From the NCBI GenBank assembly GCA_025056175.1, contig JANWWK010000023.1, forward strand, positions 1 to 51,980: a stretch of DNA of 51,980 nucleotides, read 5' to 3'. Positions 1 to 51,980 of this stretch are shown here, piece by piece. The stretch comes from Anaerolineales bacterium. GTDB taxonomy: Bacteria > Chloroflexota > Anaerolineae > Anaerolineales > Villigracilaceae. Every line of letters begins with the position of its first letter. Position 1 is the stretch's first letter. Below the pieces are notes generated by a model that saw only the letters and a list, made by a program, of their open reading frames with translations, ran no database searches and was not told the DNA's origin. A program made the translations under genes and the position numbers.

Positions 1-1
1 G

Positions 2-274
2 GCAGTCTCACCCGAAGGCGAGCCGGTTTCGGTGGTGATGGAATCCAAAGCGCGGCTGGGTGCCAGGGATGTGATACGCTGGTCGCAGCGGATGCGCTCT
101 GCCGATTTTCAGAAACGGCTGGCAAAGGCCGGCTACCCGGCCCCGTATCTGGTGTATGCGTATGGGATACGGGTAGATGCGGCGGCACGTCAGGCAGTCC
201 AGGAGACCGGCATCGGGCTGATACGCGGCGAAGGTGAAATCTTCCCTCCGCGGGAATCGGTAGGGAAGCGTTGA
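2..274 (+). CDS. C-terminal part of an unrecognised protein, possible ExK nuclease-like fold
   Basis: The reading frame is open from base 2 to a TGA at 272-274, so the 5' end lies outside the window and about 90 residues are visible. The visible part has a beta-strand-like run VSVVMESKARL containing an E-x-K pair, then a helical stretch (ARDVIRWSQRM), then a second strand-like run (PYLVYAYGI) and a final GIGLI strand. This order recalls the ExK half of PD-(D/E)XK nuclease-like proteins of the DUF3782 kind, but this is inference from a short fragment and the aspartate-bearing part is not visible. A strong hairpin follows the stop codon. Function unknown. Confidence 0.5.
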   Translation, partial: AVSPEGEPVSVVMESKARLGARDVIRWSQRMRSADFQKRLAKAGYPAPYLVYAYGIRVDAAARQAVQETGIGLIRGEGEIFPPRESVGKR

Positions 275-278
275 GATG

Positions 279-310
279 AAAAACAGCGACCGAAAACGGT
301 CGCTGTTTTC
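279..310. terminator. Bidirectional intrinsic terminator
   Basis: A perfect 13-bp inverted repeat, AAAACAGCGACCG at 280-292 and CGGTCGCTGTTTT at 297-309, encloses an AAAA loop. The outer A and T runs give a U-tract on either strand. It sits between two converging genes, the partial gene ending at 274 and the minus-strand hsp20 ending at 352, and can serve both. Confidence 0.85.
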
Positions 311-351
311 TCTGGTGGGGTTGGCGCCGAAGTTCAGAAAGGCGCGAAAAC

Positions 352-741
352 TCACTTTGTGGCCACTTTGATGACGCGCGGACGCGCTGATTCGGCCTTG
401 GGCAGACGCAAGGTCAAAACGCCATTCTGGATGTTTGCTTCGGCTTTGGCCGTATCGAGCGCAGAGGGCAGGCGCAAGATGCGGCGGAAGGCGCCGGCAG
501 GCAGTTCGCTCAACAGCGCCTGACCTTCGTGCTGGCTGTATTCTCCTTCGATGCTCACCATATCATCCAAAATCTGGATGTTCAGGTCTTCCGCTTTCAG
601 GCCGGGAACGTAAGCGGTCAGCACATAGGCATCGTCTTGTTCGCGCAGGTCAACGGGCAGCGCGCGGGGGGCATCGGTTTCGACCGGGCGGGCAATCCAG
701 CGGCGCACATACGGACGGGGGGCGGTGGTCATGTATAACAT
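352..741 (-). CDS. Small heat shock protein, Hsp20/alpha-crystallin family
   Basis: This 129-residue protein is the usual size for a bacterial Hsp20, an ATP-independent holdase that binds unfolding proteins in the cytoplasm. The alpha-crystallin domain runs from about residue 28 to 125: VDLREQDDAYVLTAYVPGL begins it, and the family signature G-V-L-T-L-R-L-P lies near residue 108-115. A short C-terminal tail contains RPRVIKV, an I/V-x-I/V-like element used for oligomer contacts. The ATG at 741 is preceded by AAAGGAGATGACCCG, a good ribosome site at 8 nt spacing; a second in-frame ATG is codon 4. It is monocistronic and divergent from the M23 gene. No CIRCE element is evident in the 145-bp spacer. 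Confidence 0.93.
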   Translation of the reverse strand: MLYMTTAPRPYVRRWIARPVETDAPRALPVDLREQDDAYVLTAYVPGLKAEDLNIQILDDMVSIEGEYSQHEGQALLSELPAGAFRRILRLPSALDTAKAEANIQNGVLTLRLPKAESARPRVIKVATK

Positions 742-873
742 CGGGTCATCTCCTTTTCATCATACCGTTCAGTTGCCCGTATCTTAAGGCCTGCCTGTTG
801 GAAGAAAGGTAGAGAAAAATCGAAATTGTATTAGAAGCGTACAAGCATCCGGTTAGATTCGTCCTCTGGCGGG

Positions 874-879
874 TATAAT
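874..879 (+). promoter_or_regulatory. -10 box TATAAT directly upstream of the M23 gene, leaderless-type start
   Basis: A perfect TATAAT ends 7 nt before the ATG at 887. Transcription would start at or within 1-2 nt of the start codon, and no Shine-Dalgarno sequence lies in between (CCGCGGC). This suggests a leaderless mRNA. The -35 is weak (TTAGAT at 853-858). Confidence 0.6.
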
Positions 880-886
880 CCGCGGC

Positions 887-1597
887 ATGTCGAACCCCAA
901 AGTGATTGTTTTGCTCCTGGCCGTTGGCATGGTGACCGGGCTGGTCTGGTACGGATACCGGGAAGTTCGCACGGCGGGCGCGCGTGGACTGACGGTGGGC
1001 GCCTTTCTGCGCGACCCGGCCTCTCAAGCAGCCCTGATGATGCGCGCCGGAACGCGCTGTGGAGATGCCCCTTTCGTTTTCCCCACGGATGGATTGATTG
1101 GCTTCTTGTGGGATGATTCCTTTCGTCCTGGTCATCGCCATGCTGGCATTGATATTTTTGCCGGCACTGCCCCGGGGGTAACACCAGTCTATGCGGCGTA
1201 TCCGGGCTATCTCACCCGTCAGGCCGATTGGAAGTCGTCGCTAATTGTGCGCGTCCCCAGTGACCCGCTCTGGCCGGGACGTCAGATTTGGGTGTATTAC
1301 ACCCATCTGGCAGGCCCAAATGGGGAATCGTACATCGTCTCTGATTTTCCGCCCGGCACCCGCGAGCGATACATCGAAACCGGCACCTTGCTCGGCTATC
1401 AGGGTAACTATTCTGGCACACCGGGCGCCCCGGTGGGGGTGCATTTGCATATTTCGGTGGTCAAAGACGATGGTTTCGGGAATTTCAAGAACGAACTCGA
1501 CATCGAAAACACGTATGACCCCTCGCCTTATTTTGGCCTGGAACTCAACGCCAACCGGAAACCCGAAGGAATTCCTATCTGTGGACAACTACCATGA
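887..1597 (+). CDS. Membrane-anchored M23 (LytM-type) metallopeptidase
   Basis: This 236-residue protein has one N-terminal membrane segment (about residues 5-24) and an extracytoplasmic M23 domain. Zinc-site motifs are present: HxxxD at H85-D89 (HRHAGID), the catalytic-type histidine H140 in YYTHLA, and HxH at H186-H188 (VHLHIS). Members of this family cut peptide cross-links in peptidoglycan, or act as secreted peptidases. The domain is preceded by a Cys-containing segment (residue 58), with a partner Cys near the C-terminus (ICGQLP), a possible disulfide. The start has a -10 box 7 nt upstream and no ribosome site. The stop overlaps the next gene's ATG (ATGA), so the two are translationally coupled. 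Confidence 0.85.
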   Translation: MSNPKVIVLLLAVGMVTGLVWYGYREVRTAGARGLTVGAFLRDPASQAALMMRAGTRCGDAPFVFPTDGLIGFLWDDSFRPGHRHAGIDIFAGTAPGVTPVYAAYPGYLTRQADWKSSLIVRVPSDPLWPGRQIWVYYTHLAGPNGESYIVSDFPPGTRERYIETGTLLGYQGNYSGTPGAPVGVHLHISVVKDDGFGNFKNELDIENTYDPSPYFGLELNANRKPEGIPICGQLP

Positions 1598-2190
1598 GCG
1601 AATTTGCTGAAAAAGTGGTTCTGATAACCGGCGCCGGGCGCGGCGTGGGGCGCTTGCTGGCGCTGGCCTGCGCCGAACGCGGCGCTGTTCTGGCACTGAA
1701 TGATATTTCTCCCTTGAATGTGGAGCAGGTGGCCGAACAAATTCGCGTATCTGACGGGCAGGCACGCATTTATTTGCACGATGTTGCCAAAAAGGTTGCT
1801 GTGCAGACGATGGTCAACCAGGTAATGGATGATTTTGGACGCATAGACGCGCTCATCAACTGCGCGAATGTTTGCCCGGACACTGCGCTGCTTGACCTGG
1901 ATGAGTGGGACCTGCACCGCGTCTTCGAGGTGAATGCGATTGGGACATTGTTAATGATGCAGGTGGTGGGACGGGTCATGCGTCAGGCTGGGCGTGGTGT
2001 GATTCTCAACGTGGTGCGTTTCCCGGCGGACGCGCCCGTCTCTTACCTTGCCAGCCGCGGCGGCCTGGAACTTGCTGCCCGCCGGGCGGATGAGGAACTG
2101 CGACCTGATGGCATTCGCGTTTTTTCTGTCAGTGGAGAAGACCCCGCGTCGCTTGCCATCCGCCTGTTGCAGGAAACCTGGCGCATCTAA
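1594..2190 (+). CDS. Short-chain dehydrogenase/reductase homologue with altered active site
   Basis: This 198-residue Rossmann protein has the classical SDR nucleotide motif TGAGRGVG (residues 12-19), an acidic D37 in LALND, and HDV at 62-64, as in NAD(P)-binding SDRs. It departs from the family at the active site: NNAG is N89-C-A-N, the catalytic serine after the beta-5 strand is replaced (ILNVVRFPAD), and the YxxxK motif reads Y151-LAS-R155, with Arg in place of Lys. It is also short for the family (usually about 250) and lacks most of the substrate-binding C-terminus. It could be a pseudoenzyme, a cofactor sensor or an oxidoreductase with unusual chemistry. The start codon overlaps the M23 peptidase stop. 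Confidence 0.8.
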   Translation: MSEFAEKVVLITGAGRGVGRLLALACAERGAVLALNDISPLNVEQVAEQIRVSDGQARIYLHDVAKKVAVQTMVNQVMDDFGRIDALINCANVCPDTALLDLDEWDLHRVFEVNAIGTLLMMQVVGRVMRQAGRGVILNVVRFPADAPVSYLASRGGLELAARRADEELRPDGIRVFSVSGEDPASLAIRLLQETWRI

Positions 2191-2197
2191 GCGCCGT

Positions 2198-3499
2198 TCA
2201 CTCTCCACACGTGACGATTGCCAGCCGTTCGGGGTGAAGGTACTTGCGCGCTGTTTCGGTCACCTGTTCAGGCGTGACTGCGCGCACCAGTGACTCGTAG
2301 CGGTGATAGTAATCTAACCCCAGGTGATAGCGTTCGATGTTGAGCAGCGCGCCAGCCACGCCGCTGTTCGATTCCAGTGAGAGCGGCAATCGTCCGATGA
2401 AGTGGCTCTGGCTGTCGGTCAGTTCTTCTGGCGAAACGCCATTCTCCACAAAGTGCTTCAGTTCAGCGTGTATCAGGGCAATGACCTTGTCCACGTTTGC
2501 CGGGTTCACGCCTGCGCTTACCTGCCAGGTGCCGGGGCCGTGGCCGGCGGATAAGCTCGAATAGGCATAATAAGCCAGCCCCGATTGCTCTCGCACCACG
2601 TTCCCAATGCGTCCCATCATGCCGAACTGTCCCAAAATCGAATTGCCCAGTGAGGCGGGTAGATAATCTTCGGAAAGCCGGCTGGGGCCAGCAGCGCCGA
2701 CCACGATGTCGGTTTGCGCTTTTTGGGGCAGAGGGACATGCTTTCGTTGAATGCTGGTTAATGGGCGCAAGTCGGGCAGGGGCGGTAAATCGGGTTGACG
2801 CGGGTTTTGCCAGTCTCCCAGTGATTGTTCGACCAGTTCAAGTGCAGTGCCTGTTTCGACGCCGCCGACGACACAGATGGTAAAGCCGCGCGGTCCAAAA
2901 TGCTTTTTATGGAACGCTACAATATCGTGTCGGGTAATGGCGCGAACCGTCTCCGGGTAGCCGTCATCAGGCCGCCGGTAGGGGTGCCCGGCATACACGA
3001 TTTCCTCGAACGCAAGGGCGGCCATATCGCCAGTACTTTGCGCGCGGATGGCGAGCGCAGTCAATAATTGCGCGCGCAATTTTTCCACTTCTTTTTTGGG
3101 GAACACCGGATGGCGCAAGGCTTGGGAGAGCAGTTCCAGCACAAGCGGCAGGTCTTCGACCAGGCAGCGTCCTGTGAATCCCACCCTCATCGTTCCGGCA
3201 AAGAAGCCCAAACTGGCGCCGGCTGATTCCAGCCGGTCATATATCTGTTCAAAGGTGTATTTCTCGGTGCCGCGCATGAGCGCAGTGGTGGTGAAATCGG
3301 CCAGTCCGAGTTTTTCATCACTGTCAAAAATACTGCCGGCGTTGAGATACCCGCTCACCACGACCGATGGACTGTTGAAGTTAGAACGCGCCAAAACGGT
3401 GATGCCGTTGGGTAAAACGGTGCGCTGGATGTCGTCTGGACCGGGCAGGGATGATGGATGTGTTTTAGAGGGCAGGAGATTCGGCATCGGTGTTTTCAT
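2198..3499 (-). CDS. M16 family peptidase-like protein, non-catalytic subunit
   Basis: This 433-residue protein has the two-lobed M16 (pitrilysin/MPP) fold signature: PNGITVLARSN near residues 31-41, then GLADFTTTALMRGT where active members have GIAHFLEHMLFKGT. The zinc-binding HxxEH is therefore absent. The C-terminal lobe keeps the family element SLESNSGVAGALLNIERYHLGLDYY, which shapes the substrate pocket. It is encoded immediately after, and overlapping by 4 nt (ATGA), a catalytically intact M16 gene. This pairing matches two-subunit M16B enzymes in which one chain is active and the other non-catalytic. The likely role is in a heterodimeric peptide-degrading or processing peptidase. No signal peptide is visible. 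Confidence 0.9.
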   Translation of the reverse strand: MKTPMPNLLPSKTHPSSLPGPDDIQRTVLPNGITVLARSNFNSPSVVVSGYLNAGSIFDSDEKLGLADFTTTALMRGTEKYTFEQIYDRLESAGASLGFFAGTMRVGFTGRCLVEDLPLVLELLSQALRHPVFPKKEVEKLRAQLLTALAIRAQSTGDMAALAFEEIVYAGHPYRRPDDGYPETVRAITRHDIVAFHKKHFGPRGFTICVVGGVETGTALELVEQSLGDWQNPRQPDLPPLPDLRPLTSIQRKHVPLPQKAQTDIVVGAAGPSRLSEDYLPASLGNSILGQFGMMGRIGNVVREQSGLAYYAYSSLSAGHGPGTWQVSAGVNPANVDKVIALIHAELKHFVENGVSPEELTDSQSHFIGRLPLSLESNSGVAGALLNIERYHLGLDYYHRYESLVRAVTPEQVTETARKYLHPERLAIVTCGE

Positions 3500-4788
3500 G
3501 GCAACACCCCTGCATTTTCGCTTTCAACTGGCAGATAGAGCCCGACAACGCGATTCTTGCGGCGCAACCAGGTTTGGGCTACGCGTTGTACCTCGGCAGG
3601 CGTTACCTGCGCCAGCCTGTCCAGATAGGTCATGAACCAATCATAACTGGCAAACATTTCCGCATATCCCAGCCAGAAGGCCTGATTTGTGATGTTTTCT
3701 GACCCGTAAGCAAATATCGCGCGCGCCTGCTTAATGGCGCGCTCCACTTCCTCAATCGGCGGCGGCGTATCCTGAATGCGGGCAATTTCATCATCGAACG
3801 CCGAAAGAGCGTTTTCAATGTCATTTTGCGGGTGGGCGGTGATATTGAAGGTGTACAGAAACGGGTCAATCGTAGCGACGGAGCCGCCTTGCACGCTTAC
3901 GGCGCGTTCCGTGTCTATTAGCGCGCGGTAAAGCCGTGATGTTTTGTTGGAAATACCGCCACCTCCGAACATGTTCAAATTGCTTGGCCCGGCCAGCAGG
4001 CTGTCCAGCACGGCGAGGGCGTGAAAGTCGGGGTGCGAGGCTGCGGGAGCATGGTAACTGATTTGCAGGTAGGTCGTTTCGCCTGGGCCTTCCACCGTCA
4101 GACGAATTTCCCCTTGCGGTTCCGGTTCGGGGCGGTGCAGACGCGGCGGGGGCGCAGAAGATGGCAGGCTGCCGAAGCAGGCTTCGATACGCCGGAGCAT
4201 GGACTCACTCTCGAAATCGCCCGCCATCGTCAGGACGGCGTTATTGGGTGTGTAAAACGTCTTGTAGTGTGCGTACAGGTCCTCGCGTGTCACCGTCCGC
4301 AAGTCGGCGGCATCACCGATAACTTCATGGTGGTAAGGATGAACACGAAATGCGGCGGCCTGCACGGCCTCTCCCAGCCGAAACAGCGCCTCGTTTTCGT
4401 TCCCTTCGCGCTCCGCGAGAATCACTGTGCGTTCGGCTTCGACTTCTGCCGGGTCAAAACGGCTATTCACCATGCGGTCGGCTTCGAGTTGCAGTGCCAG
4501 CTCGATTTTCTCTGCTGGCAGGGTTTCGTAATAAGTCGTCCAATCCAGGAAGGTAAACGCATTCCACACACCACCTTCGCGGGCAATGGCCTTATCTGGC
4601 ACGCCAGCGGGGAAACGCGGCGTGCCCTTGAATTGCATGTGTTCCACCCAGTGTGAAATGCCGGTTTTTCCGGTCACTTCATCCTTTGAGCCGACGCGGT
4701 ACCACACCCAATGACTGATGAGCGGCGCAGTGTGAATTTCTTTGAGCAAAACAGTAAGCCCGTTGGGCAGGGTGGTCTTGGTAAACAT
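3496..4788 (-). CDS. M16 family zinc metallopeptidase, catalytic subunit
   Basis: The protein carries the inverted zinc motif HxxEH (HWVEH at H46, E49, H50 of the 430-residue form) and a third acidic ligand E126, 76 residues later in VILAE, as M16 enzymes require. PNGLTVLL near the N-terminus and GDFESESM in the middle of the chain are typical. The start is ambiguous: a TTG at 4815 gives 9 extra residues, while the ATG at 4788 (MFTKTTLPNG) matches the usual distance to the PNG motif. Neither has a good ribosome site, so I prefer the ATG. It forms an operon with the inactive partner downstream and probably with the membrane protein upstream, whose stop is 51 nt away. Confidence 0.9.
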   Translation of the reverse strand: MFTKTTLPNGLTVLLKEIHTAPLISHWVWYRVGSKDEVTGKTGISHWVEHMQFKGTPRFPAGVPDKAIAREGGVWNAFTFLDWTTYYETLPAEKIELALQLEADRMVNSRFDPAEVEAERTVILAEREGNENEALFRLGEAVQAAAFRVHPYHHEVIGDAADLRTVTREDLYAHYKTFYTPNNAVLTMAGDFESESMLRRIEACFGSLPSSAPPPRLHRPEPEPQGEIRLTVEGPGETTYLQISYHAPAASHPDFHALAVLDSLLAGPSNLNMFGGGGISNKTSRLYRALIDTERAVSVQGGSVATIDPFLYTFNITAHPQNDIENALSAFDDEIARIQDTPPPIEEVERAIKQARAIFAYGSENITNQAFWLGYAEMFASYDWFMTYLDRLAQVTPAEVQRVAQTWLRRKNRVVGLYLPVESENAGVLP

Positions 4789-4839
4789 AGAAGTTGGCAC
4801 AAATCTGTCGAGCAAATGCGGGTGTTTGCCGGGTAACTA

Positions 4840-5706
4840 TCAGGGCGTGATGAAGAACCATTCACAGAATCCCTGTAACAATCCGCACTGCAAATCGGCA
4901 GGGGTTTTGATGCCTGGTTGAAGCAGGTCGTTGAAGGGGCGCACCACATCTTGCAGGCCGATGAAGGGTTGATGCAGTTCGGTTTCGCGCAGGGGAATGT
5001 CCACCGGCACGTTGAGGGTCACCGGAATCACGGTTTGTACCGGCACGGTCAAATCCAGTTGAATTGGCAGCTGCGTTCCGGCAGGCAGGGTGACGCTGGT
5101 CGGCACGCTCAAGACCCCAACGATGGCATTGCGAATGGTGGTGTTTTCGGTCAGCGTGACGGTAATTTGCTGGCTGATGGGCAAATCGAACGCGACCGGA
5201 ATGTTGTCTTGCACCGTGATAGTCGTGCGGATGTGGGCAGCATCCATCAACTGGAAGTTTCGATACAACCCGCCCAGCAGGTGGTCGCCGACGATGGCTT
5301 TAAGCGCAAAGAGCTCCCGCGCCAGAATCAGGATGACCACAATCAGGATGATGTTGATGATGAAAGAAAGGATGCTGCTCACCCGGAAGAAGGCGTTGGA
5401 AAGGTTCTCCGCGCGCATCGAAAAGCCCGGCGTCTGGGGCTTGGGGGCAGGAGCAGTTTGTGCTGGCGGACGAGTGGCCGGGCGCGGTGCTTCGCCTTGA
5501 ATCGGTGCGGAAGAGTTTCGCGCTGGTTGCGGGGGGGCAACGTTCGATGAAACACGCGGCTGGGCAGAAGAGATACCCGATGTCGGCGGTGGCGCTGCTG
5601 GTGGTGTTTTGGTGGGCGGTTTTCCGGCGCCTGGGAACAAAACCCCTTTGAGAATGTCAAAATAGTTCAGTTTGAACTGGGGTTCATTTTTTTTATTTGC
5701 GGGCAT
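4840..5706 (-). CDS. Single-pass membrane protein with Pro-rich tail, function unknown
   Basis: This 288-residue protein has three visible parts. A Pro/Ala/Thr-rich low-complexity cytoplasmic tail spans about residues 28-93. One strongly hydrophobic segment spans about 108-130 (SILSFIINIILIVVILILA). The extracytoplasmic domain is rich in beta-prone VTV/VPV repeats, such as PISQQITVTL, LDLTVPVQTVIPVTLNVPVDIPL, with two cysteines near the C-terminus. No enzyme motif is recognised. The ATG at 5706 has an excellent ribosome site (ACAGGAGGCCGT). It is the first gene of the minus-strand unit containing the M16 pair, which suggests, but does not prove, a link to membrane-associated proteolysis. Confidence 0.75.
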   Translation of the reverse strand: MPANKKNEPQFKLNYFDILKGVLFPGAGKPPTKTPPAAPPPTSGISSAQPRVSSNVAPPQPARNSSAPIQGEAPRPATRPPAQTAPAPKPQTPGFSMRAENLSNAFFRVSSILSFIINIILIVVILILARELFALKAIVGDHLLGGLYRNFQLMDAAHIRTTITVQDNIPVAFDLPISQQITVTLTENTTIRNAIVGVLSVPTSVTLPAGTQLPIQLDLTVPVQTVIPVTLNVPVDIPLRETELHQPFIGLQDVVRPFNDLLQPGIKTPADLQCGLLQGFCEWFFITP

Positions 5707-6031
5707 ACGGCCTCCTGTCGAGGGGAATGATATTACTATAGCACAGAATGGAAAAACGAAATTGATTTGCAGGATGTGACTTTTTGATAAGTTTCCCTAA
5801 TCAATAAAGCGAATCTTATTACTGAATGTATTACGAATGTCACCTTTTGCGCATGAGGTTTGATACAAGTAAATAAAAGAAATTAAGGATATATTAATAA
5901 AGTCAAATTCTGACGGAGTTGTCGGATTTATGGAAGGAGGTGGTTCTATCGAGCATCACAGGAGGCAGAAGAGAACGTGGGTAGTTCTTGTTTAGATGGA
6001 ATGTAAGCCCAATCTCAAGGAGAATGCAACT
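5707..6031. promoter_or_regulatory. AT-rich divergent promoter region and leader of the cytochrome gene
   Basis: This 325-bp spacer is much richer in A+T than its surroundings. For the minus-strand gene, TATAGT on the reverse strand lies about 30 nt upstream of the ATG at 5706 and is a plausible -10. For the cytochrome, the AT-rich stretch 5855-5905 (TTGATA at 5859, TATATT at 5890) probably holds the promoter, but I cannot assign a well-spaced pair. The leader contains a short open frame with the GGAGGTGGTTC motif, also found before the sugar-binding lipoprotein near 50957. The cytochrome start itself has AAGGAG 9 nt upstream of 6032. Confidence 0.5.
5930..5995 (+). CDS. Possible 21-codon leader peptide
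   Basis: ATG at 5930 opens a 21-codon frame ending in TAG at 5993-5995, reading [21 protein letters not shown]. Its first codons contain AAGGAGGTGGTTC (5934-5946), an exact 13-nt match to 50957-50969 in the leader of another lipoprotein gene. No ribosome site of its own is evident, and the GGAGGT could equally be a ribosome-binding sequence used for something downstream. Translation is unproven. Confidence 0.25.
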
Positions 6032-7063
6032 ATGTCGCTCAAAAGACTTCTGATTTTGCTTGGCGTGCTGGTCTTGATTGCCGCCGCCCTGTCGGCCTGC
6101 GCCGGCCCTGCCGGGCCACAGGGTCCTGCCGGTCCACAAGGTCCTGCTGGCCCGCAGGGGCCTGCTGGCCCTCCCGGCCCTCCCGGACCTGCCGGTACAA
6201 TGGCTGACTTGACCTGCGCCGAATGTCACAACGATACGGCCCTCATCACCCGTCACAAAGCCAGCTGGACGACCTCGGTACATGGCTCTGGCGAGGCGCT
6301 TGCCTATGCTGGTGAGCGCAAGGACTGCGCTGGATGTCACGATGGCGCTACCTTCAGCCAGATGATTGCTGAGGGCAAGAATTTCAGCCAGGTCGAGTCG
6401 GGCAATGCCTCTCCCACGCACCAGGATTGCCGCACCTGCCACCAGATTCACGTTACCTTCACCGCGCAAGATTGGGCGCTTGAAACCAGTGCGCCGGTCA
6501 AGTTCGTGGTGAGCGGCGCAACGTTCGATGGCGGTGCTGGTAATTTGTGCGCGAACTGCCACCAGGCTCGCCGTTATCTGGAAAACTTCAAAGACAAGAA
6601 CGATGCTACCAAGTACACCTCCACCAACCCGCGCTTCAATCCGCACCTGAGCGTGCAAGGGGATGTCTTGATGGGTCTGGGCGGCGCCGGTGTTGAAGGC
6701 AAGCCGGGGGTTCACTATACCGGTGTCAAAGATACCTGTGTGGGCTGCCACATGAGCACCGAACGTGTGCATACCTTCAAACCGCAGCTGTCGAACTGTG
6801 TCACCTGCCACACAGACGCCAAGAACTTCGATGTGAATGGCTTCCAGACCGAAGTCAAGAACCGCATGGAGGAACTCAAGAAACTTCTGACCGACAAAGG
6901 TCTGCTGGATGCCAACGGCGCGGTCGTCCCCGGCACGTGGGATGAAAAGACCGCCATCGCGCTGTGGAACTATGGCGTCATCGAAGAAGATGCCAGCCAT
7001 GGTGCCCACAACCCCGAATATGTCAAAGCCCTGCTCGATGCCGCCTTCGAGGCCTTGAAGTAA
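6032..7063 (+). CDS. Six-heme c-type cytochrome lipoprotein with collagen-like stalk
   Basis: This 343-residue exported lipoprotein has a signal peptide ending in LSAC, lipidated at C23. It is followed at once by about ten Gly-X-Y collagen triplets (residues 25-55, mostly GPA, GPQ and GPP). Six CxxCH heme motifs follow: C62-H66, C99-H103, C133-H137, C173-H177, C236-H240 and C256-H260, then a helical Lys/Glu-rich C-terminus without cysteine. Extra histidines (for example HQIH, HTFK, ASHGAH) can serve as distal ligands. It is probably an electron-transfer protein anchored outside the membrane and held away from it by a trimeric stalk. The start at 6032 is chosen for the AAGGAG ribosome site and signal peptide; an upstream in-frame ATG at 5996 would spoil the signal peptide. 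Its redox partner is not evident. Confidence 0.88.
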
Positions 7064-7088
7064 GCGGCAAAGCGAAGCGGAACCAGAA

Positions 7089-7120
7089 GCGGATGCCAGA
7101 TGGCATCCGCTTTTGCTTTT
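7089..7120 (+). terminator. Intrinsic terminator of the cytochrome gene
   Basis: A 9-bp perfect stem GCGGATGCC / GGCATCCGC (7089-7097, 7102-7110) with loop AGAT is followed by TTTTGCTTTT. It lies 25 nt past the cytochrome stop, and its tail reaches the stop codon of the convergent amidotransferase gene. Confidence 0.88.
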
Positions 7121-7835
7121 AGCCCAGCACGATTTGCGCGAATCTGCGCAGTATTTCCGCTGCGTGCGGCGTTTCGCGGATTGCCTCCAGAAGGCGTGCC
7201 GGGTCCTGGCCTTGTGCGAGCAGCCCGGCGCGTTCGGCCTGAAGATAAGCACGGGCGATGTCAGCATCCATCTCCGGGTGGAATTGCACCCCCCAGGCAC
7301 GTTCTCCAATCCGAAAGGCCTGATTTGCGTCCCAGTGGTCAAAAGCCAGTCGAACAGCACCTGGCGGTAAGCGCAATACCGATTGGGTATGACTGACTTG
7401 TGCCTGAAACTCTTCCTGGCCCGGCGCACTCAGGAGTGCGTCCAGGCGGCCTTCGGGGGTCAACCTGATTGTGGTCGTGCCTTCTTGCGTGCCGTTGGGA
7501 TTGTTTCCCACCTCGCCGCCAAAGGCATAGGCCAGCAACTGGTGACCGTAGCACACGCCCAACGTGGGAATGCCGGCCTGGACGGCATACCGCGTCCAGA
7601 CGGCGGTGCGTTCACTCCAGGCGAGATGTGCCGTGACCATGTCGTGCGAACCGGTGAGCAAGAGACCGGCGACTCTATCCAACGTGGGGAATTCTGCCCC
7701 CGAACGAGGGTCGAAAACTTCCAGGTAGTCGGCATTTCGCCCCAGCGCGGCGATGAACCAGTCCTCGAAATCGCCGCGCCGTTTTGCCAGTTCGGGCAGG
7801 GTATCACCCAGTTTGAGCAGAAAGAGTTTTTTCAT
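7119..7835 (-). CDS. Class I glutamine amidotransferase-like protein
   Basis: This 238-residue protein has the triad-type glutaminase fold: nucleophile C95 in GVCYGHQLLA, and H186 with E188 in GVQFHPEMD. It matches stand-alone GMP-synthase-like GATase proteins that lack a synthetase domain. Such proteins hydrolyse glutamine or gamma-glutamyl compounds, and the acceptor here is unknown. The start at 7835 (MKKLFLLKLG) is preferred because GGTGGAG lies 5 nt upstream; the frame continues upstream without family-like sequence. It is divergent from the DsbA-like gene, and the 135-bp spacer contains a short tandem repeat. Confidence 0.88.
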   Translation of the reverse strand: MKKLFLLKLGDTLPELAKRRGDFEDWFIAALGRNADYLEVFDPRSGAEFPTLDRVAGLLLTGSHDMVTAHLAWSERTAVWTRYAVQAGIPTLGVCYGHQLLAYAFGGEVGNNPNGTQEGTTTIRLTPEGRLDALLSAPGQEEFQAQVSHTQSVLRLPPGAVRLAFDHWDANQAFRIGERAWGVQFHPEMDADIARAYLQAERAGLLAQGQDPARLLEAIRETPHAAEILRRFAQIVLG

Positions 7836-7860
7836 TTTTCTCCACCTGTTCCCCTGCGCG

Positions 7861-7890
7861 CTTTTTCCGTGCATTTCCGTCCATTTCCGT
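7861..7890. repeat. Tandem 10-nt repeat in a divergent spacer
   Basis: Three consecutive 10-nt units, CTTTTTCCGT, GCATTTCCGT and CCATTTCCGT, share TTTCCGT. They belong in style with the other short degenerate tandem repeats in this window. They lie upstream of the amidotransferase and no gene is affected. Confidence 0.5.
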
Positions 7891-7958
7891 GTTGCGTGTG
7901 CCTCGGGGAAATTTGAGAGAGCCGTGTTAAACAATATGCGCTTCTTCAAAGAACTGAT

Positions 7959-7964
7959 TATAAT
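7959..7964 (+). promoter_or_regulatory. -10 box of the DsbA-like gene, leaderless-type start
   Basis: A perfect TATAAT ends 6 nt before the ATG at 7971, and CTCAGA in between offers no ribosome site. The predicted transcript starts at or next to the start codon. Confidence 0.6.
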
Positions 7965-7970
7965 CTCAGA

Positions 7971-8699
7971 ATGCAAATCAGTTCTTCTCCCTCCCCCAAA
8001 CAAACCCGTTTAGAGCGCATGCGTGAACATCGTCAGCGCAGCCGAGAGGCCATTTTCCTCAGTCTGTTTCCGGTTGTTTTTCTGCTTGGGCTTGGGCTGG
8101 GGTGGATTCTCTGGGGCGGCAACGCGGATTCTGCGCCGCAGCAGGCCAACCAGGCACCCACCAGCCCGCCCCGCCGATTCGAGGTCGAAGCAGGCGACAG
8201 CCCTGCGCTCGGTCCGGCCGATGCCCCCATTACCATCATCGAATTCAGCGATTACGAATGTCCTTTCTGTGCGCGCTGGCATCAGCAGGTCTATTCACGC
8301 CTGATGAAAGAATACGAAGGCCAAATCCGCTTTGTGTACCGTGATTTTCCGCTTGAGAACATTCACCCCAACGCAGTTTCGGCGGCCATTGCGGCGCACT
8401 GTGCTGGTGAACAAGGCGCTTACTTTCTATTCCATGATGCCTTGTTCAGTTACGAATATGGCTTGAACCGTGAAGCCTACCTGACTTACGCCAAACGCCT
8501 GGAACTTGACCTGCGTGCCTTCGAGGCCTGTCTGGACGAAGCTCGTTACGCCGATAAGGTGCAGGCGAATTTGGAGTATGGTCTTTCGGTAGGCGTTTCG
8601 TCTACGCCGACTTTCTTTGTCAACGGCATTCTCATCATCGGCGCGCAGTCGTTCGATGTTTTCCAGCAGGTCATCGAACGGGAACTCTCCGGGCAGTAA
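7971..8699 (+). CDS. DsbA/BdbD-like thiol oxidoreductase, membrane-anchored
   Basis: This 242-residue protein has a basic N-terminus, one membrane segment (about residues 27-49), a Pro/Ala linker and a DsbA-type thioredoxin domain. The active-site CPFC is at C97-C100 (SDYECPFCARWH), and the cis-proline loop is STPTFFVNG near residue 213. This is the layout of thioredoxin_4 family proteins that oxidise or isomerise disulfides outside the membrane. A DsbB/VKOR partner is not in the window. The start codon lies 6 nt after a TATAAT box. The next gene, a nucleoside kinase, starts 13 nt after the stop with its own AGGAG, so the two are probably cotranscribed although functionally unrelated. Confidence 0.9.
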   Translation: MQISSSPSPKQTRLERMREHRQRSREAIFLSLFPVVFLLGLGLGWILWGGNADSAPQQANQAPTSPPRRFEVEAGDSPALGPADAPITIIEFSDYECPFCARWHQQVYSRLMKEYEGQIRFVYRDFPLENIHPNAVSAAIAAHCAGEQGAYFLFHDALFSYEYGLNREAYLTYAKRLELDLRAFEACLDEARYADKVQANLEYGLSVGVSSTPTFFVNGILIIGAQSFDVFQQVIERELSGQ

Positions 8700-8712
8700 T
8701 ACAGGAGACGCA

Positions 8713-9384
8713 ATGAAAAAATTTGTCGCCGTCGCCGGAAACATCGGGGTCGGGAAATCCACCCTTGTCCGCTTATTGTGTGAGAAATTAGGCAGCGATT
8801 GGCAACCGTTCTACGAACCGGTCACCGAAAACCCCTATCTGGTTGATTTTTATAACGACATGGCGGCCTGGGCTTTCCATTCCCAGGTCTTTTTTCTCAC
8901 ACATCGCCTGCGCGTCCATTACCAGATTTCCCGTCATCCCACTTCGGTCTTTCAGGATAGGAGCGTTTACGAAGATGCTGAAATCTTCGCCCAAAACCTG
9001 TTCCTGCAAGGCTATATCCATCCGCGCGATTACGAAACCTACCGTAACTTGTACGAAACGCTCGTGCAGTTTTTGCCTCCGCCCGACCTGGTGCTTTATC
9101 TGCGTGCTTCTGTGCCAACCCTGCTGACGCGTATTGCCCGGCGCGGACGGTCTTACGAACGCGCTATCTCGTCGGAGTATCTGGCCGGATTGAACCGTCT
9201 GTACGAAAAGTGGATTGCCGGGTTCACACTCTGCCCGGTGCTGACCATCCCAACCGACGATTTGAACTATGTGGCACATCCTGGCCATCTGAATCTGGTG
9301 GTGCGCAAAATTCAGGAAAAATTGACCGGCAAAGAAGAAGTGGTTTTCGAGCCAGAAGAAGTTGCCCGTGCTGCGGAGGATTAG
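8713..9384 (+). CDS. Deoxynucleoside kinase (dNK/dGK/dCK family)
   Basis: This 223-residue protein phosphorylates deoxyribonucleosides in nucleotide salvage. It has the P-loop GNIGVGKST (residues 9-17), the substrate-binding E35-P motif (FYEPVTENPYL), the D82-R-S motif (FQDRSVYEDAEIF) and an Arg-rich lid (RRGRSYERAI, about 143-152), all in the family order and at family length. Base specificity cannot be told from these motifs. The start at 8713 has ACAGGAG 6 nt upstream. The stop is 2 nt from the cupin ATG, so those two are translationally coupled. Confidence 0.92.
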   Translation: MKKFVAVAGNIGVGKSTLVRLLCEKLGSDWQPFYEPVTENPYLVDFYNDMAAWAFHSQVFFLTHRLRVHYQISRHPTSVFQDRSVYEDAEIFAQNLFLQGYIHPRDYETYRNLYETLVQFLPPPDLVLYLRASVPTLLTRIARRGRSYERAISSEYLAGLNRLYEKWIAGFTLCPVLTIPTDDLNYVAHPGHLNLVVRKIQEKLTGKEEVVFEPEEVARAAED

Positions 9385-9386
9385 CC

Positions 9387-9707
9387 ATGTACGAAGTCCA
9401 TCTCATTCGTTGGGCGGGGCCCGGCGAACCGAACGAAAACGCCATCCGCAAATTGCTGGATGGCGAAGCGCTGAGCTATTACGCGTGGGGCAACGAGCCA
9501 CTCGATACCTATGCCGCACACACGCATCCGTATCACAAGGTGCTTTACGTGATTCAGGGCAGCATCACGTTTCACCTGCCGCAGAGTGGGCAATCCCTTA
9601 CGCTCCGTCCCGGCGACCGGCTGGAACTGCCTGCCGGCACGATACACAGCGCAACGGTGGGCATAGAGGGCGTGCAATGCCTGGAGGCACACCTTCAGGC
9701 AGGCTAA
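9387..9707 (+). CDS. Small cupin-domain protein
   Basis: This 106-residue single-domain cupin has motif 1 HTHPYHKVLYVIQG (metal-binding histidines at about 47, 49 and 52) and motif 2 GDRLELPAGTIHSATVG. Substrate and metal are unknown; proteins of this size may be isomerases, dioxygenases or binding proteins. The ribosome site GGAGGA lies inside the end of the upstream kinase gene. The stop TAA at 9705-9707 overlaps the stop of the convergent phosphoribosyltransferase gene on the other strand. Confidence 0.88.
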   Translation: MYEVHLIRWAGPGEPNENAIRKLLDGEALSYYAWGNEPLDTYAAHTHPYHKVLYVIQGSITFHLPQSGQSLTLRPGDRLELPAGTIHSATVGIEGVQCLEAHLQAG

Positions 9708-10255
9708 TCGGTAAAGAGCGGTAAATGTCCCAGCGCAATGATGTGCCGCCATTTGGATTTTTCACCTTCGGTGAAAATGGCAGCCTCGGCAGCAACGGTT
9801 GCCCCGGCTTTTTCCAGAATCATGCGCATTCCTTGCAGCGTGGAGCCGGTGCTGATAACATCGTCTACGATGACCACCCGCCGTCCCTGTACCAGGTCAC
9901 GGTCTTTCTCATCCAGAATCAACACCTGCGGTTGACCGGTTGTAATCGAAAGCGTCTCGGCGCGCAGGGCATCGCCCATATAAGGCTTGTAGGATTTTCG
10001 CAAGACGACATACGGTTTGCGGGTCTCTACCGAAAGCGCATAAGCCAGCGGAATAGATTTGGCCTCCGCCGTCACCAGCACATCATACGTGACTGTTTCC
10101 AGCCGCTTTGCCAGTTCGCGCGCACAAGCCTGCACCAGTTCGGTATCGCCGAGAATGTTCAGGATGGCGATTCGCAATTTGGGCGCAACCTCGAACAGCC
10201 GCAGATGGCGTTCGAGACCGGCCACCTGGACGGTGTAAAATTCTTTTTCGGGCAT
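9704..10255 (-). CDS. Phosphoribosyltransferase, adenine/purine type
   Basis: This 183-residue type I phosphoribosyltransferase has the PRPP-binding signature VVIVDDVISTGSTL (about residues 126-139) and a TAEAKSIPLAYAL loop, as in adenine and xanthine phosphoribosyltransferases. It would make a nucleotide from a free base and PRPP in salvage, or act as a regulator as PurR/PyrR relatives do. The base specificity cannot be read with confidence. It ends tail to tail with the cupin gene in a shared CTAA. It is divergent from the DUF4129 membrane protein with a 68-bp spacer. Confidence 0.88.
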   Translation of the reverse strand: MPEKEFYTVQVAGLERHLRLFEVAPKLRIAILNILGDTELVQACARELAKRLETVTYDVLVTAEAKSIPLAYALSVETRKPYVVLRKSYKPYMGDALRAETLSITTGQPQVLILDEKDRDLVQGRRVVIVDDVISTGSTLQGMRMILEKAGATVAAEAAIFTEGEKSKWRHIIALGHLPLFTD

Positions 10256-10323
10256 GGTTTATCCTCCACGAGGAAATTGAGTTTGCCCGCGTAGTGTATC
10301 ACATTCCTGAACGTCTTTGCGCC

Positions 10324-11958
10324 ATGAAAGCTTCGGAAATCACGCCAGAAATCCGCGCTGCAGAGCGCGCCTTCCGCTTAACCGCTTCTGTGCTGGCTGC
10401 GCTCATGCTGGCGTGCGCGGCAGCAACGGTGGTTAGCCTGCTGACTCGCCTGGTCGCCGATTGGCGGCCTGGTTACCTGGTTGGCGTGTGCTTTCTGGTC
10501 TCGCTCGATACGTTCTACAACCATCACCGCTTCAAGCAAATCGACCTGTTCTCGCGCGAATGGTTCATGGCAGCAGGGGCGCAAATCGTCCTGCTGCTCA
10601 TCGGCTTGCGCGTCGTCATTGGCGTTTCACACGGCTTCTCTGCATTTTGGGGCGAAGTGACTGCCGGCTGGCGCAGTTTTCTGGATTCGTTTCTGACCGT
10701 AGAATATCTGCTGGCGCTCGGTCTATGCGTTCTGACCTGGATGATAACGTTGGGATTTGCCAGCCTGTTCGATGAAATGGGCATAGATGCGGAACTGATT
10801 CGCATGGAAGGCTACGCCATGGCGCCTGGCGAAAGCCGTTCTCCGCGCGAACGGCTCTTGCAGATGGTGTTTGGCCTCGGCACGGCATTGATTGTGATTA
10901 CCGCACTTCTGCGGCTCGACTTCCGGGCTGCGCAAAGTGGCAATTGGGCCGGCGCTGTGTTGGAGTTGCCCGCCCTCTCAAACGGTGGGGGCAGCACATT
11001 GCTTTATTTCCTGCTCGGACTGGCGCTCTTCAGCCTGACCCAATTTCTCGACCTGCACAACCGCTGGAGCATCAACCGTATTCCGGTGAGCGGTGGCATC
11101 TTCAGGCGTTGGGCTTTTTACAGCCTGCTTTTTTTGTCTCTGATGGCTGTGCTTGCCAGTCTGCTTCCTACCAGTTATAGCCTGGGTTTTCTGGCGGCAC
11201 TCGGTTACGCGCTTGACCTGCTGACGTATGTGCTGTTTTTCATTGTGCAATTTCTCGCCGCGCTCGTGCTGCTCGTTTTGAGCCTGGCCGCGTTCCTGTT
11301 TGGACACGAACCGCCCGCTGGACGCCCCGAATTGCCGGATTTTCAGCCCAATTTTCTCCCGCCTGAAGTCGCAGCTGGCCCAACCGCGCCCTCGCCGTGG
11401 TTGGAACTGGCAAAATCGCTTCTGTTCTGGGGGGTGTTTCTTACAATTTTGTTTTTTGCCCTGCTCCAGTTTGTACGCCAGCACCAGGACATCCTGACTT
11501 TTCTGCGCGGACGCCCTCGCCTGGCGTGGCTGGTTGTCTGGTGGGAACGTTTGCGCGCCCTGTGGAAAATTGCAGAAAAAGAAATCCGGCAGACTGTTAT
11601 GACCGGCCTGGAGCGGCTTCGCTCTGCCCGAAAAGCCGACACTGCCTCGCCAGGTTGGCTCAACCTGCGCAGGTTGACCCCGCGTCAGAGAGTTTTCTTC
11701 TACTACCTGGCATTCGTCCGTCGAAGCGAGGAGAGCGGCTTGCCCCGCGCCCCCTCGCAAACCCCGGCAGAGTTTGCTGCTCGGCTTGATACCGTTTTGC
11801 CCGAATCCGAACCTGACATCGAGGCGCTGACGGCTGCCTTTGTAGAAGCCCGCTATGCGCCGCATCCGGTTGCCCCTCAAAAAGCCAACCGTGTCCGGGA
11901 AGTGTGGGAGCACCTGAAAAAGGAAATTCGCAAGCGGTTGATGTCCCGCAGCGCGTGA
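10324..11958 (+). CDS. Polytopic membrane protein with C-terminal DUF4129 domain
   Basis: This 544-residue protein has about eight to nine hydrophobic segments between residues 20 and 400, a Pro-rich loop, a final membrane span near 395-420, and a cytoplasmic C-terminal DUF4129 domain (about 460-540: RVFFYYLAFVRRSEESGLPRAPSQTP-type sequence). DUF4129 is typically found near transglutaminase-like and MoxR-ATPase genes, but none is adjacent here. Function unknown. The ATG at 10324 starts the hydrophobic protein; the frame is open further upstream, but that part reads antisense to the phosphoribosyltransferase. No clear ribosome site. Confidence 0.82.
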   Translation: MKASEITPEIRAAERAFRLTASVLAALMLACAAATVVSLLTRLVADWRPGYLVGVCFLVSLDTFYNHHRFKQIDLFSREWFMAAGAQIVLLLIGLRVVIGVSHGFSAFWGEVTAGWRSFLDSFLTVEYLLALGLCVLTWMITLGFASLFDEMGIDAELIRMEGYAMAPGESRSPRERLLQMVFGLGTALIVITALLRLDFRAAQSGNWAGAVLELPALSNGGGSTLLYFLLGLALFSLTQFLDLHNRWSINRIPVSGGIFRRWAFYSLLFLSLMAVLASLLPTSYSLGFLAALGYALDLLTYVLFFIVQFLAALVLLVLSLAAFLFGHEPPAGRPELPDFQPNFLPPEVAAGPTAPSPWLELAKSLLFWGVFLTILFFALLQFVRQHQDILTFLRGRPRLAWLVVWWERLRALWKIAEKEIRQTVMTGLERLRSARKADTASPGWLNLRRLTPRQRVFFYYLAFVRRSEESGLPRAPSQTPAEFAARLDTVLPESEPDIEALTAAFVEARYAPHPVAPQKANRVREVWEHLKKEIRKRLMSRSA

Positions 11959-11974
11959 ACGCTTCGTTTGCCGG

Positions 11975-13045
11975 TCACGACAGAGAAAATTCCCTGACGG
12001 TTTTTGCCAGAAATTGTCTGATTTGTTCTGCCGTCTGCTCCCACTTTGGCTGAAGCCGGTAGCGCTCCAGCGCATTGAGCGAGAGATGGGTCAGCAGAGT
12101 GCGGTCGGCGGCCAGGCGTTCCAGCCGGGCAGCCAGCGCCGCAGGGTCATCGGGCGCAATCAGAAAGCCGGTTTTTCCATCTTCGATGATTTCTGCAGCG
12201 GCGCCAGCGGTTGTGCCAATGGCTGGCAGGCCAAAAGCCATCCCTTCAAGATAAACAATTCCGAACCCTTCGTACGAAGAAGGCACAGCCAGAACGTGTG
12301 CATGGGTCAATTGTTCAACCAGCGGGGTGTTATCGAGCGGTCCATGAAACCGCACGCGGGAGGAAATGCCCAGGTCGCCAGCCTGCTGTTGCATTGCGCG
12401 GGCATAGCGCGGCTCGGCAGTCAGCGAGCCAATCACATCGAGAAACACGGGAGCGGTTTTCCCCAGCAGAGAAAGCGCTGCCAGCAACGTGTGCAGGCCT
12501 TTGCGGGGAATGACGTTGCCTAAAAACACAATTCGCAGCGGGGAGACCTTTGCGCGCGTGCTGACTTCTGCCTGGTTCAACCCGGCTCCGAAGCGGTCAG
12601 TAGGCGGATAGGCCACCAGGAACGGCTTTTCCTGCCGGGCTACCGTGCCAACAACTTGCCGCGTTGTCTGCGAATTAAAAATGAAGGCATCCACCGCGCG
12701 TAAATACTGGCGTTCGACCCAGCGATAAAACCGATTTTGCCAGGCAGGGCGCTGTTCGGAGCAGCGCAAATGGTGAACCAGGCCGATGACCGGATACGGA
12801 TGCTTTCTGCGGTTGGCTGCCAGCAGGGAGGGGTGGTTCAGTTCATCCTGAATGAGAACATCCAGCCCCGGCGGCAGGCGGAACGTCACGTTATCCAGCA
12901 AATGCGCAGCGTAATTCCGCCAGGGCAAAGAGATGACTTCGACCGTATCTCCCTGCTGGCGCAGAAAATCCACCAGTTTGCGGTCGTACAGATACCCGCC
13001 GCTCAACGTGTTGAGCGAGCCGTAAATCACCAGACCGATGCGCAT
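11975..13045 (-). CDS. GT-B glycosyltransferase, family 4
   Basis: The protein has the GT4 two-domain layout: an N-terminal MRIGLVIYG strand with a glycine-rich SGGYLYD loop, a linker, then a C-terminal domain with VFLGNVIPRKGLHTLL and the nucleotide-sugar motif SYEGFGIVYLEGMAFGLPAIGT (E-x7-E type). It transfers a sugar from a nucleotide sugar. The start is uncertain: ATGs at 13111, 13090 and 13045 are in frame with no ribosome site; I use 13045 because GT4 proteins usually begin at the MRI strand. It lies 3' of the divergent PTPS, the MDR dehydrogenase and the flippase-like gene on the same strand, suggesting one pathway. Confidence 0.88.
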   Translation of the reverse strand: MRIGLVIYGSLNTLSGGYLYDRKLVDFLRQQGDTVEVISLPWRNYAAHLLDNVTFRLPPGLDVLIQDELNHPSLLAANRRKHPYPVIGLVHHLRCSEQRPAWQNRFYRWVERQYLRAVDAFIFNSQTTRQVVGTVARQEKPFLVAYPPTDRFGAGLNQAEVSTRAKVSPLRIVFLGNVIPRKGLHTLLAALSLLGKTAPVFLDVIGSLTAEPRYARAMQQQAGDLGISSRVRFHGPLDNTPLVEQLTHAHVLAVPSSYEGFGIVYLEGMAFGLPAIGTTAGAAAEIIEDGKTGFLIAPDDPAALAARLERLAADRTLLTHLSLNALERYRLQPKWEQTAEQIRQFLAKTVREFSLS

Positions 13046-13079
13046 TGGAGCAGATGCATGATTTCGAAGAGAGTGTTTT

Positions 13080-13472
13080 TCAGGAAGCATCGGATGGCCG
13101 CGCGATTTCATAAGACGCCCAGGCGCTCTCGTGCTCCCACAGCACGACCTTTAGCGTCAGCAGGTTCTGTGCGTCTATACGTTCGTTGAATGTGTGTGCC
13201 AGAATGCGGGCAAAATGCTCCAGCGAGGGGTTCAATCCTTCGAACTCTGGCAGGTCATTCAGCATGCGTTCCCGATAGCGTGCTATCGTTTCCTCGAGCA
13301 GGCGTTCTATCTGTATGATGTCGGCCAGATAGCCATACTGGTCGAGCGAGTTACCGCTTAAGTGCAATTCTAAAACGTAGTGATGTGAATTCGGCAGGTT
13401 TTCGGGACCCCAGTTACCGCCGATCAGGGCGTGACGTGCAATGAAATCGCGTTTTACGGCAAGAGTATACAT
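13080..13472 (-). CDS. Divergent 6-pyruvoyl-tetrahydropterin synthase (QueD) family protein
   Basis: This 130-residue T-fold protein matches the PTPS/QueD family: FIARHALIGG at the start, SHHYVLEL for the HGHNYxV segment, YGYLADI for the GMVxDF segment, NPSLEHFARIL for the NPTxExLA segment, and VVLWEHESAWASYE for the VxVxET segment. Zinc ligand H14 and H30 are kept. The first histidine of the usual HxH is replaced (N28), and the protein has no cysteine at all, so the PTPS/QueD catalytic Cys is missing. It is therefore unlikely to do ordinary QueD chemistry. The ATG at 13472 has GGAG at 7 nt; an upstream GTG at 13484 lacks one. Confidence 0.82.
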   Translation of the reverse strand: MYTLAVKRDFIARHALIGGNWGPENLPNSHHYVLELHLSGNSLDQYGYLADIIQIERLLEETIARYRERMLNDLPEFEGLNPSLEHFARILAHTFNERIDAQNLLTLKVVLWEHESAWASYEIARPSDAS

Positions 13473-13531
13473 AACGGTCTCCACAGAGAGGTGCGCAGGA
13501 TGGCAGGCAGAGCATAAGCGTGGATAGCTGC

Positions 13532-14545
13532 TCAGGGATATTCTAACAAGATTTGAATGGTTTCTTGTGGATGTTCATCGAGCAAGCGATAGGCTTCATC
13601 GGCCTGCCCAAAGGGGATACGGTGCGTGACCCATCGTTGGGGCTGAATTTCCGCAAGTGCTTTCCATGCCAGTCTTAAACGGCGGGTTTTATCCCAGCGC
13701 CCACTTAATGCCGGTTGGATAGTGCTGACCTGGCTGGAGAGCAGTTGAATTCGGCTACGGTGGAATTTTCCGCCCAGGGCAATGGCGGCGGTCTTTTCAC
13801 CATACCACGAGCCGACCACGATTCGACCGGAAAAGGCGGTATGTTCGATGGCGGTATCCAGTGCCAGGGGCGAGCCGCTCACTTCCAGTGTCAGGTCGGC
13901 GCCGGAGGGTAGAACCTGGCGGAGCGCCTCCGTCAGGTCGGGACGTGCGGCATCTATGCATGCTGAAACGCCCAATGCCTGTGAGGCAGCACGGCGCAGA
14001 GGGTAGAAGTCGGTGGTGACGAGTGTTTCGAGCGGAAACCGCCGCAGGAGCGCTGCCGTCAGCAGTCCAATCACGCCCTGCCCCAACACCAGCGCGCGTT
14101 CACCGAGAAGCGGTGCGGCATCCTGCACCAGGTTGACAGCGGTTTCGGCATTTGGCAGAAAGCAGGCGGTCTCTGGCAGCATTCCTTGTGGCAAACTCAT
14201 CAACGAGGCGGCAGGGGTAATAAAATGAGCGGCATGGGGCTGAAAGGCGAACACCAGTTTCCCTTTCCAGTCTGGGTTCACCTGTTTGCCGACATCTATC
14301 ACTTTGCCTGCGCAGGCATAGCCATAGGACAGCGGATAGTGAAAAGCATCACTCATCCCGGGAAAACACGCATCTACCGGCATGTTCCTGGGAAATTGAC
14401 CTCGATAAACCAGCATTTCTGTGCCGGGGCTGATGGCCGAAAGCAACGTCTGTACCAGCACCTGGCCTTCGGCAAGCGGCGGCAGGTCGCGTGTGACGAG
14501 TTCGACCCGGTGGGGGGCAGTAAAGGTAAGAATGTGCGTTTTCAT
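13532..14545 (-). CDS. Zinc-free MDR-superfamily oxidoreductase (BchC-like)
   Basis: This 337-residue medium-chain dehydrogenase/reductase has the N-terminal GroES-like domain (SAISPGTEMLVYRG, YGYACAGKVIDVG) and a Rossmann domain with VLGQGVIGLL. The catalytic-zinc Cys and GHE motif and the four structural-zinc cysteines are absent. SPGTE at the catalytic position resembles the BchC-type and threonine-dehydrogenase-like sugar MDRs rather than alcohol dehydrogenase. It would oxidise or reduce a small molecule with NAD(P). It overlaps the upstream flippase-like gene by 4 nt (ATGA) and precedes the divergent PTPS by 59 nt, so a joint pathway is likely. Confidence 0.85.
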   Translation of the reverse strand: MKTHILTFTAPHRVELVTRDLPPLAEGQVLVQTLLSAISPGTEMLVYRGQFPRNMPVDACFPGMSDAFHYPLSYGYACAGKVIDVGKQVNPDWKGKLVFAFQPHAAHFITPAASLMSLPQGMLPETACFLPNAETAVNLVQDAAPLLGERALVLGQGVIGLLTAALLRRFPLETLVTTDFYPLRRAASQALGVSACIDAARPDLTEALRQVLPSGADLTLEVSGSPLALDTAIEHTAFSGRIVVGSWYGEKTAAIALGGKFHRSRIQLLSSQVSTIQPALSGRWDKTRRLRLAWKALAEIQPQRWVTHRIPFGQADEAYRLLDEHPQETIQILLEYP

Positions 14546-15561
14546 CGTTGAATGGCCGCTATCAACAAACCCAGTCCGCCCAGCACCAAATCACGTGCGC
14601 GCATGAGCAGGCTCAGGCTGATACCGAGCGCGGCAGGCAATCCAAAGGCACGCAAGGCCAGCACCTGGCTGGCTTCCAGTGCGCCTAACCCGGCTGGCAT
14701 GGGCATCAGAAAAGCCAGGCGGACGAGGGTCAACGATGCCAGAGACTGGTCGAAATTCAGCGGTGCCTGAAGGCAGGCAAGCATATACAGGTATTCGTAC
14801 ACCATCCCCACCCATACCAGCAGCGAAGCCGCTAACGCCAGCCACAAATATCCCAGGTGCCGGCGGCAAAATGCTCCGGCCAGATGTTCGCTGACGGTCA
14901 CCAGGCGGACAAAATCGAGCAAAGGCCTCCACACCTTGTCAGGAAACAAAGGGAGGGATAGCCTGCCTTGTTGCGAGGCATGTCGCAGGCGCAAAAAGGG
15001 CGCAAGCAAGGCACTGAGCGGATGTTTGTCGAAGTACATCAACAAAATGTGTACAAGCGGCCAGAGCAGGAACAAAACCAGCGGCAGAACCAGCCAGGGA
15101 GGTGGTGCGTAGGCGCTCAACATACCAGAGCGTGCAATCGAGAGCAATCCCATTCCCAGAAAGAGAAAATTCGCCAGGAATTCCAGCAGCTTATCCAAAA
15201 TCACGGCGGACGTAGCACGAGCAAACGAGAAGCCATAGTTGCGCCGCAAATAGAGAATTTGCAGTGGCTCTCCGCCAACCTGTGGGCCCGGCGTAAAGTA
15301 ACTTAACCCAAAAGCAGCCAGCCGATAGGCTACCAGCGGCGCAAAGGGGATGTTTCGAGTTTCGGCGCGCAGAATCAGCCACCAGCGGGCGGTAATCAGC
15401 AAAAAAATTACTGTATTGACCACTGCTAACCAGACCGCTTGCATCAACGTCAACTGCCGCAATTGCGCCAGGATTTCACGCAACGGCGCGTTTTGCAACG
15501 CCCAGTAGAGCAAACCAGCCAGTAAGAGGAGAAAGAACGCGCGCCCTGTCCATGGTTTCAT
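14542..15561 (-). CDS. Flippase-like integral membrane protein (LPG synthase TM / UPF0104 family)
   Basis: This 339-residue protein has about eight hydrophobic segments and the family hallmarks ARWWLILRAE, a FGLSYFTPGPQVGGEPLQ-type loop (family consensus n-x-x-P-G-x-x-G), and LPMPAGLGALEASQ in the C-terminal half (consensus P-G-G-L-G-x-x-E). These proteins resemble the flippase half of MprF and AglD and are thought to move or bind lipid-linked substrates. It heads a minus-strand unit with the dehydrogenase, PTPS homologue and glycosyltransferase. There is no clear ribosome site at the ATG; degenerate short repeats lie just upstream. Confidence 0.88.
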   Translation of the reverse strand: MKPWTGRAFFLLLLAGLLYWALQNAPLREILAQLRQLTLMQAVWLAVVNTVIFLLITARWWLILRAETRNIPFAPLVAYRLAAFGLSYFTPGPQVGGEPLQILYLRRNYGFSFARATSAVILDKLLEFLANFLFLGMGLLSIARSGMLSAYAPPPWLVLPLVLFLLWPLVHILLMYFDKHPLSALLAPFLRLRHASQQGRLSLPLFPDKVWRPLLDFVRLVTVSEHLAGAFCRRHLGYLWLALAASLLVWVGMVYEYLYMLACLQAPLNFDQSLASLTLVRLAFLMPMPAGLGALEASQVLALRAFGLPAALGISLSLLMRARDLVLGGLGLLIAAIQR

Positions 15562-15604
15562 GCGCTGACCATCCAGTCGTTCTGTTCTTTCCGAGCGTTG
15601 ATAT

Positions 15605-15680
15605 GTGGTTGTGTTCGTTTGTTCATTCCTGAATCCGTTTATCTATTCCCACATTCGCCTATCAGTGCTCGCATCCGTTC
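15605..15680. repeat. Degenerate short tandem repeat around the acyltransferase 3' end
   Basis: The spacer and the last codons of the acyltransferase are built of near-repeats of the type GATAAACGGATT and GAATGAACAAACGAA (read on the minus strand). The final residues of the acyltransferase (about MRALIGECGNR) appear to be encoded by repeat-like sequence. Similar units (AAACGGATAAACGGATG) recur at 42321-42379. Confidence 0.4.
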
Positions 15681-16505
15681 TAAAACGCGCGCATGCAGGG
15701 TAGCCGAGTCAAGACCCTGCGTTTCTTCAGCGCGCAGGGGGGCGCCAAATTGCACCGTCACATGCAGAGGGCGCTTATCCAACACCACGTGCATCAGTAA
15801 CTGAAATGCTGCTCCCAGCCGTTCACGCTCTTCTCGCGTCCTTTTGATGCGCGTGAGAGGGTGTTTGACAGCCTTATCCCACAGGACACCTTGCACGAAC
15901 GTCGGAATAATCCACGTTTGCGGCGCAAAACGCAAGAACGCACTTGCCGATTCGCTCCATCCTTGCAGGGCGTCCAGTGCGCCGGGGTACACAGCGGCGT
16001 CTGGCTCAATTTTTCCTGCCGGAAATGTGAGCGCTGCGCCCCCGGCTTTCAGATGTGCGGCCGCCTGCCGCACGGCAGACATCCGTTGTGCAGGGGACTC
16101 GCTGACGAAAATCAACTGTGGAGAAACGTGCTTGAGCGATTGTAAAAACGGGCGCGCAGCCGCGATGATTTTCAGGTCGGGGCGGCGAATGGCAACGAAC
16201 AGCGCCAGCGTATCTACCATGCCCGGATGGTTGGACAGGAACAGCGCCGGTCCGGTGGCAGGGATGTGTTCGGCGCCATGCACGCTGAGCGACCGGACAT
16301 AGCGTTGCAACAAGGCCTGAGCGGCTTCAGCCAGTCCGCGCTCGGCCACTTCGGCATCGAACGTGAGCATTTGTCGGGCAAACTTCCTGGCCGGACCGTG
16401 AAACAAAATACGCAGAAGCGCTGCCGGCAGGGGCGCGTTTTGCCAACCAAAAGAGACCACCAGGTCATCCAGGTTGATTTGAGTCAGGACGGTGAGCGTT
16501 TCCAT
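15639..16505 (-). CDS. PlsC-like 1-acylglycerol-phosphate acyltransferase family protein
   Basis: This 288-residue protein has the acyltransferase motif HX4D (SNHPGMVD, H93 and D98) and, about 65 residues later, FPAGKIE (161-167) in place of the usual FPEGT. A plain membrane anchor is not obvious, which is common for this family. The role is acyl transfer to a glycerolipid or glycolipid acceptor. Its start codon is contiguous with the stop of the upstream homocysteine methyltransferase gene, so they are cotranscribed, with no evident functional link. The C-terminus may be extended by repeat-derived sequence. Confidence 0.85.
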   Translation of the reverse strand: METLTVLTQINLDDLVVSFGWQNAPLPAALLRILFHGPARKFARQMLTFDAEVAERGLAEAAQALLQRYVRSLSVHGAEHIPATGPALFLSNHPGMVDTLALFVAIRRPDLKIIAAARPFLQSLKHVSPQLIFVSESPAQRMSAVRQAAAHLKAGGAALTFPAGKIEPDAAVYPGALDALQGWSESASAFLRFAPQTWIIPTFVQGVLWDKAVKHPLTRIKRTREERERLGAAFQLLMHVVLDKRPLHVTVQFGAPLRAEETQGLDSATLHARVLERMRALIGECGNR

Positions 16506-17393
16506 TCACGAGTCTGCGTGCTGGCGAAGCGCTTTCGCCACCGCGCGGATGTGTTCGGGACCGGAACCACAACACCCGCCAAAGATTTTGACCTGTTGCG
16601 CAGCAAATTTTTGGGCGTATTCGGCCATCACAGCCGGGGTCACGTCATACACCATGTCTCCCCCGCTGGTATGTGGCAGGCCGGCGTTTGGTTTCGCCAT
16701 CAGGACAGCCTCCGGCACGGCAGCGCGCATTTGCTCAATGGCTGTAAGCGTTTCGGAGAGCGTTCGACCGCAATTTGCACCGATGGCCGTGACCCCCAGC
16801 GCCCAGATTTCTCGCGCTGCTTTTTCGGGCTTAATGCCCATCATTGTGCGGCCATGTGTATCGAAACTGAAGGTGACCAGCAGGGGGATTCCAGAGTTTA
16901 TGCGGCGCACGCCCTCGATAGCGGCTTTGGCCTCATTAATGTCGCTCATCGTTTCGATGAGAATTGCATCTACCCCGCCGGACAGCAGTCCTTCGGCTTG
17001 TTCGGCAAACCCTTCAACTGCTTCTTCATAAGCGAGCTTGCCCAACGGTTTGAGCAACTCGCCGCTCGGACCGATGTCGCCGAAGACCAGAGCTGTCTCG
17101 CCCGCAGTTTCGCGTGCCAGGCGGGCAGCGGTTTCGTTAATAGTTCGCACCTGTCCCTCCAGGCCATGCCGTGCCAGGCGGAAGCGCGTGCCGCCGAACG
17201 TGTTCGTCAATACGATGTTTGCACCGGCTTCGAGATAACTGCGATGCAGCGCCCGAATGGCTTCGGGGTTTTCCAGGTTCCAGCGTTCGGGCGAGTCGCC
17301 TGGTTTCAGGCCGGCCTTCTGCAACTGCGTGCCGGTGGCGCCATCCGCGAGCAAGATACCCGCCCCGGCGAGTAAATCGTTCAGTGTCGACAT
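16506..17393 (-). CDS. Homocysteine S-methyltransferase (MetH-N/BHMT-like)
   Basis: This 295-residue TIM-barrel protein matches the homocysteine-binding module: DGATGTQLQ at residues 17-25, ANIVLTNTFGGTRFRL, the first zinc Cys in GANCGRT, and the paired zinc cysteines in GGCCGSGPEHIRA near the end. It would methylate homocysteine to methionine using a methyl donor such as S-methylmethionine or a corrinoid protein; no cobalamin domain is attached. The ATG at 17393 has GCGGAGGA 5 nt upstream, and TATAAT on the minus strand (17436-17441) supplies a promoter. Confidence 0.9.
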   Translation of the reverse strand: MSTLNDLLAGAGILLADGATGTQLQKAGLKPGDSPERWNLENPEAIRALHRSYLEAGANIVLTNTFGGTRFRLARHGLEGQVRTINETAARLARETAGETALVFGDIGPSGELLKPLGKLAYEEAVEGFAEQAEGLLSGGVDAILIETMSDINEAKAAIEGVRRINSGIPLLVTFSFDTHGRTMMGIKPEKAAREIWALGVTAIGANCGRTLSETLTAIEQMRAAVPEAVLMAKPNAGLPHTSGGDMVYDVTPAVMAEYAQKFAAQQVKIFGGCCGSGPEHIRAVAKALRQHADS

Positions 17394-17435
17394 GCATTCC
17401 TCCGCAAGAAAAATCAGGATGGTATCCCTCCTTCA

Positions 17436-17441
17436 ATTATA
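17436..17441 (-). promoter_or_regulatory. -10 box of the homocysteine methyltransferase gene
   Basis: TATAAT on the minus strand lies 42 nt upstream of the ATG at 17393, giving a leader of about 35 nt, too short for a SAM or cobalamin riboswitch. The spacer also carries the divergent tRNA promoter. Confidence 0.5.
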
Positions 17442-17492
17442 CATCTCCCCCTTTCTTTGCTTATCGCCCGGTTTGCGCCGCACAAATTGTTG

Positions 17493-17498
17493 TATAAT
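17493..17498 (+). promoter_or_regulatory. -10 box of the tRNA-Arg gene
   Basis: A perfect TATAAT ends 11 nt before the first tRNA base at 17510. The -35 is poor (TTGCGC-like about 15 nt upstream). Confidence 0.55.
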
Positions 17499-17509
17499 CG
17501 CGCTTGCCC

Positions 17510-17581
17510 GCCCCGGTAGTTCAATGGATAGAACAGGGCACTCCTAAGGCTCTAATGTGAGTTCGATTCTCGCCCGGGGCA
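17510..17581 (+). tRNA. tRNA-Arg, anticodon CCU
   Basis: A full cloverleaf can be drawn. The acceptor stem GCCCCGG pairs with CCGGGGC, the D stem GTTC/GAAC holds an AATGGATA loop, the anticodon loop CTCCTAA places CCT at 17543-17545 (reads AGG), and the T arm GTGAG/CTCGC holds TTCGATT. The anticodon stem has one A-G mismatch at its loop end and one G-T pair, and the variable loop is only four bases. The discriminator base is A and CCA is not encoded. Confidence 0.92.
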
Positions 17582-17640
17582 TCACCTTAAAAAATCTGGG
17601 AGCGCTTGTAATTTTTCCCGGAATGTAGTACCATAAATGC

Positions 17641-17681
17641 AGGCAGATGTCAGGGTGCCCCCCTCACCCTGGCATCTGCCT
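17641..17681. terminator. Long hairpin at the 3' end of the GT87 gene
   Basis: A 17-bp stem (17641-17657 with 17665-17681) with one G-T wobble has a CCCCCCT loop. It includes the stop codon and last residues of the minus-strand GT87 gene. No strong T-run follows directly on either strand, so termination is only probable; protection of the 3' end is another option. Confidence 0.45.
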
Positions 17682-18804
17682 CTTTAAAGTGCCATAACAA
17701 GGCCAATATCAGCAACGCCGAGACGGCTAAGAGAGGGTTGCCTTGCCGTCCGAGCGCCAGCGCGCCCCAGGGCAGCAGATACGCAATCAGCAACACACTG
17801 CGGCCTGGCAGCGAGCGGATGGTATCGGTCAGCGCGAGCAACGGCAAAAGCAGAAGAACGTAATCGTAGTTGAGCAGATAAGGGTCTACCAGGAGGGTGA
17901 ACAAGACCGCCAGATTCATCAGTAGATGTGGGTCGGCAATTTTTTCACGAAAGCGCCAGAGCAGGGCTGTCATCAGTCCTGCCCCCAAAACGATGCTCAG
18001 TAACGCTGCTTGCGCCGTATCTGGCTGACCGGTGACCAGTCGCCACAGCCCTACCGGAAGGCTGGCGCATAATTCGCACGTTTGCACGCCTGGAATCTCG
18101 CGGTAGTGCAAGAGCGAAGCCAGATACGTCTGCGGCCAACGGGGGTCGGCCAGCAGGCCAAAGGCAGCCAGTGCGACGGCCAACAAAAGCGTGAAGCCGA
18201 TTGCCCGGCGGGCAAATGCGGAATGGCGATGGAAGATGAGCCAGCCAAACGCCGCCAGCGCTGCGAACAGGCCGATATGCGGTTTGAACGTCATCAGTGC
18301 CAGCGAGACGGCCAGAGCAGGAGCTGATGGACGCCGCGCTGCCCATACAAAGAGCGCCGTTCCCATTAAAACTGGCATGGAATACTGCCCTACGATGAGC
18401 AACCCGAAGGCCGGAATAAACAAGACTGCGGCCAGGATGCCGAACAGACGCGCCGGGATGCTCCAGCGCGGAGTAACGAACCAGATTGAGACGGCAAGCA
18501 TCGTCAGATTGAGAAGAAACCACAGCCGCGCCGCTGCTGCGAGGGGCAAAAGTGCCAGGGGCAGAGTCAACAGAGCATACCAGGGTGGGTAGGGGTAAGG
18601 GTGGAACTCAAAATCGGGCCGGGTTTGGGCGCGCACCCATTCCAATTGTGCCGGATAATCGTAAAGCGGGATGCCGTTCAAGCGGGCGGCATCCGAAAAA
18701 TACAAAACCGAAAAATCCTGATAGTATGGTATCGGTAGAGGGACGAACAGCGCCACCAGGGGCAGGAGCAACAACCAGGCCAGCACAAGCCAGAGTGGTT
18801 TCAT
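17650..18804 (-). CDS. GT87-family (DUF2029) integral membrane glycosyltransferase
   Basis: This 384-residue protein has roughly ten hydrophobic segments and the features of the DUF2029/GT87 family. These are an early YYQDFSVLYF segment whose acidic residue sits after the first span, a YPPWYALLTLPLALLPL segment, and VGQYSMPVLMGTALF, matching the GQ-N/S helix start common to these proteins. Relatives use polyprenyl-phosphate sugars to build envelope glycolipids. It overlaps the upstream large exported protein by 4 nt (ATGA) and is the last gene of the 26.8-17.6 kb minus-strand envelope block. Its stop lies inside a long hairpin. Confidence 0.82.
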   Translation of the reverse strand: MKPLWLVLAWLLLLPLVALFVPLPIPYYQDFSVLYFSDAARLNGIPLYDYPAQLEWVRAQTRPDFEFHPYPYPPWYALLTLPLALLPLAAAARLWFLLNLTMLAVSIWFVTPRWSIPARLFGILAAVLFIPAFGLLIVGQYSMPVLMGTALFVWAARRPSAPALAVSLALMTFKPHIGLFAALAAFGWLIFHRHSAFARRAIGFTLLLAVALAAFGLLADPRWPQTYLASLLHYREIPGVQTCELCASLPVGLWRLVTGQPDTAQAALLSIVLGAGLMTALLWRFREKIADPHLLMNLAVLFTLLVDPYLLNYDYVLLLLPLLALTDTIRSLPGRSVLLIAYLLPWGALALGRQGNPLLAVSALLILALLWHFKEADARVRGAP

Positions 18805-20603
18805 GGAAACACCGTAAACGAGAGTTTCGAGGCGGAAATGTGAACAACGGTGAACGGGAACGGCAAAAAGAAGCCGGGCGAGAGCTCCAGGTTCGGGTCT
18901 TCCGGGAAGGTAAGAAACGGAACGGCATCCAGGAACGAATCAACAGCAGTCACCTGCCCGGCAGACACCTGGATTCTCAGCATCGCACCGCCTTCCACCT
19001 GTAGCTGGATTCCGTCTGGCAGAGGTTCCAGGTGGTATTTTTGTGTCCAGGCGGGTAGAAAGCGGGTTTGAGGAGAGAGCGCCACGGGAATGCGGCTCTG
19101 GATGGCAGGCGAGAAGGCCGCTTCCAGCCCGGTTTCGGTCAGGCGGTACCTCTTCTCGCGCCCATCTGCAGAGCGGAAACGCAGGCCGATGGCGCTGATT
19201 TCAGCCTGGTAAGGCCGGAAGGGGTTATCAGCATCGCCAAATGCACCCATGATTTGCGCTGGGTCGGCGGCCTGGCCCTGAGAGAGGTCCCATTGAGAGC
19301 GGTCGCTCAGGCCGATAAAAAATTGTGCTGTGGGAGCGATGATTTGCTCTGGCCCGGCAAACAGGAAGACCAGTCGCCCGCCCTGCGGGTCGAAGACGGC
19401 GTAGAAACGTGCAGAGGCCAGAATGCACAGGTCGTTGCACGCTGCTATTGAGGTGGGCTGCTCAGCCCAGTGCGCAGCCTGTTCCAGCACCGTCACCAGC
19501 CAGGCATATTGCCGGGCTAATGCCGGGTCGGATTGGGAGAGCATTTCTTGTGCTGCGGTTACCTCATTCACCGTGATAGAAGCAGGGCTGTTGGAAACGA
19601 CCGATGCGTTGGCTGGCGCTGCAAAAAAATATGGACGCGCGGTGAGCCAGGCAAAAGCAGCATGAGCATATTCATACGTTCCCCAGGTGCTGCGTTGAAA
19701 ATCGCCGCCGATGCGAAGCGGATGTGAAGAGGGAGAAGGGGGGGATACAACCGAAGCCATCAGATGCTGGCGCGCTTCGAGGGGCAACCCCTCGCCGGTC
19801 GGGTCAAAAGAGAGCAATTGCTCCGGTGGCATCGAGCCGGTGGCGCGAGCAAGCAAACCGGTGCTTTCCAGGTAGTAAATCTGTGCCATGCCGCCGACGG
19901 CTTCGAGCGCTGACTGTGTGGCAGGGGAGTCTGTACCGTATAGTGTGAGCGGAATATGGTAGAGTTCAGCGGCTTCCAGCAGGCCGCGCAAGCCATGTCG
20001 TTCGCCGCGTGGCCCGCTATGGGCGCCATCCCACCGCCGCCAGGCTTGCAGTGGAGTGGCAGCAGGGTAGAACGTGTTGTAGAAGATGAATTGCACAGGA
20101 AGCGGTTCGATGGCTGTCTGTGCGCCAAACGATGTGATGAGCGTTTCGGCAGCAGTGCGAACGAGGAGTAGAGTCTCCGCCTGGGGGCGGCAATCGGACA
20201 GGGAGAGGGTCACGATGTCGGTGACCGTGTCTGCTTGCAGGCGAGTTCCTGCTGGGGGCAGGGAGGCACTGGAGAAGTGAAGCGTGCGCGCTTGTGCCGC
20301 GTTCCCTTGCCGGACAGGGTTGGAGAACAGCTCGAGCGTAAAGGCATATTCGGGCGGGTCGGGCAGGTCGAGGAAGTCTAACCGGATTTCGCAACGCGAC
20401 CCGGCTGGGCGGGCGAAGATGGCTGTTATATCGGAGGCCGGGTTGGGGGCGTGAGAAGCATCCACCAGGCGCAAATGCTCCAGCCGCCAGGGGCGTTCCG
20501 AAGGGACGAGTCTGCCAATTTCCCTGCCCAACAAGAGAACAAAGAGCAGGGCAGTGAGGGTGGCAATCCTTAATGCGTAATCTGCTCTTGGGAATGCCTG
20601 CAA
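18801..20603 (-). CDS. Large exported/anchored protein of unknown function
   Basis: This 600-residue protein has one N-terminal hydrophobic segment (about residues 11-28) and otherwise looks extracytoplasmic. I do not recognise a family. Visible features are a central polysaccharide-deacetylase-like or TIM-barrel-like segment without its catalytic motifs (GLRGLLEAAELYHIPLTLYGTDSPATQSALEAVGG-type sequence, about 205-240), and a C-terminal beta-rich half. The start is a TTG at 20603 with AGGAAG about 9 nt upstream, inside the spacer to the SH3 lipoprotein. The ATGA overlap with the GT87 gene suggests a joint function at the cell surface. Confidence 0.75.
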   Translation of the reverse strand: MQAFPRADYALRIATLTALLFVLLLGREIGRLVPSERPWRLEHLRLVDASHAPNPASDITAIFARPAGSRCEIRLDFLDLPDPPEYAFTLELFSNPVRQGNAAQARTLHFSSASLPPAGTRLQADTVTDIVTLSLSDCRPQAETLLLVRTAAETLITSFGAQTAIEPLPVQFIFYNTFYPAATPLQAWRRWDGAHSGPRGERHGLRGLLEAAELYHIPLTLYGTDSPATQSALEAVGGMAQIYYLESTGLLARATGSMPPEQLLSFDPTGEGLPLEARQHLMASVVSPPSPSSHPLRIGGDFQRSTWGTYEYAHAAFAWLTARPYFFAAPANASVVSNSPASITVNEVTAAQEMLSQSDPALARQYAWLVTVLEQAAHWAEQPTSIAACNDLCILASARFYAVFDPQGGRLVFLFAGPEQIIAPTAQFFIGLSDRSQWDLSQGQAADPAQIMGAFGDADNPFRPYQAEISAIGLRFRSADGREKRYRLTETGLEAAFSPAIQSRIPVALSPQTRFLPAWTQKYHLEPLPDGIQLQVEGGAMLRIQVSAGQVTAVDSFLDAVPFLTFPEDPNLELSPGFFLPFPFTVVHISASKLSFTVFP

Positions 20604-20621
20604 TTTCGTACTTCCTGATTG

Positions 20622-21773
20622 TTATGGCGTGGGTAATGGTGTGCCTTGTTCGTTGAAGTAGGGGACGCGGCGCATGTCACCCAGGACGCGCACGTTCTTG
20701 CGTGGGATGTAGGCGCGCCCTTCGGTGAAGGCCGGGAATTGAATCTGGTACCATTCACCGATGAGCGAAATGCCGGTGATGTAGATTTCATCCCCTTTCT
20801 TAAGCGCGCCGACCTGCGCTGAGAGCGAGTTTGGTTCAGCGTAGATGACCGCATCGGCTTCCATACGCGCCAGGGGGCCAGCAGGGGTGGGGCGCGGCGT
20901 GTTGGTGATGGTGGGGGTCACATTCGGGTCGGGGGTAGACGTGGGTGGTTCGGGAGTCAATTCCATGCCCAGCACATCGAAACGCGGCAGGCCAGAGAAG
21001 CCATCCGGGCCGGGTTCCAGGGCGCTGCGGGCAACCCAGGCTTTGCCATTTGGGCCAGAGGGGAAATCAAACTGCGCCCATTCGTTGTCGCCGTAGCGTC
21101 CTGTCATGCTGATTTGCTGGCCGGGCGGTAACACGGTCAACACCATGCACCCCACGCTGGGACAGACGCGCGCATTGGCGGGGGCGATGACGGTTGCCGG
21201 GCGAACTTTATCCCCTTGCGGGACGGGTGGGATGGGCAGAGGGGTGCCGGGAATTTCCCACACGAGGGGCGGACGCAGGACGAGATTACCGGCATTGTCG
21301 TAGAAGGCAATCGGCAGGCGGTACAGGTCGGTGTTTTCGATTTGGACGGCGCTGGCAAGAATCCAGGCGTAGCCGGTGGGAGAATCGGGCCAGACGATGT
21401 AGTACCAGTTCGATTCGGGATTGCGGGCCGCAATGCTGATTTTCTGATTGAAGAACACGCCGCCCAGATTCTTTCCACCGCGCCGCGGGTCGGAACGGAC
21501 GTTCAGGTTCGCATTCGCAATGCCTGGCACGGGCTGCAAAGTTACCGCAACGGTTGGTGTGGGCGTAAGGGTGGGTTCGGGCGTGAACGTGGCGGTGAAG
21601 GCGGGGGTTGGGGTGGCCGCAGCGGCCTGTTTTGTGACATCTGCAATCGCCGTCAGCATGACAGCAGTGCGGATGGCGGCGACATCTATGGTGGGTGTGG
21701 CAGGCAAAGACCCCGGCGCAGCGCAACCGGCCAGCAAGGCGAGGAAGAACAACCACAACAAGGATTTTTTCAT
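20622..21773 (-). CDS. SH3-domain lipoprotein (three SH3b-like modules)
   Basis: This 383-residue lipoprotein has a signal peptide with lipobox LAGC (C17) and a Thr/Pro-rich linker (about 53-76). Three SH3b-like modules follow: ANLNVRSDPRRGG...WYYIVWPDSPTGYAWI, ANARVCPSVGC...WAQFDF...GKAWV, and ADAVIYAEPNSLS...WYQIQFP...GRAYI. SH3b modules bind peptidoglycan or proteins outside the cell. The second module's CPSVGC has paired cysteines, possibly a disulfide. It ends 19 nt before the next gene's TTG and starts 4 nt after the second SH3 lipoprotein, so the block is one operon with the penicillin-binding protein. Confidence 0.88.
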   Translation of the reverse strand: MKKSLLWLFFLALLAGCAAPGSLPATPTIDVAAIRTAVMLTAIADVTKQAAAATPTPAFTATFTPEPTLTPTPTVAVTLQPVPGIANANLNVRSDPRRGGKNLGGVFFNQKISIAARNPESNWYYIVWPDSPTGYAWILASAVQIENTDLYRLPIAFYDNAGNLVLRPPLVWEIPGTPLPIPPVPQGDKVRPATVIAPANARVCPSVGCMVLTVLPPGQQISMTGRYGDNEWAQFDFPSGPNGKAWVARSALEPGPDGFSGLPRFDVLGMELTPEPPTSTPDPNVTPTITNTPRPTPAGPLARMEADAVIYAEPNSLSAQVGALKKGDEIYITGISLIGEWYQIQFPAFTEGRAYIPRKNVRVLGDMRRVPYFNEQGTPLPTP

Positions 21774-21777
21774 CGTT

Positions 21778-22995
21778 TTATGGTTTCAGGCTTATCGTCA
21801 GCGTGTAAGAGACGTATCGCAATGGACCACCCGACCCATCGGCGCGCAAAACGAGCAGATATTCCTGTCCGCCCAGCACTTTGAGCGCCAGGCCGTATTG
21901 TCCGCACAGGAGTTGTGGCGAATCGGGCACCGGTCGGCCTTGTTTGCGCAGACTGGCCGTAATTCCGCCGTTACCTTTGCAATCGAGCCGGGCATAAACG
22001 TACCCCGCTTCGGAAGTGGGGATGTAGGGGACGAAGGCTACCCAATCGGCGTCGTCTCCGGTGGGGGAGGAGAGGTCACTTGAATAGGAGAATGACTCTG
22101 CCCCGGAGGGAGAAAATTCCAGTCGGACAGCGGGATTTTGTTCCGAATCGCCATCTCCGGCGGCGGGAGAAAATGCGGTGGGGGTCAGGGTTGCCTGACC
22201 CGGCGCGTTGCCTTCTTCTGGCGCATACACCAGGTTGCCCTGGTTGTCGTAGTAGGGTAAACCCTGCAAATTGGGTGCATCCACATATGCAGCGGCAACC
22301 CAGCCAATTTCTTGCGTGCCTACGGGGTAGTAGATGCGATACCAGGTGTTGGTCTGGTTGCGACCGTTGAGGATAACCACTTTGCCCGCTTCTATCAACC
22401 CAAGCGAGGCAAACGTGGAAGCTGGCCCGGCGCGGACGTTGATGGTGGTTCGGATGGTGGCAAAGTAGGGGTTGGCGGTGGGAGAGGCTTCAGGTTGGGT
22501 CGGCAGGGGCAGATCTGGCGTGGCAGCCTGCAAGACGGGCAGGCTGGCAATTTCGCGCCCTTCCAGGGTGATGAAACTGGCTGCTACCCAGCCGGTGGTA
22601 GAGGAATTGGGCGGGTAGATGACCATCAGCCACTGGTCGGTGGAATCGCGTCCGAGCACTTGCACGCGTGTTGCGGCAGGAAGCAGGCCGAGCGCATTTG
22701 CCACCGAAGATGGCGCGGAACGAACGTTGACCTGGGCAGTGGTTGCACCGCTGAGCGGGGCAAAGGTCGGCGCTATGGTCGGGGGAGCAGGGGTCAGGCT
22801 GGGGCGCGGCGTGAAGGTGGGCGGCAGGGTTGCCGTGTAGAACGGCAGAGGGGTGGGGGTATCGGTCGGTGTGGCGGCCGGAGCCGTTGCGGCTGGGGCG
22901 CACGAGGTGAGCAGGAAGAGCAAAATCGTCGCAAGGGGAAACGCTCTCCTTGCCATGCGGCAATGACGAGATTTTGTCTGGACAATACACGTCAT
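21778..22995 (-). CDS. SH3-domain lipoprotein (two SH3b-like modules plus beta domain)
   Basis: This 405-residue lipoprotein has a signal peptide with lipobox LTSC at about C32 from the ATG at 22995; an internal ATG at 22956 would give a more standard signal peptide. A Thr/Pro linker is followed by SH3b modules AQVNVRSAPSSVANALG...WLMVIYPP...TGWV and TINVRAGPASTFASLG...WYRIYYPV...IGWV. The C-terminal beta domain (about 290-405) contains two cysteines and resembles pre-peptidase-type beta sandwiches. The ATG at 22995 overlaps the stop of the penicillin-binding protein (ATGA), so translation is coupled. Paralogous to the neighbouring lipoprotein by architecture. Confidence 0.87.
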   Translation of the reverse strand: MTCIVQTKSRHCRMARRAFPLATILLFLLTSCAPAATAPAATPTDTPTPLPFYTATLPPTFTPRPSLTPAPPTIAPTFAPLSGATTAQVNVRSAPSSVANALGLLPAATRVQVLGRDSTDQWLMVIYPPNSSTTGWVAASFITLEGREIASLPVLQAATPDLPLPTQPEASPTANPYFATIRTTINVRAGPASTFASLGLIEAGKVVILNGRNQTNTWYRIYYPVGTQEIGWVAAAYVDAPNLQGLPYYDNQGNLVYAPEEGNAPGQATLTPTAFSPAAGDGDSEQNPAVRLEFSPSGAESFSYSSDLSSPTGDDADWVAFVPYIPTSEAGYVYARLDCKGNGGITASLRKQGRPVPDSPQLLCGQYGLALKVLGGQEYLLVLRADGSGGPLRYVSYTLTISLKP

Positions 22996-25900
22996 GGCGT
23001 GGCTGTTGGCTCTGGAGTGGGTGGTTCAGGGGTGGCCGAGGGCGTAGGCGGCAGAGCGGTGGGGGTTTCGGTCGGCGGAATCGGCGTAGGAATGGGAGGC
23101 GTGTATTCGATTTGGATACGAATCACCCGTTCGGCGTAGCCGCCTTCCTGGTTTTCGATGCGCAGCCGCAGGCTGAAGCGCCCGTTGCCGGTTTTTTCCA
23201 GGTCCCAGGTGACGACTTTCATCCGCCCTGGAACACGCTGGTCACTTTGGATGAGCAGTTGCCAGGCGTCCTCGCGCGGGTTGTCCCCTTCGGCATATTC
23301 CAGCCGCCAGGTGGTAAAGCCATCGGTGGCATCGGCAATGATTTCGACGTCTATGGCTGACTCGGTGAGGGTTTGTCCATCGCGGAGGTTCTCAATTGAG
23401 AGGGTGGCGCGGGGTGTATTGGCATTGCATTCGTCTTGCGGGGTGAAGAAGAGAGGCGGCTCAAAGCCCATCTGTTCAGCCCAGGCGCGGCCTTCATCGG
23501 TTTTTCGTAACCAGAAGCGCGCATTTGGGTCGGTAACGTTCAGGGTCATCTTTTTCTGCACAAAGTCACGGCAGGAATTATTGGCAATTTGCCCGCTCCA
23601 GGTATCTATGATGACTTCTTTCCATAAGTCTTCGGTGGCGGGTAAGGGTGGCTGGTCGGCGGCGAAGAGTTCGCTGCGCTGTTGTGGACACCATTGCGAA
23701 GGTTCGGTTCCGGAGATGGCGCAGATGACTTTATCTACGATCCCGGCAGGCCGCACGAAGGGGGAGGGATTGCCCCCTGTGATGCGCGGAACGGCCTGAA
23801 GCATGAATTGAGACCAGATGGGCGCAGCGCCGGTGAGGCCGGTGGTGTTCTGCATGGGGGTGTAATCGGCGTTGCCTACCCATACGCCTGCTGCCAGGTC
23901 GGGAGTGTAACCTATCGTCCAGTTGTCGCGAAAGTCGTTCGTGGTGCCGGTTTTGGCAGCAGCAGGGAATGGCAGGTTCAGCGCCGAGTTTGAGCCGAAC
24001 ATCGGGCGGCGCGCTTCGTTATCGGAGAGGATGGAGGAGATGAGAAAGGCATGTTCTGGCCGGATGACTTGTTCGCCAGGGGGTGGGGTGTATTGCTCAA
24101 CGACATTTCCATCGCTATCTACGACTTTGAGGATGGAAACCGGCGGCACGCGCACGCCATTGTTGGCAAAGACGGCGAAGGCGCTGGTCATCTCCAGCAG
24201 GCTGACTTCGCCACCGCCCAGAGTGAGCGCCAGGCCGTAGTCGTTGCGAGTCAGGCTGGTGATGCCCAATTTTTGGGCCATACCAATCAGCCCTTCTTTG
24301 GCGGGAGTGTTGGGGTCATCGTAAATGCCCACTTCGTAGAGCGCGCGCACAGCAGGGATGTTATAGGAGTTTGCCAGCGCGCTGCGTACCGTCACCGGGC
24401 CGTGAAATTTGCCATCGTAATTGCGGGGAACGTAAGGTTCACGCGGGTCATTCGGGTCACCGGAGGGTGGGAAGCCGGTTGGCACGTCCCAAATCAGAGT
24501 GGATGCGGTCCAGCCTTTCTCGAATGCGGCTACGTAGGTCAGTGGTTTGATGGACGAGCCGGGTTGGCGGGTAGGGCTGACGGCCATGTTCACCTGACCG
24601 TCAATTGCTTCGTTGTAGAAATCAGGCGAGCCAACCATGACCAGAATTTCACCGCTTTGCGGCTGAATGGCAACCAGCGCGCCGTTTTTGACGTTGCGGC
24701 CCTGGCTAAACAACGTGTTCACCTGGTTCGTTACCAATTGTTGCGCCAGGTCTTGAAGTGCCGGGTCGAGCGTGGTATAGACGGTGAAACCGGAGCGGTA
24801 AATCGTCTGCGCGTCATATTTGGATTCCAGCTGTGCGCGAATGTATTGCACCCAATGTGGATAGCGCATCTGGATGTTGGGCGCGGGAAATTTGAAGTTT
24901 TCGATGTCCTGTGCGGCCTGTAAAGATTCCTGTACGCCGACGCAAACCGGCTGTGGGCTGTTGCTGACCTGAATACACCCTTTTTCGGCACTCAATTGAT
25001 ACATCAGGACGATGACATCGCGGTGACGGGTAAGCGTCGCAAGGCGGTTGGTATGAATGTCATAGACCGCCGGCGACTGCGGCAGGCCAGCCAGGAAGGA
25101 AGCCTGTGCCAGGTTCAGGTCATCGGCCAGCAAGCCGTTGGGGGTGCCCGTCAGCTGGCCGTCTATGGCCGGGCCAAAATAGGTTTCGGCGGCGGCTTCG
25201 ATGCCGTAAGCCAGGTTGCCGTAGTAAATTTCGTTCAGGTACAGTTCCAGGATTTCATCTTTACTGTAACGGCGGGTAATTTCGGCAGCCAGGATGATTT
25301 CGCGCACTTTTCGCAGGTAAGTGCGCTGGTTGCGTTCTTCGGGCGAGAGCAGGAGTGCGCGCGCTAACTGTTGGGTGATGGTAGATGCCCCGCCGCCTTC
25401 TCCGCCGGTTTGTAAGTTGGCCCATAAAGCGCGCAGGATGGCAAGCGGGTCGAAACCGGGATGGTTGTAGAACTCTTTGTCTTCGGTGGCGATGGTTGCG
25501 GCAACGACGTAAGGAGAAATTTGATTCAGTTTGACGGTGGTGCGCCGCCCGGCGGACGGGTCGAGAATTTCGTACAAGCTGTTTCCGTTGCGGTCGAGGA
25601 TGCGGGTGGTCTCGAATTGTGAGGAACGCGCCCGCAGGTCATCTACGGTGGGCAAATCGGCGGCAATCGAGAGGTAAGCCGCCACAGCGGCAATCGAGCC
25701 CACGATGAGGGCGCCGACGAATACGAATAACCCAATGACCAGTCCGCGCATCAAACAACCCCAGGGGGGTCGCCGCACACGGGGCTGGGTCGATTGCCCA
25801 ACAGGCGCGGTTCGCCGGCTTGCGACGACAGGACGGCGCGGTCCGGTGGCTGATTGCAGTGCCGCAGGTGTGACGCGCGTGGCATTCAGGTCAATGGCTT

Positions 25901-26309
25901 CGACTGGTTCGACTGGCGGGAAGTTTGGTTCTGGGTATAGAGGCGGCGGGCTGGGACGTCCTGAGCGGGCTCCGTCTGGCAGGATGGTTTGCGAATGGGC
26001 CGGAACCTGCGAAAGGTCGTTGGAAGCGGCCGGGAAGGTGGCGGTGAAGTCGTTCCAGGCGGGCGGTTGTTCAGAAGCAGGAGAGGCAGCCGCCGGGTCG
26101 GATGACGAAGGGGTTGGGAAGGTGGTGGTGAAGTCGTTCCAGGCGGGCGGTTCTTCGGGAGCGAGAAAACGCTTGAGAATAGAAGGCCGGTTGGAGCTTT
26201 CCTGGGGCGCCGAGGGGGAAGAATCCGAAGGGTTTGGCTCTTCTTCTGGCCGTTTTTCCGGCGGGGTTTCTTCTGGGAAGTAATCGTCGGGCAGGTATTT
26301 GTTGGGCAT
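22992..26309 (-). CDS. Class A penicillin-binding protein (GT51 plus transpeptidase)
   Basis: This 1105-residue protein polymerises and cross-links peptidoglycan. In order it has a long cytoplasmic Pro-rich tail (1-180) with a duplicated PPAWNDFT-TFP motif, one membrane span (about 185-212), a GT51 transglycosylase with catalytic-type E276 in ATEDKEFYNHPG and the STITQQL and RKVREI motifs, and a transpeptidase with S585xxK (SSIK), S648-Y-N and K786-T-G. The tail end is a beta-sandwich-like domain (about 985-1070) and a Thr/Pro-rich C-terminus. The cytoplasmic tail and C-terminal extension are long for the family. There is no strong ribosome site; the MaoC gene ends 4 nt upstream. The SH3 lipoprotein downstream overlaps it. 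Confidence 0.95.
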   Translation of the reverse strand: MPNKYLPDDYFPEETPPEKRPEEEPNPSDSSPSAPQESSNRPSILKRFLAPEEPPAWNDFTTTFPTPSSSDPAAASPASEQPPAWNDFTATFPAASNDLSQVPAHSQTILPDGARSGRPSPPPLYPEPNFPPVEPVEAIDLNATRVTPAALQSATGPRRPVVASRRTAPVGQSTQPRVRRPPWGCLMRGLVIGLFVFVGALIVGSIAAVAAYLSIAADLPTVDDLRARSSQFETTRILDRNGNSLYEILDPSAGRRTTVKLNQISPYVVAATIATEDKEFYNHPGFDPLAILRALWANLQTGGEGGGASTITQQLARALLLSPEERNQRTYLRKVREIILAAEITRRYSKDEILELYLNEIYYGNLAYGIEAAAETYFGPAIDGQLTGTPNGLLADDLNLAQASFLAGLPQSPAVYDIHTNRLATLTRHRDVIVLMYQLSAEKGCIQVSNSPQPVCVGVQESLQAAQDIENFKFPAPNIQMRYPHWVQYIRAQLESKYDAQTIYRSGFTVYTTLDPALQDLAQQLVTNQVNTLFSQGRNVKNGALVAIQPQSGEILVMVGSPDFYNEAIDGQVNMAVSPTRQPGSSIKPLTYVAAFEKGWTASTLIWDVPTGFPPSGDPNDPREPYVPRNYDGKFHGPVTVRSALANSYNIPAVRALYEVGIYDDPNTPAKEGLIGMAQKLGITSLTRNDYGLALTLGGGEVSLLEMTSAFAVFANNGVRVPPVSILKVVDSDGNVVEQYTPPPGEQVIRPEHAFLISSILSDNEARRPMFGSNSALNLPFPAAAKTGTTNDFRDNWTIGYTPDLAAGVWVGNADYTPMQNTTGLTGAAPIWSQFMLQAVPRITGGNPSPFVRPAGIVDKVICAISGTEPSQWCPQQRSELFAADQPPLPATEDLWKEVIIDTWSGQIANNSCRDFVQKKMTLNVTDPNARFWLRKTDEGRAWAEQMGFEPPLFFTPQDECNANTPRATLSIENLRDGQTLTESAIDVEIIADATDGFTTWRLEYAEGDNPREDAWQLLIQSDQRVPGRMKVVTWDLEKTGNGRFSLRLRIENQEGGYAERVIRIQIEYTPPIPTPIPPTETPTALPPTPSATPEPPTPEPTATP

Positions 26310-26313
26310 GGCT

Positions 26314-26781
26314 TCAGGCAGGTTTCGATTTGACCAGGACCGTCCATGCGCCTTTCATGACGGTTTCGTTGGTCTGGTTGTTGACTTTGACGGCAAGTGT
26401 GACGCTGCCTCCACCCAGTCGTGGCAGCGCTTTGGTTTCGGTCACTTCCATTTCGACGTGGATGGTGTCGCCGAAGAACACTGGTTTGACGAATTTCCAT
26501 TCGTTGATTTCGCGGAAGGCCATCACATTTGCGCCCAGAATGCCGGTCTGGACGGCCAGGCCGGAGGCAATTGCCAGGCCCAGAATGCCATGCGCAATGC
26601 GCTGTCCGAACGGCGTGGTTTTGGCAAATTCAGCGTCGGTGTGGATTTGGTTGAAATCGCCAGAGAGACCGGCAAAGGCGGCTACATCGTGTTCGGTGAC
26701 GGTGCGCGCAGCCGAGGTTAACCGTTGACCGAGTTGAAAATCCTCGAAAAACAGGCCAGTATTCAGGGAAAGGGTAGGCAT
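26314..26781 (-). CDS. MaoC-family (R)-specific enoyl-CoA hydratase-like protein
   Basis: This 155-residue hot-dog protein has the hydratase-2 active-site motif: D-F-N-Q-I-H (SGDFNQIHTD, about residues 41-50) followed by FGQRIAHGIL. It would hydrate a trans-2-enoyl-CoA to the (R)-3-hydroxyacyl-CoA, serving lipid or short-chain acyl metabolism. The ATG at 26781 has AGGAG at 9 nt. It heads the long minus-strand run through the penicillin-binding protein, without an obvious functional link. Confidence 0.88.
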   Translation of the reverse strand: MPTLSLNTGLFFEDFQLGQRLTSAARTVTEHDVAAFAGLSGDFNQIHTDAEFAKTTPFGQRIAHGILGLAIASGLAVQTGILGANVMAFREINEWKFVKPVFFGDTIHVEMEVTETKALPRLGGGSVTLAVKVNNQTNETVMKGAWTVLVKSKPA

Positions 26782-26838
26782 GGGGGTTCTCCTGGTTTTT
26801 CTTATTATAAACGGCGAAAGGGGAAAAAAAGTTTCGCA

Positions 26839-26844
26839 TATAAT
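26839..26844 (+). promoter_or_regulatory. -10 box of dusB, leaderless-type start
   Basis: A perfect TATAAT ends 6 nt before the ATG at 26851, the same geometry as at 874 and 7959. CAGGGT between them is not a convincing ribosome site. Confidence 0.6.
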
Positions 26845-26850
26845 CAGGGT

Positions 26851-27855
26851 ATGTCGTTTTCTTCCCGCGAGTTACCTGTCTTTTTTGTTCGCGATATTCC
26901 GGTGTACGGCGAGGCGATTCTTGCGCCGATGGATGGCTATTCCGATTGGCCGTTCCGTTCGATTTGCCGCGCACTGGGTTCGGCCATGAGTTATACCGAG
27001 TTTGTGAAAGCAGAAGACATCGTCCGCAATTTTCGCCGCGTGCGCGCTAAACTGACTTACGAAGAGGCCGAGCGTCCGGTGGTCTTTCAAATTTATGGAG
27101 ATGAGCCATCTGTTTTGCTGGAAGCGGCGCTCATTGCACAGGATTTGGGCCCCGACATTATTGATATTAACATGGGATGCCCTGCCAAAAGCATCGCTCA
27201 CCGTGGTTGCGGGGTGGGGCTGATGCGCACGCCACAGAAGGTGGGGCAGATTTTTGCTACACTCTCAGCCCGTTTGCGCGTCCCCGTTACCGGCAAAATG
27301 CGGTTGGGATGGGAGGATTGCCTGAATTACAAAGAAGTGGCACGCATTGCCGAAGAGAATGGCGCGGCGCTGATTGCCGTTCACGGACGCACAAAACAAC
27401 AGGGGTATGCCGGTCAGGCCGATTGGAATGCAATTGCTGAAGTCAAAGCCTTGCTCAAAATTCCGGTGGTGGGGAATGGAGATGTGCGCCGTGTGGAGGA
27501 CATTGCGCGCATGAAACAGATGACCGGCTGCGATGCGGTGATGATTGGCCGCGGCGCGATTGCCAATCCGTGGATTTTTGCGCGCCTCGACCGCGAACAG
27601 GTGCCGCCCGAACAGGTGCGTGAGACCATGCAACGTCACCTGGAGCGTAACATCGCCTTTTATGGACGCGAAGATGGCGAGCGTTTGTTCCGAAAACATG
27701 CGATGCAGTATCTTGGTCTGCATCGTTTTGACCGCGAGACGCGCAAGGCCATTTTGAAACGCCATCCCGCCGGAGAGTTTGCCGGGGTACTGGCAGCGAT
27801 TCAGGCGCAAATGCAGGTAAACGCGGAAGCGTTTATCCACGCACCAGATAGATGA
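26851..27855 (+). CDS. dusB: tRNA-dihydrouridine synthase (DusB-like)
   Basis: This 334-residue FMN-dependent TIM-barrel enzyme reduces uridine in the tRNA D loop. The signatures are [12 protein letters not shown] at the first strand, [10 protein letters not shown] with the catalytic Cys near residue 112, K149 in [25 protein letters not shown], and the FMN phosphate site [13 protein letters not shown]-terminal helical domain follows. Length and motifs fit the DusB group; subgroup assignment is by resemblance only. The start is fixed by the TATAAT box 6 nt upstream and by the family N-terminus. The 3' end overlaps the convergent TauE-like gene by 23 nt. Confidence 0.92.
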
Positions 27856-28600
27856 TGGCGACCACCACCCCTATCGAAACGACCAGCCAGCGCAGGGTGA
27901 CCGGTTGAATGGCGCCGGCCAGTTTGCCGCCCAACCAGCCGCCCACCAGCGCGCCCAGTGCCATCACCAGCGCCGCCTGCCAGACCACCAGCCCGGAAAA
28001 TAAAAAGAAGACCGCCGCTGCGATATTAACGCTGAAGGCCACCCCCTGTTTGAGTGCGTTCAATCTGGTCAACGATTCGTCTATTGTCAGGCCAAGCGCA
28101 GCCAGGACAATTACGCTCAACCCGGCGCCGAAGTAGCCTCCGTAGATAGCGGCCAGACCAATGGGCGCAATGCTCCACCACTCCGAGACTTTGCCAGCGT
28201 TGTGGCGTTCGGCGCGGCGCGTGAGCCATTTTCGCACCGGGTCTTGCACGGCTAATAGCAATGAGGCTGCTAAAATCAGGTAAGGCACCATTTGGCGGAA
28301 GAGTTTTTCTCCGGTGTAGAGCAACAGTATGCCACCGAGCAGGCCTCCGGCGATGCTGGCCGGCAAGATGTACCAGAGACGGCGTGATTGTCCGCGCAGG
28401 TCATTCCACTGTGCCAGCGTACCGCCCAGGTAGCCCGGTAAGAGCGCAACGGTGTTGGTGACATTGGAGGCGACTGCCGGAACGCCAACGGCAAGCAGAA
28501 CCGGGAAGGTAATGAGTGTGCCGCCGCCGGCCAGGGCGTTGATAGCCCCTGCGGCCATTGCCGCAAGTGCAATGAAGAGAAAATCGAAGCCTGTAAGCAT
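27833..28600 (-). CDS. TauE/SafE (TSUP) family membrane exporter
   Basis: This 255-residue protein has about eight hydrophobic segments and the two family motifs: [24 protein letters not shown] at the N-terminus and [21 protein letters not shown] in the second half. TSUP proteins export sulfite, sulfoacetate or other small organic anions. The ATG at 28600 has CGAGGAA at 8 nt; the longer open frame upstream is repeat sequence rather than protein. Its 3' end overlaps the end of dusB by 23 nt, tail to tail. Confidence 0.9.
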
Positions 28601-28625
28601 GTGGTTGTTCCTCGAAGCAGATGGG

Positions 28626-28661
28626 GATACTGAACACTGAAAAATGCACACTGAGTACTGC
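28626..28661. repeat. Degenerate heptanucleotide repeat in a spacer
   Basis: The 70-bp spacer between the TauE-like gene and the phosphodiesterase gene is mostly tandem 7-mers: ACTGAAC, ACTGAAA, AATGCAC, ACTGAGT, ACTGCAT. These resemble the cyanobacterial STRR type of repeat and, within this window, the insert in the formate dehydrogenase gene. Confidence 0.5.
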
Positions 28662-28670
28662 ATTCTACTC

Positions 28671-29726
28671 TCATGGACAAAACCCGGCGGGGCGTTCTTG
28701 CGCCGGTAACCCAAATGCTTCGGTCACCGGAACGCCGTCCCATTCGGGTGGGAGCGGCAGGCCCAGCGCCCAGGCGGCAGTGGCGGCAGTATCGGTCGTT
28801 TGTATTGGCGAGGTCAGTTGCCCGGGGCGGATTCCCGGACCAGCAATCACCCAGGGGATGGTCATGTCGAGCGGGTCGCGGGAGCCGTGCGTCTGGTCAT
28901 GTCCGCCGTGGTCGGCGCTAATCATCAGGAGCGTTTCTTCGTGCAGGCCGCGTTCCTGCAACGCTGCCAGCAGTTTGCCAAGCGCCTCATCGCCACGCCG
29001 CGCTACGCTCAACTGTTCGGGCGAGAGCCAGCCGTGTTCGTGTCCCATAAAATCCAGCGTCGGGAAGTGGACGAACAACAGCCCAAAATCAATCGGGAAG
29101 TTTTGGACCAACCAATCGGCAATCATCAGGTCACGGTCGTTGATGAATTGGAACAGATTGAGACTGGCGGGTTCGGTCAGTTGCTGGAGTTTTTTCTTGC
29201 CGACCACCATGCCGGTCTGTAAACCGTTGGCACGCGCCAGGTCGAACAGGTCTGTTCCCTGTGCGTATCCCTGCGCGGGGTCGTAATCGTTCCACAGGAC
29301 GCCATGTTTTTGCGGACACATCCCCGTCAGCATGGAGGCATGGGCGGGCAGGGTGGCGCTGGGGTAGGTGGTTTGGGCGGTGAGCGAATAGGCACCGTTT
29401 TGCATCAGTGCCAGCAGGGTTGGCATGGGCGCGAGCGCAATCGCATCAGGGCGCAAGCCGTCAAAGCTGATAATCAGCACCCGCCGGATGCGGGGACGCG
29501 GCGTCAGGCTGGGGATGGGTGTGCTGGTCGGTTCGAGCGTCCAGGTCGGGCGCGGCGTTGCAGGAGGGGTCAGCGTGGCAGTTGGGGGGCGGGTCTGGGT
29601 AGCAGGCGGAGGCGGCTGCGTCAGCGCAGGAAATGCTGTTGGCGCCGGAGGCAGGCACCCGTGCAGGCAAAGCAAGACGGCGACCATGCCCATGATTTGC
29701 CGCCAGCCAGCGAAGAAACGCATCAT
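28671..29726 (-). CDS. Alkaline-phosphatase-superfamily phosphodiesterase lipoprotein
   Basis: This 351-residue lipoprotein has lipobox LHGC (C24) and a Thr/Pro linker (about 34-80), then a nucleotide pyrophosphatase/phosphodiesterase domain. Metal and nucleophile motifs are ISFDGLRPD, the Thr nucleophile region [21 protein letters not shown], and [12 protein letters not shown], which gives a complete two-zinc site. It would hydrolyse phosphodiesters such as nucleotides, lipid head groups or teichoic-type polymers outside the membrane. It is about 10 nt downstream of a small membrane-protein gene on the same strand. Confidence 0.92.
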
Positions 29727-29735
29727 ATGAATCCG

Positions 29736-29903
29736 TCAGTCCTTCTTGTGCCGCTTTTTCCAAAACCGCCACAACGGCAGGCCAAACAGCAGCAGCAGCA
29801 AACCGTTCAACAAAAGGAGTTCGCCCCAGCCAATTGCCAGCACCGGGCGACAGGCCAGCGCAGGCAGGGTCAAAAGCAATAGCGCAAGGCGAAAGGCATT
29901 CAT
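29736..29903 (-). CDS. Small two-span membrane protein, hypothetical
   Basis: A 55-residue frame from the ATG at 29903 reads as two hydrophobic segments (about 3-20 and 25-45) with a strongly basic end WRFWKKRHKKD. TACAAT on the minus strand lies 9 nt upstream of the ATG, so the start may be leaderless; a farther ATG at 29921 is less likely. It sits 9 nt before the phosphodiesterase gene and divergent from moaA. Its sequence is consistent with a real gene, but small size leaves doubt. Confidence 0.5.
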   Translation of the reverse strand: MNAFRLALLLLTLPALACRPVLAIGWGELLLLNGLLLLLFGLPLWRFWKKRHKKD

Positions 29904-29960
29904 GGTGTCGCTATTGTACATGAATTGGCGATTACACAGTGCGAATCATCCACCCCGCTG

Positions 29961-29966
29961 TATAAT
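29961..29966 (+). promoter_or_regulatory. -10 box of moaA
   Basis: TATAAT lies 37 nt before the moaA ATG at 30004, giving a normal leader of about 30 nt with GAGGTG as ribosome site. The -35 is not obvious. No Moco riboswitch could fit in the leader. Confidence 0.55.
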
Positions 29967-30003
29967 TGGAGTCATTAAAGGTGAAATTTCCGCGAGGTGA
30001 CGT

Positions 30004-30978
30004 ATGGCAATTGACCGCTTCGGCAGGAACATCCATTACTTGCGCATTTCCCTGACCGACCATTGTAACCTGCGCTGCATCTACTGCATGCCCGAAGACC
30101 AGACGTTTCGGCCGAATGCCGATTTGTTGCAAGACGATGAAATTTTGCGCCTGGTGCGGCTGTTTGCCAGTTTGGGCTTCGATAAAATCCGGCTGACGGG
30201 TGGCGAACCAACCGTGCGCGCGAATGTGGTGGAGCTGGTGCGGGCGATTGCTCATACGCCTGGCATTCGTTCGCTTTCGATGACCACCAACGGCGTGCTG
30301 CTTTCCAAACTGGCGCGTCCGCTCAAGGAAGCCGGGCTGCAGCGGGTGAACGTTTCGATTGACACGCTCGACCCGGAAAAGTTTCGCCGCCTGACGCGCT
30401 GGGGCAAATTGGAGCAGGTTTGGGAGGGGATTCTGGCTGCCGAAGCCGCCGGGTTGACGCCCATCAAGTTGAACGGAGTGGTCGTGCGGGGCTATAACGA
30501 AGAGGACGTGGTTGACCTGGCTGCGCTTACCCTCGACCGCCCCTGGCAAATGCGCTTTATCGAGATGATGCCTTTTGCTGGGGCGACTGAGATTCAAACC
30601 CGCCAGGTAGTCACTGCAGCCGAAATTCAGCAAAAAATCGAATCGGAATTCGGTCCGCTGGAAGCCAGCGGCGAATATGACGGCGAAGCGCGCATTTACC
30701 GCATTCGCGGCGCAAAAGGCCAAATCGGGTTCATTTCCTCGGTCACTGTGCCGTTTTGCGCGGCCTGTACGCGCGCCCGTCTCACGGCAGATGGCGTTTT
30801 GCGGATGTGCCTCTTGAGAGAAAAAGAATTGGATTTGCTCTCCCCTATGCGTAACGGCGCCAGTGACGAGGAGCTGCGCCAGATTATTCTGGATGGTGTG
30901 TGGAACAAGCCCTGGGGACATGGCCTGGAAGAGGGGATTATCCCACTCAACCGCGTGATGAATCAAATTGGAGGCTAG
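30004..30978 (+). CDS. moaA: GTP 3',8-cyclase MoaA
   Basis: This 324-residue radical SAM enzyme starts molybdenum cofactor synthesis by rearranging GTP. The N-terminal radical SAM cluster is C-x3-C-x2-C (HCNLRCIYCMPED, near residue 22), with LTGGEPTVR as the SAM-binding GGE motif. The C-terminal cluster is FCAACTRARL plus the Cys in MCLL, and the protein ends in the conserved GG (NQIGG) needed for catalysis. A strong hairpin terminator follows. The other Moco genes are not in the window, but the formate dehydrogenase at 44 kb is an obvious consumer. Confidence 0.96.
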   Translation: MAIDRFGRNIHYLRISLTDHCNLRCIYCMPEDQTFRPNADLLQDDEILRLVRLFASLGFDKIRLTGGEPTVRANVVELVRAIAHTPGIRSLSMTTNGVLLSKLARPLKEAGLQRVNVSIDTLDPEKFRRLTRWGKLEQVWEGILAAEAAGLTPIKLNGVVVRGYNEEDVVDLAALTLDRPWQMRFIEMMPFAGATEIQTRQVVTAAEIQQKIESEFGPLEASGEYDGEARIYRIRGAKGQIGFISSVTVPFCAACTRARLTADGVLRMCLLREKELDLLSPMRNGASDEELRQIILDGVWNKPWGHGLEEGIIPLNRVMNQIGG

Positions 30979-30998
30979 GGATTGGTGATTGTTCGCGC

Positions 30999-31031
30999 AC
31001 GGGCGGAAATCACGTAGTTTCCGCCCGTTTT
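30999..31031 (+). terminator. Intrinsic terminator after moaA
   Basis: A perfect 11-bp stem ACGGGCGGAAA / TTTCCGCCCGT (30999-31009, 31018-31028) with an 8-nt loop is followed by a short T run. It separates moaA from the polysaccharide operon. Confidence 0.88.
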
Positions 31032-31076
31032 GCATCTGGAAGCCAGCGGGATTGTCTTGTAAAATCGAACGCATTC

Positions 31077-32669
31077 ATGGAAAACACATTCTTTCACTTT
31101 TGCCGCCGCCTGGTGCGTCTGCTCAACAACTGGCGTATTGTCCGCATGGCGTGGCGGGTTGCTCACGCTGCCCCCGCACCGCGTGATGTTCGCCCGGTAG
31201 CCTTCTTCAAAGCCTCCAGTGGGCTGGATGATTTTTCCTGGAACAGCGCCTTTCATCTGCTCACATCGTGGGGATTGCGTTTGCAGGGTATTCCGGTGGT
31301 TTATTTTGCCTGCCAGCGCGGCATGAGCCGTTGTGTCTTAGGAACAAACCGTCATCGCCCTGCCCAACCGCCTCCCTGCCGCTCGTGTGTCTTTCAGGCG
31401 CGCACGCTGTACACGGGCGCAAAAGTACACTGGTTCGGTTTCCAGCGCGATTCGGCGTTGGAAGCGGCGTTGGAACCACTCTCACTGGATGGGCTGATGA
31501 CGTTTACCTGGCAGGGCATCCCGCTGGGGGAGCTCGTTTTGCCCGGTCTGCGCTGGATTTTGCGCCGCCACCATCTGGTGGATGATGAGACAACGCGCTT
31601 CTTCTTCCGTGAGTACATCCTGTCTGCCTTCAACGTGGCACGGCAATTCAGGCAATTTCTGGAAGAAACTCACCCGCAAGCCGTTATCGTCTTCAACGGA
31701 CAGTTCTACCCCGAAGCCACGGCCAAATGGGTCGCCAGACAGCGCGGGCTGCGCGTGATTACCCACGAGGTTGGCCTTCAGCCGATGAGCGGCTTTTTCA
31801 CCGAGGGCGAGGCCACCATTTATCCCATCGAAATCCCCAATTCTTTCGAGATGACTGCGGCGCAAAATGCCCGCCTGGATGCCTATCTCCAGGAGCGGTT
31901 TCAGGGCAATTTCAGCATGGCCGGTATCCGCTTTTGGCCTTCGATGAAAGGCCTGGACGAAAAGTTCCTGCAAAAGGCGGCGCAGTTCAAGCAAATCGTG
32001 CCGGTTTTTACCAATGTTATCTTTGATACCAGTCAGCCGCACGCAAATACGGTTTTTTCTGATATGTTTGCCTGGCTCGACCTGGTGCTGGAGACGGTGC
32101 GTGAGCACCCTGAGACGCTTTTCGTTTTGCGCGCGCACCCCGACGAAGCCCGCCCCGGCAAAGAAAGCCAGGAAAGCGTGGCCGAATGGGTTGAAGCCCG
32201 CCGTGCGGCCAGCCTGTCGAACCTGTTGTTTGTGCCACCCCAGGAGTACCTGAGTTCTTATGAACTGATTGCGCGGTCGAAATTTGTGCTGATTTACAAT
32301 TCCACCATTGGGTTAGAAGCTTCAATTCTGGGTGCGCCGGTGCTGTGCGCTGGTAAGGCGCGCTTCACCCGCTACCCGACGGTGTTCTTCCCGCAATCCA
32401 TCCCGGAATACCGTGCCACGCTGGAGCAGTTCCTGTCTGCCGAACATATTGCTGCGCCGCCCGAATTTCAGCGTCATGCCCGGCGGTTTCTGTATTACCA
32501 GCTATTTCGCACGTCGTTGCCTTTTGGTGAGTTTCTGGAGCGGGGCGTCCTGCCGGTCAATGCCCGCCTGAAATGGTTTGACCCGCACCGGTTGGCTGCT
32601 TCCCCTGCCGTTCAGGTGGTGACGCGCGGCCTGTTTCAGGGGGGCGATTTTTTGCTGGACGAAGAATAA
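31077..32669 (+). CDS. Capsule-synthesis-like GT-B glycosyltransferase family protein
   Basis: This 530-residue soluble protein resembles capsule polysaccharide synthesis and related GT-B proteins. AVIVFNGQFYPEATAKWVARQRGLRVITHEVG forms a Rossmann-like unit in the first half. The second half has FVLRAHPDEARP, LSSYELIARSKFVLIYNSTIGLEASILGAPVLCAG and RYPTVFFP, the usual sugar-nucleotide-binding end of such folds. Two Cys pairs near residues 80-105 (CQRGMSRC, CRSCVF) may bind metal. The start at 31077 is preceded by TAAAAT 11 nt upstream and no ribosome site. It is the first gene of a three-gene set with a polytopic protein and a GT2. Confidence 0.72.
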   Translation: MENTFFHFCRRLVRLLNNWRIVRMAWRVAHAAPAPRDVRPVAFFKASSGLDDFSWNSAFHLLTSWGLRLQGIPVVYFACQRGMSRCVLGTNRHRPAQPPPCRSCVFQARTLYTGAKVHWFGFQRDSALEAALEPLSLDGLMTFTWQGIPLGELVLPGLRWILRRHHLVDDETTRFFFREYILSAFNVARQFRQFLEETHPQAVIVFNGQFYPEATAKWVARQRGLRVITHEVGLQPMSGFFTEGEATIYPIEIPNSFEMTAAQNARLDAYLQERFQGNFSMAGIRFWPSMKGLDEKFLQKAAQFKQIVPVFTNVIFDTSQPHANTVFSDMFAWLDLVLETVREHPETLFVLRAHPDEARPGKESQESVAEWVEARRAASLSNLLFVPPQEYLSSYELIARSKFVLIYNSTIGLEASILGAPVLCAGKARFTRYPTVFFPQSIPEYRATLEQFLSAEHIAAPPEFQRHARRFLYYQLFRTSLPFGEFLERGVLPVNARLKWFDPHRLAASPAVQVVTRGLFQGGDFLLDEE

Positions 32670-32673
32670 GCCC

Positions 32674-34398
32674 ATGCGTCTGTTCCGCGTTCTTCTCTGG
32701 AGTTTCCTGGCACTCACGGCTGCGTTCTATGGCATTATCACTGCCGGGCAGGTGTTGGGGTTGTTAAAAATTTACCATATTGGCCTGGCTGTGGCTGCCA
32801 GCCTGCTGTGTGCAGGGGCTATGTTTGCGCTTTTGGCATCTGGAAGCCACTGGTTCGGGTTTCTCCAATCGCCCGAAGGACAGTCCCATCCACAGGCCGT
32901 GTTGGAGCAAGCTCTGGCGTGGATTGGGCTGTTTCTTTTTGCGTTGCTGGCGCTTTATCCCCTCGTGCGCTGGCCGTTTTCCCCGATTTCCAAAGAGTTG
33001 AACTGGGATGCCGGGCTGTATCATTTCCCAAAAGCAGTGGAAATGCTCGTCACGGGTTCCGCCTGGGATATGACGATTGATTACGGCGAATATCCGTTCG
33101 GGTATGAGTCTTTGCTGGCGCTGGCCTTTGGCCTGAACCCACATGGCTATCTGATTGGTCTGACTCATGCGCTGATTGCACTGTATTTTGTGCTGGCCTG
33201 GTGGCTGGGAATGGTGCGCTTTAGCCCTTTGCCGCCTGGGCTTGCGCTTTTTGTGGTTGTCCTGCTCATCCTGAGTCGGCTGTATTTGCCGGGGAACGAG
33301 AATAATCTCTGGTGGCCGGTATGGCCGCAGGTCATTCTCATCGGCAAGAACGACCTTTTCCTGGGCGCGCTTTTGCTGGCCGTCGCCCTGTTTACGCCGG
33401 GCAAAGATGAAGACCCGCGCGCCGCTCTGCCGGGTCTGGCGGCGGTGAGTATGATGGCATTGAGCGTTAAGCCGAATGCAGTTTTGCTGGTGGGGTTTGC
33501 CTGGGGCATGGCGTGGTGGGTGCAACGCCGTGCGGAAGGATGGAAGGCGGCGCTGGGCACGCAACTACGCTGCGCTTTACTGGTTTTGCCGGGGGTGTTA
33601 TGGGTTGTTCGTAATCTGGCGGCGATGGGAAGTTTGTTCAAGCCCAGCGCCGCACGGCTGAGCGCCTGGAGCATTGCCGCGAATCTCAACAATCCGTACT
33701 TCTATGAGCATATCCCCGCGCAGTTTTTTCTCGTTTTGGGAATTGTTTTGCTCTCCGGTCTGATTGCGCTTTTCTGGCGCTCTATCCGTCTGCCGGTGGG
33801 GGTTGGTCTGATTTTACTGCTCTCTTTTGTGCTGACGCCGGCTTCTGCTTTCCTGGGCAGTAACCAACAACCGGCGCAAATTGCCTGGCGCTTTGCCATT
33901 CCACTCCTGGCCTGGCAGGCTGTCCTTTTGTTTCTTCTGCTGGGGACGTTTGTTCGCGCCGTGTATGCGTGGTTAGCCTCGCGGTGGATGTTTGCTGCGC
34001 TGATGTTCGTCCTGGCGGCTGGCGTGAGCGCATATGGCGTCTGGAAAAATCAGCGCTTGATGGCGTTTCGCCCTGGCGGGGAGGCGGTCTTGCGCGACCC
34101 GTTCGAGCAGGCGGTTGGCGTGAATGGCTACTTCAGCGCGTATGATTACGTTCAGAAAAACGTCCATCATGCGGTGGTAATTGTCGAAAACGGTTTGCCT
34201 TTCTATCTCTACGACCGGCCGTTTACCAATTCTGTCACCCGCGCGCGCGATGCCGATTACTTCGTTGCGTTTCGCACCGCCTGGCGCAACGGACAGGCAG
34301 AAGGTTATCCGGAGATGCTTTCTCATCCGGAGTTTGCCCGGCACTGGGAATTGGTCTATGAAGACGCCGAAGGGCGAGTATACCAGCGTAAACCATGA
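32674..34398 (+). CDS. Polytopic membrane protein, GT-C-like, polysaccharide operon
   Basis: This 574-residue protein has about twelve hydrophobic segments and a soluble C-terminal domain of about 130 residues. The loop ISKELNWDAGLYHFPKAVEM near residue 107 contains an acidic residue after the first spans and resembles the GT-C glycosyltransferase D-x-x-x-Y pattern; the C-terminal part reads like the periplasmic tail of such enzymes. It could equally be a polymerase-like protein. The start is 5 nt after the upstream stop, and its stop overlaps the GT2 start by 4 nt (ATGA). Confidence 0.7.
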   Translation: MRLFRVLLWSFLALTAAFYGIITAGQVLGLLKIYHIGLAVAASLLCAGAMFALLASGSHWFGFLQSPEGQSHPQAVLEQALAWIGLFLFALLALYPLVRWPFSPISKELNWDAGLYHFPKAVEMLVTGSAWDMTIDYGEYPFGYESLLALAFGLNPHGYLIGLTHALIALYFVLAWWLGMVRFSPLPPGLALFVVVLLILSRLYLPGNENNLWWPVWPQVILIGKNDLFLGALLLAVALFTPGKDEDPRAALPGLAAVSMMALSVKPNAVLLVGFAWGMAWWVQRRAEGWKAALGTQLRCALLVLPGVLWVVRNLAAMGSLFKPSAARLSAWSIAANLNNPYFYEHIPAQFFLVLGIVLLSGLIALFWRSIRLPVGVGLILLLSFVLTPASAFLGSNQQPAQIAWRFAIPLLAWQAVLLFLLLGTFVRAVYAWLASRWMFAALMFVLAAGVSAYGVWKNQRLMAFRPGGEAVLRDPFEQAVGVNGYFSAYDYVQKNVHHAVVIVENGLPFYLYDRPFTNSVTRARDADYFVAFRTAWRNGQAEGYPEMLSHPEFARHWELVYEDAEGRVYQRKP

Positions 34399-35324
34399 AC
34401 TGTTCGATTGTCATCCGCGCCTATAACGAAGCCCGTCACCTTCCGCGCCTGTTGCAGGGCATTCGCCAGCAGACTGTGCGGGAAGTGGAAGTCATTCTGG
34501 TGGATTCTGGCTCGACCGATGACACGGTAGCGATTGCTCAGGCGTTTGGTGCCAGAGTTGTTCACATTGCTCCACAGGAATTTACCTTTGGACGCTCGCT
34601 GAATGTAGGCATGTCTGCCGCGACGCGCGAATTGGCCGTGATTGCTTCGGCACATGTGTATCCAGTGTATCCCGATTGGCTGGAACGATTGCTGGAACCG
34701 TTTGCTGACGATTCGATTGCGCTTACGTATGGCAAACAGCGCGGGGCCGAGACAAGTAAATTTTCGGAACATGAAATTTTTGCGCGCTGGTTTCCCGATG
34801 TCTCGAACCCGCGTCAGCCGCACCCGTTTTGCAATAACGCCAATGCCGCCATCCGCCGCTCATTGTGGCAAATTCACCCTTATGACGAGACGCTGACCGG
34901 GCTGGAAGACCTGGCCTGGGCCAAATGGGCGCAAAGTCAGGGCTGGGGGATTGCGTACGTGGCCGAAGCGGAAATCATTCATATTCACAACGAAACGCCC
35001 CGCGCCGTGCGGAATCGGTATCGGCGCGAAGCAATGGCCTTCAAACGGATTTATCCCGAAGCGCATTTCAGCGCCTATGATTTTCTGCGCATGACGGCGG
35101 GGAACATTGTGAATGACCTGTGGCATGCCGCGCGCAAAGGTGTGTTGCGCCGTCACTTTGCCAGCATTTTTTGGTTTCGCTTTAACCAGTTTTGGGGTAC
35201 TTACCAGGGGTATCGCCAATCGCTCGAATGGAACTGGAGCCTGCGGCAAACCTTTTACTATCCGCGTGGCACGGATGCGGTGGATGCACCCAGGCGTGAA
35301 GTCGAACCGATTCGATACCAATAA
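34395..35324 (+). CDS. GT2 family glycosyltransferase
   Basis: This 309-residue GT-A enzyme has SIVIRAYNEARHLPRLL at the N-terminus, the nucleotide-binding DSGSTDDT (about 38-45), ASAHVYPVYPDWL in the DxD region (here AHV in place of DxD), the acceptor E-D motif GLEDLAWAKWA (about 166-176) and a basic RNRYRREAMAFKRIYP stretch. It lacks membrane spans. It transfers a sugar during surface polysaccharide assembly. The start overlaps the upstream stop in ATGA. The stop TAA is the first three bases of a 15-nt tandem duplication that runs to the convergent helicase gene. Confidence 0.9.
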   Translation: MNCSIVIRAYNEARHLPRLLQGIRQQTVREVEVILVDSGSTDDTVAIAQAFGARVVHIAPQEFTFGRSLNVGMSAATRELAVIASAHVYPVYPDWLERLLEPFADDSIALTYGKQRGAETSKFSEHEIFARWFPDVSNPRQPHPFCNNANAAIRRSLWQIHPYDETLTGLEDLAWAKWAQSQGWGIAYVAEAEIIHIHNETPRAVRNRYRREAMAFKRIYPEAHFSAYDFLRMTAGNIVNDLWHAARKGVLRRHFASIFWFRFNQFWGTYQGYRQSLEWNWSLRQTFYYPRGTDAVDAPRREVEPIRYQ

Positions 35325-35351
35325 AACCGGTCAGGCTAAAACCGGTCAGGC
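35322..35351. repeat. Exact 15-nt tandem duplication at a convergent gene junction
   Basis: TAAAACCGGTCAGGC occurs twice head to tail (35322-35336, 35337-35351). The first copy starts with the GT2 stop codon, and the second contains the helicase stop (TCA on the plus strand at 35346-35348). The first copy has the same TCA at 35331, so the duplication could have moved the helicase stop. Confidence 0.8.
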
Positions 35352-37847
35352 CAGTTCACGCAAAATAGCCAGTGTTTCTGCTTTTCCCCCCTGGCCGTTT
35401 TCTCCGCCTGGCCCCACGCAGGAGGGACAGCCTTCCTGGCACGGACAGGCGCTTATCAATTCGCGCGCTTGCCGCAGGAGTTCTTGGTGCAGGGCGAATA
35501 GTTTCTGGCTGAAGCCAATTCCGCCTGGCACCTGGTCGTACAGTGCTACGCAGGGTGCGCCGAAAACGGGGTTTTCTACAGGTTCAATGTGCAATCCCAG
35601 GTCGCCGGGAGCGCACATCAGAAAAAGCGGCGCCAGATTTGAGAGCGCGTATCCCAGCCCGGCCAGGCCACTACGAACGCGCACGTTCGTTTCGGCTTTG
35701 CGGTGACATTCCGGGCAGAGTGTTATCAGGTTCTCCAGGCGGTTGGCTTCCTCGCGCCGAATCGTTCCACCTGCTTCACGGAACATGCGGAACGGGACTT
35801 TATGATGAACATCATGCTGGCGCGCCGTTTCAGGACGCCCGCACATCTGACAGCGAAACCCATCACGGGCGCGCACCTGTTCACGGATTTGCGGCCAATG
35901 CGGGCCGTAGTCATTCGGGCTGTTTGTCCACAGGCCTTCGCGGCTGAGTGCCTGCACCACTTCCGCCGGGATGGAGAGCCAGTAAGCGGTGGTCTGCATC
36001 TCGGTTGGCGGCAGGTCGAGCGCTTCCTGTCCGAGATTCTCGCCGCTCGTCCAGGCACGCTTGCGGAAGCCCGTTACCTGGGTTATGACTTGCACTTCTC
36101 CCCATGCTTTCTCGTTGGTTTGCTCCTGCACCGAAAGTACACGCAGCGCGCTCTCGCGTAAGGGTTCAGTGAAATAATCCAGCGCAACCGGAATGAGTGT
36201 GGCGCGGCCGGCGGCCAGGTCTAAATGTTGCACGAAATACTGCTGGCCTTCATGCAGGTAGACGGCGCGCGGGTGAACCATCCAGGGTGCAGACGCCGAA
36301 TCCACCTCGCCAATCATGCGCGCCGCTCCGCCATCTTCCACCTGTAAGACGACAGTTTCGGGCGAAGCCGAGCGCAAAGAGACGCCGGCTGCGGGATACG
36401 CATCGGCCATCCAGTAGGTGGTGTTTGTGCTGCGGTGCGCTTCGCCGCTGCTGGTCAATACGTCGAGATATTCTTCAACTTGCTCTGGCGGTACGCGTCC
36501 AAACCCCTCTCCGGCGCGAAATGGCAGCTCGAACAATGCACAGCGGATGTGCTGAAGCAGGATGAGGAGATGGTTGGGGTTGACCAGCCCTTGTTCGGGA
36601 GAACGTTCCAGCAAATATTCGGGATGACGCGCCAGAAACTGGTCGAGCGGATTGGGGGTGGCAATCAGGACGGCGGCGGCAGGCGCATCTCCCCGTCCGG
36701 CGCGCCCGGCCTGCTGGCGGATGCTGGCAACCGAGCCGGGATACCCCATTATCAGCACCGCGCCCATTCCACCGATGTCAATCCCCAGTTCCAGGGCATT
36801 CGTGGCAACCACCAGGCGTACACTGCCTTCGCGCAAACCGCGTTCAATTTCACGCCGTTCGACGGGCAAGTAGCCGGAACGGTAGCCGCGAACAGGCTGG
36901 TTGGCCTGTGTGGTTGGGCGCGCTGCGGTTGCATCCAGAAAACGTAGCAGGAGTTCTACGCTCCGGCGCGAACGCGCGAATATCACCGCCTGGGTTGCGG
37001 TTTCAAGCAAATCGTCAGCCAGACGTGCCGTTTCGTGCAGGGCGCTTTTTCGCACGCCCAGCGCTTCCTCTACCACCGGTGGGTTGTATATCAGGAAGTG
37101 TCGCTCTCCGCGCGCAGAGCCATCGCGTTCGATGAGGGTGACGGTTTCTTCAATCAACGATTCTGCCAGTTCGCGCGGATTGGCAATGGTGGCAGAAGTC
37201 AGAATGAACTGCGGCCTGGCACCATAGAAAGCCGCCACGCGCTTGAGCCGCCGCAAGACGTTCGCCACATGCGACCCGAACACACCACGATAGGCATGCA
37301 GTTCGTCTATCACCACGAAGCGCAGGTGGCGAAAGAAATCGGCCCAACCGGTGTGGTGTGGCAAAATGCCGGTATGCAGCATATCGGGGTTGCTCAACAC
37401 CAGGCGGGCGTTTTTACGAATGTCCGCACGACGTGCCTGTGGTGTATCGCCATCATAGATGGCAGCTGGCACGGAAAAATGTTGATGCAGGACGGAAAGC
37501 TGGTCTTGTGCAAGCGCTTTGGTGGGAAACAGATACAGCGCACGTGTGTGGGGATTTTCTTCCAGCACTGCCAGCACGGGCAGGTTGTAGCACAAAGTCT
37601 TGCCGGAGGCCGTCCCAGTGGCAATCGCAAGGTGCTCGCCCCGGCGCGCTGCCTGCCATGCTTCGGCCTGGTGGCTGTACAGAGCGCGGATTTCCCGTTT
37701 TTGCAGAGAATTTGCCAGGCGGGGCGGTAAATCTGGTGGCAGGGGATGCCATTCGGCGGGGCGCGCCGCCTGGATTCGCCAGGCCGCCACATTGGGGGCC
37801 GTAAGCGGGTCGGTTTTCCAGCGATGGAGAAGCGCAGCAAACGTCAT
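35346..37847 (-). CDS. MrfA/YprA-Hrq1-type DNA helicase with internal HNH nuclease module
   Basis: This 833-residue superfamily 2 helicase has Walker A GTASGKT (78-84), DELH (181-184), SAT (218-220), ATNALELGIDIGG (348-360) and QQAGRAGR (378-385). Its C-terminal DUF1998-type region ends in CPCQEGCPSC (four cysteines, C801-C810), as in MrfA, which unwinds 3'-5' in mitomycin-lesion repair. Between the helicase core and DUF1998 is an unusual HNH module (about 652-718): CQMC, HDVHHKVPF, N706, and CPECH, giving the zinc ribbon and beta-beta-alpha-metal residues. Homologues of MrfA normally lack this. It could make the protein a helicase-nuclease. It is translationally coupled (4-nt overlap) to the cyclase-like gene upstream. 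Confidence 0.9.
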   Translation of the reverse strand: MTFAALLHRWKTDPLTAPNVAAWRIQAARPAEWHPLPPDLPPRLANSLQKREIRALYSHQAEAWQAARRGEHLAIATGTASGKTLCYNLPVLAVLEENPHTRALYLFPTKALAQDQLSVLHQHFSVPAAIYDGDTPQARRADIRKNARLVLSNPDMLHTGILPHHTGWADFFRHLRFVVIDELHAYRGVFGSHVANVLRRLKRVAAFYGARPQFILTSATIANPRELAESLIEETVTLIERDGSARGERHFLIYNPPVVEEALGVRKSALHETARLADDLLETATQAVIFARSRRSVELLLRFLDATAARPTTQANQPVRGYRSGYLPVERREIERGLREGSVRLVVATNALELGIDIGGMGAVLIMGYPGSVASIRQQAGRAGRGDAPAAAVLIATPNPLDQFLARHPEYLLERSPEQGLVNPNHLLILLQHIRCALFELPFRAGEGFGRVPPEQVEEYLDVLTSSGEAHRSTNTTYWMADAYPAAGVSLRSASPETVVLQVEDGGAARMIGEVDSASAPWMVHPRAVYLHEGQQYFVQHLDLAAGRATLIPVALDYFTEPLRESALRVLSVQEQTNEKAWGEVQVITQVTGFRKRAWTSGENLGQEALDLPPTEMQTTAYWLSIPAEVVQALSREGLWTNSPNDYGPHWPQIREQVRARDGFRCQMCGRPETARQHDVHHKVPFRMFREAGGTIRREEANRLENLITLCPECHRKAETNVRVRSGLAGLGYALSNLAPLFLMCAPGDLGLHIEPVENPVFGAPCVALYDQVPGGIGFSQKLFALHQELLRQARELISACPCQEGCPSCVGPGGENGQGGKAETLAILRELA

Positions 37848-38494
37848 TGAGCCAGGCTTGAATCAGAGGCCGACGAAGCGCGGCGCGCTTGCCGGGTGTA
37901 TTCCAGCGCATAGGCCTCGATTCGGACGCCAGAGAGCAGCGGGGTGAGCGTTTTGCCCGTATAACCTGCTTCTGGTGGCAATTGCCGAAAGGCACGGGTG
38001 GTGAGCAAAATTTCACCCGGCCCGGCCACGTCTTCCCCCAGTTTGCTGGCCGTGTTGACCACATCGCCGAAAAAATCCGGGCCACCGGTCAGCAACACCG
38101 GGCCGTAATCTATGCCGATGGAAACGCGGATGTCGAAGTTGTCTTCGGTGAAGCGGTTGATGGCATCGAAGGCGGTGTTCAGCCGAATAGCGGCTTCGGT
38201 TGCCGATAAGACTGTATCGAACATCGCAAAGCAGTTATCGGCCTCGAACTTGATAACTTTGCCTCCCAGTGCCTGGATGATGGGCTGAGAAGTCAGCTGC
38301 ATTCGCAAGACCATCGAAAGGTAATGGACGATACCGTACTTTTGCGTCAGGCGCGAAAAGCCAGACATATCCATCACCAGCACTGCTTTGGTGGTGCCGA
38401 ATTCGGCCCACAACGTTTTTTCGATTTCGTCTTGGGCGGTGGACGTGTCGGCCTGAGCGTACAGGAGCAAAAGCTCTTGAAAACGTGCATCCAT
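37844..38494 (-). CDS. Class III nucleotidyl cyclase homology-domain protein
   Basis: This 216-residue protein is mostly one class III cyclase domain: LVMDMSGFSRLTQKYG with metal residue D42, KVIKFEADNCFAMF with K82 and second metal D86, and FFGDVVNTASKL with D144 and N147. The usual transition-state Arg (NxAxR) is a Lys here (K151), and the glycine before the second metal Asp is Ala (EAD for GD). Activity as adenylate or guanylate cyclase is doubtful. It has no sensor domain. The ribosome site AAAAGGAGGCTGT is very strong. It overlaps the helicase gene by 4 nt, so the two are made together. Confidence 0.82.
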   Translation of the reverse strand: MDARFQELLLLYAQADTSTAQDEIEKTLWAEFGTTKAVLVMDMSGFSRLTQKYGIVHYLSMVLRMQLTSQPIIQALGGKVIKFEADNCFAMFDTVLSATEAAIRLNTAFDAINRFTEDNFDIRVSIGIDYGPVLLTGGPDFFGDVVNTASKLGEDVAGPGEILLTTRAFRQLPPEAGYTGKTLTPLLSGVRIEAYALEYTRQARRASSASDSSLAQ

Positions 38495-38535
38495 ACAGCC
38501 TCCTTTTGGGCAGGAGTTGTATTGTACCTCGTTCT

Positions 38536-38688
38536 GTAACTATTTACCCTCACCCTAACCCTCTCCCAAAGGGAGGGGGAAACGGCCGCAAATCGGCGAT
38601 GTCGCTGCCAAAAGCGGCAAAAATCTGGGCCATTTCTCCCCTCTCCCGTAGGGAGAGGGGCCCGGGGCGAGGGATGCTAGATAGTTAC
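38536..38688. mobile_element. 153-bp MITE-like element with terminal inverted repeats and 8-bp target duplication
   Basis: The ends are GTAACTAT...ATAGTTAC. About 50 nt of each end pair imperfectly: GTAACTATTTA against GTAACTATCTA, then CCCTCACCC against CCCTCGCCC, then CCCTCTCCC, GGGAG and GGGGA blocks. Each end also folds into its own hairpin (CCCTCTCCC/GGGAGGGGG). Exact copies of CTCGTTCT flank it at 38528-38535 and 38689-38696, so it is an insertion with an 8-bp target duplication. No coding capacity. It lies just after the pxpA stop and upstream of the cyclase gene's promoter region, and may act as a transcription terminator. Confidence 0.85.
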
Positions 38689-38695
38689 CTCGTTC

Positions 38696-39427
38696 TCATA
38701 AAGGTTCGAGAAGCATTCCGGCGGCTTCCAGCGCAGCGCGTACCTGCCGGGCGTTCTCAGCAGCGCAGTGAGTATCGCCGTGCAGGCAAAGCGTATCGGG
38801 CTGGAGCAGAGTTTCGCCGCGGCGAATGCCCTCACGCGCCAGGCGGACGGCGTTTGCGGCCACCTGCACCGGGTCTTCCAGCACGGCGCCAGGCTGATTA
38901 CGCGGCATCAACGTGCCATCAGGACGGTAAGCCCGGTCGGGGAAGGCTTCACCTGCCGCCGGTAAGCCAATTGCCCGTGCCGCTTCGACCAGATATGAAC
39001 CGGCCAGCCCCACCACAATCAAATCCTGGCTGAAGCGTTTGACTGCGCGGACAATGGCTTCGGCCAATTCGGCATTTTCTGCTGCCTGGTTATACAGCGC
39101 ACCGTGCGGTTTAACGTGCCGCAGTTCCATTGCTTCCATCCGTGCGATGGCCGCCAGCGCCCCTACCTGATAGGAAACCAGCGCTTCGACTTCGTCCAGT
39201 GGCAACCACATCTCGCGCCGTCCAAAATTTTCCCTGTCGGGCCAGGAGGGATGCGCCCCAACGCAGACGTTGTACTGTTTTGCCAGCCGAATAACAGCGT
39301 GCATCACTTTGGGACTGCCGGCATGAAGCCCACAGGCAACGTTGACGGAGGTGATGTAAGGCATCACTGCTGCTTCGGTGTTCACCGCATCGTGTTCGCC
39401 TGCATCAAAGTTCAGGTCTATCTTCAT
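38696..39427 (-). CDS. pxpA: 5-oxoprolinase subunit A (PxpA, LamB/YcsF family)
   Basis: This 243-residue protein matches LamB/YcsF: MKIDLNFDAGEHD at the start, PYITSVNVACGLHAGSP, GAHPSWPDRENFGRREM, RHVKPHGALYNQAA, GLAGSYLVEAARAIGLPAAGEAFPDRAYRPDGTLMPR, and CLHGDTHCAAENARQVRAAL. It is the subunit that, with PxpB and PxpC, cleaves 5-oxoproline using ATP. PxpB/C are not in this window. A TAGAAT box on the minus strand lies 7 nt before the ATG at 39427, with no ribosome site; a second ATG at 39433 is two codons upstream. The 3' end borders the MITE: the target duplication includes the last base of its stop codon. Confidence 0.92.
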   Translation of the reverse strand: MKIDLNFDAGEHDAVNTEAAVMPYITSVNVACGLHAGSPKVMHAVIRLAKQYNVCVGAHPSWPDRENFGRREMWLPLDEVEALVSYQVGALAAIARMEAMELRHVKPHGALYNQAAENAELAEAIVRAVKRFSQDLIVVGLAGSYLVEAARAIGLPAAGEAFPDRAYRPDGTLMPRNQPGAVLEDPVQVAANAVRLAREGIRRGETLLQPDTLCLHGDTHCAAENARQVRAALEAAGMLLEPL

Positions 39428-39495
39428 GTCCATTATTCTACTCACAATAGGACTTTCTGGCGGTGTTTGGAGCGGCAAAAGGCGGGATTTGCTGA

Positions 39496-39524
39496 TTGCT
39501 TTTTGTCTATTTTGGCTGTACAAT
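39496..39524 (+). promoter_or_regulatory. Promoter of the first DUF4870 gene
   Basis: TTGCTT (39496-39501), a 17-nt spacer and TACAAT (39519-39524) lie about 34 nt before the ATG at 39558, which has its own AGGAGG at 39543-39548. Confidence 0.6.
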
Positions 39525-39557
39525 TTTTTCAACCACATTCAGAGGAGGCTATGTCTT

Positions 39558-39860
39558 ATGTCGAATTTCAATTACGAAGTCACCAGCGATGACAAGCTCT
39601 GGGCTTTGCTTGCGTATGTTTTTTCGCCGCTGGTTCCCATCCTCTTGCTCTTGATGGAGGATAAGAAAAACCGTCCGTTCATCAAAGCCCACAATGCTCA
39701 GGCGCTTGTTTTGGGGGTCATTGCTGTTTTGACCTCCGGCTTTTGCATTGGTCTCCTGGTATGGCTTTATGCAATTTATCTGGGTTTCCAGGCGTATCAG
39801 GGTAAGCTGGTGACCGTGCCGGTCATTACCGATTTTGTTAAAGGGCAGGGTTGGGCGTAG
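39558..39860 (+). CDS. DUF4870-family small membrane protein
   Basis: This 100-residue protein has three hydrophobic segments. The family core is LWALLAYVFSPLVPILLLLMEDKKNRPFIKAHNAQAL, with a cytoplasmic loop (KKNRPFIKAH) followed by two more spans. Function unknown; DUF4870 proteins are small envelope proteins. The start at 39558 is chosen because AGGAGG lies 9 nt upstream; another ATG at 39551 is out of frame. A terminator follows. Confidence 0.85.
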   Translation: MSNFNYEVTSDDKLWALLAYVFSPLVPILLLLMEDKKNRPFIKAHNAQALVLGVIAVLTSGFCIGLLVWLYAIYLGFQAYQGKLVTVPVITDFVKGQGWA

Positions 39861-39890
39861 CGCCCGTCTAAACAGTTGTGGCGGATAACG

Positions 39891-39928
39891 ACGCCAGGTT
39901 CGCGCAGGCGCGCAGACCTGGCGTTTTG
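39891..39928 (+). terminator. Intrinsic terminator after the first DUF4870 gene
   Basis: ACGCCAGGT (39891-39899) and ACCTGGCGT (39916-39924) form a 9-bp stem with an inner CGCG/CGCG helix, followed by TTTTGATGTTTT. It ends the monocistronic transcript before the second DUF4870 gene. Confidence 0.85.
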
Positions 39929-40106
39929 ATGTTTTGTGCGTTATTTTGCAACCTTTGCCAGTAGAGCGCGTAAGTAGGGATATGAACATCCTTTTACGCG
40001 CTCTGTTGATTGTGTTTGGGCCTTATCGGCCTGCCTTTGCGCCGATTGGTGTGCGTCGCGCACAGCGGCAGTACATTTCCCGTCCGTGCATGAAATCGAG
40101 GTAAAA

Positions 40107-40544
40107 ATGACAGTCGAAACCACCCCTCCTGTTTCCGGCCCGGCGCCGCTCTCAGCAGCGGATGAACGTACCTGGGCCATGCTGGCGCACCTGAGCGTGC
40201 TGGTGAACTTGTTTACCGGCGTTCTCGGGCCGGTGGTTGCGCTTGGCATCTATCTGCTCTTTTATAACCGCTCCAAATATGTTGCTTATCATGCCATGCA
40301 ATCGTTTTTGTTCCAGCTTTTGTGGTGGTATGGTTTGGGCATCGTTTGGGCCATTGTCGGACTGCTCTCGGCAGTGGTGGTAGGCATTCTGCTCATCCCC
40401 GCGGCCTGTGTGCTGACGCCATTCTTCCTGGTGGGTATGGCGATTGCACCCATTGTGGGTATCATCGGCGCCATTCGCACCGCTCAGGGCCAGGATTTTC
40501 GTTACTGGTGGGTGGGTGACTGGGTGCGCGGTGTGTTGAACTGA
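40107..40544 (+). CDS. DUF4870-family membrane protein
   Basis: This 145-residue paralogue of the preceding small membrane protein has the core ERTWAMLAHLSVLVNLFTGVLGPVVALGIYLLFYNRSKYVAYHAMQSFLFQLL and three to four hydrophobic segments, ending GQDFRYWWVGDWVRGVLN. Function unknown. The ATG at 40107 has GAGGT 5 nt upstream; a GTG at 40086 is less likely. The 247-bp spacer before it holds a terminator and no other feature I can support. Confidence 0.85.
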   Translation: MTVETTPPVSGPAPLSAADERTWAMLAHLSVLVNLFTGVLGPVVALGIYLLFYNRSKYVAYHAMQSFLFQLLWWYGLGIVWAIVGLLSAVVVGILLIPAACVLTPFFLVGMAIAPIVGIIGAIRTAQGQDFRYWWVGDWVRGVLN

Positions 40545-40636
40545 GACGCGCGTCTCTTAAAATCGCATAGAGCCGGCAGCAAGGGGGATGAATTTGGGGA
40601 CAATTTGCGCTATACTGTTCCTAACCTGGAGCAGTT

Positions 40637-42322
40637 ATGTCCGAAATAAACCTGCCTGCTTTGCGAAACGCTATCTCACCCTATCTCCCGTTGGGACGTT
40701 CCGGTCTGTTGCCAGCTCTGCACGCCGCGCAAGCGGTGTGCGGTTGGATTCCGCCAGAAGCCGCTGCCGAAGTGGCCCGATTGCTGAACGTGCCGCTGGC
40801 GGAGGTGCATGGGGTCATTGAGTTTTACAGTCTCTTCTATAACGAACCGGTAGGGCGGCGGATTACGCGGGTGTGTACGGATGTGGCCTGCGCGCTTAAG
40901 GGCGGGGATGCCCTGCTGAACGGACTATGCGCCCAACACGGAATCCGACCGGGACAGACGACGCTGGATGGCGCTGTCACCATCGAATCCGCGCCCTGCC
41001 TGGGGATGTGCGACCTGGCCCCGGCGGTGTTGACCGTGGACGATGGTCGCTGGACGGTGGGCGACGGGAAACTGCGCCCGCGTTCGCCGATATATGGCCT
41101 CAACCGTCTGCTCACTGCGCGCTGTGGACGGGGTCGTCAGACCACACTGGCCGAATATGGCGGCTATGAAGCGCTGCGTAAAGCGCTCAGGATGACGCCG
41201 GAACAGGTCGTTGCTGAAATCAAAGCTTCGGGGCTGGTGGGGCGCGGCGGGGCGGCCTTCCCGACTGGCGTCAAGTGGGAGGGGGCGGCAAAGGCGGAAG
41301 GTTCACCAAAGTATGTGGTCTGCAACACCGATGAATCGGAGCCGGGAACGTTCAAAGACCGCGTTTTGTTGATGGATGACCCGCACAGCGTGCTTGAAGG
41401 CATGTTGATTGCCGGGTATGCCATTGGCGCGGCGCGCGGCTACTTTTACGTGCGTGGAGAGTATGCCTACATGCTGCCGGTGTTACAGGCCGTCTTCGAT
41501 TCGGCGCGTAAGGCGGGCTTGCTGGGAGAGAATATCCTGAATTCCGGTTTTTCGTTCGAGGTGGAAATCCGTTTGGGGGCGGGGGCATATATCTGTGGCG
41601 AAGAGACAGCGTTGTTCGAGTCCATAGAGGGCAAACGCGGCTTTCCGCGTATCAAGCCGCCTTTCCCTACCACGCACGGGCTGTTTGGCAAACCGACCGT
41701 TATCAACAACGTGGAAACGATGTGCAATGTGCCGCTCATTTTGAAGATGGGCGCGCAGGCGTATCGCCAAATTGGGACGGAGAAATCTACCGGGCCAAAG
41801 TTGTTCTGCGTTTCGGGCGATGTGGCCCGTCCTGGCGTGTACGAAGTGCCGTTTGGGGTGACGCTGCGAGAATTGCTGGCGATGGCAGGAGGAACGGATG
41901 GGGGAACGGAGAAGGAAACAGAAAAACAGATTCAGGCCATCCTGTTTGGCGGGGCGGCGGGGACGTTTGCGACGGCGGAACACCTGGATGTGCGCCTGAC
42001 GTTCGAGGATTTGCGCGCGGCGGGGCTCTCGCTCGGTTCGGGGGTGGTGATGGTGTTCGACCACTCGCGCGATTTACGCAAGGTGTTGACGAAGTTAGGA
42101 CATTTCTTTGCGCATGAATCGTGCGGCAAGTGCTATCCGTGCCAGATGGGGACGCAAAGACAGTTGGAGATTCTGGAACGGCTGGCGGAGGGAAAATCTC
42201 TGCCCGGCGACCGGGAACGTTTGCAGGATGTGGGCTGGACGATGACCGATGCCAGTCTGTGCGGGCTGGGGCAGACGGCGGCCAGCGCGGTGCTTTCGGC
42301 GATGAAACTGGGTCTGGTCTGA
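40637..42322 (+). CDS. Fused NuoE-NuoF-type NADH dehydrogenase/diaphorase subunit
   Basis: This 561-residue protein has an N-terminal NuoE-like [2Fe-2S] thioredoxin-fold domain (C80, C85, C121, C125), then a NuoF domain with the NADH/FMN site [10 protein letters not shown] (202-211), [21 protein letters not shown], and a C-terminal [4Fe-4S] site CGKCYPC with C542. It passes electrons between NAD(H) and iron-sulfur partners, as in NAD-dependent formate dehydrogenases and hydrogenases. Two low-complexity inserts, [10 protein letters not shown] (135-144) and [12 protein letters not shown] (420-431), are encoded by repeat-like DNA. The ATG has GGAG at 5 nt; TATACT at 40611 may be the -10. It is the first gene of the formate dehydrogenase set. 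Confidence 0.93.
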
Positions 42323-42379
42323 AAGCGGATGAGGAAACGGATGGTGAAACGGATAAACGGATGAAGCGGATTGACGCGG
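42321..42379. repeat. Degenerate AAACGGATG-type tandem repeat
   Basis: Near-identical units of the form AAACGGAT(G/A) and AGCGGATGA follow one another from just after the NuoEF stop through most of the 97-bp spacer. They resemble repeats at 15605-15680, and the NuoEF insert around 41890 shares GGAACGGA units. Confidence 0.55.
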
Positions 42380-42419
42380 AGTTTTCTATTGCTTGCGCCG
42401 GAAAGAAAGTGGAGTTCTC

Positions 42420-43112
42420 ATGCTAAAAATCGTTCTTGATGGTCAGGAAGTGATGACAGCGGAAGGGGCAACCCTGCTCGAGGCGGCTCGCGCTGCCGGT
42501 ATCGAAATTCCCACCATTTGCTGGCACCCGGCCACCACCGCCAACGGTCTCTGCCGATTATGCGTGGTGGAGGTGGAGGGGATGCGCCTGCTCCAGCCGG
42601 CGTGTATCGTCCGTGTGGCGGAGGGGATGAAGGTGCAAACCCGGTCGGAACGGGTGATTCGCGCGCGCCGGACGATTCTGGAAATGCTCGCTTCGAGCGT
42701 GGATTTGTCCGATTCTCCCGAAATCCGGGCGCTGATGCAGGAATATCATGCTTCGGCAGAGCGTTTCCCTGGCGCGAAACGGCGCGATGTACCGCTGAAA
42801 GACGATAACCCGATGTATGTGCGTGATTACGCCAAATGTGTCCTGTGCTGGCGCTGCGTGCAGGTCTGCGCGGAGGATGCCCAGTACACTTACGCCATCA
42901 ACTTCAGCGGGCGCGGCTACGAAACCGAAATCGGGACGTTCTTCGATGCGCCGATGCCCGCCACGACCTGCGTATTCTGCGGTCAGTGCGTGGGGGTCTG
43001 CCCAACGGGCGCGCTCAAGCCCAAACGCGAATTCCTGCTGGAGCAAGGGCTGAAGCCAGAAGAGATTGTGACGCGTTCTTCCGGGCGCAAACAGCGGAGG
43101 GAAAACCGATGA
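42420..43112 (+). CDS. NuoG/FdhA-N-terminal-type iron-sulfur subunit
   Basis: This 230-residue protein has an N-terminal [2Fe-2S] ferredoxin domain (C34, C45, C48, C61 pattern in [16 protein letters not shown]) and two 4Fe-4S motifs, [11 protein letters not shown] and [16 protein letters not shown]. It equals the N-terminal part of NAD-dependent formate dehydrogenase or NuoG, without the molybdopterin domain, which is encoded separately at 43987. The NuoG His-Cys3 cluster motif is not visible. It probably carries electrons from the formate dehydrogenase to the NuoEF subunit. The ATG at 42420 has GTGGAG at 6 nt and its stop overlaps the EamA start. Confidence 0.9.
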
Positions 43113-43948
43113 CGTTGGGGATTCTTCCGATTGCTCTTGGCCTGACCGCCGCGCTTGTGTGGGGCGCAGGCGATTTCAGCGGCGGGATTGCCTCCAAACG
43201 TACCCGTCCGTTAAGCGTGGTGATTGTGGCGCATCTCTTCAGCATGGCTTTGCTCCTGGGAGTTGCGCTGGTTTTGCGAGAACCCTTGCCCTCTTTGCGC
43301 GCCTGGCTGTGGGGTGGGCTGGCCGGGCTGATAGGCCCGGCGGGGCTGGTTTTGCTCTATCAGGCGCTGGCAAGCGGCAAGATGAGCGTTGCCGCGCCGG
43401 TTTCGGGCGTGGTGGGCGCGGCGCTGCCGGTGGTTTTTGGCGCCTTTACGCAGGGCTTGCCCTCTTTTGGGGTGCTGCTCGGCTTCGCGCTGGCAATGGC
43501 AGCTATCTGGCTGGTTTCGGAGGGGGGCAGCGCGCATTTTCGCCTGGCCGATTTGCGTCTGCCGGTGCTGGCTGGCCTGGCGTTTGGTTTCTTTTTCATT
43601 GCTTTGCACCTGGCCGGTGATGAATCGGTCATCTATCCGCTGATTGCTGTGCGCATTGTTTCGATTACCAGCCTTTCCCTGTTCGCGCTGCTCCTGCGTC
43701 AACCGGTGAAGGTCGCTCGTGAGACCTGGATACCCGTTCTGATGAGCGGTTTGCTCGATACGCTGGGCAACGCGGCTTATGCGTTGGCCGCGCAAACCGG
43801 GCGCGTGGATATTGCCGCCGTGTTGGGTTCGCTCTATCCCGGCACAACAGTGCTGCTGGCCTGGATTCTGCTCAAGGAGCGCATCAATCGTCAGCAAATG
43901 GTTGGTATTGCGGCGGCGCTGGCGGCGATTGTGTTGATAACAGTTTGA
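43109..43948 (+). CDS. EamA/DMT-family transporter
   Basis: This 279-residue protein has ten hydrophobic segments in two repeats of five, the DMT/EamA layout, with [20 protein letters not shown] at the start and [17 protein letters not shown] at the end of the first repeat. The substrate is unknown. It overlaps the iron-sulfur gene by 4 nt with GGAGG 9 nt upstream, and lies 38 nt before the formate dehydrogenase catalytic gene. A transporter in the middle of an electron-transfer operon is odd; it could move formate-related or cofactor precursors, but no evidence shows this. Confidence 0.85.
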
Positions 43949-43986
43949 CTTATCCCTATCGGTGGGATAGGTTCGGAGGATGACCT

Positions 43987-46206
43987 ATGCTCGAACCCGA
44001 ACGCATTACCCGTACCACCTGCCCTTACTGCGGAGTCGGCTGTACGCTCGACCTGCACGTGCGCGATAACTTTATCTACAAAGTGACTTCGCCCTTCGAT
44101 TCGGTCGTCAATAAAGGCAATTTATGCGTCAAGGGGCGGTTTGGCTACGATTTTGTCTATCACCCACGGCGGATGACCAGGCCGATGGTGAGACGGTATT
44201 TGCTGCCAGTGAGCAGTGAGCAGTTATCAGTGAATAGAAGGGATGCGCCTGAATGGGGAAACCGCTCGCTGATGACTGACCCACTGACGACTGATACATC
44301 CCCCTGGGATTGGGTCGAAACGGACTGGGACACTGCCCTGAACCTGACCGCTGATAAACTGGTCGAAATCTACCGCCGCGATGGTTCGGATGCGATGGCG
44401 GTGTATTGCTGCGCCAAAGCCACCAACGAGGATAACTACCTGCTCCAGAAGATGTTCCGGGCGATTTTCCGCACGAACAACGTTGACCACTGTACTCGTC
44501 TATGCCACGCCGGGAGCGTGGTGGCGCTTCAGCAGGCGCTCGGCACGTCGGCTATGTCCAACACGGCCAGCGAGGTGTTGCTCAACGATGTGTTCATTGT
44601 CACCGGCTCGAACACCACGGAAAACCATCCCATCATCGCGCTTCAGATGAAAGAAGCCGTCCGCAAGCGGGGCGCAAAACTGATTGTGGCCGACCCACGC
44701 CGCATTGAGCTGGTGGATTTTGCCGAATTGTGGCTGCCGCTCAAGCCGGGAACGAACGTGCCGCTTTTTAACGCGATGGCGCATGTCATCGTCCAGGAAA
44801 ATCTGGTGAATTGGGAATTTGTCCGCACCCGCACCGAGGGGATTGACACCTTTATTGCTTCACTGGAAAAATTTACCCCCGAATTTGCCGAATCCATCTG
44901 CGGCGTGCCTGCCGAAGACATTCGCCGTGCCGCCCGGCTGTATGCGACGGCCAAACATGCGGCCATTTACTGGGGCATGGGCATTTCGCAGCTTTCGCAC
45001 GGCACGGCCAGCGCGCTGACGCTGATTCATCTGGCGCTGCTGACCGGTCACATTGGGCGGCCCGGCACGGGGCTGAATCCGCTGCGCGGACAGAACAACG
45101 TGCAGGGCGCGAGCGATATGGGCGCCATGCCTTTTCACTTTCCCGGCTACATGCGGGTGGATGCGCCCGGCAACGCCGAGCAGTGGGAACGGCTCTGGAA
45201 TGTAGAGCCGGGCGGTCTTTCGCGCAAACCCGGCCTGACCACCACCGAAATCCTCTCGCATGCCCATCCGGGCGGGGTGCGCGCGCTCTACATCATGGGC
45301 GAAAACCCGATGATGACCGAACCAAACCTGAACGAGACGCGGCGGCATATCGAGCAGTTGGAATTTCTCGTCGTGCAGGATTTATTCCTCACCGAGACAG
45401 CCGTCTATGCGGATGTCTTCCTCCCGGCCACTCCCTTTGCCGAAAAGGAAGGGACGTTTACGAACACCGACCGCCGCGTGCAGCGAGTCCGCGCCGCCCA
45501 CCCGCCGCGCGGCCTTTCACGCCCCGATAGCGACATCATCTGTGACCTGGCCCGGCGGCTGGAAGCCCGGCTCGGACGCCCCACCGCCCGCTGGGATTAC
45601 GCCCACCCCTCCGAAATTCTGCGCGAAATGGCCTCCGTCAACCGTGATTACGCCGGAATCACCTACGAGCGCATCGAAAAGGTGGGGTTGCAGTACCCCG
45701 TTCCCGACGAAACCCACCCCGGTACGCCGACCCTGTTCCTCGAGTCGTTCCCGCGCGGCCGGGGGCGTTTCATCCCGGTAGATTACGTCCCTTGTGCCGA
45801 ACTTCCCGATGACGAGTATCCCTTCATTCTGACCACAGGGCGTGTGCTGGAACACTGGCATGGTGGCTCGATGACGCGCCACTCTGACCTGGACGAACTC
45901 TACCCCGAAGCGCGTGTCGAAATCCACCCGGCAGATGCTGAACTGCACGGAATTGAGAATGGCAGCCTGGTGCGGGTCACCACGCGGCGCGGTCAAGTGA
46001 CTCTGCGCGCTCATGTGACCGAAAAGACGACCGTCGGCGTTTTATTCATCCCCATGCACTTCCACGAAGCCGCGGCGAACCTGCTGACGACGGATGCGCT
46101 TGACCCGCAGGCCAAAATCCCGGAGTTCAAAGCCTGCGCGGCGCAGGTCTTCCCGGCGCGGGAGGAAGAAACACACTCTCCGGCGGCAGCGCGGGGGCGA
46201 TATTGA
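43987..46206 (+). CDS. fdhA: Formate dehydrogenase catalytic (molybdopterin) subunit
   Basis: This 739-residue molybdopterin oxidoreductase has the [4Fe-4S] ligands C12, C15, C19 and C47 (CPYCGVGC, NLCVKG) and the active-site Cys C173 in DHCTRLCHAGS, with the adjacent histidine of formate dehydrogenases. Cys, not selenocysteine, is used. Molybdopterin guanine dinucleotide motifs include GSNTTENHPI, YWGMGISQLSHGT and GENPMMTEPN, and a C-terminal dinucleotide-binding domain with TTGRVLEHWHGGSMTR. Residues about 71-106 are an insert encoded by repeat-like DNA with inverted ends. It lacks the N-terminal ferredoxin domain, which the gene at 42420 supplies. The reaction is formate to CO2, or the reverse. 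Confidence 0.94.
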   Translation: MLEPERITRTTCPYCGVGCTLDLHVRDNFIYKVTSPFDSVVNKGNLCVKGRFGYDFVYHPRRMTRPMVRRYLLPVSSEQLSVNRRDAPEWGNRSLMTDPLTTDTSPWDWVETDWDTALNLTADKLVEIYRRDGSDAMAVYCCAKATNEDNYLLQKMFRAIFRTNNVDHCTRLCHAGSVVALQQALGTSAMSNTASEVLLNDVFIVTGSNTTENHPIIALQMKEAVRKRGAKLIVADPRRIELVDFAELWLPLKPGTNVPLFNAMAHVIVQENLVNWEFVRTRTEGIDTFIASLEKFTPEFAESICGVPAEDIRRAARLYATAKHAAIYWGMGISQLSHGTASALTLIHLALLTGHIGRPGTGLNPLRGQNNVQGASDMGAMPFHFPGYMRVDAPGNAEQWERLWNVEPGGLSRKPGLTTTEILSHAHPGGVRALYIMGENPMMTEPNLNETRRHIEQLEFLVVQDLFLTETAVYADVFLPATPFAEKEGTFTNTDRRVQRVRAAHPPRGLSRPDSDIICDLARRLEARLGRPTARWDYAHPSEILREMASVNRDYAGITYERIEKVGLQYPVPDETHPGTPTLFLESFPRGRGRFIPVDYVPCAELPDDEYPFILTTGRVLEHWHGGSMTRHSDLDELYPEARVEIHPADAELHGIENGSLVRVTTRRGQVTLRAHVTEKTTVGVLFIPMHFHEAAANLLTTDALDPQAKIPEFKACAAQVFPAREEETHSPAAARGRY
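44203..44306. repeat. Inverted degenerate repeat inserted in frame within fdhA
   Basis: The left part has overlapping CAGTGAG/CAGTTAT/CAGTGAA units (44208-44232), and the right part has the same family in inverse orientation (TGATGACTGACCCACTGACGACTGATA, split over 44270-44300). The two arms flank a central stretch of about 40 nt. It is wholly translated, with no frameshift. No flanking duplication was recognised. Confidence 0.6.
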
Positions 46207-46233
46207 GAACAAATGTGCCAAAAGGATTATAAT
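46203..46233 (+). promoter_or_regulatory. Promoter of the restriction endonuclease gene
   Basis: TTGAGA (46203-46208), a 19-nt spacer and TATAAT (46228-46233) lie 26 nt before the ATG at 46259. The -35 overlaps the fdhA stop codon. CAGGAGAG then gives the ribosome site. Confidence 0.5.
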
Positions 46234-46258
46234 TCTCCGTGCAGGAGAGAATCATTTC

Positions 46259-47182
46259 ATGAAGCCGTCTTTTGATACCTTCGTACAGACTTGTACTCCG
46301 CTGTTGAAAATACCGGAACTCGAAGACCGAATGCGGGAGAGAGTCTGTCAAATTGTGCAGGAATTGCTGAATTTTCAGCCAGACGCTGACCCCGCTGGAA
46401 CTCTCAAACGCTTCTTGCAAAAAGATGAAAACTTTTTGGGCGTTTTGCTTGCGCTCACCAATCTTTCGCAGGAAAAATTTTTGCGAATTATCACCGCACA
46501 ACGTTTTGCCCGGCGAGATTTCAAGCCTGAATGGGGTGCAAAAGCCATTTACCGTAAAATTAAACGCGATGATGCCTTTGCTGGACAAATTGCGCGCCTG
46601 TTTCTGGAAGGACGCAACAGCCAGCTGTTGGCAGAGCAGGTAGCCGATTTTTACCTTGACCAGCTTTCGCTGCCCGAAAACTGGCCTGCACTGATTCGGG
46701 ACACCAACCTGATTGGCAACGTGGTACGGCAAAAACTTGCCGGAGAGTATTCGGATAAAAAGGGAGAGTATATCGAGCGGGAGGTATCCGCCGTTCTTGA
46801 CGAAATCGAACGAAAATACGGTATTCCGCATGCACATGGACAAGTCAGATTGGTCGCTAAAGAAGTCGACCATGTAATTCCTTCGTTGGAAGAACCGTTT
46901 GTGATGGTGATGGTTTCATATATGGAAACCACGTCTAGCAGCCAAACTGCCCGTGCGAATGAACAGCAAGCCATGTATCAAAAAATTGTAGGAGAGAACA
47001 TTCGGTACCGAGAAAAACGCATTCTGGTCAACGTTGTAGATGGTGCTGGCTGGCTGGCAAGACGTTCGGATTTGCGTAAAATGTATGAGGGCTGTGATTA
47101 CTGCCTGAACATGAAAACGTTGTCAGCACTCGAAGAAATTATCCTGACCCATGTACCGGAGCGCTTTCGGCGCCCAATTTAG
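46259..47182 (+). CDS. Probable type II restriction endonuclease
   Basis: This 307-residue protein lies 10 nt before a DNA methyltransferase gene and is transcribed with it, which is the main reason for the call. The chain is largely helical in the first half. A beta-rich segment KEVDHVIPSLEEPFVMVMVSYMETTSSSQTARANEQ (about 200-238) has an acidic D-then-E-x-T arrangement that could be a PD-(D/E)XK variant, but I cannot assign a catalytic triad or recognition site. Base composition is noticeably lower in G+C than the flanking genes. The start has CAGGAG 11 nt upstream. Confidence 0.65.
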   Translation: MKPSFDTFVQTCTPLLKIPELEDRMRERVCQIVQELLNFQPDADPAGTLKRFLQKDENFLGVLLALTNLSQEKFLRIITAQRFARRDFKPEWGAKAIYRKIKRDDAFAGQIARLFLEGRNSQLLAEQVADFYLDQLSLPENWPALIRDTNLIGNVVRQKLAGEYSDKKGEYIEREVSAVLDEIERKYGIPHAHGQVRLVAKEVDHVIPSLEEPFVMVMVSYMETTSSSQTARANEQQAMYQKIVGENIRYREKRILVNVVDGAGWLARRSDLRKMYEGCDYCLNMKTLSALEEIILTHVPERFRRPI

Positions 47183-47192
47183 AGGTGCAAAC

Positions 47193-48158
47193 ATGCTCGA
47201 AAGATTTGTTGACCGTATCCTTCCAGGAGACGTTCTTGAACATCTGTCGAAGATACCCTCCGACAGCGTGGATATGTGCTTTGCCGATCCACCGTTCAAC
47301 CTGGAAAAAAAATACAATTCTTATAAAGACCAGCGTCCCGATGAAGAATACCTGGCCTGGTGTCGGGATTGGTTGACAGAACTGGTGCGTGTTACCAAAC
47401 CAACCGGTTCAATTTTCATCCACAATATCCCCAAATGGCTGACTTACTATGCAGCTATTTTGAACGAACATGCTTACTTCAAACACTGGATTGTCTGGGA
47501 TGCCATGAGCAATCCGCTAGGCAAAACCCTCCTCCCTGCTCACTACGGTATTTTGTTCTACACCAAGCAGCCCAAAGGGTTTAAGTTCTATGAAATTCGT
47601 GCCCCGCATCGCAAATGCCGGGTGTGCGATAGTTACCTGAAAGATTATGGCGGCAAGAAAGACCAGATGCACCCCTTTGGGGCGCTGGTGAGCGACGTCT
47701 GGACGGATATTTATCGAATTCGTCACAACGTTCGACGGGATGAGCATCCCTGTCAATTGCCGATTCACTTGCTGGAGCGGATAGTACTGATGAGTACTGA
47801 CGCAGGTGATGTCGTTCTTGACCCTTTCCTGGGTACGGGAACGACCGCTATTGCTGCCAAGGCGCTCGGTAGACACTATATTGGGATTGAACTCGACCCG
47901 GAATATCAGCGCATTGCCGCGCAGAAAATTGCACAAACAACGCCCTCGTTCTATCAGGGCGTTTACGTCTCTTACTATCTCGGAAAAATCCAAAGCATTC
48001 GCGATGTAGATGCACGTGAACTGTTCCCCCCGCAGTTAACTGCTCCTGAAAAGAAGCGTTCAAAAGTGAAGGGACGCATGGAAGAAGCCGAAATTCTTGT
48101 TGAACCCGTGTTACAGCCTGTTTTGCTGGAAAAGCAAGCCGAGTATACACTTGCCTGA
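47193..48158 (+). CDS. DNA methyltransferase, beta class (N6-adenine or N4-cytosine)
   Basis: This 321-residue protein has the catalytic motif DPPF (D32-F35, FADPPFNLEKKY) before the SAM-binding motif (LDPFLGTGTT, D210-T218), the order of the beta class. The conserved HPCQLPIHLLERI and GIELDPEY motifs are present. A C-x2-C (C142, C145) within an insert may bind metal. It protects DNA from the upstream endonuclease, forming a type II restriction-modification pair. The ATG at 47193 has AGAGGTG at 5 nt. DPPF rather than SPPY/DPPY leaves the methylated base unassigned. Confidence 0.9.
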   Translation: MLERFVDRILPGDVLEHLSKIPSDSVDMCFADPPFNLEKKYNSYKDQRPDEEYLAWCRDWLTELVRVTKPTGSIFIHNIPKWLTYYAAILNEHAYFKHWIVWDAMSNPLGKTLLPAHYGILFYTKQPKGFKFYEIRAPHRKCRVCDSYLKDYGGKKDQMHPFGALVSDVWTDIYRIRHNVRRDEHPCQLPIHLLERIVLMSTDAGDVVLDPFLGTGTTAIAAKALGRHYIGIELDPEYQRIAAQKIAQTTPSFYQGVYVSYYLGKIQSIRDVDARELFPPQLTAPEKKRSKVKGRMEEAEILVEPVLQPVLLEKQAEYTLA

Positions 48159-48162
48159 ACCT

Positions 48163-49767
48163 ATGCCCGCCTCCCAAAAACTCCTGAGCGTCCGCAATCT
48201 TTCCAGGTCATTCGGCCCGGTCGAAGCGTTGAGCGGGGTGAGTTTTGACCTGGAGCCGGGCGAAGTGTTGGGGGTGGTGGGACAGCGCGGCTCGGGAAAA
48301 TCTACCCTGTTCCGCCTGTTGGGTGGGGCGTATGCGCCCAGCGGGGGGGAAATTCTGTTCGAGGGTCGGCGTTTCGGTTCGCGGGCAGCCTGGCAGGCGC
48401 GTCAGTGGGGCATCGAAGCCGTCTATCAGAACCCGCCGCTGGCGAACAACCTGACCGTGTTACAAAACATCTTTTTGGGACGGGAATTGTGTCACTTTGA
48501 GCCGCTGCGCTGGTGGCCGAAGGAAGGCGAAATGGCCGAGATTGCGCGCGCCTTTCTCGCCGATTTCGATATGCCCCCTGAACTGCTTCACGAATCGCCT
48601 GCTAACCTTTCCAACGAACAAAGGCAGTTAGCCGCGATTGCCCATGCACTGTGCCGTCCCTGTAAGTTGCTTTTGCTTGATGATACGCTGGCAGCGTTGA
48701 GTTTTCAGCGGCAACAAAAACTGCTCGACCGCGTGCGCGAACTGGCGGCGCAAAATGTGGCCGTCATCATCAGCAGTGACGATTTGAAACACATTTTTGC
48801 CGTCACCAATCGCATTCTCGTCCTGTATCAGGGCCGGCAGGCAGCCCTGCGCGAGACGCAGAAGACCACCGCGCGCGAAGTGGTGGAGTGGATTGTCGGC
48901 TCTAACCGGCAGGAGCAGGTTACGCCGGTCATTTGGGCGTTCGAAAATTACTATGCCGCTCAACAGCAGGCGGAAGAGTTACAGCGCGCGCAACAGGTCT
49001 TACAGCAAAGTCTGAAGGAGCAAGATTCCCTCAACCGGCAGTTAATTGAACGGCTGCGGAAGCAGCTGCAATCGCTCGACCGGTTGAACCTGGCGCTTCA
49101 GGAGGCCAACCGCCGTCTGATGACCGAGCGTGAAGCCGAACGCAAGGCGCTGGCGCGTGAACTGCACGACCAGGTAATTCAGGATTTGCTCAGTTACACC
49201 TACCAGTTGGAAGACCTGGAAAACGAGGCCGGAGAATCTGAACGACAAGAAGAACTGGCTGAGATTCGGAATGGAATTCGCCAGGTAGTGAGTGGGCTCC
49301 GCCAGATTTGTAGTGACCTGCGCCCACCGACAATTGATAGTCACGGGTTGTCTGCTGCCATTCGTTCGCTGGCGCATCAGTGGTCCAAGCAAACCGGTAT
49401 CAAAGTGGAATTGGACCTGGACCCGGAACTGGGCCGTTTGCCCGAACCGATTGAACTTTCAGTGTTTCGCATCGTACAAGAGGGTCTCAGCAATGTGCGG
49501 AAACATGCGCTTGGTGCAACGCGGGTGGCGCTCTCCCTGTACCGCACGCCAACGGCCAGCCTGGTGGTTCGGATGTCGGATGATGGTCCCGGCATTGAAG
49601 CGCCGATTGATTTGGCTGAACTTTCAGAAAAGAAACACTTTGGCCTGGTGGGCATCAGCGAACGGGTGAGTTTGCTCGGAGGGAGTATGCAGATTGACTC
49701 GTCACCCGGCGGCGGCGTGCAGGTGTGTGTCGAAATTCCCAGTCCCTATCCCACCATGGTGGCATAG
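48163..49767 (+). CDS. ABC ATPase - NarL-family histidine kinase fusion protein
   Basis: This 534-residue protein joins two well-known modules. Residues 6-245 are a sugar-type ABC ATPase (RbsA/MglA-like): Walker A GQRGSGKST (40-48), Q-loop Q89, a signature LSNEQ (149-153) for LSGGQ, Walker B LLLLDD with Asp for the catalytic Glu, and no H-loop His (SSDD). A coiled coil (about 255-330) leads to a HisKA_3 box with H335 (ARELHDQVIQDL), then a HATPase with N444 (GLSNVRKH), DDGPGI and FGLVGISERV. The ATPase half looks degenerate, so it may sense or dock rather than transport. The only upstream gene on this strand is the restriction-modification pair. The convergent response regulator begins 6 nt past the stop. 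Confidence 0.92.
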   Translation: MPASQKLLSVRNLSRSFGPVEALSGVSFDLEPGEVLGVVGQRGSGKSTLFRLLGGAYAPSGGEILFEGRRFGSRAAWQARQWGIEAVYQNPPLANNLTVLQNIFLGRELCHFEPLRWWPKEGEMAEIARAFLADFDMPPELLHESPANLSNEQRQLAAIAHALCRPCKLLLLDDTLAALSFQRQQKLLDRVRELAAQNVAVIISSDDLKHIFAVTNRILVLYQGRQAALRETQKTTAREVVEWIVGSNRQEQVTPVIWAFENYYAAQQQAEELQRAQQVLQQSLKEQDSLNRQLIERLRKQLQSLDRLNLALQEANRRLMTEREAERKALARELHDQVIQDLLSYTYQLEDLENEAGESERQEELAEIRNGIRQVVSGLRQICSDLRPPTIDSHGLSAAIRSLAHQWSKQTGIKVELDLDPELGRLPEPIELSVFRIVQEGLSNVRKHALGATRVALSLYRTPTASLVVRMSDDGPGIEAPIDLAELSEKKHFGLVGISERVSLLGGSMQIDSSPGGGVQVCVEIPSPYPTMVA

Positions 49768-49773
49768 CACGTT

Positions 49774-50817
49774 TTACACGAGCGTGTCGTTCACCAGCTG
49801 GCGCAACGTGGCGGCATCTATATCTTTTTTGTCTAAGAAGGCCACTGCGCCTGCGTTCAATCCCATGCGCCGAAATTCCCGGTCAGGATAGGCGCTAATC
49901 AGGATAATGCGCGTTTGGGGAGAAACGGTTTTCACACGGCGCGCACACTGAATGCCATCTTCTTCTCGCAAAACGACATCAATAAAGGCCAGTTTGGGTT
50001 TCATCTGTCCTGCCAGACGTGCGGCTTCGGCGCCATCTTCGGCTTCGTAGAGAACCGCGCCCGGGCTGACACGCCCCACCAGTTTGCCCAATTGCGCCCG
50101 ATAGCGGGGGTTATCATCTACCAACAGCACCGAAAGCGACTCGGCCCGCGCCTCTGTGCGTGCCTGGGCTTTTTCCTGCTCCGGGATGAGCAAAAGTTCC
50201 GGGTGGCGGCTGGCGAAATTATTGGCCTCCAGGCGGCTTTCGACCCCAATGGCGCGATACAGCGCCGTCAGATGATTTTCCACTGTTTTGATGCTCAAAT
50301 CCATGACCAGCGCAATTTTCTGGTTGTTGTAGCCTTGCGTGAGCAGGTAGAGCAGTTCCCGCTGGCGACGGGTAAGTGGGAAGGCGGTTTCGGTGTGGTG
50401 GTGATGGTCTACCAGGCGGTTAACGAGCGGGTCTGAAATCCAACGCCCGCCATCGAGTATCCGGCGGACGGCCAGTTGCAGGTCCGAAAGTGGCTGGTCT
50501 TTCAGGTGATACCCGTTCACACCTGCCGCAAGCAGCCCCACCACGTAGGCTTCGTCGTCGTAGGCGCTCACAACCAGAATTTTCAGGTGAGGATAGCGCG
50601 TTCGGATTTGGTGAACTGCCGTCACTGGCTCGAACTCCGGCATATTGACGTCCATCACCAGCAGGTCGGGCCGCGTTCGTTCCAGCGCATCAAACAGGTC
50701 TCGACCATTTGCCGCTTCGCCTACAATTTCGATTTCCGGCAGGCCGGCCAGGGCATCACGCAATCCGGCGCGTATCAGAGCATGGTCATCGGCTAACAGG
50801 GTGCGGGCAGGGGACAT
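49774..50817 (-). CDS. Response regulator with REC-LuxR HTH-REC architecture
   Basis: This 347-residue protein has an N-terminal receiver (D10, D11, phosphoacceptor D56, S84, K106), a LuxR/NarL-type helix-turn-helix (about 146-205: LTRRQRELLYLLTQGYNNQKIALVMDLSIKTVENHL), and a second complete receiver at the C-terminus (D234, D235, D280, S308, K330). Both receivers keep the acidic pocket, so both may be phosphorylated. NarL-type regulators normally end after the HTH. It is convergent with the ABC-kinase fusion gene and divergent from the sugar-binding lipoprotein. TAAAAT lies about 7 nt before the ATG with no ribosome site. Confidence 0.93.
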   Translation of the reverse strand: MSPARTLLADDHALIRAGLRDALAGLPEIEIVGEAANGRDLFDALERTRPDLLVMDVNMPEFEPVTAVHQIRTRYPHLKILVVSAYDDEAYVVGLLAAGVNGYHLKDQPLSDLQLAVRRILDGGRWISDPLVNRLVDHHHHTETAFPLTRRQRELLYLLTQGYNNQKIALVMDLSIKTVENHLTALYRAIGVESRLEANNFASRHPELLLIPEQEKAQARTEARAESLSVLLVDDNPRYRAQLGKLVGRVSPGAVLYEAEDGAEAARLAGQMKPKLAFIDVVLREEDGIQCARRVKTVSPQTRIILISAYPDREFRRMGLNAGAVAFLDKKDIDAATLRQLVNDTLV

Positions 50818-51168
50818 ATCGGGAATTTTAATCGAATTGGGGGAAATCCCCTAAAGCATCGGGGGGAATTTCTGTTAAAAATCTCAGGGGATAGGGGTTG
50901 AAGCCATTGTTAACGATTGATTATGATTAGATTGCACGCCCATATCCTCGTGAAGAAAGGAGGTGGTTCGCCGCTAGTGCCTGCATGAAGTCGCCTCGCC
51001 CGAACAGATTTGCCTGGAGAGGCCGGTTTCTGTGCAGAATTGCGTCAATTATTGTGTTTCCCGCTTTTCGCAGGCCGGTAACTCTAACTCTGCCGGCTGG
51101 CGGCAAGAAACTGCCGCGCACCCCCTTCTTTTTCAACCTTTTACCCAATCCTTCGAGGAGGAACGTTC
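50818..51168. promoter_or_regulatory. Long regulatory spacer between response regulator and sugar-binding lipoprotein
   Basis: This 351-bp spacer has a perfect palindrome GGGGA-AA-TCCCC at 50840-50851, followed by a related GGGGGGAATTTC at 50861-50872 and AGGGGATAGGGG (50886-50897), a possible operator cluster. A promoter TTGAAG (50898-50903), 18-nt spacer, TATGAT (50922-50927) points to the lipoprotein gene. Its leader of roughly 235 nt carries the GGAGGTGGTTC motif at 50959-50969, then hairpins such as GCGGCA/TGCCGC near 51102-51119. GAGGAGG before the ATG at 51169 is the ribosome site. Confidence 0.55.
50950..50988 (+). CDS. Possible 12-codon leader peptide
   Basis: A GTG at 50950 opens a 12-codon frame reading V/MKKGGGSPLVPA and ending in TGA at 50986-50988, at the start of the predicted leader RNA. 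Codons 3-7 hold AAGGAGGTGGTTC, the 13-nt match to the leader at 5934, and both short frames encode GGGS near the start. Without evidence of translation the call is weak. Confidence 0.25.
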   Translation: MKKGGGSPLVPA

Positions 51169-51980
51169 ATGTTCAAGAAGAGTTCGCTTTACGCACTGGT
51201 GGCTGTTCTGTTCATTGCCGCCGCGATTCTCTCGGCGTGCGGAACACCCACCCCGACAGCGCAACCTGCCGCCCCTGTGGCCACCGAAGCGCCCAAGAGC
51301 AAACTGGCGGTTGGCATTGTGCTGCCCACAAAAGATGAACCGCGCTGGATTCAGGACGAAACCCGCTTCAAAGAAGCTCTGACCAAAGCCGGCTATGATG
51401 TCGAAATCCTGTTCAGCCAGGGTTCTTCGGCGAAAGAAAAAGAGAACGTCGAATCCCTCATCACCAAAGGCGTGAAAGTTCTTATCATCTGCCCGCATGA
51501 TGGTTCTGCTGCCGCGGCTGCTGCCGAAGCCGCCAAAGCCGCCGGTGTGAAGGTCATCTCGTATGACCGCCTTATCCGCGACACGGATGCGGTGGATTAC
51601 TACGTCACGTTCGACAGCGTGGCGGTGGGTGAAGCGCAGGCGCAGTATCTGGTGGATAAGGCCACCGGCAAGGGCAACCCGCTGTACCTGTATGCAGGCG
51701 CGGCTTCGGACAACAATGCGTTCCTGTTCTTCGAGGGCGCATGGAACGTGTTGCAGCCGAAGATTGCGGATGGCACGTTCGTCATCAAGAACTCCAGCGA
51801 AGCGGAAGCGCTCTCTGGCAAGGCGAAGTTGACGCGCGAAGAGATGGGCAAAATTATCGGTCAGATTACGACCAACTGGGATTTCAACACAGCCAAGAAC
51901 CTGGCCGAAGCGAACCTGACGAAGGCGACGGCAGCGGACAAGGGCAACGTGTTCATTCTGGCCCCGAACGATGGGACGGC
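51169..51980 (+). CDS. ChvE/XylF-like sugar-binding lipoprotein of an ABC transporter (partial)
   Basis: The gene runs off the window end; 270 residues are visible. The signal peptide has lipobox LSAC (C24), followed by a short Thr/Pro/Ala linker. The mature part is a periplasmic-binding-protein type 1 fold: KLAVGIVLPTKDEPRWIQDETRFKEAL, CPHDGSAAAAAAEAAKAAGVKVISYDRLIRDTDAVDYYVTFDSVAVGEAQAQYL, typical of ChvE and xylose-binding proteins for multiple monosaccharides. The cognate transporter genes are probably beyond 51980. The ribosome site GAGGAGG lies 7 nt upstream. Its divergence from the response regulator and proximity to the ABC-kinase fusion suggest that the sugar it binds is the signal. 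Confidence 0.92.
   Translation, partial: MFKKSSLYALVAVLFIAAAILSACGTPTPTAQPAAPVATEAPKSKLAVGIVLPTKDEPRWIQDETRFKEALTKAGYDVEILFSQGSSAKEKENVESLITKGVKVLIICPHDGSAAAAAAEAAKAAGVKVISYDRLIRDTDAVDYYVTFDSVAVGEAQAQYLVDKATGKGNPLYLYAGAASDNNAFLFFEGAWNVLQPKIADGTFVIKNSSEAEALSGKAKLTREEMGKIIGQITTNWDFNTAKNLAEANLTKATAADKGNVFILAPNDGT

Follow-up and report, generated by a model that had tools for sequence, protein, structure and literature searches.

The window, that is, the whole stretch of 51,980 nucleotides that was analyzed, ends in a cluster of genes in which an ABC ATPase and a histidine kinase are encoded as one chain beside a response regulator and a sugar importer. The last 141 bases of the window are the first 141 of a second contig, C50; by this exact overlap, the order of genes in the genome is the fusion, the regulator (on the opposite strand), the sugar-binding protein (SBP), the ATPase and the permease. 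The features are as follows.

48163 to 49767, plus strand: ABC-HK fusion, here called FUS (from ORF, Pfam, family alignments, AlphaFold2 model and hydropathy)
49774 to 50817, minus strand: response regulator, REC-LuxR(GerE)-REC, convergent with FUS (Pfam, alignment)
50837 to 50854, no strand assigned: probable operator, an imperfect palindrome TTGGGGGAAATCCCCTAA, in the divergent intergenic region between the regulator and SBP genes (conservation)
50898 to 50927, plus strand: putative promoter toward the SBP gene, TTGAAG and TATGAT with an 18-bp spacer (in a stretch conserved in eight intergenic regions)
51169 to 51980, plus strand: ChvE/XylF-like sugar-binding lipoprotein, cut at the contig end (Pfam, contig overlap)
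C50, 582 to 2120: GguA-like tandem ATPase, after the remaining part of the SBP gene
C50, 2132 to 3319: GguB-like permease, after the tandem ATPase

Immediately 5' of FUS on the same strand (46256 to 48158) lie a DpnII-like restriction endonuclease (PF04556, E 3.5e-07) and then an N6/N4 DNA methylase, probably a restriction-modification pair. The methylase gene ends at 48158, leaving a gap of four bases before the FUS start, and FUS has no obvious Shine-Dalgarno sequence. No methylase match was found at the other FUS loci searched, including L024, which is 90% identical. Further upstream, the plus-strand genes at 40637 to 46206 encode a NuoE/F-like fusion (2Fe-2S_thioredx plus Complex1_51K), a ferredoxin-type subunit and a molybdopterin oxidoreductase. 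Together they may make up an NAD-dependent formate dehydrogenase; a frame amid these redox genes resembles, by eye, a DMT-type transporter.

Architecture of the fusion protein

The FUS reading frame opens with ATG and runs for 534 codons with no internal stop. Pfam models place ABC_tran at residues 23-176, HisKA_3 at 326-389 (48.3 bits, against a cut-off of 24) and HATPase_c at 432-527, all in one chain, as the earlier note had it in describing an ABC ATPase joined through a coiled coil to a HisKA_3/HATPase kinase. The layout is a CUT2-type NBD (about 6-245), a conserved linker (about 246-290), a coiled coil, HisKA_3 and HATPase_c. In an alignment of 48 rows, H335, D336 and Q340, the HisKA_3 histidine with its DxxxQ, are invariant, as are N444, D473, G475, G477 and G494 of the N and G boxes of HATPase_c. 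The linker, which reads TPVIWAFENYY in the window protein, includes a W258 that is invariant in the 48 rows; it is a candidate contact site, although the purpose of its conservation is unexplained.

FUS is predicted to be a soluble kinase without any transmembrane or periplasmic part. No transmembrane stretch is found in the window protein, where hydropathy averaged over 19 residues peaks at 1.03, against 2.36 in the GguB-like permease of the same genome. The highest such value among 52 members, 1.72, falls in the NBD core of L096. An AlphaFold2 model made with 48 sequences gives the NBD about 90 pLDDT and shows an uncertain linker (residues 247-262 below 50) with long helices ahead of the kinase core; with an overall pTM of 0.49, its placement of the domains is unreliable. 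No solved structure of FUS appears among the 60 listed of 415 structures matched by sequence or among the 50 listed by fold. All of those listed are ABC proteins or ABC-containing complexes, with no histidine kinase in their titles.

Motifs kept and lost in the ABC half

Motifs were counted in 52 FUS sequences, one row being cut at a contig end ahead of the Walker A glycines. Motifs that bind ATP are kept: the Walker A Lys of GxxGxGK[ST] occurs in 51/52 and the Walker B Asp in 52/52. The Q-loop Gln is present in 49/52, and it is followed by a segment N-[IV]-F-L-G-x-E (Asn102 in 45/52, Phe104 in 50/52, Leu105 in 51/52, Gly106 in 50/52, Glu108 in 51/52), which we take to be the permease-contacting region. 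Position 4 of the LSGGQ signature, the second Gly, is Glu in all 52 sequences, and none of the 52 has the H-loop His. This His is present in 32 of 32 N-terminal halves of tandem ATPases (four duplicate loci among them) and in 4 of 4 single-domain CUT2 ATPases inspected; the latter have a canonical LSGGQ and catalytic Glu as well.

For the window protein, the residues previously read from the sequence are all correct: LSNEQ at 149-153, Asp174 at the place of the catalytic Glu, Asp206 at the place of the H-loop His, and His335. The suggestion that the catalytic parts are altered holds for the family as to the signature and the H-loop, but the Asp for Glu exchange is not a family trait: the position is Glu in 26, Asp in 23 and Asn in 3 of the 52. 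Because half the family keeps this Glu, it is the altered signature and the missing H-loop His that argue for loss of hydrolysis. In human CFTR the corresponding signature position is hit by G551D, a mutation that blocks ATP-dependent gating. From the pattern of kept and lost motifs, the FUS NBD would bind ATP, be unable to close a working ATP sandwich, and carry out no hydrolysis.

Family distribution and phylogeny

FUS is a conserved family within Chloroflexota, kept as one polypeptide. A search of relatives found homologs with both halves in 16 of 61 genomes, counting the genome of the window itself and one homolog cut at a contig end. A scan of a genome-contig collection, whose counts hold within the scope of the short exact peptides it used, found such homologs at 18 loci, one cut by a contig end and one from Chloroflexus islandicus. 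Across 400 genomes of the phylum, FUS is present in 27 at E <= 1e-80, spanning 14 of 225 genera. Removal of six duplicate loci left a working set of 53 distinct FUS loci. The homologs keep the ABC-HisKA_3 order in a single gene rather than as two separate genes, and since they span both halves in many genomes, a missed stop, a frameshift or an assembly artifact between the halves is ruled out. Apparent extra N-terminal domains in L047 (709 aa) and L056 (742 aa) were judged on inspection to be read-through of upstream frames. None of the 5000 plasmid records listed covers 80% of the FUS query; the best listed plasmid matches to the ABC half are at about 40% and end near its boundary, and two of them are labelled ribose ABC transporter proteins.

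Two trees were built to place the ABC half. The first contains 51 fusion NBDs, 28 N-terminal and 28 C-terminal halves of tandem ATPases, and 4 single ATPases; in it, the fusion NBDs form one group (support 100/100) apart from the C-terminal halves, with the warning that long branches meet in this tree. The second contains 22 of the fusions, 9 tandem ATPases, 7 single ATPases of fusion genomes, and 19 others. The fusion group again appears (100/99) and is joined to single-domain ATPases at 82/79. The ABC half thus appears to sit with single-domain CUT2 ATPases and the NBD1 of RbsA-type proteins, not with NBD2, its exact sister being weakly supported. The original description of this half as RbsA/MglA-like is to be amended accordingly. 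The best ABC-half match in the genome of the window is a tandem N-terminal half, at 35%. The single-domain relatives, which we presume to be FrcA-type, differ from FUS in having canonical motifs, in the four inspected, and no kinase. The absent H-loop His had hinted that the FUS NBD descends from NBD2 of an RbsA-type ATPase, a derivation that both trees leave unsupported. Nor is there support for one local duplication giving rise to both FUS and the single ATPases found in operons with it, as those ATPases are scattered on the second tree.

A dedicated response regulator

A model of 17 regulators with the REC-LuxR-REC architecture was run against 400 genomes and, at E <= 1e-100, matches a single protein in each of 28. 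All 27 FUS genomes carry exactly one, as does only 1 of the 373 others (G083). This association is given without a p-value, since the model was partly built from the counted genomes and related genomes do not count as independent cases. The pairing extends to genomes in which the two genes are apart: in five genomes of family f46, FUS is isolated and the regulator lies elsewhere, beside an operon of SBP, single ATPase and permease, and in G118 and G298 the regulator and FUS are on different contigs. Around three single-ATPase operons of FUS-less genomes, the 10-14 kb searched contain no regulator. By this co-occurrence, the regulator is very likely the dedicated partner of the FUS kinase. The second receiver domain of the protein, placed after the LuxR DNA-binding domain, has phosphoacceptor-like residues of its own (D234, D235, D280, K330), invariant in 17 aligned regulators.

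Importers and operon types

The importer beside FUS in the window appears to be related to ChvE-GguAB, and we do not call it a member: the best NCBIfam matches are GguA for the tandem ATPase (775.7 bits, cut-off 810), GguB for the permease (408.5, cut-off 450) and, for the SBP of L027, ChvE (257.8, cut-off 460), all below the cut-offs. The FUS partner permeases examined are of the BPD_transp_2 type. Judged by the positions of six permease matches relative to ABC matches, no orphan permease is evident in the genome of the window, and FUS would therefore share the GguB-like permease with the tandem ATPase.

Among the 53 loci, many of them on short contigs, a permease or SBP is found in 41 and the regulator in 39. 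A tandem ATPase lies within 9 kb of FUS in 29 of 53, a count that includes the six type B loci described below and L045 and leaves out the window, where the ATPase gene falls on C50. For the GC-rich loci L045, L095, L098 and L100, the neighborhoods were established by tblastn and HMM. In the commonest arrangement, type A, FUS is near a complete importer of SBP, tandem ATPase and permease. In type B (L094, L095, L096, L098, L099 and L100), the gene order is PERM2-SBP2-FUS, a second permease and binding protein with no ATPase between. Close to each of these six loci there is also a set of SBP, tandem ATPase and permease, which in five lies upstream on the same strand and in L096 downstream; in the five, that ATPase could serve the extra permease too. 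A variant, type B', is SBP-PERM-FUS at L046, with no ATPase in view before the contig is cut. At L111, where the SBP and permease are similar to those of L046 (60% and 56%), a single ATPase lies between the two. Type C is SBP-single ATPase-PERM-FUS (L048, L051, L097, L111). Type D comprises loci where FUS has only the regulator in view (L049, L054, L056, L057) and six where it is isolated, with no transporter nearby (L101, L103, L104, L107-L109). Neither regulator nor transporter is in view at L026 and L055. Besides the six isolated loci, six in all, mostly on short contigs, have no transporter in view. The fusions of all six type B loci and of L046 have the catalytic Glu.

Homologs of PERM2 at E <= 1e-60 number nine copies in 8 of 121 genomes. 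Two are from type B loci, and the other seven, in six genomes outside the 27 with FUS, have a tandem ATPase just 5' in every case. At L045 the order is SBP2-tandem ATPase-PERM2-FUS, a complete PERM2-type importer with no palindrome 5' of the SBP, and possibly an intermediate. Genome G083 keeps the importer together with the regulator and a mismatch-free palindrome. In the same assembly, of about 480 contigs, PERM2 is broken, the FUS match is limited to residues 440-525, and no SBP2 was found. It looks as if PERM2, SBP2 and FUS decayed there jointly as one unit, misassembly being another possibility.

A palindrome upstream of the binding-protein gene

The regulator and SBP genes of the window are transcribed away from a 351-bp intergenic region between them (50818-51168). 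In eight regions of this kind a palindrome, with zero to two mismatches to GGGGAAATCCCCTA, recurs along with the promoter-like stretch; the family consensus of the palindrome is TTAGGGGAAATCCCCTAA. We then searched 38 regions upstream of SBP genes, taken from SBP matches that start near the N-terminus and have at least 250 bp upstream (others, such as L157, were dropped), some of these regions coming from close relatives. Of the 38, 33 contain the pattern AGGGGRAATCCCCT at up to two mismatches no farther than 500 bp 5' of the SBP gene, and 27 contain it at up to one. Dinucleotide shuffles of the same regions (60 each) gave a mean of 0.28 and a maximum of 2, and none at up to one mismatch. All of the hits fall in the 36 regions from fusion genomes (33/36), and neither control, from the FUS-less genomes of L156 and L158, has one (0/2). 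The three fusion-genome regions without a site belong to L045, to L096 and to a truncated SBP where L046 ends; a second SBP of L046 does have a site, located between it and the regulator. The palindrome precedes importers with a tandem ATPase as well as those with a single one.

The genome of the window holds one mismatch-free copy of GGGGRAATCCCCTAA, at 50840, and nine more at one or two mismatches, against five for the reversed control pattern. For the window by itself, 45 of 100 shuffles yield a site at two mismatches or fewer. Chance matches being this common in a single window, the evidence for the palindrome is its conservation, and its recurrence ahead of the SBP gene (33/36 regions) makes the importer operon the probable target of the regulator. 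Of 201 genomes, 11 have the ChvE-like SBP itself at E <= 1e-80, namely nine FUS genomes, G083 and G253. In G253, which is of the same genus as G221 and keeps the SBP, there is no full-length FUS, no regulator, and no site near the SBP.

Proposed function

FUS is very probably the sensor of a two-component system dedicated to the importer operon. We further propose, with a probability of roughly 0.6, that its retired ATPase docks on a CUT2 permease, and that the importer, or a receptor shaped like an importer, drives the kinase. The two NBDs of a FUS homodimer would suit the two docking sites expected on a CUT2 permease dimer and would be seated there. Engagement of the permease by the sugar-loaded binding protein would produce a change that the NBDs and then the coiled coil relay to His335, and phosphate would go from there to the REC-LuxR-REC regulator. 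The regulator, binding TTAGGGGAAATCCCCTAA in front of the binding-protein gene, would set expression of the importer operon. The direction of this regulation and the sugar itself are presumptive. Where a complete importer is the sole candidate, as in the window, the kinase would share the permease with a working ATPase and sample idle and busy transporters. In some lineages FUS sits with a second permease and SBP that lack an ATPase of their own, together a proposed importer-shaped receptor. The signaling half of this proposal is strong, and the docking half is soundly reasoned. Against the full proposal weigh the tandem ATPase near 29 of the 53 loci, type B included; the isolated and other loci with no transporter in view; the lack of an evident orphan permease in the genome of the window; the catalytic Glu kept by half the family; and L045, where FUS adjoins a complete importer and, as at L096, the palindrome is missing 5' of the SBP. 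The earlier note's idea of an ATPase paralog that reads a permease and drives the kinase gains from the motif losses, the ATPase-less operons, the exclusive regulator and the probable operator, while docking, signal flow and inactivity are its presumptive parts. The partner it names, the permease of the adjacent transporter, is not always adjacent or of the same transporter type.

The ABC half might instead be a soluble sensor of energy or of a metabolite, with the ATP/ADP ratio setting the kinase, no contact with a permease, and the importer only a target. A Walker A motif kept while hydrolytic parts are lost, a protein free of transmembrane segments and the six isolated loci without a nearby transporter gene would all suit such a sensor. 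We consider it unlikely, as FUS is repeatedly beside a permease and SBP (at seven loci without an ATPase of their own), retains the CUT2-type segment after the Q-loop, and seems to have decayed together with PERM2-SBP2 in G083. The same ATPase-less loci, having no other ATPase between permease, SBP and FUS and keeping the Walker B Glu in all seven fusions, raise the question of whether FUS is a working transport ATPase that powers these permeases and signals during transport. The universal loss of the H-loop His and the universal signature Glu, at the position where the CFTR mutation blocks gating, make this very improbable.

Two other readings turn on the separate ATPases. NBDs of the ABC ATPase fold dimerize, and canonical single-domain ATPases share the operon with FUS at the four type C loci; a FUS NBD might pair with the NBD of such an ATPase, single or tandem, in a mixed dimer that reads or brakes the importer. 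Reasoning from the motif residues, neither composite site would be complete in this pair. The HisKA_3 half is moreover expected to self-dimerize, and the arrangement misfits loci where the permease has no separate ATPase, so that we think a mixed dimer quite unlikely. It is also rather improbable that PERM2 and SBP2 are ordinary transport parts that share the operon's tandem ATPase while the adjoining kinase senses something else. Such sharing would account for the SBP-tandem ATPase-permease set near 6/6 type B loci, but the PERM2 homologs of FUS-less genomes have their own tandem ATPase (7/7), L046 has no ATPase in view on its cut contig, and G083 retains the ATPase and importer having apparently lost PERM2, SBP2 and FUS.

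Returning to the docking proposal, its boldest form is that in two or more operon types (the six PERM2-SBP2-FUS loci and L046) a complete ABC importer became a receptor by replacement of its ATPase with a kinase bearing a dead NBD. We give this somewhat less than an even chance; the SBP and permease would then report sugar and no longer move it. If the proposal is true, an ABC importer becomes a signaling receptor by exchanging its motor for a kinase, a covalently wired means is at hand to study how an NBD reads the state of a permease, and a regulator of monosaccharide uptake is named for part of the Chloroflexota. With kinase, regulator, probable operator and target operon all defined, the system is directly testable.

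Comparison with known systems

In E. coli MalK-MalT, an ABC ATPase subunit reports the state of the transporter to the regulator of importer genes. MalK is a working ATPase whose target is a transcription factor, and neither a kinase nor phosphotransfer takes part, whereas FUS is a kinase with an altered NBD. Sugar-binding proteins are linked to two-component systems in ChvE-VirA, and in such systems the SBP presumably addresses a periplasmic or membrane region that belongs to the kinase. CuaD and XylFII-LytS of clostridia likewise tie a sugar-binding protein to two-component control of sugar uptake. FUS differs from these in having no periplasmic or membrane part, and would need the permease as an intermediary. 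UhpC-UhpB provides a transporter-derived protein as the receptor of a kinase. The ECF S-component/5TMR kinases (PMC11109136) have transporter-derived receptors of this kind, as proposed for FUS. The receptors of UhpC-UhpB and of the ECF S-component systems are no ABC-importer permeases with an ATPase-derived dock.

Bce modules such as BceAB-BceS (PMC10314905) resemble the FUS system in that a histidine kinase receives its sensory input from an ABC transporter. BceS is described there as a separate membrane kinase that touches the transporter via transmembrane helices; FUS is by contrast a soluble kinase with an importer-type ATPase domain in its own chain and a CUT2 sugar importer as the transporter. 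The SLC5/STAC kinases CbrA, CrbS and RpuS, as described in PMC9100948, have like FUS a transporter-derived part fused to the kinase, and RpuS controls an uptake gene. There the fused part is a membrane symporter domain, while FUS has a cytosolic ATPase fused and its permease separate. Among the best-ranked titles and abstracts from open-licence PMC literature, none describes a histidine kinase with an ABC ATPase in the same chain. The FUS system would belong to transporter-coupled two-component signaling, with a covalently attached domain that derives from an ATPase.

Other genes at the loci

The SBP beside the importer at L028 (1063-3243) has two Peripla_BP_4 stretches in one chain, a tandem binding protein, and similarly long SBP matches occur in L033, L041 and L110. 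In L043 and L044, two extra genes (298-332 aa and 273 aa) lie between the SBP and tandem ATPase of the CUT2 operon and resemble, by eye, CUT1-type (MalF/MalG-like) permeases. The isolated FUS genes of L101, L107 and L109 share a 5' neighbor of 399-425 aa that resembles, also by eye, a radical-SAM enzyme of the menaquinone (futalosine) pathway.
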